Shown one piece after another: positions 1 through 64,000 of a stretch of DNA of 64,000 nt. Source of the DNA: Haloarcula laminariae (GTDB lineage Archaea > Halobacteriota > Halobacteria > Halobacteriales > Haloarculaceae). Each line of letters begins with the position of its first letter. Positions within the stretch are counted from its first letter, which is position 1. The stretch lies in assembly GCF_025457605.1 (NCBI RefSeq), contig NZ_JAMZFY010000002.1, positions 372,001-436,000 on the forward strand, in the 5' to 3' direction. Below the pieces are notes generated by a model that saw only the letters and a list, made by a program, of their open reading frames with translations, made no database searches and was not told the DNA's origin. A program made the translations under genes and the position numbers.

Positions 1-125
1 CCGAGTCCGTCATGGACGGCACCTTCGACGTGGCCGGCAACACGATGACGCTGCTGCGCCGCCAGGACGCCGTCTCGGAGATGGTCGCCGCCGCCCAGTC
101 AATCGACACCGCCTTCGAGTATTAG
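1..125 (+). CDS. C-terminal end of an SCP2-type (sterol-carrier-like) protein, partial
   Basis: The reading frame is open from the first complete codon at position 3 to a TAG at 123-125, so only the last 40 residues are present. They contain MDGTFDVAGN followed by a Leu/Met-rich helix and end in IDTAFEY. This resembles the end of haloarchaeal SCP2-domain proteins, small hydrophobic-ligand binders of unknown substrate. The start and most of the domain lie outside the window, so the family call rests on a short tail only. No other reading fits the codon usage of the stretch. Confidence 0.5.
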   Translation, partial: ESVMDGTFDVAGNTMTLLRRQDAVSEMVAAAQSIDTAFEY

Positions 126-198
126 CGGCGCTTCAGCGCGGCACCGCAGCCGCGCTGAGCCACTGTCCCGTGTGGCTGCCCTGCCGCCCGGACCCGAC

Positions 199-217
199 GC
201 CCTTCGACGGGCTTTTT
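199..217 (+). terminator. GC hairpin followed by five T
   Basis: GCCC (199-202) and GGGC (209-212) can pair around a six-base loop and are followed by TTTTT (213-217). It lies 74 bases after the SCP2-like stop. In archaea the T-run alone can end transcription. The same T-rich stretch sits about 26 bases before the next start at 241 and could equally serve as a weak TATA box. Confidence 0.35.
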
Positions 218-240
218 CGACCGACGGTCGGAACTCGGGT

Positions 241-429
241 ATGCTTGACAAACTCGGAGTCGCCGGCGTCGCCGGCATCGTCGTCCTGTTTGCGGGTATC
301 GGTCTCGTCGCCTGGGAGAGCCTGATTCTGGCCGCCGGGCTCGCGCTGGTGGTGAGCGGGCTGGGGCTGGTCGTCTACGGACTGGTGACCAGCCTGCTGT
401 CCTCGTTCGGGCTGGGCGGGATGCCCTGA
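241..429 (+). CDS. Small two-helix membrane protein (DUF7470-like)
   Basis: A 62-residue protein starting MLDKLGVAGVAG. It is almost entirely two hydrophobic helices (about residues 6-27 and 31-52), with a short polar break between and the tail SSFGLGGMP. It resembles a haloarchaeal small membrane family that I recall as DUF7470; no function is known. A longer frame from 172 is possible but its extra residues are arginine-rich shadow sequence, so ATG 241 is preferred. It is convergent with the regulator that ends at 512. Confidence 0.65.
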   Translation: MLDKLGVAGVAGIVVLFAGIGLVAWESLILAAGLALVVSGLGLVVYGLVTSLLSSFGLGGMP

Positions 430-511
430 CGTTCGGTCCCCGTCGCACGCCCCACGGCTCCGGCGGTCGCCGTTCCGCATGGAGGTTCTTCACTGCGTTC
501 AGAACCTCGCG

Positions 512-2905
512 CTACTCGAACAACTCCTCGTACACCTTCTGCTGTGCGGCCCGGAGATGCTGGTGGTAGGTGGGCCGGGAGATATCCATCGCCTCGGCGA
601 GTTCGTCGCCGTCGACCTCGCGGGGCCAGTCGAAGAAGCCGCCGAGATACGCGGTCCGCAGCGCCGTCTCCTGTCGGTCGGTAAAGCGCTCGGAGAGCGA
701 GGCCTGGAACTCCTGTTGGGTCTGGACCGGCCGCTCGTGCTCGTGATAGCCGACGAGGTCGGTGCCGTCGTAGTTGTCCTCGACCAGCGAGAACACCTCG
801 CGGGCGTCGCCCTCGTAGGGGAGTTCGATGGTGTAGCGGGTGACGCCGCTCTCGCCGGTTATCTCCTTTGGCACCGCGCCGTGGTCGACCAGCGTGGCCA
901 GCAGCGACTCCCCCGTGGTGACCTCGAACAGCGCCGACCCCTCGTGTTCCGCCACCTTCGTCGCGCTGCGGACGGCGCTGTCGTCTTCGAGCGCCGTCAG
1001 GAGGGCCTCGCTCTCGCCGCCCTCGGCGTCGAGATACATCCGCAGCGAGCCGTCGGCCTGCGTGACAGTCCCGACAGAGGTCAACACCGCATCGGTCGAC
1101 GCCGAGAGCCGGCTCAACAGCAGCTCCCGGTCGTTGACGGTGAACTCTAGCTCGATTACCTTGTCCGCCGACAGTATCTTCCCGCTCTCGATGGCGTTGA
1201 TGGCGTTGGCCACGGCCCGCCCCAGCGCCTCCAGGACGACCTGTTCGCGGTCGTCGAAGGCGTCGGGGCGGTCCGAACAGACGAACAACACGCCGTAGGT
1301 CGAGTCGGTGTAGGAAAGCGGGACGGCCATCAGCGACTCGACGCCGGCCTCGCGTGCCCGCGAGACCCACTCGCTGTCGACCGCGCCGAGGTCGTCGATT
1401 ATCTCGCTGTCGCCCTCGGCGAGCGCCGTCGCGCCCGGCGCGCCGTCGTCGAGCGCCAGCGACTCCTCGGCCAGCGTCGCCTCGCCGGCCCACTCGCTGA
1501 CGTCGAGGCGACTGCCCCGCACCGCCGGACGGCCGATACAGGCGAATGTGTACGGCTCCGTCGCGGCGAGTTCCGCACAGACGCCGGCCTCGACGGCCTC
1601 CCGCGTCGTCGCCTCGACCAGCACCTCGACGGTGTTCTCGATGAGGCCGTTGATGCGGTCGAGGACGGTCGCGATGCGCTCTCTGGTCTCCCGGACCTCC
1701 TGTTCGCGCTTCGCGCGGTTGCAGGCGGCCGCGGCGTTGGTCGCAAGCAGCGCGACGACCTGCCGGTCGATGTCGTCGAAGGCGTCCTCGTCGGTCGAGA
1801 ACACGCTCAGGGTCCCGTGGACACCGACCGGCACGTACAGCCCCGAGCCGACGGTCGTCCCGCTCCCGTCGAGTTCGTGGGTCGTCCCGTAGTTCGCCGT
1901 CTCGCCGGAGGCGAACACTTCCCCCGCCTCCCCCTCTTCGAGGCTGTACACCGGCCGCTCACCCAGCGTCTCGACGACCGCGTCGGTGGCCGCTTCCGGC
2001 CGGAGGACCTCCTCGTCGGCGTCGTACAGCCGGACGACGGCCATCTCCAGTCCGAGCACCCGTTCGGTCGCGGCGGCGACGATGCTCGAAACGGCCTCGC
2101 GGCTCGGCGCCTGCATCAGGCTCCTGGAGGTCTCCTGCAGCGCCGAGAGCAGCTCTTCGCGGCGCTTGCGCTCGGAGATGTCCCGGATGACGCCCGCCGT
2201 CCCGCGGAAGTCGCCGTCGGGGCCGTACAACACCGTCATGTGGTCCTCACAGGCGACGGTCTGTCCGTCGGCTCGCCGAAGCTCCAGCTCGAAGGTCGTC
2301 TCCACATCGTCGCCGCCCGACGACGAGAGCAACTCCCGGAGCTGTGACTCGGCGAACGTGACCGTCTCGCGGTCCTTGATGAGGATGGTGTGTTCGCCCA
2401 ACAGCTCCTCGATGTCGTAGCCCGTCAGCTCCGCCAGCGCCTCGTTGGCGAAGACGAACTCCCCCTCGTCGTCGAGGGCGTACACCCCGTCGTCGAGCGC
2501 GTCGATGACCTCGCTGTGGCGGTCGAACGCCCCCATCGCCGTCGGGGTGTTCTCGCTCGTCACCGACGCGATGCGGTGGGCCAGCACGTCGTACTGCGCG
2601 TCGCCGCCCGGCCGGACGTACGCCAGCGTCTCGTCGGCCAGTACCTCGCGAACGCGCTCCGGGCTCCCGTCGGCGAACACCACCACCGGCAGCGTCGGCC
2701 GTTCCGCCCGCAGGGCCGTCACCAAGTCGGGCAGGTCGAACACCAGGCTGACGACACAGTCGACACTGCCGACCGACTCGGCGGCCGTCCCGCCGGTCGC
2801 CGTCCGGACGTCCAGTCCGTCCTCGGTGCCGTCGAGACCCGCCGCCGTCTCCGCAACCCACTCTTCGCCGTCCCCACAGACGAGGACGGTTTGCCCGCGG
2901 TCCAT
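512..2905 (-). CDS. Bacterio-opsin-activator-like regulator: degenerate receiver, PAS, two GAF, HTH-10
   Basis: A 797-residue cytoplasmic sensor-regulator. Residues about 1-115 resemble a response-regulator receiver but the phospho-acceptor Asp is missing (VDCVVSL where VVSD is usual). A PAS domain (about 130-250) ends in DISERKRREE. Two GAF domains follow (about 260-410 and 430-585), then the Bat amino-terminal domain (from about 595) and a C-terminal HTH-10 DNA-binding domain (about 730-797, with FTDRQETALRTAY and SRPTYHQHLR). Bat in Halobacterium activates bacterio-opsin genes in response to light and oxygen. Most haloarchaea carry many such paralogues with unknown ligands and targets. No opsin gene is near, so the target is unknown. 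The start at 2905 directly follows a small dyad. Confidence 0.85.
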   Translation of the reverse strand: MDRGQTVLVCGDGEEWVAETAAGLDGTEDGLDVRTATGGTAAESVGSVDCVVSLVFDLPDLVTALRAERPTLPVVVFADGSPERVREVLADETLAYVRPGGDAQYDVLAHRIASVTSENTPTAMGAFDRHSEVIDALDDGVYALDDEGEFVFANEALAELTGYDIEELLGEHTILIKDRETVTFAESQLRELLSSSGGDDVETTFELELRRADGQTVACEDHMTVLYGPDGDFRGTAGVIRDISERKRREELLSALQETSRSLMQAPSREAVSSIVAAATERVLGLEMAVVRLYDADEEVLRPEAATDAVVETLGERPVYSLEEGEAGEVFASGETANYGTTHELDGSGTTVGSGLYVPVGVHGTLSVFSTDEDAFDDIDRQVVALLATNAAAACNRAKREQEVRETRERIATVLDRINGLIENTVEVLVEATTREAVEAGVCAELAATEPYTFACIGRPAVRGSRLDVSEWAGEATLAEESLALDDGAPGATALAEGDSEIIDDLGAVDSEWVSRAREAGVESLMAVPLSYTDSTYGVLFVCSDRPDAFDDREQVVLEALGRAVANAINAIESGKILSADKVIELEFTVNDRELLLSRLSASTDAVLTSVGTVTQADGSLRMYLDAEGGESEALLTALEDDSAVRSATKVAEHEGSALFEVTTGESLLATLVDHGAVPKEITGESGVTRYTIELPYEGDAREVFSLVEDNYDGTDLVGYHEHERPVQTQQEFQASLSERFTDRQETALRTAYLGGFFDWPREVDGDELAEAMDISRPTYHQHLRAAQQKVYEELFE

Positions 2906-2907
2906 GC

Positions 2908-2919
2908 CTAACTGGTTAG
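2908..2919. promoter_or_regulatory. Short dyad CTAAC-N2-GTTAG before the regulator start
   Basis: A 5-bp inverted repeat (CTAAC TG GTTAG) lies two bases upstream of the minus-strand ATG at 2905, in the gap between the zinc-finger gene and the large regulator. It could be an operator or a chance match. There is no clear TATA box for an independent start here. Confidence 0.25.
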
Positions 2920-2944
2920 CTACTCTGCCACAAGAATGTGCGGG

Positions 2945-3094
2945 TCAGGCCCCGCTTCGGACACTCCTCTCGGGTATCCGCGGATGACAGCCACCACAGA
3001 GCCACTCCTCGCGCCGAAACGTCATCGTCTCGGTCGGTCGCCGGTGTTTCCAGAGCTGGCCCGATTCGTCGTTGCAGTTGTCACAGCCTACCAT
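2945..3094 (-). CDS. Zinc-finger microprotein (CxxC...CxxC), 49 aa
   Basis: Read on the minus strand from ATG at 3094 to TGA at 2945-2947. The protein begins MVGCDNCNDES and carries a second knuckle CGGCHP at residues 33-38, joined by a basic, aromatic segment (LWKHRRP, FRREEW). Two CxxC pairs fit one zinc ion. Small two-CxxC proteins are abundant in haloarchaea, mostly of unknown role in regulation or nucleic-acid binding. A TATA-like ATTTATG at 3127-3133 on the minus strand lies about 35 bases upstream, which supports transcription. It lies immediately upstream of the large regulator and could be co-transcribed with it. Confidence 0.7.
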   Translation of the reverse strand: MVGCDNCNDESGQLWKHRRPTETMTFRREEWLCGGCHPRIPERSVRSGA

Positions 3095-3192
3095 GAGTGT
3101 AGTTACCGTGTGCGGTGTTATTTGGCATAAATCTCCCGTCTAGATATGTTTAAGCACTCCTAACTGGGCGGGCGCCCGTTCCGTCGACAGGC

Positions 3193-3269
3193 GTGAACAA
3201 CCGCTGCGTGGTCGCGACTATCGGACGGTAGACGGCCGCCGGGAGTGCGCCGTCCGGGAATTGAACCCG
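3193..3269. repeat. Upstream copy of a 77-bp diverged direct repeat ending in the tRNA-Gly 3' sequence
   Basis: This copy aligns over its whole length, with scattered substitutions, to 3366-3442. Its last 22 bases are identical to the 3' end of the tRNA-Gly gene (acceptor strand plus T arm, read as GCGCCGTCCGG then GAATTGAACCC). It is 173 bases from the second copy. Minus-strand frames across both copies give similar peptides (RVQFPDGA...), which is a by-product of the repeat and not evidence of a gene. Confidence 0.8.
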
Positions 3270-3365
3270 ATGCCAGACCTCGCTTCGCTCGGTCTGCCGT
3301 GCTTCAATTCCCGCGGACGAGTTCGCTCGTCGCGTCCGTTTCTCGCAGAAATGCGCCGTCCGGGA

Positions 3366-3442
3366 GTGAGCAACCGCTGTGCGGTTGCGAACATCGGACG
3401 GCAAACGACCGCAGGAAATGCGCCGTCCGGGAATTGAACCCG
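3366..3442. repeat. Second copy of the 77-bp repeat, running into the tRNA-Gly gene
   Basis: Its last 23 bases are the 3' end of the functional tRNA gene. A further partial copy of the same tail (GCGCCGTCCGGGA) occurs at 3352-3364, just before this repeat. The pattern of repeated tRNA 3' ends is what integration or tandem duplication at a tRNA attachment site leaves behind, but no integrase gene remains in the window. Confidence 0.75.
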
Positions 3443-3489
3443 GGCTCTAGCCTTGGGAAGGCTATGTCCTACCACTGGACCAACGGCGC
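3419..3489 (-). tRNA. tRNA-Gly, anticodon CCC
   Basis: On the minus strand the 7-bp acceptor stem GCGCCGT / ACGGCGC closes the molecule (3483-3489 with 3420-3426) and the discriminator A is at 3419. The anticodon stem TAGCC / GGCTA holds the loop TTCCCAA, giving anticodon CCC. The T arm has the usual GGTTCAATTCC form. No intron is present and CCA is not encoded. The body is 71 nt including the discriminator. Confidence 0.95.
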
Positions 3490-3640
3490 GCTTCACCCGA
3501 AACGTCACACGGCGCGCACTTGAACGTAGCGTTTCGGCCGCTGTGGACACTGGGGCCGAAACCGGCCGGGTCACTGGACGCGCGTCCGAAAATACCGCCC
3601 CGACAGGTGGCTATTTGTCGGCTGCGGCCCAGGTTTCGGT

Positions 3641-4474
3641 ATGGCTGACGCCGAAACCGTCATGCGAGCGACGGACCCGCTCGACCTCACCTTCTCCGAG
3701 GCCGAACTCGAGGCGCACCGCGAGCACATCACCGCGTTCATCGAGGACCAGCTCGACGCCGCGGGGGTCGACCGTGTGGTGATGGGGCTGTCGGGCGGTA
3801 TCGACAGCACGCTCGTCTCCCACCTCGCCGTCGAAGCGCTGGGGGCCGAGGCCGTCCACGGGCTCGTCATGCCCAGCGAGGTCAACGCGGCCGACAACAT
3901 GAGCGACGCCGAACGCGTCGCCAACGACCTGCTGGGCATCGACTACGACGTCATCGAAATCAATCCGCTCGTCGACGCCTTCCTCGACGCCTACCCCGAC
4001 GCCGAGGGCGACCAGCTCGCCGTGGGGAACCTCCGGGTGCGCTGTCGCGCCGTCCTGAACTATCTCGTGGGCAACCACGAGAACGCCCTCGTGTTGGGGA
4101 CCGGCAACCGAAGCGAGGCGCTGGTGGGGTACTACACGAAGTACGGCGACGGCGCCGTCGACTGTCACCCCATCGCGGGGCTGTACAAACAGCAGGTCCG
4201 ACAGCTGGCCAAACACGTCGACGTCCCCGACGACCTCGCCGAGAAGACCGCGAGCGCCGAGATGTGGTCGGGCCAGACCGACGCCGGCGAGATGGGGATG
4301 ACCTACGACACGCTCGATTCGATTCTGGCGCTGCATATCGACGGCGGCGTGCCGAAGGACGCCACCGCCGACCACATCGGCGTCCCGCCCAGCGTCGTCG
4401 ACCAGGTCCGGGAGATGTACGAGTCCAGCGCGCACAAGCGTGCGATGCCGCCCGGCCCCGACCCGCTGTACTGA
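3641..4474 (+). CDS. nadE: NH3-dependent NAD+ synthetase
   Basis: 277 residues. The enzyme adenylates nicotinic-acid adenine dinucleotide and amidates it with ammonia to NAD+, the last step of NAD synthesis. The PP-loop SGGIDST is at about residues 51-57 and the conserved GTGNRSE follows at about 155. There is no glutaminase domain, so free ammonia is the nitrogen source, as in other archaea. A TATA-like CTATTTG around 3611-3617 places the transcription start at the ATG, giving a leaderless mRNA. It is a single gene with no operon partner. Confidence 0.95.
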   Translation: MADAETVMRATDPLDLTFSEAELEAHREHITAFIEDQLDAAGVDRVVMGLSGGIDSTLVSHLAVEALGAEAVHGLVMPSEVNAADNMSDAERVANDLLGIDYDVIEINPLVDAFLDAYPDAEGDQLAVGNLRVRCRAVLNYLVGNHENALVLGTGNRSEALVGYYTKYGDGAVDCHPIAGLYKQQVRQLAKHVDVPDDLAEKTASAEMWSGQTDAGEMGMTYDTLDSILALHIDGGVPKDATADHIGVPPSVVDQVREMYESSAHKRAMPPGPDPLY

Positions 4475-4652
4475 GCTGTTGCTGACGGATTCGTCGCTTC
4501 CGTTGTGAGTAGTTGGGGGCTTTCTGGCTGTTCGCAGTGCTGTCAGCATCCACTGCTGACGTGGCTTTCCTGGCCGATCACAGCGTCACTTGCGTCCGGT
4601 TGTTCCTGCTAGCGCCACCGTCCTTTATCTGCCAGCGCTCCGACGCTCCGGT

Positions 4653-5042
4653 ATGTCACATCGCGCGAACTACGCTCGCTGCTCGTTCCAGCAACTCCTC
4701 GGCCCGTCGGCGGACTCGCTCGACGTGTCGTGGGCGGAGTTTTCCGGCGACAGCACCGACCAGGTCACGTTCACCGTCCCGACCGACGCGCCGGTCGAAC
4801 CGTACGTCGAGATGCAGGTGTACGATGTCGGCGAGTTCAGCCACGAGATACGGATTAACGGGACCGAACTGACCGGTTTCGACATCGCGCCGGGGGAGGG
4901 GTGGCAGTACTGGATGGACACCGTCGCGGACACGCAGCTCCAGCAGGGGGAAAACACCCTCCAGTTCCGGCGCGACCGGGACACCGACGACGCGTTCATC
5001 GTCGGGACGGCCGTCGTCAACTGGAAGGAACCCGTCGAGTGA
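4653..5042 (+). CDS. Uncharacterised haloarchaeal protein (DUF7383-like)
   Basis: 129 residues starting MSHRANYARCSFQ. The frame is open further upstream, but ATG 4653 is preferred because TTTATC at 4624-4629 lies about 26 bases before it, giving a leaderless start. The sequence is beta-rich, with alternating hydrophobic residues and a WKEPVE tail, and resembles a small beta-sandwich family found in haloarchaea (recalled as DUF7383). No catalytic motif is visible. It stands alone between nadE and the thermosome gene. Confidence 0.7.
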   Translation: MSHRANYARCSFQQLLGPSADSLDVSWAEFSGDSTDQVTFTVPTDAPVEPYVEMQVYDVGEFSHEIRINGTELTGFDIAPGEGWQYWMDTVADTQLQQGENTLQFRRDRDTDDAFIVGTAVVNWKEPVE

Positions 5043-5182
5043 GTACTTAAAACGACGCCGCCGGGGACCCCGAACTGTGATATGCTGTCACACGGGTTCC
5101 CGTCGGTCCGGCCGTAGTGTCGCGGTTTTCGGGTCAGTGACGGGCTCCCTGACGCCAGTCCGCTCGGCCCGATAACCCCTAC

Positions 5183-5218
5183 TTTTATATAGAACCACAG
5201 ACAATCAATCAGTTGATT
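5183..5218 (+). promoter_or_regulatory. Thermosome promoter with start-proximal dyad
   Basis: A strong TATA box (TTTTATATA, 5183-5191) predicts initiation near 5213. Between it and the ATG at 5219 is a perfect inverted repeat, AATCAA (5203-5208), TCAG, TTGATT (5213-5218), abutting the start codon. A regulator bound there would block initiation, which would suit a heat-shock-controlled gene. Confidence 0.6.
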
Positions 5219-6892
5219 ATGAGTCAGCGCCAGATGCAGGGCCAGCCGATGATCATCCTGGGAGAGGACTCCCAGCGGATGAAGGACAAGTCTGCGCAGG
5301 AACACAACATCTCGGCCGCCCGAGCGGTCGCCGAGTCCGTACGCTCGACACTCGGGCCGAAGGGGATGGACAAGATGCTCGTCTCCTCGACGGGCGACGT
5401 CACCGTCACGAACGACGGCGTCACCATCCTCCAAGAGATGGACATCGACAACCCGACGGCCTCGATGATCGTCGAGGTCGCCGAGACCCAGGAGGACGAG
5501 GCCGGTGACGGCACCACCTCCGCCGTCGCCATCGCCGGCGAGCTCCTGAAAAACGCCGAGGACCTGCTCGACCAGGACATCCACCCGACGGCCATCATCA
5601 AGGGCTTCGACCTGGCCGCGACGGAGGCCAAGGCCGCCGTCGAGGACATCTCGACCGAGGTCGACCCGGACGACGAGGACCTGCTCCGGAAGGTCGCCGA
5701 GACCTCGATGACCGGCAAGGGCGCCGAGCTCAACAAGGAACTGCTCGCACAGATTATCGTCGACGCGGTCAACGCCGTCACCGTCGAGACCGAGGACGGC
5801 GAGCACGTCGTCGACCTCCAATACCTGAACATCGAGACACAGACTGGCAGCGCCGCCGGGGAGTCCGAGCTGCTCGAAGGCGCCGTCGTCGACAAGGACC
5901 CCGTCCACGAGGAGATGCCGACCAGCGTCGACGACGCGAAGGTGCTCCTGATGGACACCGCCATCGAACTCGAGGAGACCGAGGTCGACGCCCAGCTCTC
6001 GGTCGACGACCCGAGCCAGCTCCAGAACTTCCTCGACAAGGAAGAGGAGCAGCTCAAGGAACTGGTCGACCAGGTCGAGGCCACCGGCGCCAACGTCCTG
6101 TTCTGCCAGAAGAACATCGACGACATGGCCCAGCACTACCTCGCCCAGAAGGGCATCCTCGCCGTCAAGCGGGCCAAGAAGTCCGACATCGAGTTCCTGA
6201 AGGAGGTCCTGGGCGCCAACGTCGTCTCGGACCTCGACTCGGCCAGCGAAGCCGACCTCGGGCACGGGTCGGTCCGCCGTGACGAGGCCGACGGGCTGTT
6301 CTACGTCGAGGGCTCCAACGAGGACGCCCACGGCGTCACCCTCCTGCTGCGGGGCTCGACCAACCACGTCGTCGACGAGCTCGAACGCGGCGTCCAGGAC
6401 GCGCTGGACGTCGTCGCCGCCACCGTCACGCAGGGCCAGGTCCTGGGCGGCGGCGGCGCCCCCGAGGTCGAGGTCGCGCGGCGGCTGCGCGACTTCGCCG
6501 ACGGCGTCGAGGGCCGCGAACAGCTCGCCGTCGAGGCCTTCGCCGACGCGCTGGAAATCGTCCCGCGCACGCTGGCGAAAAACGCCGGCCTGGACGGCAT
6601 CGACACGCTGGTCGACCTGCGGGCCGCCCACGAGGACGGCGAGGTCAGCGCCGGCCTGAACGTCTTCACCGGCGACGTCGAGGACACCCTCGAAACCGGC
6701 GTCGTCGAGCCGGCCCACGCCAAGCGACAGGCCATCTCCTCGGCTGCGGAAGCCGCGAACCTCGTGCTCAAGATCGACGACATCATCGCCGCGGGCGACC
6801 TCTCGACCTCCGGTGACGGGGACGAGGGCGGCCCCGGCGGCCCAGGCGGCGCCCCCGGCGGTATGGGCGGCGGCATGGGCGGCATGATGTAG
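5219..6892 (+). CDS. Thermosome subunit (group II chaperonin)
   Basis: 557 residues. It forms the double-ring ATP-driven folding chamber of the archaeal cytosol. Visible hallmarks are LGPKGMDKML near residue 45, the ATP-binding GDGTTS near 97, and a C-terminal Gly/Met-rich tail (GGPGG... ending GGMGGMM). The start is ATG 5219; an upstream in-frame TTG at 5213 lies within the promoter dyad. Haloarchaea carry one to several thermosome genes and this window alone does not tell which paralogue this is. Confidence 0.95.
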   Translation: MSQRQMQGQPMIILGEDSQRMKDKSAQEHNISAARAVAESVRSTLGPKGMDKMLVSSTGDVTVTNDGVTILQEMDIDNPTASMIVEVAETQEDEAGDGTTSAVAIAGELLKNAEDLLDQDIHPTAIIKGFDLAATEAKAAVEDISTEVDPDDEDLLRKVAETSMTGKGAELNKELLAQIIVDAVNAVTVETEDGEHVVDLQYLNIETQTGSAAGESELLEGAVVDKDPVHEEMPTSVDDAKVLLMDTAIELEETEVDAQLSVDDPSQLQNFLDKEEEQLKELVDQVEATGANVLFCQKNIDDMAQHYLAQKGILAVKRAKKSDIEFLKEVLGANVVSDLDSASEADLGHGSVRRDEADGLFYVEGSNEDAHGVTLLLRGSTNHVVDELERGVQDALDVVAATVTQGQVLGGGGAPEVEVARRLRDFADGVEGREQLAVEAFADALEIVPRTLAKNAGLDGIDTLVDLRAAHEDGEVSAGLNVFTGDVEDTLETGVVEPAHAKRQAISSAAEAANLVLKIDDIIAAGDLSTSGDGDEGGPGGPGGAPGGMGGGMGGMM

Positions 6893-7061
6893 GCGAATCG
6901 CGGTAACGGGATTCGTCGAACAGTCGAACGGCGAAGCCGCGAGCAAAGCGGGGGTTCCCCCGAACCCTCAAATCTCGCACTCCGCCGTCGTAGCACGGAC
7001 CAATCTCTTCAAACGAGCGCACTCTAACCCGCGACGGTGCCGGGTCTACGCGCTGTCTCCG

Positions 7062-7154
7062 GTGGTCGCTCTCTTCGTGACCACTGCGCTTCTCGTCAGC
7101 GCCGGCACGCTCCCCAGCGACCCGTACTCCGGACCCAAGTATTACCAGTTCTAG
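7062..7154 (+). other. Possible small hydrophobic peptide ORF lacking a good start
   Basis: The frame ending at TAG 7152-7154 reads a convincing membrane helix (VVALFVTTALLVSAG) followed by LPSDPYSGPKYYQF. The codon choice looks coding. Only an internal GTG at 7062 offers a start, giving 30 residues. The preceding in-frame residues LSP are preceded by VYA with no ATG, GTG or TTG. A GTG at 7037 would reach this frame after a one-base shift, so it may be a frameshifted or decayed gene. Confidence 0.25.
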
Positions 7155-7169
7155 GAGTATATCTCGACT

Positions 7170-7289
7170 ATGAACGCAACAGGGCGCCCCGACTGGCCTG
7201 TCGACGCCGTCCCGGTGGGGCGAGAGCCCCCGTTTTCCGGCCGGGACTGCTCGAACAGCGACGCCACGACAGTGGGTAGCGACCTATGA
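7170..7289 (+). CDS. Possible 39-aa leader ORF overlapping the glycerate kinase start
   Basis: ATG 7170 opens a frame (MNATGRPDWPVDAVP...) that stops at TGA 7287-7289. It overlaps the ATG of the next gene by four bases (ATGA), the classic layout for translational coupling. A TATA-like AAGTATTACC at 7138-7147 lies 26 bases before 7170, so the peptide could be translated from a leaderless mRNA. No domain is recognisable. It may be a regulatory leader peptide or a chance frame in the 5' region of the kinase mRNA. Confidence 0.35.
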   Translation: MNATGRPDWPVDAVPVGREPPFSGRDCSNSDATTVGSDL

Positions 7290-8614
7290 TCGAGGACGCC
7301 GAGCGGCTCGCCGAAAACGAGGACCGCGAGACCGCGCTCCGGTGTATCGAGGCCGGCATCGAGGCGGGCCACCCCCGGACGGTCGTCCGGGAGGCGGTCA
7401 CGCTCGACGGCGACGTCCTCCGGGTGGCCGACGCGACGTACGACCTCGGCGACTACGAGGAACTCGTCGTCCTCGGCGGCGGCAACGCCGCGGCTCACGT
7501 CGCCGTCGCGCTCGAAGGCGAACTCGGCGACCGGCTCGACCGCGGCGTCGTCGTCACGGACGACCCCACGGAGACGGAGCGTGTGACGGTTCTGGACGGT
7601 GACCATCCCGTGCCGAGCGAGCGCGGCGCCGACGCGACCCGGGAGCTGCTCGCGGCGGCGGACGCGGCGGGCGAGGACACGCTCGTCCTGGCGGCGATAA
7701 CCGGCGGCGGCAGCGCGCTCATGGTCGCGCCGGCCGGGGACGTCTCGCTCTCGGACCTCCAGGACACGACCGATGCCTTGCTCGCGAGCGGGGCCGACAT
7801 CCACGAGATAAACGCGGTTCGCAAACACCTCTCGGCGCTGAAGGGCGGTCGGCTGGCGCGTCGCGCCGCCCCCGCGACGGTCGTCTCCCTGATTCTCAGC
7901 GACGTGGTCGGGAACGACCTGAGCGTCATCGCGAGCGGCCCCGTCGCCCCCGACGAGTCGACGTTCGCCGACGCCCTCGGTGTCCTCGACCGGTACGACG
8001 TCGACGCGCCCGACGCCGTCAGGGCCCGCCTCGAGCGTGGCGCCGCGGGCGAGCTAGACGAGACCCCGACCGCGGACGACCCCGCGCTGGCGGCCGTCTC
8101 GAACCACGTCGTCGCCGACGGCATGACGGTCCTCGATGCGGCCCGGTCGGCGGCGGCCGAGCGCGGTTACGACCCGCTCGTGCTCTCCTCGCGGGTCCGC
8201 GGCGAGGCCCGCGAGGCGGCTACCACCCACGTCGCCATCGCGGAGGAGATACGGGCGACCGGCACGCCCGTCTCGCCGCCGGCCGTGGTGCTGTCGGGCG
8301 GCGAGACGACGGTGACGCTCCGCGGGGACGGGTCGGGCGGTCCGAACCAGGAGTTCGCGACGAGCGCGGCGCTCGAACTCGCCGGCGGCGAGGGGAAAAT
8401 CACCGTGGCGGCCGTCGACACCGACGGCATCGACGGCGCGACGGACGCGGCGGGCGCACTGGTCGACGGGACGACCGTCGACGACCCCAACGCGGCCCGG
8501 GAGGCCCTCGCGGAAAACGACGTGTATCCGTATCTCGAATCCCGTGGGGCCCTCCTCATAACGGGGCCGACCGGGACGAACCTCAACGACCTGCGGGTCG
8601 TGGTCGTCGACTAG
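7286..8614 (+). CDS. Glycerate kinase, type II (MOFRL family)
   Basis: 442 residues. Members of this family phosphorylate D-glycerate, usually to 2-phosphoglycerate, feeding lower glycolysis. The N-terminal part has the glycine-rich GGGNAAAHVA near residue 62 and TGGGSALM near 140. The C-terminal MOFRL domain shows GGPNQEF, VDTDGIDG and the terminal GPTGTNLNDL. Length and ends fit the family. The stop overlaps the convergent small gene at 8611 by four bases. Confidence 0.9.
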   Translation: MIEDAERLAENEDRETALRCIEAGIEAGHPRTVVREAVTLDGDVLRVADATYDLGDYEELVVLGGGNAAAHVAVALEGELGDRLDRGVVVTDDPTETERVTVLDGDHPVPSERGADATRELLAAADAAGEDTLVLAAITGGGSALMVAPAGDVSLSDLQDTTDALLASGADIHEINAVRKHLSALKGGRLARRAAPATVVSLILSDVVGNDLSVIASGPVAPDESTFADALGVLDRYDVDAPDAVRARLERGAAGELDETPTADDPALAAVSNHVVADGMTVLDAARSAAAERGYDPLVLSSRVRGEAREAATTHVAIAEEIRATGTPVSPPAVVLSGGETTVTLRGDGSGGPNQEFATSAALELAGGEGKITVAAVDTDGIDGATDAAGALVDGTTVDDPNAAREALAENDVYPYLESRGALLITGPTGTNLNDLRVVVVD

Positions 8615-8721
8615 AGGACCAGCCCCGCGGCGTTCCGGAGGACGACGATCCAGACGATACTCGAGACGCCGAGTACCAGCGTCGCGAGCGTCCACGCCTG
8701 GTAGGCCGTCGCCGTCTCCAT
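8611..8721 (-). CDS. Very small single-helix membrane protein
   Basis: 36 residues from ATG 8721: METATAYQAW followed by one hydrophobic helix and ending RNAAGLVL. A longer in-frame start at 8799 would give 62 residues, but that start lies exactly at the divergent gene's ATG, so the short form is preferred. An AT-rich AATTTAAG at 8765-8772 could provide a TATA box in both directions. No family is recognised. Confidence 0.5.
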   Translation of the reverse strand: METATAYQAWTLATLVLGVSSIVWIVVLRNAAGLVL

Positions 8722-8797
8722 GTCGGAGAACTCAGTGATGATCCAGAAGTGGGAGCCCTCGTCGGAATTTAAGTACGACCGTTCCCCACACTCACCC

Positions 8798-9784
8798 ATG
8801 CAGACGCTGTTGCTCGGTCCCGACGACGTGAGCGAGTACGCCGACCTCCCGTCGGTCATCGACGCCGTCGCCGACGCGTTCGCCGCCGATTGGCGCGGCG
8901 ACACCGTCATGCCGGCGAAGTCCTACATCGACCTCCCCGAGTACAACGGGGACTTCCGGTCGATGCCGGCCTACGTCCACGCCGGCGACTGGGACGCCGC
9001 GGCGGTCAAGTGGGTCAACGTCCACCCCGACAACCCCGTCGACCACGACCTGCCCACGGTGCTGGGGACGCTCATCTACTCCGACCCCGAGACCGCGTTC
9101 CCGCTCTCGGTGATGGACGGGACCAACCTGACCCGCTTGCGGACCGGCGCGGCCGCCGCGGTGGCGACCGACCACCTCGCCGTTCCGGACGCGGACTCGC
9201 TGGGGCTGGTCGGGGCGGGCGTGCAGTCCTACACGCAGCTGGAGGCCATCACCACCGTCCGGGACATCGACCGGGTGGTCGTGGCCGACCGCGACGCCGA
9301 GAGACAGCGCGCGTTCGTCGACCGCTTCGACGACCGGTTCGACGCCCGTGCGGGCTCTATCGCCGACGCCGCGGCGTGTGACGTGCTCTCGACGATAACG
9401 CCGGTGGAGTCGCCTATCGTCGACCGGGCGTGGCTGGGCGACCGCACCCACGTCAACGCCATCGGGGCCGACGCCGCCGGCAAGCACGAACACGACGACC
9501 AGACGCTGCTGGACGCCAAACTCGTCATCGACGACTACGAGCAGTGTACCCACTCGGGCGAAATCAACGTCCCGTGGAGCGAGGGCGCGCTCACCGGGGA
9601 CGACATCTACGGGGAACTGGGCGCTATCGTCGCCGGCGAGCTCCCGGGCCGCGAGCCAGGGGACGGCATCACGCTCTTTGACTCGACCGGGCTGGCGGTT
9701 CAGGACGTGGCCGCTGCCCACGTCGCCTACGAGAACGCCCGCGCGGCCGGCGCGGGAACCGACTTCTCGTTAGTCGGGCGCTGA
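8798..9784 (+). CDS. Ornithine cyclodeaminase / mu-crystallin family protein
   Basis: 328 residues. The family includes NAD(P)-dependent ornithine cyclodeaminase, L-alanine dehydrogenase and ketimine reductases. The Rossmann glycine motif GLVGAGVQSY is near residue 133, and TRLRTGAAAAVAT near 107 is the usual substrate-side motif. DSTGLAVQD near 300 closes the fold. An archaeal alanine dehydrogenase belongs to this family, but substrate specificity cannot be read from sequence. ATG 8798 is chosen over the upstream in-frame start at 8720 because AATTTAAG ends about 26 bases before it. Confidence 0.85.
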   Translation: MQTLLLGPDDVSEYADLPSVIDAVADAFAADWRGDTVMPAKSYIDLPEYNGDFRSMPAYVHAGDWDAAAVKWVNVHPDNPVDHDLPTVLGTLIYSDPETAFPLSVMDGTNLTRLRTGAAAAVATDHLAVPDADSLGLVGAGVQSYTQLEAITTVRDIDRVVVADRDAERQRAFVDRFDDRFDARAGSIADAAACDVLSTITPVESPIVDRAWLGDRTHVNAIGADAAGKHEHDDQTLLDAKLVIDDYEQCTHSGEINVPWSEGALTGDDIYGELGAIVAGELPGREPGDGITLFDSTGLAVQDVAAAHVAYENARAAGAGTDFSLVGR

Positions 9785-9789
9785 CGCCG

Positions 9790-9996
9790 CTACTGTCCCA
9801 GCGACCCGCGGACCGTGTCGATGAGCCAGACGACGACGAGGACGGGGAGGACGGGCAGTAACAGCACGAGCAGGCCGAGGAGTATCACCCAGCCGATGGC
9901 GTCCATCTGCGCGTCGGGATGGGTGCCCGACGGCGGCGTCACCGTTCGGAGTGGCTCCGGGAGCCGGGACCCGTCCGCGTTGTCGGCATCACTCAT
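9790..9996 (-). CDS. Small membrane protein (DUF7535-like)
   Basis: 68 residues. A hydrophilic N-terminus with an acidic start (MSDADNADG) and Pro-rich stretch leads to a single long hydrophobic segment (about 34-58, rich in Leu/Val), and ends DTVRGSLGQ. It resembles a haloarchaeal small family recalled as DUF7535. CTTATCAG on the minus strand around 10020-10027 sits about 26 bases upstream, giving a leaderless mRNA. Function unknown. Confidence 0.65.
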   Translation of the reverse strand: MSDADNADGSRLPEPLRTVTPPSGTHPDAQMDAIGWVILLGLLVLLLPVLPVLVVVWLIDTVRGSLGQ

Positions 9997-10093
9997 ACTA
10001 GGTGATATGTCTGTAGTACTGATAAGACTGCGGCCGACCGCCCGGGTCCCGTGAAGGGAAAGCTATAGCAACGTCGGTGTCCGACCCACTATC

Positions 10094-12763
10094 ATGACTA
10101 CGACCGGCGAGGAACCCGAGCGGACGTTCGACCACGCCGAGGTCGAGCCCCGCTGGCAGTCGGCCTGGGACGAGGCCGACGTGTTCCGCATCGACGACGA
10201 CGCCACGGACCCCGAGTACGTGCTGGCGATGTTCCCTTACACCTCGGGGCAACTGCACATGGGCCACGTCCGCAACTACACCATCACGGACGCCTTCGCC
10301 CGCTTCGAGCGGATGCGCGGGGAGGACGTACTCCACCCGATGGGGTGGGACTCCTTCGGGCTGCCCGCCGAGAACGCCGCCGAGGAACGGGACACCAACC
10401 CCCGCGACTGGACGATGAAATGCATCGACCAGATGCGCGACCAGTTCGTCGAGATGGGCTTTGGCTACGACTGGGAGCGCGAAATCGCGACCTGCGAACC
10501 GGAGTACTACCGGTGGAACCAGTGGCTGTTCAAGCGCTTCCGCGAGGAGGGGCTGGTCGAACGGCAGGGCGCGGAACTGAACTGGTGTCCCTCCTGTGAG
10601 ACCGTGCTGGCCGACGAGCAGGTCGAAGGCGAGGCCGAGCTCTGCTGGCGGTGTGACACCCCCATCGAGCACCGCGAGATGGACCAGTGGTTCCTCACTA
10701 TCACCGACTACGCCGAGGAGTTGCGGTCCGACCTGGACGACCTGGAGGGGTGGCCCAACAACGTCCGGGAGATGCAGCGCAACTGGATCGGCAAGCAGGA
10801 GGGCGCCAGCGTCGCATTCGAGGTCGGCAACTACGGCGCGGTCGACATCTTCACGACCCGGCTGGACACTATCCACGGCGCGACCTACTTCTCGCTGGCG
10901 CCGGGCCACCCCGTCGCCCAAGAGATTGCCGAGGACAACGACGAGGTCGCCGACTACGTCGAGATGGCCCAGGCGGCCGACGAGGACGACCTGGACGTGA
11001 CCTCCGGCGTCTTCACCGGCGAGTACGCGACGAACCCGGCCACCGGCGAGGAGATTCCGGTGTACGTCGCCGACTACGTCCTGACCGACGTGGGGACGGG
11101 GGCGCTCTATGCCGTCCCGGCCCACGACGACCGCGACCACGAGTTCGCCACCCACCACGACATCGACATCCAACAGGTCGTCGAGCCCGCTCCCGACGCC
11201 GACGTCGACCCCGAGGACGTGGACGTACAGGAGGAGGCCTACACCCCGGACGGCGTGCTCGTCAACAGCGGCGAGTTCGACGGGCTCGAAAGCGCCGAGG
11301 CCCGCGACCGCTTCGTCGAGGAGTTCGACGGTGAACACCGCACGGAGTACAACCTCCGGGACTGGGGCATTTCCCGCCAGCGCTACTGGGGCACCCCCAT
11401 CCCGATGATTCACTGCGATGACTGTGGCTACGTCGAGGTCCCCGACGAGGACCTCCCCGTGGAACTGCCGGAGTTCGTCCACACCACCGGGAACCCGCTG
11501 GACGCCGCCGAGGAGTGGAAACACGTCGACTGCCCGGCGTGTGGGGCCGACGCGGTCCGGGAGACCGACACTATGGACACGTTCGTCGACTCCTCGTGGT
11601 ACTTCCTGCGGTACGTCTCCCCCGACCTCGATTCGGCTCCCTTCGACACCGAGCGGGCCAGCGACTGGATGCCCGTCGACCGCTACGTCGGCGGCATCGA
11701 ACACGCCGTGATGCACCTGCTGTACGCCCGCTTCTTCACGAAGGTGCTCGACGACATCGACCTCGTCGAGGGGGTTCGCGAGCCGTTCCTGAACCTCACT
11801 AACCAGGGGATGGTGCTGGGGGAGGACGGCAACAAGATGTCGAAAAGCGGCGACAACGGCGTCTCGCCACAGCGCATCATCGACGAGTACGGCGCCGACA
11901 CCGCCCGCCTGTTCATCATGGAGGCCGCCCAGCCAGAGAAGGAGTTCGCCTGGAGCCCCGAGGGGGTCCAGTCGGCCCACAGCTTCCTGCAGAACGTCTA
12001 CCGGCTGACCGGCGAGTTCGCCGAGGGAGAAATCGAGTTCGGGACGGACGGGGAGATAGCCGACTACGTCGCCCGCGAAATCGACGCGACGGCCGCCCGC
12101 GCCACCGAGGAGTACGAGCGGTTCCGCTTCAACCACGCGCTGCAGGCCACCCGCGAACTGGTCTCCTTGCTGCGGCGCTACCGGGAGGCCACCGACCCCG
12201 ACGAGGCCACCTTCGAGCGCGGGCTCGTGACCGCCGCCAAGCTGCTGGCGCCCGTCGCGCCCCACGTCGGCGAGGAGCTGTGGGAGCGCCTGGACGGCGA
12301 CGGGCTCGTCGCCGAGGCCGACTGGCCCAGCGCCGACGCGCCCGACCAGTACGCCATCGAGCGCCGCCTGGTCGAGAACACCCGCGAGGACGTCCGCGAC
12401 ATCGTCGACACCGTCGGCATCGCGGACCCCGAGACCATCACGCTCGCGGTGGCGCCGGCCTGGAAACACGACGTCGTCTCGATAGCCCGCGAGGCCGACA
12501 ACGTCGTCCCCGCCGTGATGCAAAACGAGGAGCTCCAGCGCCACGGCGAGGCCGCCGCCGACTTCGCGAAGACCCTGGCAGGGCGGGCCAACATCGACGA
12601 ACACCTGCCGCCCGAGCGGGAACTGGCCACACTGGAACGTGCGGCGTGGCTCATCGAGCGGGAGTTCGGTGCCGAGGTGGTCGTCCAGTCGGCCGACGCG
12701 GCCGACGACAGCCTCGCCGCGAAGGCCGAGCCCGGCCGGCCGGCCATCGACATCCAGGAGTAG
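10094..12763 (+). CDS. leuS: Leucyl-tRNA synthetase
   Basis: 889 residues, the full length for a class I LeuRS. It charges tRNA-Leu. The HIGH-equivalent HMGH sits in YTSGQLHMGHVRNY near residue 54 and the KMSKS loop is NKMSKSGDN near residue 579. Zinc-knuckle cysteines CPSC / CWRC and CDDC / CPAC are visible, and the editing domain insert lies between. The start at 10094 agrees with a TATA-like GCTATAGC about 30 bases before. The organisation is closer to the bacterial-type enzyme common in haloarchaea than to the longer eukaryote-like form. Confidence 0.97.
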   Translation: MTTTGEEPERTFDHAEVEPRWQSAWDEADVFRIDDDATDPEYVLAMFPYTSGQLHMGHVRNYTITDAFARFERMRGEDVLHPMGWDSFGLPAENAAEERDTNPRDWTMKCIDQMRDQFVEMGFGYDWEREIATCEPEYYRWNQWLFKRFREEGLVERQGAELNWCPSCETVLADEQVEGEAELCWRCDTPIEHREMDQWFLTITDYAEELRSDLDDLEGWPNNVREMQRNWIGKQEGASVAFEVGNYGAVDIFTTRLDTIHGATYFSLAPGHPVAQEIAEDNDEVADYVEMAQAADEDDLDVTSGVFTGEYATNPATGEEIPVYVADYVLTDVGTGALYAVPAHDDRDHEFATHHDIDIQQVVEPAPDADVDPEDVDVQEEAYTPDGVLVNSGEFDGLESAEARDRFVEEFDGEHRTEYNLRDWGISRQRYWGTPIPMIHCDDCGYVEVPDEDLPVELPEFVHTTGNPLDAAEEWKHVDCPACGADAVRETDTMDTFVDSSWYFLRYVSPDLDSAPFDTERASDWMPVDRYVGGIEHAVMHLLYARFFTKVLDDIDLVEGVREPFLNLTNQGMVLGEDGNKMSKSGDNGVSPQRIIDEYGADTARLFIMEAAQPEKEFAWSPEGVQSAHSFLQNVYRLTGEFAEGEIEFGTDGEIADYVAREIDATAARATEEYERFRFNHALQATRELVSLLRRYREATDPDEATFERGLVTAAKLLAPVAPHVGEELWERLDGDGLVAEADWPSADAPDQYAIERRLVENTREDVRDIVDTVGIADPETITLAVAPAWKHDVVSIAREADNVVPAVMQNEELQRHGEAAADFAKTLAGRANIDEHLPPERELATLERAAWLIEREFGAEVVVQSADAADDSLAAKAEPGRPAIDIQE

Positions 12764-12839
12764 AACGGCTGTCGGGCGGTCCGGCTTCGGCCTGCTCCCT
12801 CCCACCAGACACTTTACCGACGAGTTAGTTACCAGGCAT

Positions 12840-14117
12840 GTGCTCAACAAGCGTCAGTCCGTGCCGATTCTTCTCGCTGTGGTCCTCGTGGCGACAGTCG
12901 CCGTCGGTACCGTGCTCGCACAGCAACAGTCCGTGACCGTCGATGCGACACCGTCCGGCCCGAGCGAGGCCGAGTCGACCCACGCCGTCACGTTCTCCGT
13001 CGGTGACAGCGCCGTCGCGGGCGCGGCGTGGGACGACGTCCGCATCGACTACAGCGTCGACGCCCCGAGCGCCGACGTCTCGAACGTCGGTGCCAGCTCC
13101 ATCGAGCGGGTCGGCATCGACCGCAACGACGACGCCCCCGGCTCGCAGGTCGACGTCCGCGCCGAGACGATTTCGGAAGTCACCGGCCAGGCGGACGGTA
13201 ACGCCCTGCAGATAGCGCTGGGCGGGGCGCTCACGCTCCGGCAGGGCGACGAACTCGTCGTCGTCATCGGGCCGGTCCAGAACCCCCAGAACGCCGGGAC
13301 GGCCGACGTCGAGGTGACGGTCAACACGCAGGCGGCGGCCGTCTCCCGCACCGGCTCGGTCACGTACGAACAACACGACGCCACCACGACGCTCACCGAC
13401 CAGTCGAGCGCCGGCGACACTGTCGTCGTCGACCGGGTGAACCTCTCGGAGGGCGGCTTCGTCGCGGTTCAGAACACCACCGGCGCCACCCCCGGCGCGG
13501 TCCGGGGCACGTCGGCGTACCTCGAACCCGGCGTCCACGAGGACGTCGAGGTGACCCTCGACACGCCGCTGGACGGGACCCAGGACCTCGTCGCACAGCC
13601 CTACACCGACAGCAACGCCGACCGCGACTTCGACTACGCGTCCTCCGGCGGCGAAGTCGACGGACCGTACCGCAACGGCGACGACAACGTCATCGGGTCG
13701 TCGACGGCGACGGTGACGTACGACCCCGACGCCGCGGCGACCGAAACCGCCACCGACGGCGGTACGAGCGGCGGCAGCACCGACGACGGTACGAGCGGCG
13801 GCAGCACCGACGACGGAACGACCGAAACCGCCACCGACGGCGGTACGAGCGGCGGTAGCACCGACGACGGCACGACCGATAGCGGCACCGACGACGGTAC
13901 CAGCGACGGGACCGCGACCGACAGCGCCACCGCCACTGGGACCTCAGACGGGTCGACGACGGCCGCCTCGCCCGCCGGTACGCCCCAGATGTCCGCGACC
14001 GACGCGGGCGGGGTCCCGAGCGGGAGTTCCATCGGCGGCGTGTCGGTCCTCCTCATCGCGGCCGCCCTCCTCGCGCTGCTGGGGGCCGCGGCGACCTATC
14101 TCTCCCCGTCCGACTGA
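12840..14117 (+). CDS. Secreted, membrane-anchored DUF7282-like surface protein with Thr/Ser/Gly-rich stalk
   Basis: 425 residues from GTG 12840. An N-terminal signal or anchor helix (SVPILLAVVLVATVAV, ending AQQQ) is followed by a beta-rich domain, and then a region with FVAVQN, YLEPGVHEDVEVTL and DGPYRNG typical of DUF7282. Residues about 300-380 are a low-complexity linker of repeated TSGGSTDDGT units, likely O-glycosylated. A C-terminal helix (SVLLIAAALLALLGAAATYL) anchors it. This is the build of a haloarchaeal cell-surface protein exposed outside. No PGF-CTERM signature is seen. The last 22 bases overlap the convergent peroxiredoxin gene. Confidence 0.8.
   Translation: MLNKRQSVPILLAVVLVATVAVGTVLAQQQSVTVDATPSGPSEAESTHAVTFSVGDSAVAGAAWDDVRIDYSVDAPSADVSNVGASSIERVGIDRNDDAPGSQVDVRAETISEVTGQADGNALQIALGGALTLRQGDELVVVIGPVQNPQNAGTADVEVTVNTQAAAVSRTGSVTYEQHDATTTLTDQSSAGDTVVVDRVNLSEGGFVAVQNTTGATPGAVRGTSAYLEPGVHEDVEVTLDTPLDGTQDLVAQPYTDSNADRDFDYASSGGEVDGPYRNGDDNVIGSSTATVTYDPDAAATETATDGGTSGGSTDDGTSGGSTDDGTTETATDGGTSGGSTDDGTTDSGTDDGTSDGTATDSATATGTSDGSTTAASPAGTPQMSATDAGGVPSGSSIGGVSVLLIAAALLALLGAAATYLSPSD
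13755..13900 (+). repeat. In-frame tandem repeats encoding the Thr/Ser/Gly stalk
   Basis: A unit of about 27 bases (ACGAGCGGCGGCAGCACC plus GACGACGGT) recurs with small changes, coding for TSGGSTDDG. Intact and shortened units alternate, so slippage could change stalk length between strains. Confidence 0.75.
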
Positions 14118-14566
14118 GCCGTCTCCAGCAGTCCGGTTTCGCCTAAATCGCGGAGCACGTCCTCCGCGTGGCCCTCGGGGCGGACCCCTTCGTACAGCCC
14201 GACGACCTGGTTGTGGGCGATGACGAACGTCGTCCGCCGGGCGTGGCCGTCGGTCAGCTCGACGCCGAAGGCCTCGGCGACGTTCCCGTCGGGGTCCGCG
14301 AGCAGGTCGAAGGAGAGGTCCTCGCTCTCGGCGAACTCGCGGTGGCTCTCGACGCCGTCGGTCGAGACGCCGTAGACCGAGACGCCGTACTCCTCGTAGC
14401 GCTCGGCTTCGGCCTCGAACTCCCTGGCCTCGGTGGTACACCCCGGAGTGTCGTCTTTCGGGTAGAAGTACAGCACCGTCGGCGTCGCGAAGTCCGGCCG
14501 GACGGCGTCGCCGTGCTGGTTGTCCGCGATGACGTCGGGGACGCTCTCCCCGGGTTCGAGCGCCAT
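14096..14566 (-). CDS. bcp: Peroxiredoxin, BCP/PrxQ type with a single cysteine
   Basis: 156 residues. It reduces hydrogen peroxide and organic peroxides in the cytoplasm. The peroxidatic Cys is in DDTPGCTTEA near residue 43. Many PrxQ proteins have a second, resolving Cys five residues later (PGCTxEAC); here that position is Arg and no other Cys occurs in the protein, so it would work as a 1-Cys enzyme with an external thiol. It lies one base downstream of the Hsp20 gene on the same strand, a likely stress operon. Confidence 0.9.
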   Translation of the reverse strand: MALEPGESVPDVIADNQHGDAVRPDFATPTVLYFYPKDDTPGCTTEAREFEAEAERYEEYGVSVYGVSTDGVESHREFAESEDLSFDLLADPDGNVAEAFGVELTDGHARRTTFVIAHNQVVGLYEGVRPEGHAEDVLRDLGETGLLETAQSDGER

Positions 14567-14567
14567 C

Positions 14568-14969
14568 TCAGTTCACCGGGATGTCCGTCCCGCTCTCGTC
14601 GTCGGTGGCCTTGGGGAGCGTGACGGTGAGGACGCCGTCCTCGTAGCTCGCGGCCGTCTCGCTTTCGGTGACCGGCTCCGGGAGGCTGACGGTCCGTGAG
14701 ACCGACTGCCGTCGCCGCTCGCGCTGGACGAAGCTCCCGTCGCTCACTTCGCCCTCCTCGGTCCGGTCGGCGCTGATGGTCAGCGTCCGTCCCTCGGCGA
14801 GCTGGACGTCGATGTCGTCGCTGTCGTAGCCCGGGAGGTCCGCGCGGACGACGAAACTGTCGCCGTCGTCTATCACGTCGGTCGGGACGGTCCCGGCAGC
14901 GACGCCGAACTGGTCGCCCAGCACGTCGAAGGCGCGCTCTATCTCCGATAGCGGGTCGCGGTCGCTCAT
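14568..14969 (-). CDS. hsp20: Hsp20 / alpha-crystallin small heat-shock protein
   Basis: 133 residues. An ATP-independent holdase that keeps unfolding proteins soluble. The alpha-crystallin domain spans about residues 29-128, with SFVVRADLPGYDSDDIDV and the closing YEDGVLTVTLPK. The start ATG 14969 is chosen; the frame is open further upstream but that sequence is arginine-rich shadow. It is the first gene of a pair with the peroxiredoxin, one base apart. Confidence 0.93.
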   Translation of the reverse strand: MSDRDPLSEIERAFDVLGDQFGVAAGTVPTDVIDDGDSFVVRADLPGYDSDDIDVQLAEGRTLTISADRTEEGEVSDGSFVQRERRRQSVSRTVSLPEPVTESETAASYEDGVLTVTLPKATDDESGTDIPVN

Positions 14970-15031
14970 GAACGGGCGTAGACGCTCGCGGAACTTAAGC
15001 GCTGGAGCGCCACGGACCGCAAACGCCCGGC

Positions 15032-15844
15032 CTAGTCGATGACGGTCTCGGTGTCGTAAGACCCGAGATGGCGGACCCAGCCGTTCTCGGCCAGCGTCTC
15101 GATGTCTTCGAGCGCCTTCTGCGTGCGCTCCTCGTAGAGGCCGGCGGCCACGTCGATGTGGAAGACGTAGTCGCCCAGCCGCTCGCCGCTGGGGCGGGAT
15201 TCGACGCGGGTGAGGTTGATGTCGCGGTCGGCGAAGGGTTCGAGCAGCTCCAGCAGGAGGCCGGGGTAGTCGGCGTTCGGGTAGACGATGAAGGAGGTCT
15301 TCCCGCCGCCCTCGGCGCGCTCGCTCGCCGGCGCGACGGCGACGAAGCGGGTCGCGTTCGAGGACTGGTCCTGGATGTCCTCGGCGAGCAACTGCAGGCC
15401 GTCGCCGGCGTTGTCGGGGTGGCCGATGGCGGCCACGTCGGGGTCCTCGCGGGCGCGCTCGACGCCGCGGGCGGTGGAGGCGACGGCCTCGACGTCGACG
15501 CCGGGGTAGTGTTCGTCCAGCCAGCCCCGACACTGGGCCAGCGCCTGGGCGTGGCTGGTGACCAGCGAGAACGAGTCGTCCTGTGCCAGCAGCGCGTGGC
15601 GGATGGGCGTGATTATCTCGCGGACGACGGCCACGTCGTGGGCGGTGAAGGCGTCGAGGGACTCCGTGACGGAGCCCTCGATGCTGTTCTCGACGGGGAC
15701 GACGCCGCGGTCGGCCTCGCCGTCGGCGACGGCCTCGACGATGGCGGTCATCGATTCGGCGAAGTCGATGTCGCCGTCGTCGGCGACCGCCCGGGCGGCC
15801 CGGTGGGAGTAGGTCCCCGAGGGGCCGAGCGTGATAGTCGTCAT
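15032..15844 (-). CDS. pheA: Prephenate dehydratase with C-terminal ACT domain
   Basis: 270 residues. It converts prephenate to phenylpyruvate in phenylalanine synthesis. The N-terminal periplasmic-binding-like catalytic domain begins TITLGPSGTYSHRAA and carries VPVENSIEGSV near 65 and SNATRFVAVA near 170. The ACT domain (about 190-265) has the ESRPSGERLGDYVFHID motif of phenylalanine feedback binding. There is no fused chorismate mutase. ATG 15844 is taken because upstream residues do not fit the family. Confidence 0.95.
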   Translation of the reverse strand: MTTITLGPSGTYSHRAARAVADDGDIDFAESMTAIVEAVADGEADRGVVPVENSIEGSVTESLDAFTAHDVAVVREIITPIRHALLAQDDSFSLVTSHAQALAQCRGWLDEHYPGVDVEAVASTARGVERAREDPDVAAIGHPDNAGDGLQLLAEDIQDQSSNATRFVAVAPASERAEGGGKTSFIVYPNADYPGLLLELLEPFADRDINLTRVESRPSGERLGDYVFHIDVAAGLYEERTQKALEDIETLAENGWVRHLGSYDTETVID

Positions 15845-15971
15845 GTGAGCCGCTACTTCGCTCGGGGACAAAAGAGCGGTGGTAGCGCGCCTGCTGCCCG
15901 CGTCGACGGCGTCCCGTCTGTCGGGGGCGAGATACCTACTCTGTAAGGTGGCGCATGCATATTCATGTACG

Positions 15972-15984
15972 GAGTACGCTACTC
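15972..15984. promoter_or_regulatory. Dyad GAGTA-CGC-TACTC next to a leaderless start
   Basis: A perfect 5-bp inverted repeat ends two bases before ATG 15987. A TATA-like GCATATTCATG at 15957-15967 places the transcription start at or near the ATG, so the dyad would lie between the TATA box and the initiation site, the usual place for an archaeal repressor. Confidence 0.4.
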
Positions 15985-15986
15985 GT

Positions 15987-16382
15987 ATGTCTGAATCCAC
16001 GGGCAGTCTCCCGAATCCCAGCGAGTACGAGTGGTCGTTCGAACAGCGCGGCGGCGTCGGCGTCTGGTTCATGCAGGGCTGGCGGGGCTTCGCCGACGAG
16101 GACCTCGACGCGGCGAGTACCCACTACCGCGAGCGCGGGAGCCGGGCCGACATCGAGGCGACGCTCGCGGTGTTTGGCGACGACACGAACCTCCCCCGCG
16201 AGACCCAGGAGTACATGGCCGAGGCGTGGTCGGAGAACGGCGAGTACACTGACGTCGACAAGGTCGGCTTCGTCTCCGAGGGCACCACGGCGATGGCGGT
16301 GAAATCGAAGATGGACATCCCCGACGCCGACATCGAGAGCTTCGGCGACCTCGACGCCGCCGTCGAGTGGGCGCAGGGATAG
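15987..16382 (+). CDS. Uncharacterised protein, possibly SpoIIAA/STAS-like
   Basis: 131 residues. The C-terminal half (VDKVGFVSEGTTAMAVKSKM...FGDLDAAVEWAQG) has the spacing of SpoIIAA-like proteins, where a beta strand is followed by a helix and a closing FxdldxAxxWL element. The N-terminus has aromatic FEQRGGVGVWFMQGWRGF. No catalytic motif is seen. The family call is inference. ATG 15987 is supported by the TATA-like box 26 bases before. It is a single gene between convergent neighbours. Confidence 0.6.
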   Translation: MSESTGSLPNPSEYEWSFEQRGGVGVWFMQGWRGFADEDLDAASTHYRERGSRADIEATLAVFGDDTNLPRETQEYMAEAWSENGEYTDVDKVGFVSEGTTAMAVKSKMDIPDADIESFGDLDAAVEWAQG

Positions 16383-16413
16383 CCCGTCGGGCCGGCGGCG
16401 GTGGGGAGCCGAG

Positions 16414-17244
16414 CTACCGCAGCGTCGCCAGCTCGTCGTCGCTCAGCTCGATGTCGGCGGCGGCGACGTTCTGTTCGAGATGTTCGAGGCTCGCGGTCCC
16501 CGGAATCGGGAGCGTCACGTCCGACGATTCCAGGAGCCACGCCAGCGCGATCTGGTACGGCGTCGCGTCGTGGCGCTCGGCGATACCGTCGATGCCGTCG
16601 ACGTCGTCCAGTTCCCCGGCCGCGAGCGGGAACCACGGGATGAAGCCGATGCCGTAGTTCTCACAGGCGTCGAGTACGTCCTGTGTGTCCCGGTTGGCGA
16701 CGTTGTACTGGTTCTGGACCGTCGCTATCTCGACGATGTCGCGGGCCCGGTCCAGCTGGTCGACGCTGACGTTCGAGAGGCCGACGTGTTCGACCAGCCC
16801 CGCGTCCTTGAGTTCGGCCAGCGCGTGGACGGAGTCCTCGAAGGCGGTGTCCGAGTCCGGGCGGTGCAGCTGGTAGAGGTCGATGGTGTCGACGCCCAGG
16901 CGGTCCCGCGAGCAGAGGTACGCGTTGCGCAGGTAGTCGGGGTCGCCGTGGGGGAGCCAGTCGGCGTCGGTGTTGCGCAGCAGGCCTCCCTTGGTCGCTA
17001 TCACGAGGTCGTCGCGCTCGGTGTCGAGGGCCTCGCCGATGAGCCGCTCGGAGACGCCGGGGCCGTAGGAGTCGGCCGTGTCGATGAAGTCCACGCCAAG
17101 CTCCACGGCGCGGCGGACCACCTCGCGGGCGTTCTCCACGTCGTCGGGCTCGCCGATGACGTCCTCGCCGGTGATGCGCATCGCGCCAAAGCCGAGGCGA
17201 TTGACCGTCAACTCGCCGCCGATGTCGAAGGTATCGTCGGTCAT
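16414..17244 (-). CDS. Aldo/keto reductase
   Basis: 276 residues of the AKR (beta/alpha)8 fold. It reduces carbonyl compounds with NADPH. The catalytic tetrad is visible: Asp and Tyr in DFIDTADSYGPG (near 51-61), Lys in ATKGG (near 85) and His in LYQLHRPD (near 124). The start MTDDTFDIGGELTVNRLGFGAM is the usual family N-terminus. The physiological substrate is not known. Confidence 0.9.
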   Translation of the reverse strand: MTDDTFDIGGELTVNRLGFGAMRITGEDVIGEPDDVENAREVVRRAVELGVDFIDTADSYGPGVSERLIGEALDTERDDLVIATKGGLLRNTDADWLPHGDPDYLRNAYLCSRDRLGVDTIDLYQLHRPDSDTAFEDSVHALAELKDAGLVEHVGLSNVSVDQLDRARDIVEIATVQNQYNVANRDTQDVLDACENYGIGFIPWFPLAAGELDDVDGIDGIAERHDATPYQIALAWLLESSDVTLPIPGTASLEHLEQNVAAADIELSDDELATLR

Positions 17245-17294
17245 CGCTTCGGTGTAGGCGGGACGGCCTGAAATGCGGCCGGGTCGGTACGCCG

Positions 17295-17918
17295 TCAGTC
17301 GCGGCGCGCCTGGGACAGCCGGACGGAGAGGTAGCCGCCGGCGTAGAAGAGGACGACGCTGGCGACGAAGGCCACGAGCGAGACGGCGACGACCGGCAGC
17401 CCCATTCCGGAGGCCACGAACGGATTGGCGCCCACCGTCTCGACGTAGGCCCCGACGGCCGGTCCGCCGCCCAGCCCCACCGCGAAGAGAGCGACGGTAA
17501 GCAGGATGGCCAGGCCGCCGGTACCCAGGCCGACGTACCGCGCGAAGTCCTCGATGTCGAGCATCGTGTGGGCCTGGGACTCGGTCAGGGGCCTGCGCCG
17601 GATGCGGTACAGCGCCGTGCCGACCAGCAGCGCCGCCCCGAGTAGCTCCAGGACCCCGCCGAAGACGCCGAGCAGCAGGACCTTCGGCGAGGCGACGGCC
17701 GGGTCCGTCGCGGGGAGGTAGCCGGCGACGCTCGTCGGAAACAGTCCGTACATCGGTAACAGCGCGACCAGCGTGGCCAGCAGCGCGCTCTGGAGCATCA
17801 GCGTCCGCGGGACCGACTGGCGGAGAAACGAGTGCCGCTGGTAGCGGACTCGCTCGTACGTGCTTCCCGAGAGGATGGCGCTCGCGATGTGGTCGTGGGT
17901 CTCGGTGTCGGTAGTCAT
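17295..17918 (-). CDS. Uncharacterised four-helix membrane protein
   Basis: 207 residues. A 45-residue cytoplasmic N-terminus with basic motif YERVRYQRHSFLRQ precedes four hydrophobic segments (about 43-63, 82-106, 131-153 and 170-198). No family is recognised. TTATAATC on the minus strand at 17956-17963 provides a TATA box, leaving a leader of roughly 15 nt. It is a single gene. Confidence 0.7.
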   Translation of the reverse strand: MTTDTETHDHIASAILSGSTYERVRYQRHSFLRQSVPRTLMLQSALLATLVALLPMYGLFPTSVAGYLPATDPAVASPKVLLLGVFGGVLELLGAALLVGTALYRIRRRPLTESQAHTMLDIEDFARYVGLGTGGLAILLTVALFAVGLGGGPAVGAYVETVGANPFVASGMGLPVVAVSLVAFVASVVLFYAGGYLSVRLSQARRD

Positions 17919-18023
17919 AGGTGTTGCCGGTTCTGGCAGAGCTTTTTCAAGCGTGATTATAACCTTTGTGTCTGGCCCGGAAAACGCCGTCGTGGGGCCT
18001 GTACGGTGGGTTCCGCCTGGCTA

Positions 18024-19439
18024 CTACCTGGTATGAATCGCCTCGCCGCGGGCGTCCCTGGCGGCCTCGTGGACGGCTTCGGAGAGCGTGGGATGGGTGT
18101 GGACGGTCCCCGCGATGTCTTCGAGCCGGGCGCCGAGCTCGATGCCCAGCGACAGCTCCGCGACGAGTTCGGAGGCCTCTGGGCCGACAATTTGGGCGCC
18201 CAGCAGGAACTCCGTGTCCGCGTCGGCGACGATTCGGACGAACCCCTCGCGCTCGTCCAGCGTCAGGGCCCGGCCGTTGGCCCGCAGGGGCATCCGGCCG
18301 ACGACGGGGTCGAAGCCGGCCTCGCTCGCCTCGGCCTCGGTCAGCCCCACCGTCCCGATTTCGGGGTCGGTAAACACCGCCGCCGGAATCGCCTGGTGGT
18401 CCAGCGCCGCCGGCTCGCCCGCCGCGACCTCGGCGGCCACCTCGCCCTCGGCCATCGCCTTGTGGGCCAGCATCGGCTCGCCGGCCACGTCGCCCACGGC
18501 GAAGACGCCGTCGAGCTCGGTCCGCGCCCGCTCGTCGGTCGCCAGGAACCCGTTCTCGTCCGGGTCGAGGCCGACGTTTTCGAGGCCAAGGGTGTCGGTC
18601 ACCGGCTCGCGGCCCACGGCGACGAGGCAGCGGTCGGCGTGGTACTCCGTGACCGCGTCGTCCTCGTCGGTCGTCGCCACGCGGATGCGCCCGTCGTCGA
18701 GGTTCTCCCAGTCGCTCGCGGCCTCGCCGAAGGCGAAGTCGACGCCCAGCGCCTCGGCCCGCTCCCGGACTATCGCCGAGATGTCGTCCTCGTAGCCCGG
18801 CAACACGTCTTCCAGCATCTCCACGACGGTGACCTCGGCGCCCAGCTTCGCGAACACCGTCGACAGCTCCATGCCGATGTAGCCCGCCCCGACGACGAGC
18901 AGCTCGTCGGGCACCGTCTCCAGGGCCAGCGCCTCCCGCGAGGAGAGGATTCGCTCCCCGTCGAACGCGAAGCCGGGGACCTCGATGGGCCGGCTCCCGG
19001 TAGCGACGATAGCGTGCTCGAACGCGATGGGTTCGGGGTCCCGGTCCTCGCCGCCGTGGGCAACCCGTACCGTTCCCTCGTCGACGAACTCGGCGGTCCC
19101 CTCGACCAGCGTCACGCCCGCCGACTTGCACAGCGACTCGACGCCCCGTGTCAGCCGCGTGACGACGCCGTCCTTCCACTCGGCCATCGCCGTCATGTCG
19201 ACGGCCGGGTCCGCGAAGACGCCCATCTCCTCCGCGGCCCGGGCGTCGTGGGCGACGTCGCTCGCCGAGATGAGCGCCTTCGAGGGGATACAGCCGTGGT
19301 TCAGGCAGGTCCCGCCGTAGGCGTCCCGCTCGACCAGCGTCGTGTCCAGGCCGAGCCTCGCCGCCCTGATGGCGGCGACGTACCCGCCCGGACCCCCGCC
19401 GATGACCAGTACCTCCGTCGTCTCGTCTCCGTCGACCAT
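18024..19439 (-). CDS. lpdA: Dihydrolipoyl dehydrogenase
   Basis: 471 residues. The E3 enzyme reoxidises dihydrolipoamide with NAD+. The FAD site is VLVIGGGPGGYVAAIRAA near residue 10, the redox disulfide is GGTCLNHGCIPSK near 42-51, the NAD site is VVGAGYIGMELS near 180, and the C-terminal His-Glu pair is HPTLSE near 450. No 2-oxoacid dehydrogenase or glycine-cleavage gene is adjacent, so its partner complex is encoded elsewhere. Confidence 0.95.
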   Translation of the reverse strand: MVDGDETTEVLVIGGGPGGYVAAIRAARLGLDTTLVERDAYGGTCLNHGCIPSKALISASDVAHDARAAEEMGVFADPAVDMTAMAEWKDGVVTRLTRGVESLCKSAGVTLVEGTAEFVDEGTVRVAHGGEDRDPEPIAFEHAIVATGSRPIEVPGFAFDGERILSSREALALETVPDELLVVGAGYIGMELSTVFAKLGAEVTVVEMLEDVLPGYEDDISAIVRERAEALGVDFAFGEAASDWENLDDGRIRVATTDEDDAVTEYHADRCLVAVGREPVTDTLGLENVGLDPDENGFLATDERARTELDGVFAVGDVAGEPMLAHKAMAEGEVAAEVAAGEPAALDHQAIPAAVFTDPEIGTVGLTEAEASEAGFDPVVGRMPLRANGRALTLDEREGFVRIVADADTEFLLGAQIVGPEASELVAELSLGIELGARLEDIAGTVHTHPTLSEAVHEAARDARGEAIHTR

Positions 19440-19493
19440 ACTCGAAGCTGGACGGCTAACGGGATAAAAGAGGCGAGGGCGGTACGCCCCGTC

Positions 19494-20504
19494 TCACAAC
19501 ACGGACAGGTCCATATCTAGCGTGGGGTACCAGCCGGCGAGGGCGGGCAGGTAGACGCCGAGGAAGCGGTCGAGGAAGATGACGGGGATGACGACCGCCT
19601 CGGGGACGCCCAGACCGACGAAGACGGCGGTAGCGGTCGCCTCCGTGACGCCGATGCCGCCGGGCGTCAGCGGGAGGAGCGTGATGCTGTAGGCCGTCAC
19701 CAGGTAGAGCGGGAGCACGAGCGGGTCGACCGTCGCGCCGAAGGACAGGAACAGGAGCCACACCCGAACCCCGGGGGCGACGACCAGCGCCCCGGCCCAC
19801 CCGGCCCCGTAGCGCAGCCATATCTTCGGGTCCGTCGAGATACGACCGAACGCGTCGGCGGAGGCCTCGGTCACCTCGGGGAGCGCGCGGATGCGGTCGG
19901 CCAGCGCCGGGCCGACGCGGGGGACGCGCCCGGCCAGCGAGGCCAGGACGCCGACCAGCCGGTCCAGCGCGGTGAGGTTCATCCCGGCCAGCAGGACGAC
20001 GAGGCCCGCTCCGAGATACAGCGCCGTCGACAGCCCGAGCAGGAGTAGGAGACCGGTCGGGACCCGGCCCGCGATAGCGACCAGCCCGACGGCCGAGACG
20101 AGGCCGTAGTAGACGGCGTAGATGCCGGTGTGGGCGCCCGCGGCGGCGGTCGCGTCGCCGTAGCCGATGCCCGTCTCGGCCTTCAGGATGAAGGGGGCGG
20201 CCAGCCGGCCCGAGAGCCGCGAGGGGAGGAGCTGGTTGACGAAGTTCACCGCCAGGTCGACGCGGCCGGCGGTCAGCAGGGACACGCGGGCGAAGGGCGC
20301 GACGACGGCCCGCCAGGTGTCGAACCGTGAGACGACGCCGCCGACGGTGACCACCATCAGGGCGACGAGGACGGCGGGGTCGGTCGCCCGGAGCCTGGTG
20401 GCGACCGTGTCGAGGTCGACCTGCGAGAGGAGGAAGGCGAGCGCGGCCAACCCGACGCCGTACTGCAGGGCCGACACCGCGATATCTCGCCGGCTCGTCG
20501 ACAC
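19494..20504 (-). CDS. Flippase-like integral membrane protein (LPG synthase TM domain / UPF0104)
   Basis: 336 residues with about eight hydrophobic helices. The signature LPLTPGGIGVTEA near 275 marks the lysylphosphatidylglycerol-synthase transmembrane family, whose stand-alone members are thought to move lipid-linked molecules. GTG 20504 is one base after the stop of the polysaccharide deacetylase, so it is the last gene of a four-gene operon (GT2, DUF2304, deacetylase, this gene). That context suggests handling of a lipid-linked sugar; this is inference. Confidence 0.85.
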   Translation of the reverse strand: MSTSRRDIAVSALQYGVGLAALAFLLSQVDLDTVATRLRATDPAVLVALMVVTVGGVVSRFDTWRAVVAPFARVSLLTAGRVDLAVNFVNQLLPSRLSGRLAAPFILKAETGIGYGDATAAAGAHTGIYAVYYGLVSAVGLVAIAGRVPTGLLLLLGLSTALYLGAGLVVLLAGMNLTALDRLVGVLASLAGRVPRVGPALADRIRALPEVTEASADAFGRISTDPKIWLRYGAGWAGALVVAPGVRVWLLFLSFGATVDPLVLPLYLVTAYSITLLPLTPGGIGVTEATATAVFVGLGVPEAVVIPVIFLDRFLGVYLPALAGWYPTLDMDLSVL

Positions 20505-20505
20505 G

Positions 20506-21381
20506 TCAGTCCTCCCGTCGGCCCGCTCCGCGAGTCGCTGGGGCCCAGCCGGGGACGGCGTCGTCGAGGACCGACCGGGCAGTGACGAAGTCGAAGGGCT
20601 GGTCGAGGATGTAGGAGACGGCGTCGCGCATCCACTCGCCGGTGTGGTAGTAGACCCGCGAGGGGACCCCCTCGACCCGCGGGAGGCCCACGAGCTCCCA
20701 CGGGTGGACGTACAGCACCGGAGCGATACCGCGCCGGGCGAGCAGGCGCATCCCGAGCGCGGTGTACCGGGGGCCGAAAAAGCGGAGCCACGTCCCCGTC
20801 AGCGGGAGCCGCAGGCCCGGCATCACGCTGGCGGGCAGTTCGGCCAGACCGGCGGGGGCGTCGGGGTCGACGGCGGTCGCCGGCGCCGGGCTTTCGAGTT
20901 CGTACTCGCCCCCGTACCAGCCCGGAATGGCGCGGCTCGCGACGATACTGGAGTCGTAGCCATACCCCGTTTCGGCCAGCAGGTCGAAGTGGTCGTCGGT
21001 GATGTCGAAAGCCGGCGCGCGAAAGCCCGTCACGGACCGGCCGGTGAGCGATTCGAGCCGGTCGCGCGACGTTTGCAGCTCCTCGCGGCGCCGGTCGGCG
21101 TCGAGGTCGGAGAGGAGCTCGTGTGAGGTGGTGTGTGAGCCGATTTCGAAGCCGGCGTCGGCCAGCGCTTCGATGTGGTCGGGGTAGCGGTCGACGAGCG
21201 AGGCGACGACGAAACACGTCGTGCTCGCGTCCCGCTCGGCCAGCGTCTCCCGGAACCACTCCAGCCCGTTCAGGCCGATACCCTGTTGGTCGGTCGTCCC
21301 GGACGCCGAGCGGTAGGCGGGCGTCTGGTCGAACAGCTCGACGTCGATGGAGAGGACCGCGCGGCCGACGGTGTCACTCAT
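20506..21381 (-). CDS. Polysaccharide deacetylase (NodB domain, CE4)
   Basis: 291 residues. CE4 enzymes remove N- or O-acetyl groups from glycans using a metal held by Asp and two His. Motif 1 is LSIDVELF near residue 10, the HxxxxH metal motif is in GSHTTSHEL near 78, and the arginine motif is GFRAPAFDI near 120. No signal peptide is visible, so it may act in the cytoplasm on a lipid-linked sugar. It overlaps the DUF2304 gene by eight bases. Confidence 0.88.
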   Translation of the reverse strand: MSDTVGRAVLSIDVELFDQTPAYRSASGTTDQQGIGLNGLEWFRETLAERDASTTCFVVASLVDRYPDHIEALADAGFEIGSHTTSHELLSDLDADRRREELQTSRDRLESLTGRSVTGFRAPAFDITDDHFDLLAETGYGYDSSIVASRAIPGWYGGEYELESPAPATAVDPDAPAGLAELPASVMPGLRLPLTGTWLRFFGPRYTALGMRLLARRGIAPVLYVHPWELVGLPRVEGVPSRVYYHTGEWMRDAVSYILDQPFDFVTARSVLDDAVPGWAPATRGAGRRED

Positions 21382-21730
21382 CGCGGAGTTCCTCGACCTC
21401 GCTGCGCAGCAGGCTGACCTCCTCGTTGAGCCGCGAGAGGCGGTCGTAGAGCTTCCCGATGCGGTTGAACAGGTAGGTCGCGACCACGAACAGCGTGAGA
21501 TTCGAGATGACCAGGATGGCGCGGGCCTTCAGCTCCAGCCCCAGGACCGTCGCGACGACCTGGAAGACGTTGGGGAAGACGGCGACGAAGATGAGGCCGC
21601 CGCCGATGGCGAGCGAGACCACGAAGAGGGCGATGGCCTCGCGGCCCTGTTTTACCAGCATGTAGCCGTTGACGAGGAAGGCGATACCGACGACCAGCGC
21701 CATGAAGTTGACGAGGGTGTACTCGGCCAT
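21374..21730 (-). CDS. DUF2304 membrane protein
   Basis: 118 residues with three hydrophobic helices (about 5-25, 32-55 and 68-90) and a C-terminal coiled-coil-like stretch (LYDRLSRLNEEVSLLRSEVEELRDE). DUF2304 proteins are commonly encoded next to family 2 glycosyltransferases, as here. The role may be as a membrane partner of the transferase. Two bases separate it from the GT2 gene and it overlaps the deacetylase by eight bases. Confidence 0.85.
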   Translation of the reverse strand: MAEYTLVNFMALVVGIAFLVNGYMLVKQGREAIALFVVSLAIGGGLIFVAVFPNVFQVVATVLGLELKARAILVISNLTLFVVATYLFNRIGKLYDRLSRLNEEVSLLRSEVEELRDE

Positions 21731-21732
21731 AG

Positions 21733-22410
21733 TTAGCGAAAGAGCAGCACGCGGAGGATGGTGTCGGTCATCCGAATCGGGTACAGCGCGAAGGTGTCGA
21801 GGGTGAACTGGGACTCGCCTTCCTCCCGTGTGGGCATCTCCGTGGACACCTCGGTGATGCGGTAGCCGCCTTTGGCGGCCTCCAGGGTCTGTTCGATGGC
21901 CCAGTGTTTGTCCCCGCGGTGGAGGATATCGGCGAGCATCGACACCCGGTAGACGCGGAACCCGCTGGTCACGTCCGTGATTTCGATGTCACCCAGACGG
22001 TTGACCAGCCGGGTGAAAAACTGGATGCCGACGTTGCGGGTCGCGGAGTAGTCCTGATAGCTCTCGTTGAGATAGCGGCTGGCGATGACCATGTCGTAGC
22101 CGCCGGTGGCCACGTCCACGAGTTCGGGAATCTTGGCCGGGTCGTGCTGGCCGTCCGCGTCGACCTGGACGACCCAGTCGTAGTCGTGTTTGATCGCGTA
22201 CTGGTAGCCGGTCCTGACCGCGCCGCCGACGCCCGTGTTGAAGACGTGCTCGACGACGGCGGCGCCGTGGTCGCGAGCGATAGCGGCGGTGTCGTCGCTC
22301 GACCCGTCGTCGACGACGACGACCTTGTCGACGTACTCCCCGGTCTGGTCGATGACCGGTCCGATGGTCTCGGATTCGTTGTACGCGGGAATGACGGCGA
22401 CGGTACGCAC
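21733..22410 (-). CDS. Family 2 glycosyltransferase, dolichyl-phosphate sugar synthase-like
   Basis: 225 residues. The GT-A fold begins TVAVIPAYNESETIG, with VVVDDGSSDDT near 33 and the metal-binding VDADGQHD near 88. It lacks C-terminal membrane helices. Relatives transfer a sugar from UDP or GDP to dolichyl phosphate at the membrane. First gene of the four-gene operon. TATATAT at 22435-22441, read on the minus strand, predicts a start at 22410-22411, so its mRNA is probably leaderless. Confidence 0.88.
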   Translation of the reverse strand: MRTVAVIPAYNESETIGPVIDQTGEYVDKVVVVDDGSSDDTAAIARDHGAAVVEHVFNTGVGGAVRTGYQYAIKHDYDWVVQVDADGQHDPAKIPELVDVATGGYDMVIASRYLNESYQDYSATRNVGIQFFTRLVNRLGDIEITDVTSGFRVYRVSMLADILHRGDKHWAIEQTLEAAKGGYRITEVSTEMPTREEGESQFTLDTFALYPIRMTDTILRVLLFR

Positions 22411-22434
22411 TATTTGCCCGGTATTCAGCAGCCG

Positions 22435-22441
22435 TATATAT
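22435..22441 (-). promoter_or_regulatory. TATA box of the glycan operon
   Basis: TATATAT lies 26-28 bases upstream of the minus-strand ATG at 22410. The divergent gene at 22506 has only a weak CTATTGG box near 22480. Confidence 0.55.
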
Positions 22442-22505
22442 GCGTTGTGTCATGCCGTCGTCACAGACGGAAAGACCTATTGGCGCGCTCTCGGGGAGTT
22501 TGGAT

Positions 22506-24044
22506 ATGACGCGGACGTTCGTCGTCGGGCTCGACGGCGCGAGCTGGCGGCTGCTGGACCCGTGGATAGCGGCCGGCGACCTGCCGAACCTGGCCGAGTT
22601 ACGGGCCGACCACACCTGGGCAGAGACCGAGAGCTGTCTCCCGCCCGTGACCTTCCCCAACTGGAAGTGTTACTCCGCCGGGAAGGACCCCGGCGGGCTG
22701 GGCGTGTTCTGGTTCGAACACATCGACCTGGCGAACGAGCGCATCGACGTGGCCAAGGGCGGCGACTTCAAGACGGCGGAGCTCTGGGACTATCTGGCCG
22801 ACGACGGCCAGACCCCCGGCGTCGTCAACATGCCGACGATGTACCCGCCACGCGATATCGGCGGCCCCGTCGTGGCCGGCGGCCCCGACGCCGTCCAGGG
22901 GGAGTACCGCTCCATCGACAGCGGCTACGCCGCCCCCGAGGGGCTGGAAGCGGAGTTAGAGGAGCTGTTCGACTACCGGGTCCATCCGGACCCGCTGCTG
23001 TCGGGCAACGACGAGCGCGGCGCCGAGGTCGACGCCATCCTCGACGTCATGGAGAGCCGCTTCGAGGTGGCACTGCATCTCTTAGAGGAGAAGGACCTGG
23101 AGTTCGTCCACGTGACGCTGTTCTACCTGAACGTCCTCCAGCACTTCTTCTGGGACGACGAGCCGACCAAGCGGGCGTGGGAGCTGGTCGACGAGTGGCT
23201 CGGCGAACTCGCCGCGATGGACGACCTGAACCTCGTCCTGATGTCCGACCACGGGAGCGGCCCGACGACGACGGAGTTCTACATCAACGAGTGGCTCGCC
23301 GAAAACGGCTACCAGGCCCACGAGCGGACCGTCGAGGACTTCTTCCGGCCGCTGGGACTCACCCGCGAGAACGTCCTCGGGGTGGCGAAGAAGGCCGGCG
23401 TCGTCGACCTGCTGGCCAAGACCGTCCCCGAGTCCATCCAGCAGTTGGTCCCCCAGAGCGCGGGGGCCAAACGCGCCCGGAAACTGGAGGCCATCGACCT
23501 CGAACACACGCAGGCCGTCGCCAGCGGCCAGGGCCCCATCTACCTGATGCCCGGTACGCCCGAATCCGTTCGCGACCAACTCATCGAGGACCTGCGGGCC
23601 GTCGAGGACAGCGAGGGACCGGTGTTCGACGGCGTCTACCGCGGCGAGGAGGTCTACAGCGGCGAGTATGTCGACGAGGGCCCCGAAGTCGTCGTGGACA
23701 TGCGCGACGGCGTCCACGTCAACGACGGCATCGGCGGCGGAGAGATACAGACCGCGCCGGACCGCTGGGCCGCCGAAAACACCCGCAACGGCATCTTCCT
23801 CGCCAGCGGGCCCGACTTCACCAGCGAGGGCGAAATCGACCAGATCAGCATCACGGATATGGCGCCGACCATCCTGGCCGCCCACGGCGTCGACATCCCC
23901 ACCGACATGGTCGGCGAAGTGCTGCCCATCCACAGCGAGACGCCCGAGGTCGGCGAGCGCGACCCGATAGACATCGGCGCCCGCGGCGAGGGGACCAGCG
24001 AGGAAGTCGCCGACAGGCTCCAGCAGCTGGGCTACATGGAGTAG
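22506..24044 (+). CDS. Alkaline-phosphatase-superfamily phosphodiesterase
   Basis: 512 residues. Type I phosphodiesterase / nucleotide pyrophosphatase fold. The first metal Asp is in FVVGLDGASW near residue 7, the likely catalytic Thr in PPVTFPNWKC near 48, and the second metal site in LMSDHGSG near 246. It has no signal peptide, so it is probably cytoplasmic. ATG 22506 is preferred over an open upstream extension. It is divergent from the glycan operon; relatives often sit beside glycosylation genes, but the substrate is unknown. Confidence 0.85.
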   Translation: MTRTFVVGLDGASWRLLDPWIAAGDLPNLAELRADHTWAETESCLPPVTFPNWKCYSAGKDPGGLGVFWFEHIDLANERIDVAKGGDFKTAELWDYLADDGQTPGVVNMPTMYPPRDIGGPVVAGGPDAVQGEYRSIDSGYAAPEGLEAELEELFDYRVHPDPLLSGNDERGAEVDAILDVMESRFEVALHLLEEKDLEFVHVTLFYLNVLQHFFWDDEPTKRAWELVDEWLGELAAMDDLNLVLMSDHGSGPTTTEFYINEWLAENGYQAHERTVEDFFRPLGLTRENVLGVAKKAGVVDLLAKTVPESIQQLVPQSAGAKRARKLEAIDLEHTQAVASGQGPIYLMPGTPESVRDQLIEDLRAVEDSEGPVFDGVYRGEEVYSGEYVDEGPEVVVDMRDGVHVNDGIGGGEIQTAPDRWAAENTRNGIFLASGPDFTSEGEIDQISITDMAPTILAAHGVDIPTDMVGEVLPIHSETPEVGERDPIDIGARGEGTSEEVADRLQQLGYME

Positions 24045-24086
24045 CAGAGCCGGGGCTTTTCAGCGCGCACCCTCTTATCTTCGGAC

Positions 24087-24701
24087 ATGCACGCCCCCCT
24101 CCGGGCCGGCCTCGCCGTCTACAACGCCGGCCGGTACCACGCCGCTCACGACGCCTGGGAGGACCACTGGCTCGACCTCGACGAGGGCGACGACGAGCGC
24201 CTCCTCCACGGGCTCATCCAGTTCACCGCCGTCGTCCACCACGGGACAGACGGGAACCGCTCGGGGGCCGAGGGGTTGGCCGAGAGCGCCGAAGAGTATC
24301 TGGCGGCCCTGCCCGCCGACTACCGCGGCGTGAACCTCGACGACGTGCGGTCGTTTCTCGCGCGGGTGACAGCGGACCCGAGCGCAATCGACTGGGACGA
24401 CCCGCCGACGCTGACACACGAGGGCCGCGTCGTGGGCTACGAGAGCCTCGATTTCGAGGCGTCGGTCGTCGCCGCCCGCGTGCTCGCCGAGGCCGAGGGC
24501 TACGACGAGAGCGTGGTCGAGGACGCCGTCACGTACGCCCGCCGGGAACTCGACGACCGGGGCGAGGGGCACTTCGTCGGCCAGCTGTTCGCGTTCGTCC
24601 AGGAGACCGAGAACCGACCGTTCGTCTACGCCCACCTCTCGAACCACGTCGAGCGGGAGCACCAGAAGGACGACGACGTGGCCGGGCTGTTCGACTCGTA
24701 A
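24087..24701 (+). CDS. DUF309 domain protein
   Basis: 204 residues. The N-terminal third has the DUF309 pattern: YNAGRYHAAHDAWEDHW near 12-28 and LLHGLIQFTAVVHH near 40-53, an alpha-helical domain with conserved His/Glu residues. The C-terminal part (FVGQLFAFVQETENRPF...) is acidic and helical. No biochemical role is established. It lies 42 bases after the phosphodiesterase and may be co-transcribed. Confidence 0.85.
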   Translation: MHAPLRAGLAVYNAGRYHAAHDAWEDHWLDLDEGDDERLLHGLIQFTAVVHHGTDGNRSGAEGLAESAEEYLAALPADYRGVNLDDVRSFLARVTADPSAIDWDDPPTLTHEGRVVGYESLDFEASVVAARVLAEAEGYDESVVEDAVTYARRELDDRGEGHFVGQLFAFVQETENRPFVYAHLSNHVEREHQKDDDVAGLFDS

Positions 24702-24778
24702 CCGCTGGCCGGAGTACAGTGAGCGCTCGTTACACGTCCCGCGCGTAGCCAAAAGACCGAGAGAGCGACCGGGAACAG

Positions 24779-25849
24779 CTAGTCGTCCGCGGTCCCCTCG
24801 ACCCGTGGAGCCCCGGCGTCGTGCTGGACGAGCCCCTGGCCCACCCCGAGCGCCTCGTCGGTGCGCCGGACGCTCTGTTCGGCGCTCGCGGTCCGCCCGG
24901 AGAGCGCCCTGACGGCGTCGATGTTCTCGGGGACCACGTCGGCCTCCTGGTGGATGGCCTGGAACAGATACAGGTCCCGGCCCTCGACGGTGACGGACTC
25001 CGCCCAGATGCAGTTCTCCCAGACGTCCCCGCGCGGGCGGCCGGCGTCGCGGGTGTACTCCTTGAGTTTGCCGGCGCCGTCGATACCGAGCGTCTCGGGG
25101 ATGAGAAACAGGCGGGATTCGTCGGCCAGCAGGTCCCGGACTTCGGCGGCGGTGGGTTCGGACTCCAGCGTGACGTTGACCGAGTGGGTGTGCATCTGCG
25201 TCGTCGGCACCTTCATCCCCATCGTGTCGATGGCGAGGTCGGGAAACACCGTCTGTACGTCGGGGCCGTGGTGGGAGGGAATCTCGACGGGGTCCGGGAG
25301 GGTGTCGTTGATTGGGCCGCGGCCGGTCTGGCCGGGGTCGCCCCCGCGCCGGACCAGCGTCACGCGGGCCTTCTCGATGCCGTACGACTCCGAGAGCGGC
25401 GCGAACAGCCGCGAGAGCCCGGTCGTGTTACAGGAGACCACGCGGGCGGTGTCGGCGCCGACGGCGGCGTCGTAGTTGGCCCGCGCGTTGAAACTCACGT
25501 CGGCCACGTCGGCCGATTCCCCGCCCTGGAAGATGGCCGGGGTGTCGTGGTCGGCGTAGAGAGCGGCGTTGGTCTCGCCGACGCCGCCGGGCGTGGTGTC
25601 GACCACCACGTCGCTGGCCTCGACCATGTCCCGGACCGTGCCAGCGGTGTCGAGCCCCGCTACGTCGAAGGGGCCGCCGCCGTCCTCGCCGGCCGCGAAG
25701 AGGTCGTAGCCGCGGTCTGCGGCGATGGTCGCCTCGAAGTTCGGCGACCGTTTGGCGACGCCGGCGACCGTCATATCTGGCTGGACACGCACCGCGTCGG
25801 CGACCCGTTTGCCGATCGTGCCGAAGCCGTTGACGCCCACATGGAGCAT
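24779..25849 (-). CDS. Type II (archaeal) glyceraldehyde-3-phosphate dehydrogenase
   Basis: 356 residues. The archaeal-type phosphorylating enzyme, which in haloarchaea is generally the gluconeogenic GAPDH. The Rossmann motif is [13 protein letters not shown] at the N-terminus and the catalytic Cys is in [12 protein letters not shown] near 141. [10 protein letters not shown] near 194 is typical. The frame continues far upstream without a stop, but ATG 25849 starts the family N-terminus exactly. The promoter region carries a possible TrmB-type site. Confidence 0.95.
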
Positions 25850-25871
25850 GGAAGTGGGTTGCGGGCGGGAG

Positions 25872-25904
25872 GATATATTATTTGTGATTAATAATGATAT
25901 AAAC
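25872..25904 (-). promoter_or_regulatory. AT-rich promoter of the GAPDH gene
   Basis: Two TATA-like boxes are present on the minus strand: TAATATAT (25872-25879), which fits a leaderless start at 25849, and TTTATATC (25896-25903), which would give a leader of about 23 nt. The stretch 25871-25906 is strikingly AT-rich compared with its surroundings. Confidence 0.5.
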
Positions 25905-25905
25905 T

Positions 25906-25921
25906 TACTCGGTTTGTTGTA
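25906..25921 (-). promoter_or_regulatory. Possible TrmB-type binding site
   Basis: On the minus strand this reads TACA-N7-GAGTA, one mismatch from the TACT-N7/8-GAGTA motif described for TrmB of Halobacterium, a sugar-responsive regulator of central metabolism. It lies just upstream of the outer TATA box of the gap gene, the position reported for TrmB-activated gluconeogenic genes. The match is short. Confidence 0.4.
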
Positions 25922-26026
25922 CCCGACGCACGGAACACCGCCAGCCCCATCTTTTGTCCATAAACCGATAGTTTCTTGCGGGTCGCTCCCACCAAGAGTT
26001 AATCCGTCAGGGGACAACCCCTCTGC

Positions 26027-26980
26027 ATGGACAACTCCTCGCTCCGTCGACCCGCAGAAACCGCCATCAAGCAGTGTCTGGACCTCCGACCCGGCGAGTC
26101 GTGTGCGGTCATCACCGACGACAAGCGCAAGGCCATCGGCGAAGCGCTCTATCGCGTCGCCGGCGAGATCACCGACGACGCCGTCTTCGTGCGCTACCCG
26201 CCGGGCGAGCAACACGGCGAGGAGCCCCCGCGCCCCGTGGCCGGTGCGATGCGGACCGCCGACGTGGTGTTGGCCCCGACGACGAAGAGTCTGACCCACA
26301 CCGAGGCCCGCAGCGACGCCAACGCCGCCGGCGCCCGCGTCGCGACGCTCCCGGGCATCACCGAGGGCGTCTTCCTGATGGGACTGGACGCCGACTACGA
26401 GGCCATCGAGGGCCACTGTCAGGACGTGCTCGCCCAGGTCGACGGCGCCGAGGAGATACGGGTCACGACGCCCCAGGGTACCGATATCACCTTCGGTCTC
26501 GGGGCCCGCGAGTGGCACCTGGATACGGGTATCGTCCACAACGCGGGCGAGATGTCGAACCTCCCCGCCGGCGAGGTGTTCATCGCGCCCGAGACCGCCG
26601 ACGGCACCTTCGTCGTCGACGGGACGATGCGTCCCCACGGGAAACTCGACGACAAGCTCCTCTCTTTCGAGGTCGAGGACGGCTACGTCACCGACATCTC
26701 GGACCCGGAGATACGCGAACAGGTCGAGACGGCCGCCGAGGAGGTGGGCCGGGACGCCTACAACCTCGCCGAACTGGGCATCGGGACCAACGTCGCCGTC
26801 ACGGACCTCGTCGGCTCCGTGTTGCTCGACGAGAAGGCGGGAGGGACTGTCCACATCGCTGTCGGCGACGACCACGCCATCGGCGGGGACACCCACGCGC
26901 CCATCCACCTCGACGGCATCCTGACGGAGCCGACGGTGTACGCGGACGGCGACGAAATCGAACTGCCCCGCGGCGAATAA
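26027..26980 (+). CDS. M29-like (thermophilic-type) aminopeptidase, short form
   Basis: 317 residues. It shows the C-terminal hallmarks of the family: [22 protein letters not shown] near 167-188, ELGIGTN near 248, [13 protein letters not shown] near 266 and HAPIHLDG near 288, where the conserved Glu/His residues bind metal. The N-terminal domain is shorter than in classic M29 enzymes. Relatives are annotated as leucyl aminopeptidases, but some act on non-peptide rings. AGTTAATCC about 27 bases upstream gives a leaderless start. A longer paralogue is at 52863. Confidence 0.8.
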
Positions 26981-27055
26981 GCCGCCGCGGATGCCCCACC
27001 GCAGCTGAACGGCGAGCGGCCCGGGCTTTGCGTTTGCCGGCGAGGTTGCTCGCGG

Positions 27056-27466
27056 TCATCCCGGGGCGTACCTCTCGCGCCAGAGCGTGTAGCCGACCAG
27101 CAGCGCCGCGAAGACGAGCGACCCGGGGAGGAGCCCGTCGAGTGGGACCGCGTACCCGGCGTTCCAGGCGAGGACGAGGACGTGGACGACACCCAGAAAC
27201 GCCGTCGTGGCGAGGACGACCACGGGGCCGGTCTGTGGGTCCGAGGGCGGGTCCGCCGCCATGGCGGCCCGCATCACGATTACCGTTGCCAACATGACGG
27301 CCGGGAGTACGGCGACGCCGACGGCTTTCGGGACGTAGTTGTCGGGGGCGCCCGACGCCGAGAAGTGGATAGCGACCTCGGCGGGCAGCCGAGGCCAGAG
27401 GGCGACCCCGGCGGGGGCGACGAGTCCGACGGCGAGCCCGTCGGCCCGGGACCATGACGGCGACAT
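27056..27466 (-). CDS. DUF1648-type membrane protein (SdpI-like)
   Basis: 136 residues with about four hydrophobic segments. The first loop has HFSASGAPDNYVPK, the conserved HxxxxGxxDxxxxK element of DUF1648, found in SdpI-type membrane proteins. ATG 27466 is taken; upstream frame sequence is shadow. In bacteria SdpI relays and resists a toxin, but in haloarchaea the role of these short proteins is not known. Confidence 0.7.
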   Translation of the reverse strand: MSPSWSRADGLAVGLVAPAGVALWPRLPAEVAIHFSASGAPDNYVPKAVGVAVLPAVMLATVIVMRAAMAADPPSDPQTGPVVVLATTAFLGVVHVLVLAWNAGYAVPLDGLLPGSLVFAALLVGYTLWRERYAPG

Positions 27467-27578
27467 CACCGGGGGTTCTCGCGGCACGGGCAAATGGATT
27501 ACCCCGGACAGTGGGAAGGCAAACCACGCGCAGCGCCGGTGCGACGACCATTTAGGCCCGCGCTGAGAAGGGACGTAC

Positions 27579-28232
27579 ATGAGCGACGCCACACCCGGGG
27601 AGCGCATCGGGCTCCCCTGTCCGGCCTGTTCGCCGGATATCGAGACCGTCCACGAGGTACTGAAGCCCGGCGGCCACGTCACCGTGCGCTGTACGGAGTG
27701 CGACCACGTCCACAAGGAGGCGCTGCCAGACGACACCACCCTCCAGCGCGATGTCGTCGTCTCCCAGGACGGCGAGTCCTTCAAAGCGCAGGTCGACGTG
27801 CCGGAGGGCGAACAGCTGGCCGTCGGCGAGGAGTTCCTGCTGGAGACCGAGGAAGCGGTCGTCTCCGCCCGTATCACGAGCCTCGAGACCGACGAGGGGC
27901 GCACCGAGGAGGCCCCGGTCGAGGACGTCGGGACCATCTGGTCGCGCGCGGTCGGGAACGTCGCGGTCAACGTCACGATGCACCCGAAGGACGGCCGCCA
28001 CGACGAGACCGAGAGCTTCAAGCTCCAGGTCCCCGGCGACTACGAGTTCACCGTCGGCGAGACCGAGGAGTTCCGCGACGAGGAGTTCACGGTCGAGGGC
28101 ATCCACGTCCGCGACGACGCGACGGGCTACGAACACGAGAAGCTGGATTTCGACGGCGACATGGTGTTCGCCAAGGACATCAACCGCCTCTACGTCCGCG
28201 ACGAGTCCTCGACGGCCTGGTCGGCCTGGTAA
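27579..28232 (+). CDS. HVO_0476-family zinc-finger protein
   Basis: 217 residues. Two zinc knuckles, LPCPACSP near 13-18 and RCTECDHVH near 37-43, form an N-terminal ribbon. The rest is a beta-rich acidic domain (FKAQVDVPEGE, FKLQVPGDYEF, DFDGDMVFAKDIN). The family is conserved across haloarchaea, named after the Haloferax protein, and its function is unknown. A CATTTAGG box about 27 bases upstream supports ATG 27579. Confidence 0.85.
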   Translation: MSDATPGERIGLPCPACSPDIETVHEVLKPGGHVTVRCTECDHVHKEALPDDTTLQRDVVVSQDGESFKAQVDVPEGEQLAVGEEFLLETEEAVVSARITSLETDEGRTEEAPVEDVGTIWSRAVGNVAVNVTMHPKDGRHDETESFKLQVPGDYEFTVGETEEFRDEEFTVEGIHVRDDATGYEHEKLDFDGDMVFAKDINRLYVRDESSTAWSAW

Positions 28233-28298
28233 TCGACTGGTTGCGGGGTAATCGCCGTCGGGCGCGCCATTCTTATAGCTCCGGCGGGAACCCAGACC

Positions 28299-29027
28299 AT
28301 GGACCCAGCGGTGCTCCGGGGCGACATGGTCGACAGCCTGCAACACGAGAGCAAGGGCGTCGTCCAGAGCGAGTGGCTCTCGGCAGCGATGCGGTCGGTC
28401 CCGCGCGAGGCCTTTGTCGGCGAGCAGCAGGCGTATTCGGACCGCCCGTTCGAGCGACTCGGGACCCGCGTCCTCTCGCCCAGCACCGCGGCGCGACTGC
28501 TGGAGGCGCTCGCCCCGGAGGACGACGACGAGGTGCTCGTCGTCGGCGCCGGCGTGGGGTACACCGCCGCCGTGCTGGCAGAGCGGGTCGGCGCCGCCCG
28601 CGTACAGGCCGTTGACATCACCCGCCGGCTCGTCTACGACGCGCGGTCGAACCTCGCCGAGGTGGGACACGAGGCCGTTCTGGTCGACCGGCGCGACGGC
28701 GCCGAGGGGCTCCCGGAGTACGCCCCGTACGACCGGATTCTGCTGGAGGCGGCCGCCGTCGAGCCGCCCCGGGCCCTGCTCGACCAGCTGGCGACCGACG
28801 GCCGGCTCGTGATGCCGCTGGGCACGAACGAGCAGACGCTCGCTATCGTCGACGCCGACGGGCGGGCCGAGCGCCTGGGCACTGTCGCCTTCCAGCCGAT
28901 GCTCGTCGAGGGCGAACAGGCCGACACGGTCGAGCGCAACCGGACCCGCCGCGAGGACCGTGAACACGCCCAGCGCTCGGCCCAGTCCCGGGCCGGCTGG
29001 GAGCAGGACTGGATCGACTGGGACTAG
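28299..29027 (+). CDS. pcm: Protein-L-isoaspartate O-methyltransferase
   Basis: 242 residues. It repairs damaged proteins by methylating isoaspartate with SAM. The SAM-binding motif is VLVVGAGVGYTAAVLAERVG near 85, with VPREAF near 32 and DRILLEAAA near 145. The C-terminus is longer and more polar than in bacteria. TTCTTATAG upstream (28270-28278) is the probable TATA box. The stop overlaps the convergent gene at 29024 by four bases. Some family members lack activity; the key motifs here look intact. Confidence 0.88.
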   Translation: MDPAVLRGDMVDSLQHESKGVVQSEWLSAAMRSVPREAFVGEQQAYSDRPFERLGTRVLSPSTAARLLEALAPEDDDEVLVVGAGVGYTAAVLAERVGAARVQAVDITRRLVYDARSNLAEVGHEAVLVDRRDGAEGLPEYAPYDRILLEAAAVEPPRALLDQLATDGRLVMPLGTNEQTLAIVDADGRAERLGTVAFQPMLVEGEQADTVERNRTRREDREHAQRSAQSRAGWEQDWIDWD

Positions 29028-29470
29028 CCGTTTCTCACCACCAGTAGCTCCGTGTTGGACTGCTCGTCCCGGTAGTTCCCGCTGGAGGGCGGTTTCACCG
29101 AGAACGTCACCGTCCCCTCCTGCTGGTTCGGTCCCAGCGACGGGTCGACCGACAGCGCCGCCTCGCCGTCGTCGCCCGTCGTGGCCGTGGTAACGCTGTC
29201 GAGGGTCGCGGTACCGCTCTTTGCGACGACCGTCGCGTCCGCGACCGGCGACCCCTTCGGGTCGACGACGGTGACGGTCACGTCGGTGTCGCCGGGCCCG
29301 GTCACCTCGGGGTCGGGTTCGACGTCCACCTCGGTCACCTGAATCGTCCCGAGCCCCGAGATGGTGCTCATCATCACCCCGAGACAGGCGACGCCGACGA
29401 CCAGCGCGATGACCAGCCTGATGGGGAGTCCCTCTATCGCCCGTTCGTCACGCCACAGTGAGTGAGGCAT
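29024..29470 (-). CDS. Secreted/anchored protein with an Ig-like domain
   Basis: 148 residues. The N-terminus DERAIEGLPIRLVIALVVGVACLGVMM resembles the anchoring helix of haloarchaeal pilin-like or membrane-anchored proteins. After it comes a beta-sandwich domain (DTDVTVTVVDPKGSPVADATVV... DDGEAALSV), the pattern of carboxypeptidase-regulatory/Ig-like folds. It is probably exposed outside the cell. Function unknown. Confidence 0.7.
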   Translation of the reverse strand: MPHSLWRDERAIEGLPIRLVIALVVGVACLGVMMSTISGLGTIQVTEVDVEPDPEVTGPGDTDVTVTVVDPKGSPVADATVVAKSGTATLDSVTTATTGDDGEAALSVDPSLGPNQQEGTVTFSVKPPSSGNYRDEQSNTELLVVRNG

Positions 29471-29569
29471 GGGCCGGGCTGGTCGCGGGTTGGTACTTGA
29501 ACCGTCGGGCGAAGGCCCAAGGGCGATGGCGGGACCAGACGAAGGGCTACGAACGGCCCGCGCGGCGGC

Positions 29570-29935
29570 TTACAGCCCGGCGAGGGCGACGACCCCCCAC
29601 GCCAGCCCGATGGCCGCCATGGCGCCGACCAGGTTCGCGGCCGCGTTGACCCCCGCCCGCAGTCGCTCGCCCGACTCCCACAGGCGGACGGTGTCGAACG
29701 AGAACGAGGAGAACGTCGTGAACGAGCCGCAGGCGCCGGTGCCGACGAGGAGGAGGAGCTCGGTGTCGAGGCCGGCGAACGTGACCAGCCCGAGGACGAA
29801 GCTCCCGACGACGTTGACGGTGAGCGTCCCCAGCGGGAACCCCTCGACGTCGACCGCCGACCCCAGATAGTGCCGGCAGAGGGCGCCGATAGCGCCGCCG
29901 GTCCCGACGAGGTGGGCGGGGTCGATAGTCACCAT
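29570..29935 (-). CDS. crcB: Fluoride exporter CrcB/Fluc, subunit 2 of a tandem pair
   Basis: 121 residues, four helices. Fluc channels export fluoride as dimers. Family motifs are GGAIGALCRHYLG near residue 12, NVVGSFVLG near 42 and the phenylalanine-box segment GSFTTFSSFSFDT near 73. It overlaps the upstream crcB copy by seven bases (29929-29935), so the two are co-translated. Two non-identical subunits in tandem usually form an antiparallel heterodimer. Confidence 0.93.
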   Translation of the reverse strand: MVTIDPAHLVGTGGAIGALCRHYLGSAVDVEGFPLGTLTVNVVGSFVLGLVTFAGLDTELLLLVGTGACGSFTTFSSFSFDTVRLWESGERLRAGVNAAANLVGAMAAIGLAWGVVALAGL

Positions 29936-30318
29936 CGCTGCTCCCTCCGTTCGACGGCGGCGACCGCTTGGCGAGCGACGAGCACGCCGCCAAAGCCCAG
30001 CGCGTAGCTCGCGAGGACGTTCGCCACGGCCCACTCCGGGGTCAGCGCGGTCTCGACGGCGAACGTGCTGTAGGTGGTAAACGAGGAGAGGAAGCCGGTC
30101 GTCGCGGCGAGTTTGGTCTCGTCGGCCAGGACGCCGAGATGTATCGCCTCGTACAGCAGACAGCCCAGCGCGAAGCTCCCGAGGGCGTTCACGATGAGCG
30201 TCCCCTGCAGCCCGGGGACCAGCGAGCCGACGAAGTACCGGAGGTTCGAGCCGGCGAAGCCGCCGATGCCTATCAGCACGACCGTTTCGACCGTCAGCAG
30301 TGGATGTGACTCTGTCAT
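29929..30318 (-). CDS. crcB: Fluoride exporter CrcB/Fluc, subunit 1 of a tandem pair
   Basis: 129 residues. Motifs GGFAGSNLRYFVG near 20, NALGSFALG near 45 and SSFTTYSTFAVET near 79 mark Fluc. It is the first gene after a leader with the features of a fluoride riboswitch. ATG 30318 lies just beyond the 3' end of that leader. It differs clearly from the second copy, as expected for heterodimeric Fluc. Confidence 0.93.
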   Translation of the reverse strand: MTESHPLLTVETVVLIGIGGFAGSNLRYFVGSLVPGLQGTLIVNALGSFALGCLLYEAIHLGVLADETKLAATTGFLSSFTTYSTFAVETALTPEWAVANVLASYALGFGGVLVARQAVAAVERREQRW

Positions 30319-30325
30319 GGGCGGA

Positions 30326-30400
30326 TAACAGGAGTCATCAGCCGGGTCCGGCGACGGGAGCGGTCCAGGCGGTTGGGGCGGGCGGACTCCATCGCCCGTG
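30326..30400 (-). promoter_or_regulatory. Fluoride riboswitch (crcB motif)
   Basis: Read on the minus strand, the leader of crcB has the conserved blocks of the crcB RNA in order: GGGCGATGGAG (30397-30387), CGCCC (30384-30380), AACCGCC (30374-30368) and GGCTGATGACTCC (30343-30331). The expected pairings are present: GGGCG (30397-30393) with CGCCC (30384-30380), and GGAGTC (30390-30385) with GACTCC (30336-30331). A third, longer stem lies between AACCGCC and GGCTGATG. The aptamer ends within about ten bases of the crcB ATG. Fluoride binding should turn on the exporter pair. Confidence 0.88.
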
Positions 30401-30424
30401 TGGGCCCACTGTTTCGCGAGTCCG

Positions 30425-30430
30425 CGTTTA
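30425..30430 (-). promoter_or_regulatory. Probable TATA box of the crcB operon
   Basis: TAAACG on the minus strand predicts initiation near 30402, which is at the very 5' edge of the riboswitch aptamer. The agreement supports both calls. Confidence 0.45.
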
Positions 30431-30487
30431 GCCGTTCCGGAATCGAGGGGACACAGCGCTGAAGGCCCCATGGCGCGACGTTCGGAT

Positions 30488-31594
30488 ATGGACCCCGCGG
30501 AGCTTCGCGCGGCGATACCCGCACTCGACCGCTGTACGTACTGCAACACGGGCGCGAGCGGCCCCAGCCCGCGCACCGTCGTCAGGGCGGCGACGGACTT
30601 CCTGGAACACCACGCCTTCGAGGCGCCCGGCGGCGAGGGACCCTACACTGTCGCCTTCGACGCCCTCGAAGCCGCTCGCGAGGTCGCCGCCGGCCACCTC
30701 GGCGCCCGCCCCGCCGACGTGGCCTTCACCCGCTCGACGGCCGACGGCATCAACCTCGTCGCCGGTGCTATCGACTTCCAGCCCGGCGACGTGGTCGTCC
30801 GCACCGACCTCGAACACCCCGCCGGGACGCTGCCCTGGGACCGGCTGGCAGACACCCACGACATCGAGGTCCGGGTGCTGGAGACCGAGGCCGGACGCGT
30901 AGACCTGGACGAGCTGAAAGCCGCCGTCGACGGCGCCCGACTGCTTCTCACCAGTTCGCTGACCTGGAGCCACGGCACCCAGCTACCGGTCAGCGAGATG
31001 GTGGACATCGCCCACGACGCCGGGGCGCAGGTGCTCGTCGACGCCGTCCAGTCGGTCGGGCAACACCCGGTCGACGTGGGCGAGTGGGGCGCCGACTTCG
31101 TCGCGACGGCGGGTCACAAGTGGCTGCTGGGCGTGTGGGGCAGCGGCATGCTGTACGCCGACCCCGACGCCCTCGACTCGCTTCGCCAGACCCGCATCGG
31201 CTACCGCAGCGTCCAGGAGATGGGCGCCGACGACTACGCCTACCACGAGGGCGCCCGCCGCTTCGAGGTCGGCACCACGTCGCCGGCGCCCTACGTCGCG
31301 CTCGCGGAGGCCATCGAGACGATGGAATCGGTGGGGCTCGACACCGTCGAATCGCGCGTCGCGGGCCTGACCGACCGGCTGAAGGAGGGGCTCGGCGACC
31401 GGCTCTTGAGCCCCGAAGGGTACGAATCCGGGCTCGTCACCTTCGAGGCCGACGACCCCGAGGCGACCGTCGAGCGCCTGGGCGAGCAGGGTATCGTCGT
31501 CCGGTCGCTCCCCTACCCCGAGGCCGTGCGGGCGTCGATTCACGTCTTCAACACTCCCGGGGAAATCGACGCGATACTCGACGCAGTGGCGTAG
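30488..31594 (+). CDS. Class V aminotransferase-fold PLP enzyme
   Basis: 368 residues of the cysteine desulfurase / isopenicillin-epimerase fold. The PLP lysine is in TAGHKWLLGVWGSG near 210. FTRSTADGINLVA near 80 and VDAVQSVGQ near 183 are family motifs. The only Cys residues are at the N-terminus (CTYCNTG); the catalytic loop Cys of true desulfurases is absent, so sulfur transfer is unlikely. It could be a lyase or epimerase. ATG 30488 is chosen because residues before it do not fit; ATG 30470 is also possible. Confidence 0.8.
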   Translation: MDPAELRAAIPALDRCTYCNTGASGPSPRTVVRAATDFLEHHAFEAPGGEGPYTVAFDALEAAREVAAGHLGARPADVAFTRSTADGINLVAGAIDFQPGDVVVRTDLEHPAGTLPWDRLADTHDIEVRVLETEAGRVDLDELKAAVDGARLLLTSSLTWSHGTQLPVSEMVDIAHDAGAQVLVDAVQSVGQHPVDVGEWGADFVATAGHKWLLGVWGSGMLYADPDALDSLRQTRIGYRSVQEMGADDYAYHEGARRFEVGTTSPAPYVALAEAIETMESVGLDTVESRVAGLTDRLKEGLGDRLLSPEGYESGLVTFEADDPEATVERLGEQGIVVRSLPYPEAVRASIHVFNTPGEIDAILDAVA

Positions 31595-31639
31595 CCGGCG
31601 GGCCCGTAGCTTGATTGATGCGCCGGCCCTCGCGGCTGT

Positions 31640-32923
31640 ATGGACGGACCGGTCGTCACCTGCTTCCTGCGCAACGACGGCGAGATACTGCTCCTGCGCC
31701 GGAGCGACGGCGCCGGGCGCTCTCGGGGCCAGTGGGACGGGGTGGCCGGCCCAGTCGAGCGCGACGACGGCACCGAGCGCGACCCCGAGACGGCCGCACG
31801 CGCCGAAATCGCCGAGAAAACCGGCTTGGCCGACGCCGTCACGCTCGTCCGGCCGGGCGAGCCCGTCCCCGTCGAAGACGGCGAGCGACGCTTTCCGGTT
31901 CACCCGTTCCTGTTCGACTGTGACTCGCGGGCCGTCGAAGCCGACGACGGGACCGCCGAGTACGAGTGGGTCCACGCGCCCGAAATCCTGCGCCGCGAAA
32001 CGGTCCCGTGGCTGTGGGCCAGCTACGACCGCGTTCGGCCCCGGGTAGCGACCCTCGCCGACCGGACGCACGGCTCGGCGTGGCTCTCCCTGCGCGCGCT
32101 CGAAACGCTCCGCGACGAGTCGGCGCTGGCGGGGCTGAACCGAGACGGGGCGGGAGAGACGAGCGAGCGCGACGGCGACGGCTGGTCGGCGCTGGCCGAC
32201 CTCGCCCGCCGCCTGCGGGGCTCTCGCCCGTCGATGGCGGTGCTCGAAAACCGCGTGAACCGCGTGATGACCGCGGCGATAGACGAACGGACTGCCGAGG
32301 CCGTCGAGCGGGCCGGCCGCGGCGCCATCGCCCAGGCCGTCGACGCCGACAGCGAGGCCGCCCGACTGGCCGTCGACGCCGTTGGCGAGCGGGTGGCGAC
32401 GCTGTCGCGGTCGGGGACCGTCGCGGCGGCGCTCCGGGCGGCCGACCCCGAGGCCGTGCTGGTGGCCGAGTCCCGGCCCGGCGGCGAGGGCGTCGGTGTC
32501 GCCGAGTCACTGGCCGACGCGGCGGCCGTGACGCTGACCACGGACGCGGCCTTCCCGTTCGAACTCGACGAGTGGGACGCCGACACGCTGGTCGTCGGCG
32601 CGGACCGGGTGTTGCCCGACGGGCGCGTCGTCAACAAGGCGGGCACCCGCGGGGCGGCGCTGGCGGCGGCCGAGGCGGGCGTCGACTGTCTGGTCGTCGC
32701 GGCCAGCGACAAGGTCGCCGCCGACGGCGAGTACGACCTGGAGCCCCGCGACCCCGACGAACTGTACGACGGAGACGCCGACGTGACCGTGGCGAACCCG
32801 ACCTTCGACGTGACGCCGGCCGACGCGGTCGCGTCGGTCGTGACCGAGCAGGGACAGCTCTCGACGGACGAAGTGGCGGCCGTCGCGGCCGCTCACCGGG
32901 AGTGGACGGCGTGGGACCGGTAG
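31640..32923 (+). CDS. NUDIX domain fused to an eIF2B-like / ribose-1,5-bisphosphate isomerase-like domain
   Basis: 427 residues. Residues about 1-140 form a NUDIX domain (VVTCFLRNDGEILLLRRS... GQWDGVAGPVE). Its Nudix box is degenerate: the REUxEExGU core reads AEIAEKTGL, losing Arg and one metal Glu. Residues about 180-425 are an eIF2B-alpha-type domain, with GADRVLPDGRVVNKAGT near 325 and VAASDKV. Such domains occur in translation factor eIF2B, methylthioribose-phosphate isomerase and R15P isomerase. The fusion may sense or transform a nucleotide-sugar; function is not established. A leaderless start at 31640 is likely. Confidence 0.8.
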   Translation: MDGPVVTCFLRNDGEILLLRRSDGAGRSRGQWDGVAGPVERDDGTERDPETAARAEIAEKTGLADAVTLVRPGEPVPVEDGERRFPVHPFLFDCDSRAVEADDGTAEYEWVHAPEILRRETVPWLWASYDRVRPRVATLADRTHGSAWLSLRALETLRDESALAGLNRDGAGETSERDGDGWSALADLARRLRGSRPSMAVLENRVNRVMTAAIDERTAEAVERAGRGAIAQAVDADSEAARLAVDAVGERVATLSRSGTVAAALRAADPEAVLVAESRPGGEGVGVAESLADAAAVTLTTDAAFPFELDEWDADTLVVGADRVLPDGRVVNKAGTRGAALAAAEAGVDCLVVAASDKVAADGEYDLEPRDPDELYDGDADVTVANPTFDVTPADAVASVVTEQGQLSTDEVAAVAAAHREWTAWDR

Positions 32924-32970
32924 CCCCCGGCGAGGCGACAGCGACGAGCGCACCTGTCGCGCCGACGCCG

Positions 32971-33669
32971 TCAGTCCCAGCGGGCGACTGCTCGCACGGG
33001 CCCGCCGTCGCCCTCGGCGAGCGCGAGCGGGAGCGCGGTGAGTTCGAACCGCGCCGGAACGCTGTCGAGGTTCGTCAGGTTCTCCGCGATGAGCCGGCCG
33101 TTCCCGAGCAGTTCGTGGTGGGCGGGGACGCCCGCGTCGGGGTGGTCGGCGGGAATCTGCGGGTCGTTACTCGCCCCGTCGGTCGCGTGCGGGTCGTCAC
33201 TCCCGCTCGCACCGTCTGCCGGCGTCGGGTCGACGTTGAGCGCGTCGGTGGCCACGTCGTACCCCTGCTCGACGCAGTGGCGGGCCGCGTCAGGCGTGAG
33301 GTAGGGGTGGTCCAGATACTTGGGTTCGCCCCAGTGGCGGTCCCAGCCGGTCCACAGGACGACCGCACCGGCGTCGACCGTCGGCAGGTCCGCGGGCCGA
33401 ATCGGTTCGCGCGCGCCGCGGTCCCGGAGGTCCACGCGCACGGCGTCCCGGACGAACCGCGAGACGGGCAACTCGTCGAGCGTGGCGCCGTCGGGTTCGG
33501 TGTGGCTGGGCGCGTCGACGTGGGTGCCGGTGTGGCTGCCACACGAGAGCGCCGAGACGCGGTAGCCGTCGGCGGCCATCGTCGCGTGGCTGTCGATAGT
33601 GACAGCGGGGTCGCCGGGATAGACTGGCATCCCCGACTCGATAGGGTGAGAGAGGTCGGCAACGGGCAT
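32971..33669 (-). CDS. Cyclase / kynurenine-formamidase-like hydrolase
   Basis: 232 residues. Metal-dependent hydrolase of the cyclase family. The signature HTGTHVDAPSH near 46-56 provides the zinc ligands, and the start ADLSHPIESGMPVYPGDP is typical. A variable acidic loop (TPADGASGSDD...) sits at about 168-190. Related enzymes open formyl-kynurenine or other amides; the substrate here is unknown. It lies on the same strand as the MBL gene, 39 bases downstream of it. Confidence 0.85.
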   Translation of the reverse strand: MPVADLSHPIESGMPVYPGDPAVTIDSHATMAADGYRVSALSCGSHTGTHVDAPSHTEPDGATLDELPVSRFVRDAVRVDLRDRGAREPIRPADLPTVDAGAVVLWTGWDRHWGEPKYLDHPYLTPDAARHCVEQGYDVATDALNVDPTPADGASGSDDPHATDGASNDPQIPADHPDAGVPAHHELLGNGRLIAENLTNLDSVPARFELTALPLALAEGDGGPVRAVARWD

Positions 33670-33708
33670 ACGGGACGTGGCGGGGCCGGGCGGGTAGGTG
33701 TGGCGGGT

Positions 33709-34455
33709 TCAGCGCTCGTCCAGCACGACGGGAATCCCCGATTCGGCCACGTCCGCGGCGAACTCGCGGGCGTCCGCTTCGAGGTTGGAGAAGGTGTTGT
33801 AGTGGACCGGCATGACGAGGCGGGGCTCGATGGTCGCCGCCAGCCCGGCGGCCTCGTGGCGGTCCATCGTCGCCCGCGGGCCGATGGGCGGACAGAACAC
33901 CGATGTCTCCAGGGTGCGATGGCCCGGCAACACGTCGCTGTCGCCGGGGTAGTAGACGCGGGTCCCGTCGACCTCGACCATGAACCCACAGCCGAAGCCC
34001 TCGGGGTGGTAGGGCGTGCCGTCGGGCAGCGTGTGCTTGCCGTCGGGCTCGTTGTGGGCCGGCGAGGTCCAGATGGGGACGCCGTCGACCTCCAGCTGTG
34101 ACTTGGCGTCGACCTCGCGGACCTCGTAGGGGAGGTCGACGATAGAGGGCAGGTCCCGCTCGACGTCGCGGCCGTCGATGCCCTCGAAGGCGACGATAGT
34201 GGTGTCCTCGTTCGCGACCCGCTCGATGCCGTCGGGGTCGTAGTGGTGGATGTGGGTCACACAGACGATGTCGGCGTCCTCGGCGCGGTAGTCGGTCGAC
34301 GGCGGGTGGCCGATGCCGTCGGCGTGTGGCTCCCACTCCCCCGTGAGGACGCCGTAGCGCCCGGGGTCGGTGTACACCACGCGGTCCTCGCCGGCGATGC
34401 GTATCGTGGCATACCCCAGCCAGTCGATAGTCAGGCCCTCGTGGCGGACAGTCAT
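33709..34455 (-). CDS. Metallo-beta-lactamase-fold hydrolase (UlaG-like)
   Basis: 248 residues. The metal motif THIHHYDPDGIE near 69-80 is the HxHxD signature in UlaG-like form; SPAHNEPDG near 132 and MPVHYNTF near 222 supply further ligands. It probably acts on a small phosphorylated or lactone substrate. It is first in a two-gene set with the cyclase. Its promoter has a TATA box flanked by an inverted repeat. Confidence 0.87.
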   Translation of the reverse strand: MTVRHEGLTIDWLGYATIRIAGEDRVVYTDPGRYGVLTGEWEPHADGIGHPPSTDYRAEDADIVCVTHIHHYDPDGIERVANEDTTIVAFEGIDGRDVERDLPSIVDLPYEVREVDAKSQLEVDGVPIWTSPAHNEPDGKHTLPDGTPYHPEGFGCGFMVEVDGTRVYYPGDSDVLPGHRTLETSVFCPPIGPRATMDRHEAAGLAATIEPRLVMPVHYNTFSNLEADAREFAADVAESGIPVVLDER

Positions 34456-34473
34456 TGCCGGTAGTTCGTGGTG

Positions 34474-34493
34474 CCACCGTCATAAACCGGTGG
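34474..34493 (-). promoter_or_regulatory. Inverted repeat flanking the TATA box of the MBL-fold gene
   Basis: CCACCG (34474-34479) and CGGTGG (34488-34493) enclose the TATA-like TTTATGA (minus strand, 34480-34486). The box is about 27 bases upstream of the ATG at 34455, so a protein bound to the dyad would cover the core promoter. Confidence 0.5.
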
Positions 34494-34601
34494 TTTTGCC
34501 GCTGCCGGCTGTACCGCACTTACGGCACGAACGGGCGGCCGGCAGCGCGGCGCGGTGGGGAAGGTAGCGCGCCGGTTTCCCCCGGCTGGCGACGCTGTGG
34601 A

Positions 34602-34620
34602 CGGTAGCGGAACGCTACCG
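34602..34620. promoter_or_regulatory. Perfect 8-bp dyad upstream of otsA
   Basis: CGGTAGCG (34602-34609), GAA, CGCTACCG (34613-34620). It lies about 37 bases before the otsA TATA box (TATATAT, 34657-34663). A third half-site GGTAGCG occurs at 34563-34569. This may bind a regulator of trehalose synthesis. Confidence 0.5.
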
Positions 34621-34656
34621 GGTGTCTGGCCGATGGTGGCAGCTGCAAGCCGTTCG

Positions 34657-34663
34657 TATATAT
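34657..34663 (+). promoter_or_regulatory. TATA box of otsA
   Basis: TATATAT predicts transcription from about 34686, four bases before ATG 34690. This decides against the open frame extending upstream to 34555. Confidence 0.6.
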
Positions 34664-34689
34664 CAGCTCGCCTCCACAACTTACGTCAG

Positions 34690-36240
34690 ATGACTAACAG
34701 TAAGGCCGGCTCGGACACGGACTCCGACCCGGAGGCGACCACGTCGACCGACTGGGCGAACGCCATCGGCGACGGTGGACTCGTCGTGGTCTCGAACCGC
34801 CAGCCGTACAGCCACACATACGACGGGGACGACATCGCCGTCGAAGTCCACGCGGGGGGCCTGACGGCCGGGCTGGACCCGGTGATGCAGGCGGTCGGCG
34901 GGACGTGGATCGCGTGGGGGGACGGCGACGCCGACCGGGAGGTCGTCGACGAGAACGACTGCGTGCCGGCCCCGCCCGACGACCCCGGCTACACGCTCCG
35001 CCGCGTCTGGCTTGACGACGACGAGGTCGACGACTACTACTACGGCTTCAGCAACCAGGTGCTCTGGCCCATCTGTCACTCGGCGCTGACGAACGTCACG
35101 GAGTGGGAGCGCTACTGGGAGCAGTACCAGTCGGTCAACGAGCGGTTCGTCGACGCCGTCGCGGACCACGCCGACCCGGGCGACATCGTCTGGTTCCAGG
35201 ACTACCACTTCGCGCTCGCGCCGGCTATCGCCCGCGAGCGGCTCGACGACGACACCGTGTTGATGCAGTTCTGGCACATCCCCTGGCCGGCCTGGGACAC
35301 CTTCCGGGGCTGTCCCCACGGCGAAGCGATAGTCGAAGGGGTACTCGGCAACGACCTGCTCGTCTTTCACGTCCCCCGCTACCGGGAGAACTTCCTGCAC
35401 TGCGTCGAGCGGGTCCTCGACGACGCGACCGTCGACCACGAGACCGGGACGGTGCGCTACGACGGCGGGACGACGCAGGTCACGGAGTTCCCGATGGGCG
35501 TCGAAGTGGACAAGATAGCCCGGCGGGCGCGCTCCGCGGAAGCCGACGAGTTCTGGGCCGACTTCACCGAGAAGTATCAGGTCGCGGACACCGTCGCCCT
35601 CGGCGTCGACCGGCTGGACTACAGCAAGGGCATCCCCGAGCGGCTTCGGGCCCTGGAGCAGTTCTGGGAGCGCAACCCCGAGTGGCGGGGGAAACTCACC
35701 TACGTCGAGAAGGGCAGCGAGACACGCTCGCGGATTGACTCCTACCAGCAGGTCCAGGACCAGATAGAGGCCGGCGTCGAGCGCGTCAACGACCGCTTTG
35801 GCACCGACGACTGGACGCCGGTCCTCTCCTTCGACGAGTACATCTCGCCGACGGCGCTGGCGAGCCTCTACCGTCACAGCGACCTGGCGCTGGTCAGTCC
35901 GATTCGGGACGGGATGAACCTCGTCGCCCAGGAGTACGTCGCGGCCCAGGTCGACGACGACGGCGTGCTCATCCTCAGCGACCAGGCGGGCGCGGGCAGT
36001 ATACTCGACGCCGCGCTGCTGGTCACGCCCCAGAACACCGGCGCCTTCACCGACGCCATCGAGCGCGCTCTCACGATGCGCGGCGCGGAACGGCGCGCCC
36101 GGATGCAGCGCCTCCGCGAGCAGGTATCCGAGAACGACCTCGCGACGTGGACGGGGCTGAACCTGCGGGCGGCGATGGCGCTGCGGGACGGCGACGGCTC
36201 CGCGACCGAACCGGGGCTCCCGACCGGAGGCCAGCCGTGA
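34690..36240 (+). CDS. otsA: Trehalose-6-phosphate synthase
   Basis: 516 residues, GT20 family. It joins glucose from a nucleotide sugar to glucose-6-phosphate. Motifs: VVVSNRQPY near 37, HAGGLTAGLDPVM near 59, WFQDYHFALAP near 172, the catalytic-site GVDRLDYSKGIPERL near 304 and SPIRDGMNLVAQEY near 403. Trehalose is an osmoprotectant in several haloarchaea. The stop overlaps the GTG of otsB by four bases, so the two are translationally coupled. Confidence 0.94.
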   Translation: MTNSKAGSDTDSDPEATTSTDWANAIGDGGLVVVSNRQPYSHTYDGDDIAVEVHAGGLTAGLDPVMQAVGGTWIAWGDGDADREVVDENDCVPAPPDDPGYTLRRVWLDDDEVDDYYYGFSNQVLWPICHSALTNVTEWERYWEQYQSVNERFVDAVADHADPGDIVWFQDYHFALAPAIARERLDDDTVLMQFWHIPWPAWDTFRGCPHGEAIVEGVLGNDLLVFHVPRYRENFLHCVERVLDDATVDHETGTVRYDGGTTQVTEFPMGVEVDKIARRARSAEADEFWADFTEKYQVADTVALGVDRLDYSKGIPERLRALEQFWERNPEWRGKLTYVEKGSETRSRIDSYQQVQDQIEAGVERVNDRFGTDDWTPVLSFDEYISPTALASLYRHSDLALVSPIRDGMNLVAQEYVAAQVDDDGVLILSDQAGAGSILDAALLVTPQNTGAFTDAIERALTMRGAERRARMQRLREQVSENDLATWTGLNLRAAMALRDGDGSATEPGLPTGGQP

Positions 36241-37037
36241 CGGCCCCGGTCGCGGACGCCAACAGTGTCGACCGACGGCTCGGCGGGGCCGACGGGCTGC
36301 TCGTCGCGCTGGACTTCGACGGGACGCTCGCGCCCATCGAGGACGACCCGGACGCCCCCGAGATAACGCCGGCCAACCGGCGAGCGGTCGAGCGGCTCGT
36401 TTCCCGCCCGGACACGCTCGTCGCCGTCGTCTCCGGCCGCCAGCTCGCCGACCTCCGGCCCCGAGTCGGCATCGAGGGGGTCCGCTACGTCGGCAACCAC
36501 GGCCTGGAGTACACGGTCGACGGGGAGCGGGCGGTCCACCCCGAAGCCGAGGCGCGGACGGACGACCTGCGGGCCGCCCGCGAGGAGATAACGGCCCGGC
36601 TGGCCGACATGGAGGGGGTCCACGTGGAGGACAAGGCGGTCACCCTCACCGTCCACTACCGGCGCGCACGGACCGCCTCGCCCGGGGACGTCGCGGCCGT
36701 CGTGGACGACGTGGTCGACCCAATCGAGGGGCTGGAGACGGGCAGCGGCAAGATGATAGTCGAGGTCAAGCCGACCGTCGACTGGCACAAGGGCGCCATC
36801 GTCGAGCGCCTGCGCGACGAGGTGCCAGAGAGCTGGGGGACGGTGTACGTCGGCGACGACACCACCGACGAGGACGCCTTCGAGGTGCTCGGTGCGGGTG
36901 ATCTCGGGGTGGTGGTCGGCGAGCACGCGACCGCGGCCGACTACCGCGTCCCGACCCAGTCGGCGGTGTCGGAGCTGCTGACCCGGCTCGCCGGCGTCCT
37001 CGACGGCGAGACGCCGGACGAGGTGTCCACAGAATAG
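36237..37037 (+). CDS. otsB: Trehalose-6-phosphate phosphatase
   Basis: 266 residues, HAD superfamily. The nucleophile motif is LVALDFDGTLAP near residue 20 and motif IV is YVGDDTTDEDAFE near 205; VVSGR near 66 is motif II. It removes phosphate from trehalose-6-phosphate. GTG 36237 overlaps the otsA stop (GTGA). Both genes of the OtsAB pathway are therefore present and intact. Confidence 0.93.
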   Translation: MTAPVADANSVDRRLGGADGLLVALDFDGTLAPIEDDPDAPEITPANRRAVERLVSRPDTLVAVVSGRQLADLRPRVGIEGVRYVGNHGLEYTVDGERAVHPEAEARTDDLRAAREEITARLADMEGVHVEDKAVTLTVHYRRARTASPGDVAAVVDDVVDPIEGLETGSGKMIVEVKPTVDWHKGAIVERLRDEVPESWGTVYVGDDTTDEDAFEVLGAGDLGVVVGEHATAADYRVPTQSAVSELLTRLAGVLDGETPDEVSTE

Positions 37038-37170
37038 CGCCTGTCGAGGTGGTTTTCGGAGAACGAGCGGAGAACTCCGCGTCAGCGGACGCGTATCACT
37101 CCGCCCGGACAGTCGGAAAACCCACGCCGGGGACGGGCGGGGCGGTTACTCCCGACGCCACACTCGCTGG

Positions 37171-38217
37171 CTACTCGACGTCCATCCCGGCCGACGAACA
37201 CCGCTCCCGAAGCAGCGACTGCAGGCCGACCTCGGCTATCTGTCCGGCCGCCTCGGCCGTCCCTCGGACGGCGTCGACGGCGTGTGTGAGCCGGTAGTCG
37301 GCGGCGTCGGTCTCGAACAGCCGCCGGTCGAACTCGTCGATGTCGGAACACAGCCGGTCGCGCTCGTCGAGGAGCCCCTGGACGGCCTCGGGCGCGTCGT
37401 CGGCCCCGCCCGCGGTCTCCCCGTTGCCGTCGAGGACCACGCCCACCGCGTCCTGGACCAGGTCGCGGCTGCGGTCGGCGAGGGTCTCGACATCGTCAAT
37501 TACTTCGGCGTCGACGGGCTCGTCCAGCCGGTCGGCGACGGCCTCTATCCGGTCGGCGTGGTCGGCGACGCGGGCGAGTTCGCGGGCGGTGACCCACCGG
37601 TCGAACAGCTCCGGCCGGGTCAGTCCCAGCGCGTCCATCACCGACAGCGAGTCCAGCCCGCGCTGGAAGTAGTGGTCGACCATGGCGGCGATGCGGTCGG
37701 TGCCGTCGGCCTGTCCGGCCGGGGCGTCGGCCGACGCGGTCGTCAGCGCGGCCGTGGCCTCCCGGTGGGCCGACAGCGCCGCGAACTGGAGCTGTCGGAC
37801 CGACTGCGTTATCGACACCTCCTCGACGTCGAGCAGCGAGCGGACCTGCATCCCGTCGTCGCCCGACTCGGTGACGGTGACGCCGGTCAGGGTCCGGGTG
37901 ACCCGGTCGACCCGGCGGTGGGTCGACTCGGTGACGCCGTCGGAAGAAACGAGTTCGACGCTGTCGACGCCGGCGGTGTAGGCCGCCCGGAGCGTCCGTT
38001 CCAGCGCCGCCGGGTCGGCGTCGTCGACCGACAGCGTCAGCGGCTCGCTCTCGCTCTCGACGCCCGTCTGGACGACGAGCGTGCCGTCGATGTGGCTGTG
38101 CAGGGCGACGACCGCACCCGGTTCGATGTCGGCTGCGGTGGCCCACTCCTTGGGCAGGGAGACGGTGTAGGTGCCGCCGCCGACCTGCTGTATCTTGCGT
38201 GTCTCCATCGCGCTCAT
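37171..38217 (-). CDS. phoU: PhoU-type phosphate regulator with N-terminal AbrB/SpoVT domain
   Basis: 348 residues. The first 50 residues ([20 protein letters not shown]... [15 protein letters not shown]) form an AbrB/SpoVT-type swapped-hairpin DNA-binding domain. Two PhoU helical bundles follow (about 85-200 and 210-340). Haloarchaeal proteins of this build combine DNA binding with PhoU signalling, which may replace a PhoB-type response regulator. Its ATG overlaps the pstB stop by four bases. Last gene of the pst operon. Confidence 0.88.
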
Positions 38218-39098
38218 CCGAACTTGCCGGTGATGTAGTCCTCGACGCGCTGGCTCTCGGGGTTCTCGAATATCTTGTCCGTGTCGTCGAACTCCACCAG
38301 CTCACCGCCGGTGAGGAACACCGCGGTCGTATCCGATATCCGGGCGGCCTGTTGCATGTTGTGGGTGACGATGACGACGGTGTACTCCGCGGCCAACTCC
38401 TCGATGAGGTCCTCGATTTTCGAGGTGGCGATCGGGTCAAGCGCCGAGGCTGGCTCGTCCATCAGGATGACCTGCGGGTCGACGGCGATGGCACGAGCGA
38501 TGCAGAGACGCTGTTGTTGCCCACCCGAGAGGTCCAGCGCGGACTCGTCGAGGCGGTCCTTGACTTCGTCCCACAGCGCCGCCTTCTTCAGGGACTCCTC
38601 GACCACCGCGTCCATGTCGACATCGCGGTCCTGTATCCGGAGCCCGTAGGCGACGTTGTCGTAGATGCTCTTGGGGAAGGGGTTGGGGTGCTGGAACACC
38701 ATCCCGATGCGTCGGCGCAGCGCGACGGGGTCGACGTCGTCGTCGTAGACGTTCTTACCGTCGAAGGTGAGGTCGCCGTCGATTCGGGCCACGTCGATGA
38801 GGTCGTTCATGCGGTTGATACACCGCAGGAACGTGGACTTGCCACAGCCCGACGGCCCGATCATCGCAGTGACCTGGTTCTCCGGAATCTCGAGGTTGAC
38901 GCTCTGCAAGGCCTGTGTCTCGCCGTAGAACACGTCGAGGTCTTTCGACCTGATGACGGTCTCTCCGTTCATTGTCGGCCGGTCACTGGTGTTATCGACC
39001 GAGATGGACTGCTCGACGAGCGGTTCGCTCGTCGGGTCCTCGGTCTCGGACGGCTGTGTCTCTGTGCTTGCGGCCGCGTTCGCGTTTTCGTTTGTCAT
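38214..39098 (-). CDS. pstB: Phosphate ABC transporter ATP-binding protein
   Basis: 294 residues. It powers phosphate import. Walker A is GPSGCGKST near 83, the signature is LSGGQQQR near 196 and Walker [14 protein letters not shown] near 217. The N-terminus carries an extra acidic tail of about 45 residues ([12 protein letters not shown]...) not found in bacterial PstB. It starts four bases after the pstA stop and overlaps the phoU start. Confidence 0.97.
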
Positions 39099-39102
39099 GA
39101 TG

Positions 39103-40806
39103 TCAGGCCTCCCGCTGGTACTTGTTCCGGATGAGAATCGCCGTCCCGTTCATTATCAACAGGACGACGAGCAGCGTAACGACGCCGGCGGCCAGCACGC
39201 CGTGTCGGATTTCGGGTTCGAGATTCGTCGACCACGCGAATATCTGCCGGGGCATCGCCGGGAGCAGGTCGAAGAAGCCACTCGGTGCGAGTCGGACCGA
39301 CGAGGCCGCACCAATCATCAGCAGGGGGGCCGTCTCACCGATAGCGCGCCCGACCGCGAGGATAGTCCCGGTCAGGATACCGGGTATCGCCTGCGGGAGC
39401 ACGACCGACCGTGTCGTCTGCCAGCGGGTCGCCCCCATCCCGTAGGCGGCCTCCCTGTGGGAGTCCGGAACGGCCCGGATGGCCTCCTGTGCTGAGATGA
39501 TGACGATGGGGAGGATGAGTATCCCGATGGCCAGTCCGCCGACTATCACCGAACCGGTCGGCATCGTCAGCACCCGGACGAAAAGCGTCAGTCCGAGCAG
39601 CCCGTAGACGACCGACGGGACGCCGGCGAGGTTGCCGATGTTGATTTCGATGAGCGTGATGAATTTCCCCATGAGACCGCTGTCGGGCGCGTACTCCTCG
39701 AGATAGATTGCAGCGCCGACACCGACGGGGAACGTCGAGAGGGCGATGACGATGAGCATCATCACGGAGCCCACGATAGGCGGGTAGAACCCGGCCTCGG
39801 CCGGCGTCCGCGAGTGCGCACTGGTGAGAAAGCTCCAGTCGAGCCAGGGGTCCGGCGGGGCGAAGCCGAACAGGTCGACCAGCAGCGCCCCCAGCACCAC
39901 CCCGCCGACGAGTATGAGTGGGAAGGTGAGCCCGGCGATGCCCTCGCGACGACGAACCACGCCCTCGACGTAGACGGCGACCGGGAGCAGACAGAACGTG
40001 ACGAGCAGCACCCACCCCGTCGCACCGATACCGGACACCGGCCCGACGAGCGGGGCGAGCGCCGAGGCGGCGACAGCACCGCCGACGAACGCGAGTCCCG
40101 CCTTCCGATTCGCCCGCTCTCTGGCGACGTAGCCGCCGAGGGCGGCGCTAACGGGCACGGTGATCGACAGCATGACCATAATCCACTGGAGGGGGACGAC
40201 CGGCGTCAGCAGGATAGCCTCGCGGAGACTCAGGAGCCGAAAACCGAACTCGACGGGGAGTCCCAGCGCCGACAGTGCCATGTTGAGCGCCATCGTGACC
40301 TCTGCCGGCGGCACGCCGAGTATCGTCACGACCGGGGCGCCGAACAGCACGGCCATCCGCTCGGCCGCGGCCCGCGGTCGGTACCGGGCGTGGGCGACGA
40401 TGATGCCGGCGGCCACGAGCACCGACACCAGCAGCGCGAACATCTCGACTGCGGTAACCAGTCCGATGTCGAGCACGACGGCGAAGACGGCGGCACCCAG
40501 CACGCCCACGACCGGCAGTCCGGTCGTCGCGTACGCGACCTCGCCCGCCGGGTCGTCGCGCCGGTAGTAGAAGAGCGCGGCCGAAACCGACGGGACGACC
40601 AGCGTCAGGAAGAAAACCAGATGCCAGCCGGGGTCGGCCGAGAACGGCCGCAGCGCGTCCGCGGAGACGTACAGCAGCAACACGAGCACCGAAACGAGTG
40701 CGAAGGAGACGGCCGCCAGACAGGTGGCCTCGAAGGCGACGCCGCGGAGGCGACTGACCTGGCCCGTGTCGCCGGCCCAGTCGACCCCCTGTTCGGGCGT
40801 CGCCAT
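39103..40806 (-). CDS. pstA: Phosphate ABC transporter permease PstA, with long N-terminal membrane extension
   Basis: 567 residues, about twice the usual PstA length. The C-terminal 280 residues are a normal permease, with the EAA-type motif [26 protein letters not shown] near 460-485. The first 280 residues add roughly seven hydrophobic helices with short loops and no known domain. The ATG overlaps the pstC stop by one base. The extension is part of one unbroken frame. Confidence 0.92.
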
Positions 40807-41738
40807 CAGTTGTACTCCTCCCGGTACCGCGCGGCGATTCTGTTGCTAGCGAGGTTCATGAGGAACGTGATGACAAACAGCGTCAGCCCGATGGCGAACA
40901 TGCTCTTGAAGCCGGGGCCGCTGACGTTGTCCGCGGAGTTAATCTGTATCATCGCGGCCGTCATCGGCTGGTTCCCCTGCCAGAGGTTCTGGAGCGGGTT
41001 CGCGAAGTCGAAGAGCCGCGACCGGCTCCCCATCGCGACGGCGACGATCATCGTCTCGCCGATGGCCCGCGAGAGCGCGAGGATGAACGACGAGAAGATG
41101 CCCGAGACCGCGGCGGGGATGACCACCCCGGTCGAGACCTCGTACTTCGTGGCTCCGATGCCGTACGCGGCCTCCCGCAGCGAGTCCGGGACGGCGCTCA
41201 TCGCGTCCTCGCTGAGGCTGGAGACCATCGGGATAATCATGATACCGACCATCAACGACGCGCTGAGGACGTTGAACGTGTTCAACGGCAGGCCAAAGAT
41301 TCGCAGGAACGGCGTCACGTAGACCAGCGCGAAGATACCGTAGACGACCGTCGGAATGCCGGCCAGTATCTCCAGCGCGGGTTTGAGTATGGAGCGTGCC
41401 CGCTCGCTGGCGTACTCGCTGAGGTAGACAGCTGCTGCGACACCGATCGGGAGCGCGATGGCCGCTGCGATTATCGTCACGAGCAGCGTCCCGGTCAGGA
41501 GTGGCAACACACCGAACTCGTTGCGCGGGAGCAGCCACGTCGTCCCGGTGAAGAACTCGACCGGACTGACCATCGTGAAGAAGTCGATGGCGTCTTTCGC
41601 CAGCAGGAAGACGATACCCACGGTTATGAAAATGGAGGTGGCCGCACACGTGAACAACAGATATCGGTACAGTCGCTCACGCGCCTCTCGGCCCGCGGGT
41701 CTGGACGTAATTGCGTCGGCGGTCGTATCTGTACTCAT
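40806..41738 (-). CDS. pstC: Phosphate ABC transporter permease PstC
   Basis: 310 residues with six helices. The permease loop EAAYGIGATKYEVSTGVVIPAAVSGI near 192-217 couples to PstB. The pore helices are normal. It lies between pstS (23 bases upstream) and pstA (one-base overlap). Confidence 0.96.
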   Translation of the reverse strand: MSTDTTADAITSRPAGREARERLYRYLLFTCAATSIFITVGIVFLLAKDAIDFFTMVSPVEFFTGTTWLLPRNEFGVLPLLTGTLLVTIIAAAIALPIGVAAAVYLSEYASERARSILKPALEILAGIPTVVYGIFALVYVTPFLRIFGLPLNTFNVLSASLMVGIMIIPMVSSLSEDAMSAVPDSLREAAYGIGATKYEVSTGVVIPAAVSGIFSSFILALSRAIGETMIVAVAMGSRSRLFDFANPLQNLWQGNQPMTAAMIQINSADNVSGPGFKSMFAIGLTLFVITFLMNLASNRIAARYREEYN

Positions 41739-41761
41739 AATAAATGCGGAAAGGAGCGCGC

Positions 41762-42763
41762 TTACTCGCCGTCGGTGCTGGTGCCGCTGGTGTTGTACTC
41801 TTCGAGTTTCGAGAGGTTCTCGTCGCGCAGGTCCGTGCTGGACGGGACGTAGCCGATCTCCTGGACCGTGTCAGTCTCGGCGTTCTCGAGGAAGTACTCG
41901 ACGAAGGCGTACACCTGGTCTTTCTCCTTCAGCGACGACTCCGAGGCGTAGATGAACAGGGGCCGCGCCATCGGGTAGGAGCCGTCCTTGGCGTTGGCCA
42001 GGCTCGGCTCGGTGCAGCCACTGCCGCCGTCAACCTGAAGTGCTTTGACGTCGTCGGAGTTGGACTTGTAGTAGGCGTAGCCGAAGTAACCCATCGCGTA
42101 CTCGTTGTCCTGAATCCCCGCGACGATGGTCTCGTCGTCCTCGGTCGGCTGGTGTCGGGCCGTGTGCTGGTAGTCCTCGCCGACGATGTTCGAGTTGAAC
42201 CAGTCGTAGGTCCCCGACGTCTCGGCCGGACCGTACAGCACGATCTCCTCGTCGGGCCACTCGTCACGCACGTCGGACCAGTTCTGGGCGCCGCCGTCTC
42301 GCCATATCTGGGACATCTCCTCGGGTGTCACGCAGTCGACCCAGTCGGCGTTGTTGTTGACCGCCATGGTCAGCGCGTCGCCGGCGACCTGGAACTCGAC
42401 GGGCTCGACGTTGTTCGAACCACACTGCTCGACTTCGCTGTCCTTGATGGGACGGGAAGCGCCGTTGATGTCGGACTCGCCGGGACAGAAGAAGTTCTCG
42501 AACCCGCCACCGCTCCCGGTGGAGTCAACCGTGACGTTGACCTCGGAGTGTTCCTCCATGAAGCTCTCGGCGAAGGTGTCCGAGATGGGGAAGACGGTAC
42601 TGCTCCCTTTGACGATAACGTCGCCGGAGAGCCCTTCGGACGACTCCTCACCGCTCGTGTTTTCGGTACACCCGGCCACTGCTCCGGCGCCAGCGACGCC
42701 GGTTGCCGCGATAAATTTCCGCCGTGAAATGCTGTCTGAGAGCCGCTGTGGGTCCTGCGTCAT
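41762..42763 (-). CDS. pstS: Phosphate-binding lipoprotein of the Pst transporter
   Basis: 333 residues. The N-terminus has a Tat motif SRRKFIAATG and the lipobox AVAGCTE, so the mature protein is a lipid-anchored, exported phosphate binder. KGSSTVFPISDTFAESF and STGSGGGFENFF are phosphate-binding motifs. ATG 42763 is preferred over upstream TTG 42781 and GTG 42766 because a TTTAATAC box at 42786-42793 lies about 27 bases before it. First gene of the operon pstS-pstC-pstA-pstB-phoU. Confidence 0.95.
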   Translation of the reverse strand: MTQDPQRLSDSISRRKFIAATGVAGAGAVAGCTENTSGEESSEGLSGDVIVKGSSTVFPISDTFAESFMEEHSEVNVTVDSTGSGGGFENFFCPGESDINGASRPIKDSEVEQCGSNNVEPVEFQVAGDALTMAVNNNADWVDCVTPEEMSQIWRDGGAQNWSDVRDEWPDEEIVLYGPAETSGTYDWFNSNIVGEDYQHTARHQPTEDDETIVAGIQDNEYAMGYFGYAYYKSNSDDVKALQVDGGSGCTEPSLANAKDGSYPMARPLFIYASESSLKEKDQVYAFVEYFLENAETDTVQEIGYVPSSTDLRDENLSKLEEYNTSGTSTDGE

Positions 42764-42785
42764 CACCAGAAACAGGCGCAAGGAG

Positions 42786-42876
42786 TATTAAACTCGTTTA
42801 TAATAGGGGTATAGTAGGGTATGAGGGTACAGTAACAATAGTGAGGGATACGAGCGGTACAGTCCCCTCAATAGTG
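42786..42876 (-). promoter_or_regulatory. pst promoter with repeated elements
   Basis: Two minus-strand TATA-like boxes (TTTAATAC at 42786-42793 and TATTATAAA at 42797-42805) lie before pstS. Upstream, the plus strand has GGGTA three times (42807, 42817, 42825). A two-part direct repeat follows: GGTACAGT (42826-42833) with CAATAGTG (42836-42843), then GGTACAGT (42856-42863) with CAATAGTG (42869-42876). These may bind the phosphate regulator. Confidence 0.55.
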
Positions 42877-42894
42877 TACAGACCTCTCCCGATA

Positions 42895-42945
42895 GCTATT
42901 GAGACGGCGCCGGTCGAACGCGGCCTGTGCGTGATGTGCCGAGGA
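42895..42945 (-). pseudogene. Fragment of a second HEPN gene
   Basis: A 23-bp stretch (42908-42930) is identical to 43388-43410 inside the HEPN gene and would code AQAAFDRR in that frame. Weaker similarity continues on its upstream side (TCCTCG-CAC) and possibly downstream (CTCAAT). It lies just after the HEPN stop. It looks like the remnant of a duplicated or replaced HEPN gene. No open frame survives. Confidence 0.5.
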
Positions 42946-42957
42946 CCAACGGCCGTG

Positions 42958-43446
42958 CTACTTACAGAGGCACTCGTGTCGCTGTGAAGACCGGCCGACA
43001 ACGAAGGCGTGGACCTCCTGTGCGAGTGCGTACATCGTCTCGGCACGCTCCGCCGCCGCGAGACCGTCCTGATAGTACGTCTTCGCCCGGTGGTTGCGCC
43101 ACAGGTCAGCGAGGTCGTTCGCTACCGACTCGTCGAAGATACCGGCTGAAGCCGCCTCCCGATACACGCCTGGATGCGTACCGGGCAAGTCTGTCGGCTC
43201 GATCGTCCCGCGTTCGAGAAGTCGAAACTCCACCGTACGCTCCATGGCTACAAAGGAAGCCTCGATGACGAGCGTGTAGTAGTCCTGCTCCTGTAGCGCC
43301 TCCGCACCCGCGAGTAGCCGACACGCCTTCCGGAGTTGGAGCAGCGCGGCGTCGGACACATTGAGCCCCGTTTCGATGTCGGTCGGACGCCGGTCGAACG
43401 CGGCCTGTGCAGTGTCGAGGAGCTGTTCGATACGCGTGCTACTCAT
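42958..43446 (-). CDS. HEPN-type toxin of an MNT/HEPN module
   Basis: 162 residues, all helical. HEPN proteins paired with MNT nucleotidyltransferases are RNase toxins controlled by AMPylation (HepT/MntA, type VII). The usual HepT motif is R-x4-H-x-Y. Here the corresponding stretch is RNHRAKTY near 130: Arg and Tyr are in register but Lys stands in place of His, while a His sits two residues after the Arg. RNase activity therefore cannot be assumed. It overlaps the MNT gene by eight bases. The start is ATG 43446. Confidence 0.75.
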   Translation of the reverse strand: MSSTRIEQLLDTAQAAFDRRPTDIETGLNVSDAALLQLRKACRLLAGAEALQEQDYYTLVIEASFVAMERTVEFRLLERGTIEPTDLPGTHPGVYREAASAGIFDESVANDLADLWRNHRAKTYYQDGLAAAERAETMYALAQEVHAFVVGRSSQRHECLCK

Positions 43447-44122
43447 CGCTGTACACCGCCTTGCGAATCGCCTGGAGCCGCTCGCTACTGACCACCGTGA
43501 TACCCTCATCGAATATCTCACGGAGCTTCGAGCCCGCTCGGGTGGCGCTGTCGACGGACTCGACGTACGGCTCGAAGGCGAATCGGTCGCCGTCGAACCG
43601 TTCCTCGGAGAGCTCACTCACCACGTCGGTTGTGTGTCGGCGGGCACTCGTTCGGTCGCCGTCGACGACGACGAACAGGTCGATGTCGCTCCGCCTGTCG
43701 GCCTTGCCACGGGCGACGCTGCCGAAGACGACGACACCGACGAGGTCGTTGATGTCGTCACTCGCATCGAATGCATCCCGTACGTGCTCGACGAACGCCC
43801 GAATCGGGTCGTGGAACTCGGTCTGTTCGATAGCCAGTATCGGGTCGTCCTTCTGCAGGCGCTCGGGATCGATAGAGACGTAGTTGCGCTGTGGCGTCTC
43901 ACGGACGCGAACGACGCCGAGGCCATCGAGCAGGTCGACAGCCCGCCAGACCGTCGAGCGGGCGGCACCCGTCGCGTCGACGAGTTCGGGAATCGAAAAC
44001 TCCGTCTCGTGGGCAGCCACCAGAAGATCGAGTATCTCGTCGGCCGCACTGAGGCGGAACACGTCGGTCTCAGTGCCAACGTCGATACAGACCGTAGCCG
44101 GCTGTTTCGTTAGCTCGGACAC
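43439..44122 (-). CDS. HTH-MNT nucleotidyltransferase antitoxin
   Basis: 227 residues. An N-terminal winged-helix domain (about 15-80, EFSIPELVDATGAARSTVWRAVDLLDGLG) precedes a minimal nucleotidyltransferase domain with the complete motif FGSVARGKADRRSDIDLFVV near 131. In type VII systems the MNT protein AMPylates a Tyr of the HEPN toxin. GTG 44122 fits a leaderless start from the TATA box centred near 44146. The promoter dyad suggests that the fused HTH autoregulates the pair. Confidence 0.82.
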   Translation of the reverse strand: MSELTKQPATVCIDVGTETDVFRLSAADEILDLLVAAHETEFSIPELVDATGAARSTVWRAVDLLDGLGVVRVRETPQRNYVSIDPERLQKDDPILAIEQTEFHDPIRAFVEHVRDAFDASDDINDLVGVVVFGSVARGKADRRSDIDLFVVVDGDRTSARRHTTDVVSELSEERFDGDRFAFEPYVESVDSATRAGSKLREIFDEGITVVSSERLQAIRKAVYSDE

Positions 44123-44128
44123 TGTCCG

Positions 44129-44150
44129 ATTATATGCAGCGACATATAAT
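44129..44150. promoter_or_regulatory. Perfect 8-bp dyad over the MNT/HEPN promoter
   Basis: ATTATATG (44129-44136), CAGCGA, CATATAAT (44143-44150). The right arm contains the TATA box for the minus-strand start at 44122. A 22-bp operator with a six-base spacer suits a dimeric HTH protein such as the N-terminal domain of the MNT antitoxin. Confidence 0.65.
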
Positions 44151-44416
44151 GTAAGTTGCGTTGGCTGCCGTCGAACTACTGGTCGGCACCATAATCTGCG
44201 TTCTACACATCTGCCAACAGACGAGTTTTTCACGGGGGACGGTGTACAACGCAACGGTGGCGATGACGAGCAGTTACCCCCGCTGAGCCCCTTGTGACGA
44301 TAGTTTCAACTGAGCCACCATTCCGAGACCGGACAGCGGCGCCCTCGCCGGGAGACCTACTCGATGGTCGCCATCCCGTCGGTAGAGTGATGTGTCAACT
44401 ACACTAATTAGACGCT

Positions 44417-45640
44417 ATGCCACACGAAACAGACGTACTCGTCGTCGGTGGCGGCGCCACCGGGACCGGTATCGCCCGTGACCTCGCCCTGCGGGGGGTC
44501 GACACGACACTGGTCGAACGGGGCGGCATCGGCAGCGGGACGTCGGGGCGCTCCCACGGGCTGCTCCACAGCGGCGCTCGCTACGCCGAGGCTGACCGGG
44601 TGGGCGCCGAGGAGTGCCTCCAGGAGAACGATATCCTCCGGGACATCGCCGGGGCCTGCATCCGCGACACCGGCGGGCTGTTCGTCCAGCTCGAAGGCGA
44701 CGACCCCGACTACTTCGAGGCGAAGCGGGCGGCCTGCGAGGACATCGGCATTCCGACCGAGACGCTCGACGGCGACGAGGCCCGCGAACTGGTCCCGGAC
44801 CTCAGCGAGGCGACCGTCCGGGCGATGACCGTCCCCGACGCGGTCATCTATCCCTCGCGGCTCTGTGCGGCCAACGCGGCCGATGCCCGCGACCGGGGCG
44901 CGACGATACACACGCACGCGCCCGTCGAAAATATACAGCGCGACGACGGGACCGTCACTGGCGTCGAGGTCGGCGGGAGCGTCGACGACACCGTCGCGGC
45001 CGACTACGTCGTCAACGCGACCGGGGCGTGGGCGGGCGAACTGGCCGGGATGGCCGGTCTCGACGTCGAGATGCAACCCAACCGCGGCGTGATGGTATCC
45101 GTCGAGTACGACGGCCTCGACCCGGTGTTGAACCGCTGTCGGGACCCGGACGACGGCGATATCGTCGTCCCCCACGGCGGCGAGGTGGTGCTGGGGACGA
45201 CGAGCATCGATGTCGACGACCCCGACGACTACGAGACTGACCGGACCGAGGTCGAGCGGACGCGAAGCGAGTGCGGGGCCATGCTGCCGCCGGTGGAAGA
45301 CGCGCCCGAAATCCGGACCTGGTGGGGGGTTCGGCCGCTGTACGCGCCCGACGAGCAGGCCCGGGGCGGCCGCGGCATCTCGCGTGGCTTCTTCCTGCTG
45401 GACCACGCCGAGGACGGCGTCGAGAACATGGCGAGCATCGTCGGCGGGAAGCTGACCACCTACCGACAGATGGCGGCGGCGGCGGCCGACCTCGCCTGTG
45501 TGCGGCTGGGCGTCGACGCCGAGTCCACGACCGCCGACGAGCGGCTCCCCCACGTTGAGGACCCCGAGCGGTTGGACGCGGTCGTCGCCGAGTTCGACGG
45601 CCAGGGACCGACCGACGAGGACATCGTCGGCGCCGGGTGA
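44417..45640 (+). CDS. FAD-dependent oxidoreductase of the glycerol-3-phosphate dehydrogenase family, short form
   Basis: 407 residues. The FAD site is VLVVGGGATGTGIARDLALRG at the N-terminus. LVERGGIGSGTSGRSHGLLHSGARYA near 36-62 and GGKLTTYRQMA near 350 are GlpA/GlpD motifs. Haloarchaeal GlpA proteins are longer, with a C-terminal [2Fe-2S]/BFD domain. Here the frame ends after DEDIVGAG with no continuation in other frames. glpB and glpC are absent nearby. It may be a paralogue with another 2-hydroxy-acid or phosphate-ester substrate. Confidence 0.8.
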   Translation: MPHETDVLVVGGGATGTGIARDLALRGVDTTLVERGGIGSGTSGRSHGLLHSGARYAEADRVGAEECLQENDILRDIAGACIRDTGGLFVQLEGDDPDYFEAKRAACEDIGIPTETLDGDEARELVPDLSEATVRAMTVPDAVIYPSRLCAANAADARDRGATIHTHAPVENIQRDDGTVTGVEVGGSVDDTVAADYVVNATGAWAGELAGMAGLDVEMQPNRGVMVSVEYDGLDPVLNRCRDPDDGDIVVPHGGEVVLGTTSIDVDDPDDYETDRTEVERTRSECGAMLPPVEDAPEIRTWWGVRPLYAPDEQARGGRGISRGFFLLDHAEDGVENMASIVGGKLTTYRQMAAAAADLACVRLGVDAESTTADERLPHVEDPERLDAVVAEFDGQGPTDEDIVGAG

Positions 45641-45799
45641 GTACGACGAGCCCCGCCCGATACCGGCGAGGGCTGGACTACGCGTCGGGGAGCGCCTTCG
45701 ACACCGAGCGCGGGACGCATCTACGACACCGACGGGCAGGGGGCGCGAGCGCCGGTCCACCCGAGCGCTTATCAGCCGTCCCGCTGAGCGCCCGGGTAG

Positions 45800-46363
45800 A
45801 TGGTGGAACTCTGGCGGCTGACGCGGAACCGCTACGGACGGGCCTGCTACGACCGGCTCCAAGCGATGGGTGTGACCGCCACGGTCATGACCGAGTACGT
45901 CGCCGCACTCTCCGGCGAACCGGGGGCGGCCGACGGCGGGTCGCCGACCGTCGAAGCGTGCGACCCCGACCGGGTGACACCGCTCGACGCCCCGACCGAC
46001 GACCTGGTCGACGGAGAGGCGGTACTCGCCGCGTTCGACGGGGCGACGCCGCTTGGCTACCTGTTCTACTCCGTCGACGCGACCCACCACATCCACCCGC
46101 TCGAACGTGACCTCGAATTCGAGGGGGCGTATCTCCGGCGGGTGTACGTCGCCCCGGAACACCGACAGCGGGGCGTCGCGTCGGCGCTCGTCGCCGCGGC
46201 CTGCGAGCGCGCCCGGCAGCAGGATGCCCGGCGGGCGACCGCGCTGGTCGCCAGGGACAACGTCCCCTCCAGGGCGCTGTTCGAGGCCCACGGCTTCGAG
46301 GCGGTCCGCGACCGGCGATACGTCCGTGTCGGTCCGTTTGCATACCGCTCGCAACCCGCATAG
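45800..46363 (+). CDS. GNAT-family N-acetyltransferase
   Basis: 187 residues. The acetyl-CoA loop is in YVAPEHRQRGVASALVAAA near 117-135 (Q/RxxGxA) and the closing motif is NVPSRALFEAHGFEAV near 154. The N-terminal 35 residues are basic and resemble no known domain. Substrate unknown. It lies downstream of the short GlpA-like gene by 159 bases. Confidence 0.85.
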   Translation: MVELWRLTRNRYGRACYDRLQAMGVTATVMTEYVAALSGEPGAADGGSPTVEACDPDRVTPLDAPTDDLVDGEAVLAAFDGATPLGYLFYSVDATHHIHPLERDLEFEGAYLRRVYVAPEHRQRGVASALVAAACERARQQDARRATALVARDNVPSRALFEAHGFEAVRDRRYVRVGPFAYRSQPA

Positions 46364-46414
46364 AGCGGACAGTAGATATATAGATATCTCCTAAGTAAAT
46401 ATTTCTCAGAGTGG

Positions 46415-46422
46415 TTTTATAG
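46415..46422 (+). promoter_or_regulatory. TATA box of the phospholipid-synthase operon
   Basis: TTTTATAG predicts a start near 46444, giving a leader of about eight nt before ATG 46452. The stretch 46370-46425 is unusually AT-rich and includes several ATAT runs. Confidence 0.55.
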
Positions 46423-46451
46423 TTGAGGGGTACGGAGCATCGGACACGCCG

Positions 46452-47150
46452 ATGTCAGGGGAACTGCGAGAGGCGATCCGCGGCGCGAGAGAGCGAGTCG
46501 AAGCCACTGACCGGGTCGTCGTCGAGCGCGGCGAGCGGACGAACGTGGTGGCACAGCTTACCGGTGCGGACTACATCAGCCTCGCTGCGCTGTTCGTGGG
46601 GTGGGCCAGCGCGCTCCTGTTCCTGCGGGGGGAGCCCAACCTGGCGCTGCTGGCGATGTTCGGGGCGTTCGGGCTGGACAAGGCGGACGGCTGGTACGCC
46701 CGCCGGGCCGGCGTCTCCTCGCCGTTCGGCCGGCGCGTCGACTCCTTCATCGACATCTTCGCCTACCTCGTCCCCGGCGCGTTGCTCTACCACGTGGCGA
46801 TGGCCCCCAACGACCTCGCGAGCCTCGTCGTCGGCTTCCTGGTGCTCGCCTTCGGCGGGCTCAGACTGATTCGCCACAGCAGCGAGGGCTTTGGCTCCGA
46901 CGAGGGGACGAGCTACTACCACGGGACGACCGTGGTCCACACGAACTTCGTCGTCGTCGCCAACTACTTCCTGCTCTCGCTTGTCGGCCCGTGGAACGGC
47001 TGGCTGGCGGGACTGCTCGTCTGTGCCGTCTGCCCGCTGATGGTTTCGGACTACAAGGCCTACAAGACGACGGCCAGCCACGTCCTGGCCGGCCTCGGCG
47101 CGGCGTCGGCCGCCGGCCTCGCGGTGGCGCTGGAGTGGGGGCTCCTGTGA
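46452..47150 (+). CDS. CDP-alcohol phosphatidyltransferase, archaetidylserine-synthase-like
   Basis: 232 residues with about six membrane helices. The complete CDP-alcohol motif D-x2-DG-x2-AR-x8-G-x3-D-x3-D is present at about 76-101 (DKADGWYAR ... GRRVDSFID). It joins a polar head group to CDP-archaeol. Similarity to haloarchaeal PssA-type proteins suggests archaetidylserine; PssA relatives also take part in lipid anchoring of surface proteins through archaeosortase. The stop overlaps the GTG of the PHP gene by four bases, so the two are coupled. Confidence 0.87.
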   Translation: MSGELREAIRGARERVEATDRVVVERGERTNVVAQLTGADYISLAALFVGWASALLFLRGEPNLALLAMFGAFGLDKADGWYARRAGVSSPFGRRVDSFIDIFAYLVPGALLYHVAMAPNDLASLVVGFLVLAFGGLRLIRHSSEGFGSDEGTSYYHGTTVVHTNFVVVANYFLLSLVGPWNGWLAGLLVCAVCPLMVSDYKAYKTTASHVLAGLGAASAAGLAVALEWGLL

Positions 47151-47824
47151 GCCGGACCGTCACCGTCGACACGCACCTCCACACGGTCGCCTCCTACGAC
47201 AGCGAGATGTTGCCCGAGCAGCTGCTGCGCCGGGCCGAAGCGGTGGGGCTCGACGGCGTCGTCGTCACCGACCACGACACGGTCGAGGGCGCCCACGTCG
47301 TCGCCGACCTCGCGGCCGACTCGCCGGTGACCGCCATCGTCGGCTGCGAGGTGTCGACCGCCGATGGCCACCTGCTCGCTATCGGGGTCGAGGAGGCGCC
47401 GGCCTCGGACGAACCGCTGGCGGCCACGGCCGAGCGAATCCGAAAACGGGGCGGCGTCGCGGTCGTCCCGCACCCGTTCCAGCGCTCCCGCCACGGGGCG
47501 AGCGCGGACGCCATCGACGGCGTCGACGGCATCGAGGTGTACAACGCGCTCACGCTGGTCAACCTCCGCAACGAGCAGGCGACGCGGTACGCCCGGGCGG
47601 CGGACTATCCGGCCTTCGGCGGGAGCGACGCCCACCGCCCCGGCGGCATCGGGCTGGCGGCGACGGAGGTCGAGCTTCCGACGGGGTCGGGCTGTACCGC
47701 CGACGCCGTTCTCGACGCGCTCCGGGCTGGCCGAACGGCCGCCGTCGGCCGGCGCACCTCCACGTGGCAGTACGTCACGCGACTGGTCGCCACCGCCCGG
47801 TACAACGCCTCCTCGCCGCTGTGA
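47147..47824 (+). CDS. PHP-domain phosphoesterase
   Basis: 225 residues. Metal ligands are spread as in PHP proteins: VDTHLHTVASYDS near residue 6, VVTDHDTVEGAH near 40, VVPHPFQ near 106 and FGGSDAHRPGG near 157. The fold hydrolyses phosphate esters such as histidinol phosphate or nucleotide phosphates. Being translated together with a phospholipid synthase suggests a substrate in lipid metabolism, but this is inference. Confidence 0.88.
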   Translation: MSRTVTVDTHLHTVASYDSEMLPEQLLRRAEAVGLDGVVVTDHDTVEGAHVVADLAADSPVTAIVGCEVSTADGHLLAIGVEEAPASDEPLAATAERIRKRGGVAVVPHPFQRSRHGASADAIDGVDGIEVYNALTLVNLRNEQATRYARAADYPAFGGSDAHRPGGIGLAATEVELPTGSGCTADAVLDALRAGRTAAVGRRTSTWQYVTRLVATARYNASSPL

Positions 47825-47834
47825 CCAGCCACGG

Positions 47835-48536
47835 ATGACCGACGGCGATAGGGAGCGGACGGTCGTCTTCGACTCCGCGGCCGCCCGCCGCGGCGCGCTC
47901 CTCCGGGCCGGCGCGCTCGCGGTCGGTGTCCTCCTCGCGGCCGCCGCCGTCCACGCCGTCGTGCCGGTGGCGGACCCGGCGTGGGTCCGGACCCGCGTCG
48001 CCGCGCTCGGCCGGCTCGCCCCGCTGGCGTTCGTCGCCCTCCAGGCGGCACAGGTCATTTTGGCCCCTGTCCCCGGACAGCTACTGGGCGGCGTCGGGGG
48101 CTACCTGTTTGGCACAGCCCACGGGACCCTCTACAGCATGACCGGCGTCCTGCTGGGCAGCGCCGCCGTCTTCGTCGCGGCCCGGTCGTACGGTCGCCCC
48201 TACGTCGAGCGGGTGGTCGACGCCGACGCGCTCGACCGCTGGGACGACCTGGTCGGGCGGACCGGGGTCGCGGGTCTGTTCGTCCTCTTTCTGTTCCCGA
48301 CCTTCCCCGACGACCTGCTCTGTTTCGTCGCCGGCCTCACCGACATCCGCCTGCGGACCTTCCTCGCCGTCGTCCTCGTCGGCCGAACGCCGTCGTTTCT
48401 CGCCGTGGCCTACGCCGGCGGCGAGCTATCGAGCGGACAGCTCCTGCCCGCGGGGGCCGCCCTCGCGCTGCTCGGCGTCGCCACAGCGGCCGTCTACGCG
48501 CTCAGGGACCGACTCGGGCTCGCCGACAGCGGCTAG
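47835..48536 (+). CDS. TVP38/TMEM64-family membrane protein
   Basis: 233 residues with about five or six membrane helices. The SNARE-associated/DedA-like motif is APVPGQLLGGVGGYLFG near 75-91, and FLFPTFPDDLLCFVAGL near 152. Relatives (DedA, TMEM41B/VMP1) are linked to lipid scrambling or transport. It starts ten bases after the PHP gene, extending the putative lipid operon. Confidence 0.88.
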   Translation: MTDGDRERTVVFDSAAARRGALLRAGALAVGVLLAAAAVHAVVPVADPAWVRTRVAALGRLAPLAFVALQAAQVILAPVPGQLLGGVGGYLFGTAHGTLYSMTGVLLGSAAVFVAARSYGRPYVERVVDADALDRWDDLVGRTGVAGLFVLFLFPTFPDDLLCFVAGLTDIRLRTFLAVVLVGRTPSFLAVAYAGGELSSGQLLPAGAALALLGVATAAVYALRDRLGLADSG

Positions 48537-48556
48537 GGTGAGGGCGCTGCCGGTTG

Positions 48557-48564
48557 TTTATATC
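48557..48564 (+). promoter_or_regulatory. TATA box of the YdjM-like gene
   Basis: TTTATATC predicts initiation near 48587, nine bases before ATG 48596, so this gene has its own promoter in addition to any read-through. Confidence 0.5.
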
Positions 48565-48595
48565 TATCGAGCCGTACGTAGTACTCGATAGCCGA

Positions 48596-49252
48596 ATGAT
48601 GGCCCTGACCCACGGCGCCGCGAGCGTGGCGCTGGTCGCGCTCGCCACGCCGATTTTGGGCGACTACGCCGGTCCGCCGCTGCTGCTGGCGGCGCTGGTC
48701 GGCGGACTGGCCCCCGACGTGGACCTGCTGGCCGACCACCGGAAGAGCCTCCACTACCCCGTGGGCTACAGCGTCTTCGCGCTCGGCGCGCTGGGCGGCC
48801 TGCTCGCGACCGGCGCGGCGCCGCTCGCGCTCGCCGCCGTCGCCGTCGGGGCGGCGGCGCTCCACGCGTGGTCGGACGCCCTCGCCGGCAGCGTCGAGGC
48901 CGAACCCTGGAACCCGACCACCGAGCGGGCGGTGTACAACCACGCCCTCGGTCGCTGGCACCGGCCCCGCCGGTACGTCCGCTACTCGGGCGCGCCGGAG
49001 GACGGCCTGCTCGCGCTCGCGGCCGCCGGGGTCGCTATCGCGTCGCCCGCGACCGGGCCGACCGCCGAGGCCGGGCTCTGGTGGCTCGCCGCCGTCGCCG
49101 CCGGCTACGCCCTCACGCGGCGACGGCTGGCGGGCCTCCCGGGCAGCGTCGCCTCGCTGCTCCCGCCGCGGCTGGTCGGGGCGCTCCCGTCGGTCCGCGT
49201 CGACGAGACCGACAGCGGCGCGACGACGCTGTCTATCCGATTCAGGCCCTGA
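48596..49252 (+). CDS. YdjM-like metal-dependent membrane hydrolase (DUF457)
   Basis: 218 residues with about five hydrophobic helices. The metal motif LVGGLAPDVDLLADHRKSLHY near 35-55 is the DUF457 signature, with a second site HAWSDA near 90. Members are predicted membrane-bound hydrolases of lipid or polyprenyl substrates. ATG 48596 or the next codon 48599 can start it. It follows the lipid genes on the same strand. Confidence 0.8.
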   Translation: MMALTHGAASVALVALATPILGDYAGPPLLLAALVGGLAPDVDLLADHRKSLHYPVGYSVFALGALGGLLATGAAPLALAAVAVGAAALHAWSDALAGSVEAEPWNPTTERAVYNHALGRWHRPRRYVRYSGAPEDGLLALAAAGVAIASPATGPTAEAGLWWLAAVAAGYALTRRRLAGLPGSVASLLPPRLVGALPSVRVDETDSGATTLSIRFRP

Positions 49253-49402
49253 ACCCGCCCGCTTCGGGTGGAGAACCGCCGGACGCGGACGCGGTCCCGG
49301 TCCGCTTTCACGGTGACGAAACCGCCCCCAGTTCCCTATTGAGCCGTCCGAACCGGACCGGAGTAGAAAATAATGGCATGGGAGGAACGATTATATGCGC
49401 CC

Positions 49403-49438
49403 ATCATAGTGCACTACACAGATACATACTACTATGAT
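49403..49438. promoter_or_regulatory. Operator-like dyads at the promoter of the 112-aa protein
   Basis: ATCATAGT (49403-49410) and ACTATGAT (49431-49438) form a perfect 8-bp inverted repeat around 20 bases; the right arm contains the ATG at 49434. Inside it lies a separate perfect palindrome TAGTGCACTA (49407-49416). The TATA box ATTATATG (49390-49397) predicts initiation near 49420, between the arms. Confidence 0.5.
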
Positions 49439-49772
49439 ACGGATTGAGCACAGCGACGTGCGAACGGTCCCCTCGTTCGAGGGGATTCAGGTGGAAGACG
49501 ACGAGTGGCGCCTCGACCCCGAGAAGTACCGGGCGTTCACCGAGTCGGTCACCGGTATCGCGCTGACCGAGGAGCTCTCCGCGGCGGACTGTTATCGCAT
49601 CGGCAACCTGCTGGAGGCGTTCGTCGCCGAGCGAAAGCGCGACGGCGAGTGGAACGACTCGCTGGTCGAGCGGTATCCGGATATCGACTCGCTCGAAGAG
49701 ATAGTCACCCTGGCCCAGTTTCTCCGGACCTGCCACGACCAGTGTCCGGACGCCCGGGCCCGCTGTAACTAA
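49434..49772 (+). CDS. Uncharacterised acidic haloarchaeal protein
   Basis: 112 residues, mostly helical and acidic. It begins MIRIEHSDVRTVPSFEGIQV and ends RTCHDQCPDARARCN, with three Cys in the last 15 residues that might bind metal. I do not recognise the family with certainty. It has its own promoter with an operator-like dyad. The last four bases overlap the convergent rhodanese gene. Confidence 0.6.
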   Translation: MIRIEHSDVRTVPSFEGIQVEDDEWRLDPEKYRAFTESVTGIALTEELSAADCYRIGNLLEAFVAERKRDGEWNDSLVERYPDIDSLEEIVTLAQFLRTCHDQCPDARARCN

Positions 49773-50194
49773 AACGGCGCGTCCGGCCCCTCGTCGGCGT
49801 TCTCGCCCTCCCCGCTGTCGGCGCGCGTCGTGTCTGCGCCCGCCCCGCTGTCGGCGCGCGTCGTGTTTGCGTCCGCCCCGTTATTACCGTCGTCGAACGG
49901 TCCGTCCCAGCCCGACAGCCCGGGCTCGAAGCTCTCGACGCGGCCGGTAAAGCCCTCGTACGACGCGATGAGCCGGGCGGCCTGGACGCTTGACTTCCCC
50001 TTCGGACAGACCGTGACGACCCGCTCCACGTCGTCGAACCGCTCGACGCTGTCGACCAGTGAGCCGAGCGGGACGTTCTCGCTCCCGGGGATGTGGCCCC
50101 GTCGGAACGCCGCCGGCGAGCGGATGTCGATTATCCGCGCGTCGTCGGCGTCGAGCAACTCCCGCATCTCCTCGGTCCCGATTTCGCCGTCCAT
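49769..50194 (-). CDS. Single-domain rhodanese-like sulfurtransferase
   Basis: 141 residues. The active-site loop is TVCPKGKSS near 65, with the catalytic Cys, and DIRSPAAFRRGHIPGSENVPLG near 22-43 is the CH2 signature. It transfers sulfane sulfur or acts as a sulfur carrier. The C-terminal 35 residues are an acidic tail with two copies of an 11-residue repeat (TTRADSG core). The 3' end overlaps the 112-aa gene by four bases. Confidence 0.88.
   Translation of the reverse strand: MDGEIGTEEMRELLDADDARIIDIRSPAAFRRGHIPGSENVPLGSLVDSVERFDDVERVVTVCPKGKSSVQAARLIASYEGFTGRVESFEPGLSGWDGPFDDGNNGADANTTRADSGAGADTTRADSGEGENADEGPDAPF
49811..49876. repeat. Two copies of a 33-bp repeat in the rhodanese tail
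   Basis: CCCGCTGTCGGCGCGCGTCG followed by TGT(C/T)TGCG(C/T)CCG occurs at 49811 and again at 49844, encoding TTRADSG-type 11-residue repeats on the minus strand. The copies differ by only a few bases, which suggests recent duplication. Confidence 0.7.
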
Positions 50195-50266
50195 GTTCGT
50201 TCGTGGCCGTCGAGCGGTAAATCCGCTCCGGAGTGGACCAGCGCCCGGTAGCCGACAGCGGACGGG

Positions 50267-50809
50267 TCAGATGAGTCCCTCGGCCTGTGCGAGCAGGACG
50301 CCCTCGATGGTGGCGTCGTTGGCCGGCTCGCGCCTGGCGACGGCCAGCGCGTCGTCGATGGGGACCGTCGTCACCGAGAGGAACTCGTTGTCGTCCAGCT
50401 CCTGTTCGGTCGGCGTGAGCCCCTCGGCGAAGACGATGGCCCGCCGGTGGCGCATGACGCCGGTCGCACAGTCGAACGACTCCAGCAGCGAGACGCCCGC
50501 CGGCTCGAAGCCGGTTTCCTCGCGGAGCTCCCTGGCGCCGGCGGTCGTGTAGGACTCCCCGTCCTCGACGATGCCGGCGGGGAGTTCGAGACACTGCTGG
50601 CGGACGGTCGGGCGGTACTGGTCGACGAAGACCAGCTCGTCGCCGGTGCGGGCGACGACGACGACGGCGTCGGGCAGGTCGGCCCAGTAGTACTTCTTCT
50701 CGGAGCCGTCGGGCTGGCGCACGCGGTCGTAGCCGCCGGTGTACCAGCCGGTCTCGTACTCGGCCGCCGATTCGAGAACGGGCCACTCGTGGGTCGGGTC
50801 GCGGCTCAT
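50267..50809 (-). CDS. NUDIX hydrolase, ADP-ribose pyrophosphatase-like
   Basis: 180 residues. The Nudix box GIVEDGESYTTAGARELREE plus TGFE at about 79-102 is complete (G-x5-E-x7-REL-x-EE-x-G). LVFVDQYRPTVRQQCLELPAG before it is typical of ADP-ribose pyrophosphatases. It cleaves nucleoside diphosphate sugars. The stop is followed within 72 bases by the rhodanese start; its own start overlaps the stop of the 156-aa gene by four bases. Confidence 0.9.
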   Translation of the reverse strand: MSRDPTHEWPVLESAAEYETGWYTGGYDRVRQPDGSEKKYYWADLPDAVVVVARTGDELVFVDQYRPTVRQQCLELPAGIVEDGESYTTAGARELREETGFEPAGVSLLESFDCATGVMRHRRAIVFAEGLTPTEQELDDNEFLSVTTVPIDDALAVARREPANDATIEGVLLAQAEGLI

Positions 50810-51276
50810 GGGCTCTGTGTTACCGCCAGCCGGTAAACGGTTCCGTCGCTGCGCACGCGGACCGCGTCGCCGTCGGCGGCCCCGGGGTACTGCTGGACGA
50901 GGGAGTCGTACTCGTCGAAGGGCGAGTGGGTGAACGCGCCCTTGAAGCCGACGGGGCCCCGGTAGTAGGCGCTCGACCGGCCCGCGCTGTCGGCCGTCGC
51001 GTTGGCCAGCGCCTCGGTCGCGTAGGGGTAGCGCCGGTCCGAGATGTTGGCGGCGTCGACGGCGCTGGAATCGTTCGTAGCAGTTGCGGTGCCGTCCGGC
51101 GTGGCAGCCCCACCGCCGGCGCCCGTCGCGTTCGCCGCGGTGTCGTTGCCGACCGGCGTCGCGGTCATGTAGTAGGGGTCGCCGCTCTTGAGAAAGCCCG
51201 GGAGCGCACCCAGCGCCAGCAACAGGACGGCGACGGCGCCCATCGCCAGCAGGAAGTTCCGGGTGACCCGGCGCAT
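50806..51276 (-). CDS. Membrane-anchored extracytoplasmic protein of unknown function
   Basis: 156 residues from ATG 51276. A signal-anchor helix (NFLLAMGAVAVLLLALGALPGF, about 7-28) is followed by a Thr/Ala/Gly-rich linker with possible glycosylation sites and a compact domain (RRYPYATEALANA... YYRGPVGFKGAFTHSPFDEYDSL). It is probably exposed on the outside of the membrane. Its start overlaps the DUF5809 stop by one base, so it is part of a DUF5809-centred gene set. Confidence 0.65.
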   Translation of the reverse strand: MRRVTRNFLLAMGAVAVLLLALGALPGFLKSGDPYYMTATPVGNDTAANATGAGGGAATPDGTATATNDSSAVDAANISDRRYPYATEALANATADSAGRSSAYYRGPVGFKGAFTHSPFDEYDSLVQQYPGAADGDAVRVRSDGTVYRLAVTQSP

Positions 51277-51689
51277 CAGACGACCTCGCTGTAGATGCGC
51301 CCGAAGGCCTGCCGCCGGAGGGTGCCGACGGCGGCCTCGCGCTCGGACTGGTAGGTCGCCGCGACGGCCTCGTCGGCGAAGTCGGGCGCGTGCCAGACGA
51401 CGTTGTCGACGTTCTCCGACCCGATCACCTCGACGGCGTGGTCGGCGTCGGCCCGCCACGCCTCGAACTCCTCGCGGCTGCCGACCGTGACCGAAAGCGA
51501 CTCGGCGAAGAGCACGTCGCGGGCCGTCTCGACGACCTCGCCGGTGACCCGCTCCCGGTACTCGTCGGCGTCGAGCCCCATCGCCTTCGCGACTTCCTTG
51601 ACGACGACCTGTGCGGTCGAGCCAAGCGACTCGTAGCGGTCACGCGCCGCGGCGGCTGTCGTCGGCGAGAACTGCCCCTCGGTCTCCAT
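51276..51689 (-). CDS. DUF5809 family protein
   Basis: 137 residues, mostly helical, starting METEGQFSPTTAAAARDRYE and with HAPDFADEAVAATYQSERE near 100. DUF5809 and DUF5810 are haloarchaea-specific and are neighbours here, 24 bases apart, which suggests a shared role. No enzymatic motif is visible. Confidence 0.82.
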   Translation of the reverse strand: METEGQFSPTTAAAARDRYESLGSTAQVVVKEVAKAMGLDADEYRERVTGEVVETARDVLFAESLSVTVGSREEFEAWRADADHAVEVIGSENVDNVVWHAPDFADEAVAATYQSEREAAVGTLRRQAFGRIYSEVV

Positions 51690-51713
51690 GCCGGGGCGTA
51701 GGCGCTCGCGGGA

Positions 51714-52115
51714 TTACTCGGTTTCGTCTTCGGCGTCGTCGCCGTCCGTCTCCGCCGGTGCCCCGGCGTCGTCCAGCATCTCCTTTGTCAGTTCGCGGGC
51801 CTCCTCCAGCACCGCGGCGTCGTCGTCGCTCATCGACCGGTCGCGGTGGCTGTCGGCGCCCGGCGGCAGGTCGTCGGCGTGGTCGTGGTCCGCCACGCCG
51901 CTCTCCTCGAACACCTGCGGGAACTCCCGCTCGTCGGCGTGGTCGACCACCCGCTCGGCCAACTCCATCTCGCCGAGCTGGCCCCACTCGGTGACGTGGT
52001 CGTCCAGCCACGTCTCGTGGTCGCCGCCGCCGGTCAGCGCGGTGAACGCGAGGTGGTTCGCGAGGTGCGTGGCGTCGGCCTGTGGGTCGTCACAGACCGG
52101 GCAGGCGTATCCCAT
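51714..52115 (-). CDS. DUF5810 family zinc-finger protein
   Basis: 133 residues. The N-terminal element GYACPVCDDPQADATHLANHLAFTAL is a C2H2-like zinc finger (Cys-x2-Cys ... His-x3-His). The rest is acidic and rich in Asp/Glu/His. It is upstream of DUF5809 on the same strand. Role unknown; the zinc finger suggests nucleic-acid or protein binding. Confidence 0.82.
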   Translation of the reverse strand: MGYACPVCDDPQADATHLANHLAFTALTGGGDHETWLDDHVTEWGQLGEMELAERVVDHADEREFPQVFEESGVADHDHADDLPPGADSHRDRSMSDDDAAVLEEARELTKEMLDDAGAPAETDGDDAEDETE

Positions 52116-52147
52116 GCTACCGGACCCCAGGCGCCCGAGCCGTATAA

Positions 52148-52648
52148 TCAGGTCGAATTCGATAGCAGCCGGACCATCACCAGGGCGTCCTCGCCGTTGC
52201 TGTAGTAGTTCGGGATGGTCCGGCGGTGTTCGAAGCCGAACTGGCGATAGAGGCGGAGCGCGCCCTCGTTGTCGGCCCGCACTTCCAGCTTGACTGACGC
52301 CACGCCGACCGACGAGAGCAGTTCGAGCGCCCGCCGCAGGAGCGCCGTCGCCACGCCCTCGCGCCGACAGTCGTCACGGACAGCCAGGTCCTTGACGTGG
52401 CCCAGCGGCGTCCCGTGGTTCGGCACCGTGTCGGCGATGACGTAGCCGGCGACCCGAGCGTCGTCGGCGTCGGTCTCGGCGACGAGAAAGCCCGCCTCCC
52501 CCAGATAGCTCTCCAGCGCCGAGAACGGCCAGGGCTGTGGAAACACCGACTGCTCGATGCGGTGTACCCCCAGCAGGTCCGCCCGTTCGGCCGTGCGAAT
52601 CCGGATGTCGGAGGGGGTCTCGGGCCCGTCCGACGACACCGTCGTCAC
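52148..52648 (-). CDS. rimI: RimI-like ribosomal-protein N-acetyltransferase
   Basis: 166 residues from GTG 52648. It carries IEQSVFPQPWPFSALESYL near 33 and the acetyl-CoA loop RDDCRREGVATALLRRAL near 95, followed by LEVRADNEGALRLYRQFGF near 125, all typical of RimI/N-terminal acetyltransferases. Start choice is uncertain: ATG 52675 is in frame, but a TATA-like ACACATATG at 52670-52678 suits GTG 52648 as a leaderless start. Confidence 0.85.
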   Translation of the reverse strand: MTTVSSDGPETPSDIRIRTAERADLLGVHRIEQSVFPQPWPFSALESYLGEAGFLVAETDADDARVAGYVIADTVPNHGTPLGHVKDLAVRDDCRREGVATALLRRALELLSSVGVASVKLEVRADNEGALRLYRQFGFEHRRTIPNYYSNGEDALVMVRLLSNST

Positions 52649-52753
52649 GAGCGGTGGTATGTGTCGCCGGCACATATGTGTTATCGCCGTGGGGCGATAC
52701 GACCCGGCCAATCGGCCGGAACCTTCTTTACTACCACTGTCGAAAGTCCGGGC

Positions 52754-52770
52754 GCACCCGTTTTGGGTGC
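52754..52770. other. Six-base-pair hairpin in an intergenic region
   Basis: GCACCC and GGGTGC surround a GTTTT loop. The hairpin lies downstream of the minus-strand aminopeptidase stop (52863) and upstream of the rimI promoter. No T-run follows on the minus strand, so it is not a clear terminator. Confidence 0.35.
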
Positions 52771-52862
52771 CACCACCCCCCACCCCCACCCCTTTCGCGG
52801 ACCGTTCGAGTTACCACCTGAGCCACAGCGTCGCCCGTCGCACGGACGGCCCACGCCGCCGC

Positions 52863-53945
52863 TCACTCCCAGACGAACCGCCCGTCTTCCTGTACCGTCT
52901 CGCCGTCGACCTCCAGCAGCGACCCCTCCCCCATCGTCGTGATGAGGTCCTCGTGGACCGCGCTGTCGTTGCCCGCCTCGCCCGCCGGCAGGCAGGCGTC
53001 GTAGGCCCGGCCCAGCGCGAGGTGGACGGTCCCGCCCATCTTCTCGTCGAAGAGGATGTTGTCGGTGACGCGGTCGACGCCGCGGTTCATCCCGATGCCG
53101 AGTTCGCCCAGCCGGCGCGAGCCGCCGTCGGTCTCCAGGACCTCCTCGACGACGTCGGCGCCCTGCTCGGCCTCGAAGTCGACCACGACGCCGTCCTTGA
53201 AGGTCAGCTTCACGTCCCGGACCCGGCGGCCCTGTATCGTCATCGGCACGTCGAAGGTGACGACGCCGGCGGTGTCGGCGGGCGCGGTGAAGACCTCCCC
53301 CGACGGGAGGTTATGCGAGTCGTAGGCGACGCTGGCCGCGGAGTTGACCGCGGTTCGTCCGCCGATATCGAGCGTGAGGTCCGTCCCCGCCGAGCGGATG
53401 CGGACCGTCTCGCCCGCGTCGAGGATGTCCTTCAGTCGGGCTTGCTCGTCGGCCAGCGCTTCCCAGTCGCGCAGGGTCGCGTCGTAGACGAACTCCTGAT
53501 ACGCCTCGTAGGACATCCCGGCCTGCTGAGCCATCGCCCGCGTCGGATGTTGCGTGGAGACCCAGTCGGTGTCGAGGCGGGCCTCCCGGATGTCCTGTCG
53601 GGCCTTCGAGTGGGCCCGGCGAACGTCGCCGGGCACGTCGGCGCTCCCGGCGGTGTTGTTCGACCCCTTCAGAATCAGAACGCTGTCGGCGCGTTCGTAC
53701 AGCGCCAGTTCGTAGGCCGGGTCGCGCTCGAACTCGCCGTCGTGAGCGGTGAGGTAGGCCCGCTGGAGCTCCGGCGAGCGGTACGTCGACAGCAGGTTCG
53801 CGTCTTTCTCGCCCAGTTGCTCGGCCACGGCGACGCCCAGCTCGTGGGCGCCCTCGCCGACCTCGACGACGACGTCGTCGCCGGCCTCGATGCGGGCGCT
53901 CCACTCGACGAGCGTGCTGGCGTGGTCGCGTACGCGGTCGTCCAT
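52863..53945 (-). CDS. M29-like (thermophilic-type) aminopeptidase, long form
   Basis: 360 residues. Family motifs are SSxxx-type SAASVAYDSHNLPSGEVFTAP near 204-224, RLGELGIGMNRG near 281, FDEKMGGTVHLALG near 300 and HEDLITTM near 330, providing Glu/His metal ligands. It releases N-terminal residues from peptides in the cytoplasm. It is longer at the N-terminus than the paralogue at 26027, and closer to classic M29 enzymes. Confidence 0.9.
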   Translation of the reverse strand: MDDRVRDHASTLVEWSARIEAGDDVVVEVGEGAHELGVAVAEQLGEKDANLLSTYRSPELQRAYLTAHDGEFERDPAYELALYERADSVLILKGSNNTAGSADVPGDVRRAHSKARQDIREARLDTDWVSTQHPTRAMAQQAGMSYEAYQEFVYDATLRDWEALADEQARLKDILDAGETVRIRSAGTDLTLDIGGRTAVNSAASVAYDSHNLPSGEVFTAPADTAGVVTFDVPMTIQGRRVRDVKLTFKDGVVVDFEAEQGADVVEEVLETDGGSRRLGELGIGMNRGVDRVTDNILFDEKMGGTVHLALGRAYDACLPAGEAGNDSAVHEDLITTMGEGSLLEVDGETVQEDGRFVWE

Positions 53946-53988
53946 GTGGGACCGAGCGGTCGCGGGCCCGAAAGCGTACCGCTCCGAT

Positions 53989-54606
53989 TTACGCTTCGAT
54001 GTCGACCGGGGTGGTCCCGAACGCGCCCTCGTCCGCCTCGGGGTCGTACTCCTCGATGGCCGTCCGGACGAGTTCGAAGACGCCGCCCTGGCTCCACCGG
54101 GCGGTGTTCAGGTGGAGGTCGTACAGCTCCAGGTCATCCACGTCTATCTCGTAGTACGACTCGTAGCGCCCGGCCTCGCCGACCTCGCGGACGCCCATCT
54201 CGGCGGCGGTCTCCTCGCGGTCCCTGATGCGGTCCATCCGCACGTCTTCGGGGGCGTCGAGGTAGATACGCAGGTCCGCGCGGTCGCCGGCCAGCCAGCC
54301 GGCCAGGCGCGATTCGAGGATGAAGGGTTTGTTCGCCGTCCCCCACTGCTCGGCGATGCTCCGGAGCCGCTGGTCCAGGGCCCGGTCTATCTCGTCGGAC
54401 TCCTGTGCTTCCGCGCTCAGCTGGGTGATAGTCATGTCCCGCTCCTCGGCGATGTCCCGGAAGATGTCGCCGCCGGCGACGTACGGGCAGTCCATCGCCT
54501 CTGCGAGGCGGGTACACAGCGTCGACGCGCCACAGCCGGGCGGGCCCGACACGGTGATGAACAGGTTCGTGTCTATCAGCGGTGTCCCGTAGCCTTGTTC
54601 GCTCAT
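53989..54606 (-). CDS. Cytidylate-kinase-like protein with a P-loop lacking lysine
   Basis: 205 residues. The fold and motifs match archaeal cytidylate kinase (GGDIFRDIAEERDM near 45, FILESRLAGWLAGDRADLRIYLDAP near 97, SYYEIDVDDLELYDLHLNTARW near 150). The Walker A is GPPGCGAST, with Ala in place of the invariant Lys. This Lys binds nucleotide phosphates, so kinase activity is doubtful or uses another residue. A similar paralogue occurs in other haloarchaea to my memory; the true cmk would be elsewhere. ATG 54606 chosen. Confidence 0.82.
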   Translation of the reverse strand: MSEQGYGTPLIDTNLFITVSGPPGCGASTLCTRLAEAMDCPYVAGGDIFRDIAEERDMTITQLSAEAQESDEIDRALDQRLRSIAEQWGTANKPFILESRLAGWLAGDRADLRIYLDAPEDVRMDRIRDREETAAEMGVREVGEAGRYESYYEIDVDDLELYDLHLNTARWSQGGVFELVRTAIEEYDPEADEGAFGTTPVDIEA

Positions 54607-54694
54607 GGGCGCTCCATCGACGTGTACAGTGAAAGAAGACGCGGTTTCGGAGCCGAATCGCAACCCCTACCTGCCCGGTCGCTGAGTCCCCGGT

Positions 54695-55594
54695 ATGGAA
54701 CTCGGCGTCATCGGACTCGGACGGATGGGGCGTATCGTCGTCGACCGCGCGCTCGGGGCGGGACACGACGTGGTCGTCTTCGATATCGACGAACAATCCG
54801 TGGCGGACGCGGCCGACGCCGGCGCGCGCCCGGCCGACTCTATCCCGGACCTCGCCGAGTCGCTGTCGGGCGACAAGCGCATCTGGCTGATGGTGCCGGC
54901 GGGCGACCCCGTCGACGCGGCGCTGGACGAGCTCGACCCCTACGTCGACCGCAACGACATCGTCGTCGACGGCGGCAACTCCCACTTCGAGGACTCGATT
55001 CGGCGGGCGGCGAAGACCGAGGCGGCGTATCTCGACTGTGGCACCTCCGGCGGCCCCGCCGGCGCGGAACTGGGCTTCTCGCTGATGGTCGGCGGCAAGC
55101 AGTGGGCTTACGACGAGCTCGTTCCCGTCTTCGACGCCGTCGCCACCGGACCGGACGGCCACGACCGCATGGGGCCGTCCGGGTCGGGCCACTACGTGAA
55201 GATGGTCCACAACGGCGTCGAGTACGCGCTGATGCAGACCTACGGCGAGGGGTTCGAACTGCTGGCCAACGGCCGCTACGACCTCGACCTCGAAGCGGTC
55301 GCGAACACCTGGAACAACGGCGCGGTCATCCGCTCGTGGCTGCTGGAGCTGTGCGAGGAGGCGTTCCGCGAGGAGGGCAACGACCTCGGCGACGTGGCCG
55401 ACCGCGTCGAGGGCGGTTCGACGGGCACCTGGACCGTCCAGGAGGCGCTCGAACAGGAGGTTCCGGTGCCGCTCATCTACCAGGCGCTGGGCGAGCGCTT
55501 CGGCTCGCGGGCCGACGACGGCCGCTTCTCCCGCCGGCTGGCCAGCCGGCTTCGGTACGGGTTCGGGCGCCACGAGGTCCCGCGTCGGGAGTGA
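54695..55594 (+). CDS. gnd: 6-phosphogluconate dehydrogenase, decarboxylating (short, NAD-type)
   Basis: 299 residues. It oxidises and decarboxylates 6-phosphogluconate to ribulose-5-phosphate. The cofactor motif is IGLGRMGRIV at the N-terminus, VVDGGNSHFEDSIRR near 90 and GTSGGPAGAELGFSLMVGG near 115. KMVHNGVEYALMQ near 168 carries the catalytic Lys. The short form without the C-terminal extension is typical of the GndA-type enzyme. It supports an oxidative pentose-phosphate route in this organism. Confidence 0.93.
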   Translation: MELGVIGLGRMGRIVVDRALGAGHDVVVFDIDEQSVADAADAGARPADSIPDLAESLSGDKRIWLMVPAGDPVDAALDELDPYVDRNDIVVDGGNSHFEDSIRRAAKTEAAYLDCGTSGGPAGAELGFSLMVGGKQWAYDELVPVFDAVATGPDGHDRMGPSGSGHYVKMVHNGVEYALMQTYGEGFELLANGRYDLDLEAVANTWNNGAVIRSWLLELCEEAFREEGNDLGDVADRVEGGSTGTWTVQEALEQEVPVPLIYQALGERFGSRADDGRFSRRLASRLRYGFGRHEVPRRE

Positions 55595-55700
55595 GCACTC
55601 CGGATGCGGTTGTGAACGCCGACGGTCGCCCGGCGCAAGTGGCACAGACGCCGGACCCACACCGGTCTCGGGACAGTGTGGCGACCGAAAAAACAACAGC

Positions 55701-55710
55701 TAATTAAATC
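55701..55710 (+). promoter_or_regulatory. TATA box of the ferredoxin gene
   Basis: TAATTAAATC lies 26 bases before ATG 55731, so the mRNA is leaderless. Confidence 0.6.
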
Positions 55711-55730
55711 AGTACTCCAAAGCCACCGGT

Positions 55731-56312
55731 ATGGTATCATTCGTAGGCGTCCTTTCCGGGCTCTCGCTTACCCTCATCGTCGTAGCCCTACACTACGCGA
55801 AGGGGACCGGCTGGGAGGCTTCGGAGGACATCTCGCAGGAGGTCCTCGAACAGCGCGCCGCGACGGTGCCGGAGACCGACTTCCCGGAGCCGTACAACCG
55901 TTCCATCGGCGGCGGCGGCGCGGCGGCCATCCCGGCCGGCGAGGCCGAGGGCGAACTCGGCGAGGCCGAGGAAGCGGAGGAAGACGCCGGCTTCGACCCG
56001 GACGACATCGCCGAGGACGAGGTCGAGTACTACGAAATCGAGTTCGCGAAGGAGGGCGAGACCATCGAGGTCGCCAGCAACGAGAACCTGCTGGAGGCCG
56101 GCGAGGACGAGGGCTGGGACCTCCCCTACGCCTGCCGCGAGGGCCAGTGTATCTCCTGTGCCGGGCAGATATCCGACGGGCCGGCGGAGGAGTACGTCCG
56201 CCACAGCAACAACGACTCCCTGATGGACGACGACATGGAGGAGGGCTACTGCCTGACCTGTGTGGCCTACCCCACCCAGGAGTTCACGCTCGAAACCAGC
56301 GAGTCGCCGTAA
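55731..56312 (+). CDS. [2Fe-2S] ferredoxin with N-terminal membrane helix
   Basis: 193 residues. A hydrophobic helix (VSFVGVLSGLSLTLIVVALHYA, about 2-23) would anchor it to the membrane. An acidic linker follows (about 60-95), then the plant-type ferredoxin domain. Cluster ligands are in CREGQCISC near 135 and CLTC near 174. The soluble haloarchaeal ferredoxin lacks such a helix, so this is a membrane-bound relative that probably passes electrons to or from a membrane enzyme. Confidence 0.9.
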   Translation: MVSFVGVLSGLSLTLIVVALHYAKGTGWEASEDISQEVLEQRAATVPETDFPEPYNRSIGGGGAAAIPAGEAEGELGEAEEAEEDAGFDPDDIAEDEVEYYEIEFAKEGETIEVASNENLLEAGEDEGWDLPYACREGQCISCAGQISDGPAEEYVRHSNNDSLMDDDMEEGYCLTCVAYPTQEFTLETSESP

Positions 56313-56504
56313 CTGCGGGCCGCTCTTGGGGGACTGCAGCGACAGTCTACCCGGCGGCTTCGCCGAAGCGATACCCGGATAGCCGGCGTTCGCGCGACTT
56401 TGCCACAATCTGCCGGAGGATACTGACACCGAATAGCGACTGCGCTGTGCCAGCGCCCGGGCGGTGTACAAGAGTGTGCATCAGCAAGTTCATACTGTAT
56501 TAAT

Positions 56505-56526
56505 TGTTTTTGAAAAACATATATTA
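56505..56526 (+). promoter_or_regulatory. Dyad and TATA box before the DUF7344 gene
   Basis: TGTTTTT (56505-56511), G, AAAAACA (56513-56519) form a perfect 7-bp inverted repeat that touches the TATA-like ATATATTA (56519-56526). The site would suit an autoregulatory DNA-binding protein encoded at 56559. Confidence 0.5.
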
Positions 56527-56558
56527 GGGGTGTCAGCGAAGGGAGAAACAACGAGTAC

Positions 56559-56957
56559 ATGACCGCTCCAGAGAACCAAGCGGCCTGGTTAGACTGTTTC
56601 GCCGGCGAGCCCGACATCGACTATCCGCCCCCCGACGACCTGTTCAGGGCGCTGGCCAACCGCAAGCGCCGACGGCTGCTGGCGGCGCTCCCGGCCGAAT
56701 CGACGACAACGCTCGACGAACTCACGGACATCATCCTCGGCTGGTACGACGCCGGCGACGGTCCCGCCGACGCCGACGAGCGGGCGAAAGTCAGAATCGA
56801 ACTCGTCCACGCGCATCTCCCGCTGCTCGCCGACGCCGGGCTGGTCACCCGCGAGGACGGGGGGATAACGCGTCCCGCGTATTCGGAACCGGTCGAGAAA
56901 CTGGTGGCGTTCGCCGACGAGTACGACGCGGTGGTGGAACCCGAGTCCCGTTGTTGA
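56559..56957 (+). CDS. DUF7344 winged-helix DNA-binding protein
   Basis: 132 residues. The core is a winged helix: PDDLFRALANRKRRRLLAALPAE near 28, LDELTDIIL near 55 and KVRIELVHAHLPLLADAGLVTRED near 80. DUF7344 proteins are common haloarchaeal regulators. ATATATTA at 56519-56526 is the TATA box. Function and targets unknown. Confidence 0.82.
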   Translation: MTAPENQAAWLDCFAGEPDIDYPPPDDLFRALANRKRRRLLAALPAESTTTLDELTDIILGWYDAGDGPADADERAKVRIELVHAHLPLLADAGLVTREDGGITRPAYSEPVEKLVAFADEYDAVVEPESRC

Positions 56958-57044
56958 GCTTCGGGCGGACCCAGCCGGTTGTGTCGAACTCCCACACCGT
57001 TGGCCTGCCGAACGACTTATACCGGCGTCGGATAATCACGGGAT

Positions 57045-57494
57045 ATGCCCCAGCGAATATCACAGTCGGCCGACCCGGTCGCGGCGGCGGGCGAGCGGGC
57101 GCTCGTCGTCGGTGGCGACCGGCCAATCCGCATCTCGGCGGGCCACCGGCTCATGCACCACGACGGGAAGTGCTCGCGCCCGCACGGCCACAACTACGAG
57201 GTCACCGTTCGTGTGACGGGCGAACTCACCGACGAGGGGTGGGTCGTCGACAAGGGCGACGTGACGACCGTCATCGACGAGTGGGACCACCGGTTCCTGG
57301 TCGAACGGGGTGACCCGCTGGTCGAGGCCTTCGAGGCGAGCGGCGACGGCGACGCCCTGGTGGTGCTCGACCACCCGCCGACGGCGGAGGTGATGGCCGC
57401 CATCCTCGAAGAGCGGCTGACGGCCCGGCTCCCCGACACTGTCTCCGATGTGCGCGTGACGGTGCGGGAGACGAGCGAGCTCTGTACCCGCTGA
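57045..57494 (+). CDS. queD: 6-pyruvoyltetrahydropterin / 6-carboxytetrahydropterin synthase
   Basis: 149 residues. Zinc and catalytic residues are in ISAGHRLMHHDGKCSRPHGHNYEV near 26-50, and the C-terminal TVRETSE supplies the last Glu. In archaea this enzyme makes 6-carboxytetrahydropterin for preQ0 and then archaeosine in tRNA. A TTATACC box at 57018-57024 gives a leaderless start. The stop overlaps the queE ATG by one base. First gene of queD-queE-queC. Confidence 0.9.
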   Translation: MPQRISQSADPVAAAGERALVVGGDRPIRISAGHRLMHHDGKCSRPHGHNYEVTVRVTGELTDEGWVVDKGDVTTVIDEWDHRFLVERGDPLVEAFEASGDGDALVVLDHPPTAEVMAAILEERLTARLPDTVSDVRVTVRETSELCTR

Positions 57495-58279
57495 TGCCGG
57501 TCGCCAGCGACACCGACGGGCTGGACGGAACCGCCGACCGGGACAGCGAGTCGGCCGACGGGGACCTCCCCGTCAACGAGCTGTTCTGCTCGCTGCAGGG
57601 CGAGGGGCGGCTGTCGGGCGTCCCGAGCGTCTTCGTCCGCACGAGCGGCTGTAACCTCCGCTGTTGGTTCTGTGACTCCTATCACACCTCCTGGGAACCG
57701 ACCGGCGAGTGGTACGGCGTCGCGGACCTCGTCGCCGCGGTCGGCGAGTACGACGCCGACCACGTCGTCCTGACCGGGGGCGAACCGCTGGTCCACGAGT
57801 CGAGCGTCGACCTGCTGGAGGAACTGGCCGCCCGGGGCTACCACACCACCGTCGAGACCAACGGGACCATCTATCGGGACGCCCCCATCGACCTGGCGAG
57901 CGTGAGCCCGAAACTCGACTCCAGCACGCCGACGCCCGACCGCGACCCGAAAGGCGACGGCGAGTGGGCCGACCGCCACGCGGACCGGCGGCTGGACGTG
58001 GAGACGCTCGCGAGGTTCGTCGAGGCGTACGACACGCAACTGAAGTTCGTCGTCACCGGGCCTGAGGACATGGCCGAAATCGAGGGGCTGGTCGGTCGCG
58101 TCCGTCGCGCGGCCGACGTGCCGGTGCCTGACAGCGCCGTCCTGCTGATGCCCGAAGGGCGGACCCGCGAGCAACTGGACGAGACCCGCCGCGTCGTCGC
58201 TGACCTGGCCCTGGAGCACGGCTACCGGTACACGCCGCGGCTCCACGTGGACCTCTGGAACGACGCGCCGGGCACCTGA
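57494..58279 (+). CDS. queE: 7-carboxy-7-deazaguanine synthase
   Basis: 261 residues. A radical-SAM enzyme that contracts the pterin ring to CDG. The cluster motif is SGCNLRCWFCDSYHTSW near 52-68 (C-x3-C-x2-C), and LTGGEPLVHES near 93. An insertion with TPTPDRDPKG near 140-160 is seen in haloarchaeal members. It lies between queD and queC. Confidence 0.92.
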   Translation: MPVASDTDGLDGTADRDSESADGDLPVNELFCSLQGEGRLSGVPSVFVRTSGCNLRCWFCDSYHTSWEPTGEWYGVADLVAAVGEYDADHVVLTGGEPLVHESSVDLLEELAARGYHTTVETNGTIYRDAPIDLASVSPKLDSSTPTPDRDPKGDGEWADRHADRRLDVETLARFVEAYDTQLKFVVTGPEDMAEIEGLVGRVRRAADVPVPDSAVLLMPEGRTREQLDETRRVVADLALEHGYRYTPRLHVDLWNDAPGT

Positions 58280-58300
58280 CTACCCTTTGCTACCGCTACG

Positions 58301-58996
58301 ATGACAACCAACGACACCCGCGCTGTCGTGCTCGCCTCGGGCGGCATGGACAGCGCCACGGCGGCGTACGAGGCACAGGCACGCGGCTACGAGGAGCTGT
58401 ATCTCCTGCATACGAGCTACGGCCAGAACACCGAACAGCGCGAGTTCGAGTGCGCCCGCGCCCTGGCCGACCACGTCGACGCGGCCGACTTCTGTCACGT
58501 CGAGACGAGCCACCTCCAGCGGATAGGGGGGTCGTCGCTCACCGACGACGGGATGGACGTCGCCGAGGCCGACACCGACAGCGACGAGATACCCAGCTCC
58601 TACGTCCCCTTCCGGAACGCGAACCTGCTGTCGATGGCGGTGTCCTACGCCGAGGCCAGCGACTGCGGCGCGGTCTTCATCGGCGCCCACAGCGAGGACT
58701 TCTCGGGCTATCCCGACTGCCGACCCGCCTTCTTCGAGGCCTTCCAGCAGGTCGTCGACGTGGGGACGAAACCGGAGACGGACATCGAACTGGTCGCGCC
58801 CTTCGTCGAGTGGTCCAAGACCGACATCGCCGAGCGGGGCCTGGAACTGGGTGTCCCCTACGCCGACACGTGGAGCTGCTACCGCAGCGACGAGCCCGCG
58901 TGTGGCACCTGCGATGCCTGCGCGTTCCGGCTGCAGGCGTTCCAGGCGCTCGGGGAGCGCGACCCCATCGAGTACGAGCGGCGGCCGGACTACTGA
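58301..58996 (+). CDS. queC: 7-cyano-7-deazaguanine (preQ0) synthase
   Basis: 231 residues. It converts CDG to preQ0 with ATP and ammonia. The PP-loop is [12 protein letters not shown] near residue 10, and the zinc knuckle is [18 protein letters not shown] near 193. preQ0 is inserted into tRNA by TgtA and converted to archaeosine elsewhere. The stop overlaps the convergent mgsA by seven bases. Confidence 0.93.
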
Positions 58997-59373
58997 ACGC
59001 CGTCGTCGCGGGCGAGTCCCTCGATGATGTACTCGCCCGCGGACCGGCAGGTGGCCAGGGGAACGTCGTGGACGTCACAGATACGCACCAGGGCGCCGAT
59101 GTCGGGCTCGTGTGGCTGGGCCGTCATCGGGTCCTGGAGGAAGACGACGCCGTCTACCTCCCCCTCGACGACCTCCGCACCGATCTGGGTGTCCCCGCCG
59201 ATGGGGCCGCTCTCCTTGCGTTCGATGTCCAGGCCCGTCTCGGTCGCGATGCGCTGGCCTGTCGTCCCCGTCGCGACCAGGTCGAACGTCGCGAGCACGT
59301 CCTCGTACTCCTCGACGAGGTCTATCATCGTCGGCTTCTCGTCGTCGTGGGCGATGAGCGCGACTCGTGTCAC
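58990..59373 (-). CDS. mgsA: Methylglyoxal synthase
   Basis: 127 residues. It turns dihydroxyacetone phosphate into methylglyoxal and phosphate, a bypass when phosphate is short. [14 protein letters not shown] near residue 7, [10 protein letters not shown] near 35, [12 protein letters not shown] near 55 and [12 protein letters not shown] near 80 match the family well. It is rare in archaea outside haloarchaea. Its start is 5' to a HalOD1 gene on the same strand. Confidence 0.93.
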
Positions 59374-59412
59374 GTTTGACGGGTCACCGCGTGGCGATAT
59401 AGGCGTGCTGGA

Positions 59413-59679
59413 TTATGCCACCGTCACGTCGCCGCCAGCGGTCACGGTGACCTCCCTGCCCTCGATGTCGAAGGTAACGGTGTCGTCGTCGCCGTCGCCG
59501 ACGACCGCTCGCAGCTTCGCCGCGTCGACGTACGACCCGATGTAGTCGATGTCGTCCTCCGTGAGGTCGGTCGCGTCGAACAGCGCCTCGGTGATGACGG
59601 CCTCGGCCGGCTCGGGGCTGACCCACTCGTCGCTGTCGTGACCCCGTATCATGTACACTGTCCCGTTCTCCGAGTTCAT
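59413..59679 (-). CDS. HalOD1 output-domain protein
   Basis: 88 residues from ATG 59679. The pattern VITEALFDATDLTEDDIDYIGSYVDAAKLRAVV and VTFDIEGREVTVTAGGDVTV fits the HalOD1 domain, a small haloarchaeal domain found alone or on response regulators. It may act as a signal output module. It is 39 bases upstream of mgsA on the same strand and possibly co-transcribed. Confidence 0.75.
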   Translation of the reverse strand: MNSENGTVYMIRGHDSDEWVSPEPAEAVITEALFDATDLTEDDIDYIGSYVDAAKLRAVVGDGDDDTVTFDIEGREVTVTAGGDVTVA

Positions 59680-59795
59680 GTACTGGACTACACACCACAC
59701 TCACATAATTGGAGACGAGCGGATTCACAGCGTGAAACAGCCCGTGAGGGGCGCGGCGGCTGGTGACCCCCGCTCCGACGACAACCTCTCTCCGG

Positions 59796-60458
59796 TCAGT
59801 GCTGGCGCGAGCCGATGGAGGGACGGGCGGGCGCGGCGAGCGTGTTCGCGACGAGCGTCTGTGTGCCCCGCCGGAGTCGCTCGGAGGCGGCCTGGCTGGA
59901 GATGTCAAGCTGCGCGGCGAGGTCCGACAGCGAGGCGTTGCGCGGGACGGTGTAGTAGCCCCGTTCCAGCGCGAGCAACAGGACCTCCCGCTGTGGGTCG
60001 GTCACGCCGAACTGCGTCGACGCCTCGTCCTCGTCCTCGCGCATCCGCTTTACTTCCACGTCGAAGCCGTCGGCGACGAGGTCCTCGCGGAACGTGAGCA
60101 GGGAGCTCCGGTCGGGGAACCGGGCCTGGACGACCCACTCGCCGTCGACCAGGTCCGCCCGGACCAACATCCCGTCGGCCGTGAGGAGACCGCGGCTCAT
60201 GGCGTCCAGCGGCTCGTCGGCCGTCGTGATAACGTACCAGTGACCCTCTGCTTCCGGCCCCAGATGCGACGTCGGGCCGGCGGTGTCGTCGCCGGCCAGC
60301 GCCGCGTCGACGGTGTCGCGGTCGGCCACATCGACCCAGACCGACGCCCGGCAGCCGCCGTCGATGCGGTGGAGGCGCTGTATCGAGACGGCGCCGTCGG
60401 GTAGTCGACCCGCGGCCGCTCGAAGGAACCCTGTCTCTATGTGAAATGTGACTATCAC
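59796..60458 (-). CDS. HTH-10 (bacterio-opsin-activator-type) regulator
   Basis: 220 residues. Residues about 1-150 form the Bat-type ligand domain (DGAVSIQRLHRIDGG... FREDLVADGFDVEVKRM) and the C-terminal HTH-10 reads FGVTDPQREVLLLALERGYY near 150 and LSDLAAQLDISSQAASERLRRG near 176. It lacks PAS and GAF domains, unlike the regulator at 512. TTTTATATAAG on the minus strand (60479-60489) predicts a leaderless start at 60458. Confidence 0.9.
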   Translation of the reverse strand: MIVTFHIETGFLRAAAGRLPDGAVSIQRLHRIDGGCRASVWVDVADRDTVDAALAGDDTAGPTSHLGPEAEGHWYVITTADEPLDAMSRGLLTADGMLVRADLVDGEWVVQARFPDRSSLLTFREDLVADGFDVEVKRMREDEDEASTQFGVTDPQREVLLLALERGYYTVPRNASLSDLAAQLDISSQAASERLRRGTQTLVANTLAAPARPSIGSRQH

Positions 60459-60478
60459 GTAACAGATTGCGACTGCGA

Positions 60479-60489
60479 CTTATATAAAA
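60479..60489 (-). promoter_or_regulatory. TATA box of the HTH-10 gene
   Basis: TTTTATATAAG on the minus strand is centred 26 bases before ATG 60458. Confidence 0.6.
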
Positions 60490-60692
60490 CTCTGGCAAAC
60501 GGCGACGGCCGAACCGGCCGTGTGGGGCGAGCCGAAACGGGTTATGTCAGAGGCACCAATCGCCCGACTCCGCCGCCACCAGTCGATTATACTCGTCGAT
60601 AGTACTTAAATTAGCGGCCCGGGGTGGCACCCAGTCACACGGCGGAGCGGGCGGGAGACGGGCGCACAGCCGCGCTGGTCGTCCTTCCTCGC

Positions 60693-61160
60693 TCACTCCT
60701 CGATATTTTCCCCCTGATAGCTCCCCTCGTAGGTCTCTTCGTGGGCCGCTTCGGCGAGGACTAGCTGGGCGATGCGCGCGCCGGCTTCGAGCTCGATGGG
60801 GTGGTGGACCTGCAGCAGTCCCTCGCCGCGGCCCTCGTAGCCCGCGTCCCAGACGGCGGTGTTCAGCATACAGGAGTTACGCAGCAGCGACGACCGGGGG
60901 TAGAGAAAGCCGACGTGCCCGTCGGGGATGACCACGCGGTCGCCGTACTCGACGACGTAGCCGCCGGTATCGAGGGCGTAGACGCCGTCCTCGGGCTCGA
61001 TTTCACGCCGGCTCCCGACCGTTTTCCCCTCCCGGCCGACGCGGCCGGGCTCGACCTGTTCGTACACCGCGCCCAGCGTCAGGTCGACGCCGTTTGGCTG
61101 TATCTGTGCGTCAGTGAGGTCGTCGAGCCTGTCCGCGACGAACCGTCCGCTCTCGAACAT
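60693..61160 (-). CDS. dUTP diphosphatase / dCTP-deaminase-family protein
   Basis: 155 residues of the dUTPase/DCD fold. PNGVDLTLGAVY near 22, LYPRSSLLRNSCMLNTAVWDAGYEGRGEG near 86-114 and ARIAQLVLAEA near 127 are the conserved motifs. Haloarchaeal proteins of this length are annotated as deoxyuridine triphosphatase. The Glu in YEG after WDAG suggests a deaminase-like active site is retained, so dCTP deaminase or a bifunctional enzyme is also possible. Confidence 0.88.
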   Translation of the reverse strand: MFESGRFVADRLDDLTDAQIQPNGVDLTLGAVYEQVEPGRVGREGKTVGSRREIEPEDGVYALDTGGYVVEYGDRVVIPDGHVGFLYPRSSLLRNSCMLNTAVWDAGYEGRGEGLLQVHHPIELEAGARIAQLVLAEAAHEETYEGSYQGENIEE

Positions 61161-61261
61161 ACCGTCGCTGACACCGCAACGGCGAAAACGCTACCGTTCG
61201 ACATCCGGAAACCACCGCCGGGGGTTGTCGGATGATGAAAAATAGGGAGGGATACGCGGGA

Positions 61262-61269
61262 TTTATACC
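61262..61269 (+). promoter_or_regulatory. TATA box of the aconitase gene
   Basis: TTTATACC predicts initiation near 61291, four bases before ATG 61295. Confidence 0.55.
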
Positions 61270-61294
61270 GGCGCGCCGTCGATTGGCGGACGTT

Positions 61295-63271
61295 ATGGGA
61301 CAGACGCTCACGGAAAAGATTCTCGACGACCATCTCGTCGAAGGGGAACTCACCCCCGGAGAGGAGATCGGTATCGAAATCGACCAGGTGCTGACACAGG
61401 ACACGACGGGAACGCTCGTCTGGCTGCAGTTCGAGGCCCTCGGCCTCGAAGAGGTCCAGACCGAGCTGGCCGCCCAGTACTGTGACCACCAGACCTACCA
61501 GTTCGACTTCAAGAACACGGACGACCACCGATTCCTGCGCTCGGCCGCCGGTACCTTCGGTGCGCACTTCTCGCGGCCCGGCAACGGTATCTGTCACAAC
61601 GTCCACAAGGAGAACTTCGCCGCGCCCGGCAAGACGATGCTCGGCTCGGACTCCCACACGCCGACGCCCGGTGGCCTGGGCGAACTCGCCATCGGCTCCG
61701 GTGGCCTCGACGTGGCCGTCGCCATGGGTGGCGGCGCCTACTACATCGAGATGCCCGAGGTCGTCAACGTCCGACTCGAAGGCGAGCTGCCCGAGTGGGC
61801 CACCGCCAAGGACGTCATCCTAGAGCTGCTCCGTCGCCTCTCGGTCAAGGGCGGCGTCGGCAAGGTGCTCGAATACACCGGCCCCGGCGTCGAGACCCTC
61901 TCGGTGCCCGAGCGGACCACCATCACCAACATGGGGACTGAACTCGGCGCGACCTCCTCGATCTTCCCGACCGACGAGAACACGAAGGACTACCTCGAAC
62001 GGCTCGGCCGCGAGGACGTCCACGTCGACATCGGTCCGGACGAGGACGCCGAGTACGCCGACGAGATCGTCGTCGACCTCTCGGAGCTCGAACCCCTCAT
62101 CGCCAAGCCCTCCATGCCGGACAACGTCGTCCCGGTCAGCGAGGTCGCCGGTGAGGACGTCGACCAGGTGATGATCGGTTCCTGTACGAACGGCGCCTAC
62201 GAGGACATCCTCCCGGGCGCGAAGATGCTCGAAGGGCGCAACATCGACAAGAAGACCGAGATGATCGTCGCCCCCGGCTCCAAGCAGGCCTCCGAGATGC
62301 TGGCCCGCGAGGGCTGGACCGCGGAGATGATGGCCGCCGGCGTCAACTTCTCGGAAGCGACGTGTGGTGCCTGTATCGGCATCGGCCACGTCCCCGCCTC
62401 CGACTCGGTGTCACTGCGGACCTTCAACCGCAACTTCGAGGGTCGCTCCGGCATCGAGGACGACAACGTCTACCTCTGTTCGCCGGAGGTCGCCACCGCG
62501 GCGGCAATCAAGGGCGAAATCGTCGACCCGCGCGACCTCGCCGAGGAACTGGGCGACCTCGAGGCCCCCGGCCTGGAGATGCCCGACCAGTACATCGGCA
62601 GCTCCGAATCGGACCTCATCGCGCCCGACGAGGCCGTCGACGACGAGCTCATCAAGGGCCCGAACATCGGCGACGTGCCGCTGAAAGACCCCCTCGAGAC
62701 CGAGGTCGGCGGTGAGGCCCTCCTGAAGATGGAGGACAACATCACCACGGACCACATCATCCCGGCCACGCAGGACATCCTGATGTACCGGTCGAACGTT
62801 CCGAAGCTCTCGGAGTTCACGCTCTCGCGAGTCGACGACACGTTCGCCCAGCGCGCGCTCGACGCCGACGGCGGCGTCCTCGTGGCAGGCGAGAACTACG
62901 GGCAGGGCTCCTCGCGCGAGCACGCGGCGCTGTGTCCGATGTATCTCGGTATCGAGACCGTCCTCGCACAGAGCTTCGCCCGCATCCACAAGGCGAACCT
63001 CTTCAACTTCGGTATCGTCCCGCTCACCATCGACGAGGACACCTACGAGAAAATCGAGCAGGGCGACGACGTCGAAATCGTCGACGACGCCGCCGAAGCG
63101 GTGCGCTCCGGGCAGGAGGAGTTCACCATCCGCGTCAACGACGACTGGGAAGCGTCGGGCTACCTCGATGCCTCCGACCGCGAACGCGAGATTCTGGCCG
63201 CCGGTGGGAAGCTCTCCCACACGAAGGCCCAGCACGAGGACGAGGGCGGCGCCGCGCCCGCGGACGACTAA
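61295..63271 (+). CDS. acn: Aconitate hydratase
   Basis: 658 residues. It isomerises citrate and isocitrate in the TCA cycle. The 4Fe-4S ligands are in IGSCTNGAYEDI (near 290) and ATCGACIGIGH (near 353), and the C-terminal swivel domain has AGENYGQGSSREHAAL near 531. DSHTPTPGGLGELAIG near 112 is an active-site motif. The start is ATG 61295; the frame is open upstream but the promoter lies there. Length is that of the shorter archaeal type. Confidence 0.95.
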   Translation: MGQTLTEKILDDHLVEGELTPGEEIGIEIDQVLTQDTTGTLVWLQFEALGLEEVQTELAAQYCDHQTYQFDFKNTDDHRFLRSAAGTFGAHFSRPGNGICHNVHKENFAAPGKTMLGSDSHTPTPGGLGELAIGSGGLDVAVAMGGGAYYIEMPEVVNVRLEGELPEWATAKDVILELLRRLSVKGGVGKVLEYTGPGVETLSVPERTTITNMGTELGATSSIFPTDENTKDYLERLGREDVHVDIGPDEDAEYADEIVVDLSELEPLIAKPSMPDNVVPVSEVAGEDVDQVMIGSCTNGAYEDILPGAKMLEGRNIDKKTEMIVAPGSKQASEMLAREGWTAEMMAAGVNFSEATCGACIGIGHVPASDSVSLRTFNRNFEGRSGIEDDNVYLCSPEVATAAAIKGEIVDPRDLAEELGDLEAPGLEMPDQYIGSSESDLIAPDEAVDDELIKGPNIGDVPLKDPLETEVGGEALLKMEDNITTDHIIPATQDILMYRSNVPKLSEFTLSRVDDTFAQRALDADGGVLVAGENYGQGSSREHAALCPMYLGIETVLAQSFARIHKANLFNFGIVPLTIDEDTYEKIEQGDDVEIVDDAAEAVRSGQEEFTIRVNDDWEASGYLDASDREREILAAGGKLSHTKAQHEDEGGAAPADD

Positions 63272-63372
63272 CGGCGGAACTCACAGCTTCGATTTTTCTT
63301 TCGCAGAATTCGTGAGCGTCGGCGCTGTCGGCTGACCGAATCTATTTGTAGCGGACCGGATAACCGACTGGT

Positions 63373-63567
63373 ATGGCCGAGACGTTCGTCGAACTCGTCG
63401 AGGAGTGGCAGACGGGCGCGCTCTTCGTATTCGCCACCGTCATCGGCGGCGGCGTGCTGGGTATCGTCGCCGCGTCTTCTTTCGGACCTGTCGCCGGCCT
63501 CGTCGGCTTCGTCGCCGGGGCTGTCGTCGTGTTCGCGGTAATTTCCTATCTGCTGTACGGTCGCTGA
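63373..63567 (+). CDS. Small two-helix membrane protein
   Basis: 64 residues. An amphipathic start (MAETFVELVEEWQTG) leads into two hydrophobic helices (about 17-36 and 42-61) with a Gly/Ala-rich turn. No family is recognised. It follows the aconitase by 101 bases. Confidence 0.6.
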   Translation: MAETFVELVEEWQTGALFVFATVIGGGVLGIVAASSFGPVAGLVGFVAGAVVVFAVISYLLYGR

Positions 63568-63801
63568 CTGCTGTGGCCGTGCGCGAGTGGCATGGCACTG
63601 CCACGCCCGAGCGAAGACGGGGAAGGGCAGGCTGTCGCGGAGCGGGAAGTACCCAGAGCATCCAGCGGCTGTGCCGCCGGTTCCACCGCGGCGAGCCGAC
63701 TACCGCGCCAGCGGCGCGACAGGAGGCGAAGCCGCGATCTTTCCCCACGTTTTTGCCGTGGAGGCGTGTCGAGCGCCGCCGCGCTCGACCGCTGGAGCGT
63801 G

Positions 63802-63812
63802 CAAAAAGTGGT
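63802..63812 (-). terminator. Short T-run after the FlaJ/TadC-like gene
   Basis: The minus strand reads CCACTTTTTGC directly after the stop at 63814. Short T-runs act as terminators in haloarchaea. No hairpin precedes it. Confidence 0.35.
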
Positions 63813-63813
63813 T

Positions 63814-64000
63814 TCAGATTTGCAGGAACTGCGTCACCAGCCACTTCGTGAAGGTCCCGGTGACCCCGCCGATCCAGGCCAGCAGGACGAAGTGGAGGTA
63901 GGTGTTCGCCTTGTGGCCGCCGTCGATGGTCCGTATCATCAGCGCCGACAGCATGGCCGAGAACATGATGATGACGACCAGGAGAAACTCGATGAGGGGG
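63814..64000 (-). CDS. C-terminal end of a FlaJ/TadC-type membrane protein, partial
   Basis: The minus-strand frame is open from the window edge to TGA at 63814-63816. The 62 visible residues form two membrane helices around MIRTIDGGHKANTYLHFVLL and end TKWLVTQFLQI. A dibasic DGGHK loop between two terminal helices is typical of the membrane platform protein of archaella or type IV pili (FlaJ/ArlJ, TadC). The rest lies outside the window, so the exact subfamily is uncertain. Confidence 0.65.
   Translation of the reverse strand, partial: PLIEFLLVVIIMFSAMLSALMIRTIDGGHKANTYLHFVLLAWIGGVTGTFTKWLVTQFLQI

Follow-up and report, generated by a model that had tools for sequence, protein, structure and literature searches.

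A predicted fluoride riboswitch before an overlapping crcB pair in Haloarcula laminariae, with a proposed start-codon switch

We found that the minus-strand leader at positions 30405-30322 of a 64,000-nt stretch of Haloarcula laminariae DNA (hereafter, the window) is almost certainly a fluoride aptamer, for which fluoride binding is predicted. Judged on the sequence evidence as a whole, the leader is probably a fluoride riboswitch that switches crcB1-crcB2 through a masked start. In the mechanism that we propose, the riboswitch would make up nearly the whole 5′ leader of the crcB1-crcB2 operon, and entry of fluoride would turn the exporter on.

A predicted fluoride aptamer in the leader of two crcB genes

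An Rfam scan of the whole window gave an RF01734 match on the minus strand at 30405-30322 (41.4 bits, E 4.8e-8, model positions 1-64 of 64). The sequence-only reading of this DNA had named the Rfam covariance model as the check on its claim of a fluoride aptamer, and the match lies above the gathering score of 34 bits. It is the only RF01734 match in this genome. A covariance model built from 26 haloarchaeal aptamers (R1) scored 65.1 bits at the window aptamer and 16.2 bits at the next-best place in the whole genome; the window aptamer is one of the 26 sequences, and its R1 score is therefore favoured. The aptamer and its parts are as follows.

30322..30405, minus strand: predicted fluoride riboswitch aptamer (41.4 bits with RF01734; 65.1 bits with R1)
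30393..30397, minus strand: P1 5′ strand GGGCG, partner CGCCC at 30384-30380 (sequence; helix 98.5% paired in 26 haloarchaeal sequences)
30380..30384, minus strand: P1 3′ strand CGCCC (sequence; 26-sequence alignment)
30385..30390, minus strand: pseudoknot 5′ strand GGAGTC (helix 98.7% paired; two-sided changes in 2 of 6 pairs)
30331..30336, minus strand: pseudoknot 3′ strand GACTCC, also used by the proposed anti-aptamer hairpins (sequence, folding, alignment)
30341..30370, minus strand: P3 with a long 24-nt loop, GCC at 30370-30368 pairing with GGC at 30343-30341 (Rfam match, alignment)

GAUG, AACC, GGCUGAUG and a U behind the pseudoknot, the letters that cover the conserved core around the Mg-fluoride site and the A40-U48 linchpin, are found in the window aptamer. 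The aptamer blocks and the helices GGGCG/CGCCC and GGAGTC/GACTCC, which had been recognized by eye, can indeed be read in the sequence, and the RF01734 match runs through them end to end. The span first noted, 30326-30430, is real and comprises the aptamer plus a promoter box, the Rfam match itself being 30405-30322. We placed A40 and U48 on the window aptamer by what we take to be the numbering of the Thermotoga structure. A linchpin role of A40-U48 in the fluoride riboswitch has been described (PMC8752731).

Downstream, two genes pass the Pfam CRCB cut-off of 32.9 bits, in agreement with the earlier claim that the aptamer lies before two overlapping crcB genes.

29929..30318, minus strand: crcB1, fluoride channel subunit, 129 aa (Pfam CRCB 66.0 bits; NCBIfam crcB models)
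29570..29935, minus strand: crcB2, second fluoride channel subunit, 121 aa (Pfam CRCB 88.9 bits; TIGR00494 above cut-off)

The genes overlap by 7 nt, and the crcB1 start codon (30318-30316) lies 12 nt past the pseudoknot. The gene at 30470-31594, which runs divergently from this pair, encodes a cysteine desulfurase-type class V aminotransferase; farther on, 31640-32920 on the plus strand encodes a NUDIX domain fused with an IF-2B family domain. In a protein search of named genomes, the closest relatives were Haloarcula sp. LUM.49 (87% identity) and Halobacteriales archaeon QS_6_64_34 (84%), followed by H. argentinensis (72%) and H. vallismortis (69%).

The aptamer would also be the first part of the RNA to be made.

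30425..30430, minus strand: TATA-like box TAAACG, with a predicted transcription start at ~30400 (AT peak in homologues; sequence)

The AT content of about 70 homologous leaders rises to a peak at −33 to −29 from P1, and in the window TAAAC at 30430-30426 falls on exactly these positions, which backs the placement of the box in the sequence-only reading. The centre of an archaeal TATA box usually lies about 26-27 nt before the transcription start. Because the TATA-like box falls on an AT peak common to these homologues, the RNA would be expected to begin at the edge of the aptamer, and we infer that transcription starts a few bases before P1, at ~30400. A leaderless start within the aptamer was rejected, as no TATA-like stretch lies at the right distance before 30318.

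Covariation in the haloarchaeal family

Among 26 distinct haloarchaeal sequences, 96.9% of the cells pair, compared with 91.3% after shuffling, and two-sided changes occupy 31 cells versus 10.3 in the shuffles (covariation score reached by 0 of 500 shuffles). Shifting the partner by one column lowers pairing to ~52%. The pseudoknot takes the forms GGAGUC/GACUCC (22 loci), GGGGCC/GGUCCC (33), GGGGUC/GACUCC (5), GGGGCU/GGCUCC (4) and GGCGUC/GACGCC (3), and it covaries across haloarchaea. The GGAGTC/GACTCC helix of the window had been described as covariation in its own right; for this single sequence the description fails because the helix is close to the Rfam consensus, whereas for the family the haloarchaeal alignment bears it out.

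Distribution among haloarchaea

Of 391 Halobacteria genomes, 66 contain an RF01734 match, which exceeds the gathering score in 34 of them, and 378 contain crcB. The haloarchaeal model gives at least 32 bits in ~96 genomes (hand count); thus, Rfam undercounts haloarchaeal fluoride riboswitches (66 versus ~96 of 391 genomes). Wherever coordinates of the haloarchaeal-model matches were compared with those of crcB matches, each of the former is followed directly by a crcB pair.

Within Haloarcula, only 3 of 24 genomes carry RF01734 (G000, G212 and G301). In the seven congeners examined, the crcB pair lies directly behind another gene, without a leader; the Haloarcula loci L081-L087, L145 and L146 show this arrangement, with no riboswitch. 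Given these riboswitch-free pairs, regulation differs inside one genus. One of the three genomes, G212, has four crcB genes (locus L002), with a riboswitch leader like the plasmid-borne ones of Haladaptatus and Halorarius (L157, L153).

A family of variant aptamers, f3 (L035-L050 except L045, and L102-L119; named relatives L154 and L156, Natronorubrum), has the pseudoknot GGGGCC/GGUCCC and long P3 loops (at least 60 nt in some), and most of its members fall under the Rfam gathering score. At the position that we take to be U41, C replaces U in this family. In L031 (G297) and L032 (G359), a fluoride riboswitch precedes a small membrane-like ORF, and a second one, ~415 nt after this ORF, precedes crcB. 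The ORF of L031 (~68 aa) has no Pfam match; it is possible that the small ORF of the two loci is a new fluoride-controlled gene. The crcB leaders of L130 and L132 (both f3) and of L158 (Halegenticoccus soli) contain decayed or rearranged aptamers, in which core letters are lost or extra sequence sits in the P1 loop, a possible loss of the switch.

Predicted pairing between the aptamer and the crcB1 start

We propose that, without fluoride, the 3′ part of the aptamer, GGCUGAUGACUCC, would pair just before and over the crcB1 AUG and hide the start codon. This part would be either in the fluoride-bound fold or paired around the AUG (UGACUC/GAGUCA plus UGUUAU/AUGACA), and translation of crcB2 would follow that of crcB1 by virtue of the overlap. 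The sequence-only reading had named no expression platform. The window leader allows two such anti-aptamer hairpins, which compete with each other.

30307..30337, minus strand: proposed anti-aptamer hairpin H2, UGACUC-C-UGUUAU-CCGCCC-AUGACA-GAGUCA (fold and ensemble)
30320..30343, minus strand: alternative anti-aptamer hairpin H1, GGC-U-GAUGAC-UCCU-GUUAUC-C-GCC (duplex −12.1 kcal/mol)

H2 has 12 pairs and one bulge, with the AUG paired; it forms when the window leader is folded without the pseudoknot, and its lower half is lost when the aptamer is imposed. H1, in which GGCUGAUGAC pairs with GUUAUCCGCC, ends 1 nt before the AUG; among 52 gene starts of the window and 300 shuffles, no duplex is as stable. 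Pairing of the aptamer 3′ part with the start region reaches −13.1 kcal/mol, compared with −4.6 ± 2.7 for 138 control starts, which are ORF-based rather than annotated genes and none of which is as low. A further option, in which CGCCC before the AUG competes with P1, was set aside, as CGCC recurs often in this GC-rich leader.

The complementarity extends beyond the window. Pairing of the aptamer 3′ part with the start is significant at P ≤ 0.05 in 22 of 69 loci (3.5 expected). Across 36 clusters of distinct start regions, the Stouffer Z is −6.7 when shuffles are the reference and −4.6 when control starts are, with the qualification that related leaders are not fully independent; taken singly, 10 of the 36 clusters are significant (P ≤ 0.05) and most are not. 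AGCY, the complement of the aptamer's RGCU, stands directly before the AUG in 14 of 36 clusters and in 0 of 138 control starts. GAGUCA (GAGTCA) occupies codons 3-4 in all four genes that stand closest to the window among those linked to a riboswitch (L001, L012, L143 and L144); of nine crcB1 starts examined from Haloarcula loci lacking the riboswitch, none has this motif. The pairing solutions vary by lineage: GGCUGACG/CGUCAGCC, UGGCUGA/UCAGCCA, GAUGAC/GUCAUC (L018 and L019), GACGAC/GUCGUC (L045) and UGACUC/GAGUCA. The arm GACAGAGUCA lies within the gene in L001/L012 and ahead of the AUG in L004/L006.

In the modelled window leader, the unpaired probabilities of the start codon are ~0.14 (A), 0.01-0.02 (U) and 0.002-0.01 (G) for the free RNA and 0.18-0.60, 0.06-0.22 and 0.03-0.09, respectively, for the docked RNA, the ranges depending on the length of gene folded and the parameters describing 1 M NaCl at 37°C rather than the haloarchaeal cytoplasm. 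Since the UGUUAU/AUGACA pairs can persist, docking releases the AUG only in part in this model. This partial release is the main weakness of what we consider the best explanation, namely that control is translational and works by start-codon masking; we lean slightly toward it.

Alternative explanations

In the fluoride riboswitch of Bacillus cereus, control is exerted through transcription termination, many bacterial crcB RNAs overlap terminators (PMC2864571), and the proposed anti-aptamer hairpins would also have the right shape for a terminator stem. However, there is no terminator-like site at 29400-30600, and none of 78 haloarchaeal loci has a run of five T from the aptamer to position +60 of the gene. 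A terminator expression platform was rejected on these two grounds, which make termination control quite unlikely, and in haloarchaeal loci the AUG follows the last U of the aptamer after a median spacer of 14 nt, which leaves little room for one. A Shine-Dalgarno sequence is likewise absent before crcB1 in the window, and SD-like letters occur in 9 of the 78 haloarchaeal loci. L031 has an SD-like GGAGG, and there UGACUCC of the pseudoknot strand can pair with GGAGGUCA if one base is bulged. If the aptamer is intact and its output is mRNA stability or another step, the complementarity to the AUG would merely shield the leader. The partial release of the start codon in the docked window model is consistent with such an output, which we nevertheless regard as unlikely: in many lineages the complementarity centres on the bases beside the AUG.

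The leader could also be decayed or constitutive, with a recognizable aptamer that does not switch. The window scores lower with RF01734 than its sister L012 (41.4 versus 50.8 bits), its P3 loop is long, most Haloarcula have crcB without the riboswitch, and decayed relatives such as L130 and L132 exist. Yet the conserved core is intact, P1, P3 (3 pairs) and the pseudoknot have kept their pairs, and four related genes retain the anti-aptamer arm, which makes decay very unlikely. The GC-rich leader and the short model invite the suspicion of a chance resemblance; with an E value of 4.8e-8 in the window, an R1 score that exceeds the genome's next best by 49 bits and a position exactly before crcB, its probability is practically negligible.

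Relation to known riboswitches and significance

The fluoride riboswitch (crcB motif) is known in bacteria and archaea (Weinberg 2010, PMC2864571). The window shares with RF01734 as described there P1, P3, the pseudoknot, the core, A40, U48 and the place before crcB; it differs in its 24-nt P3 loop, its haloarchaeal host and the lack of a terminator. According to PMC8241225 and PMC11549558, the only natural archaeal riboswitch tested experimentally is the Thermococcus fluoride switch, whose function is known from Speed 2018, as cited in PMC8241225. The Thermococcus kodakarensis switch (transcript in PMC4247193), like that of the window, is archaeal and presumed translational. It belongs to a thermophile and precedes TK0513, not directly crcB, whereas the window aptamer stands directly before crcB. 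Translational fluoride riboswitches without termination in vitro have been described in Pseudomonas syringae and Burkholderia pseudomallei (PMC13273304), the class that we propose for the window; unlike these, the window leader has no Shine-Dalgarno sequence, and its proposed target is the start codon. The synthetic theophylline riboswitch E of Haloferax volcanii (PMC8241225) masks the AUG and opens on ligand, as proposed for the window, but it is synthetic, has another ligand and also masks a Shine-Dalgarno sequence. A literature search, with most subscription journals outside its reach, found no report on haloarchaeal fluoride riboswitches. Thus, the riboswitch class, its archaeal presence and its translational bacterial members are already known, and a start-codon platform free of Shine-Dalgarno sequences would, if shown, be a variant.

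We consider it an even chance that haloarchaeal fluoride riboswitches form a natural translational class, mostly free of Shine-Dalgarno sequences, in which the aptamer's 3′ half pairs with the start-codon region and which works at molar salt. Anion selectivity at molar chloride, raised in the sequence-only reading, is a matter for the bench and not one that the sequence reveals. In a group as amenable to genetics as the haloarchaea, a switch of this kind would open two questions to study: how translation can be controlled in the absence of a Shine-Dalgarno sequence, and whether an RNA pocket can select fluoride when chloride and potassium are present at molar levels. A further use could be as a leader with which haloarchaeal genes are induced by fluoride.
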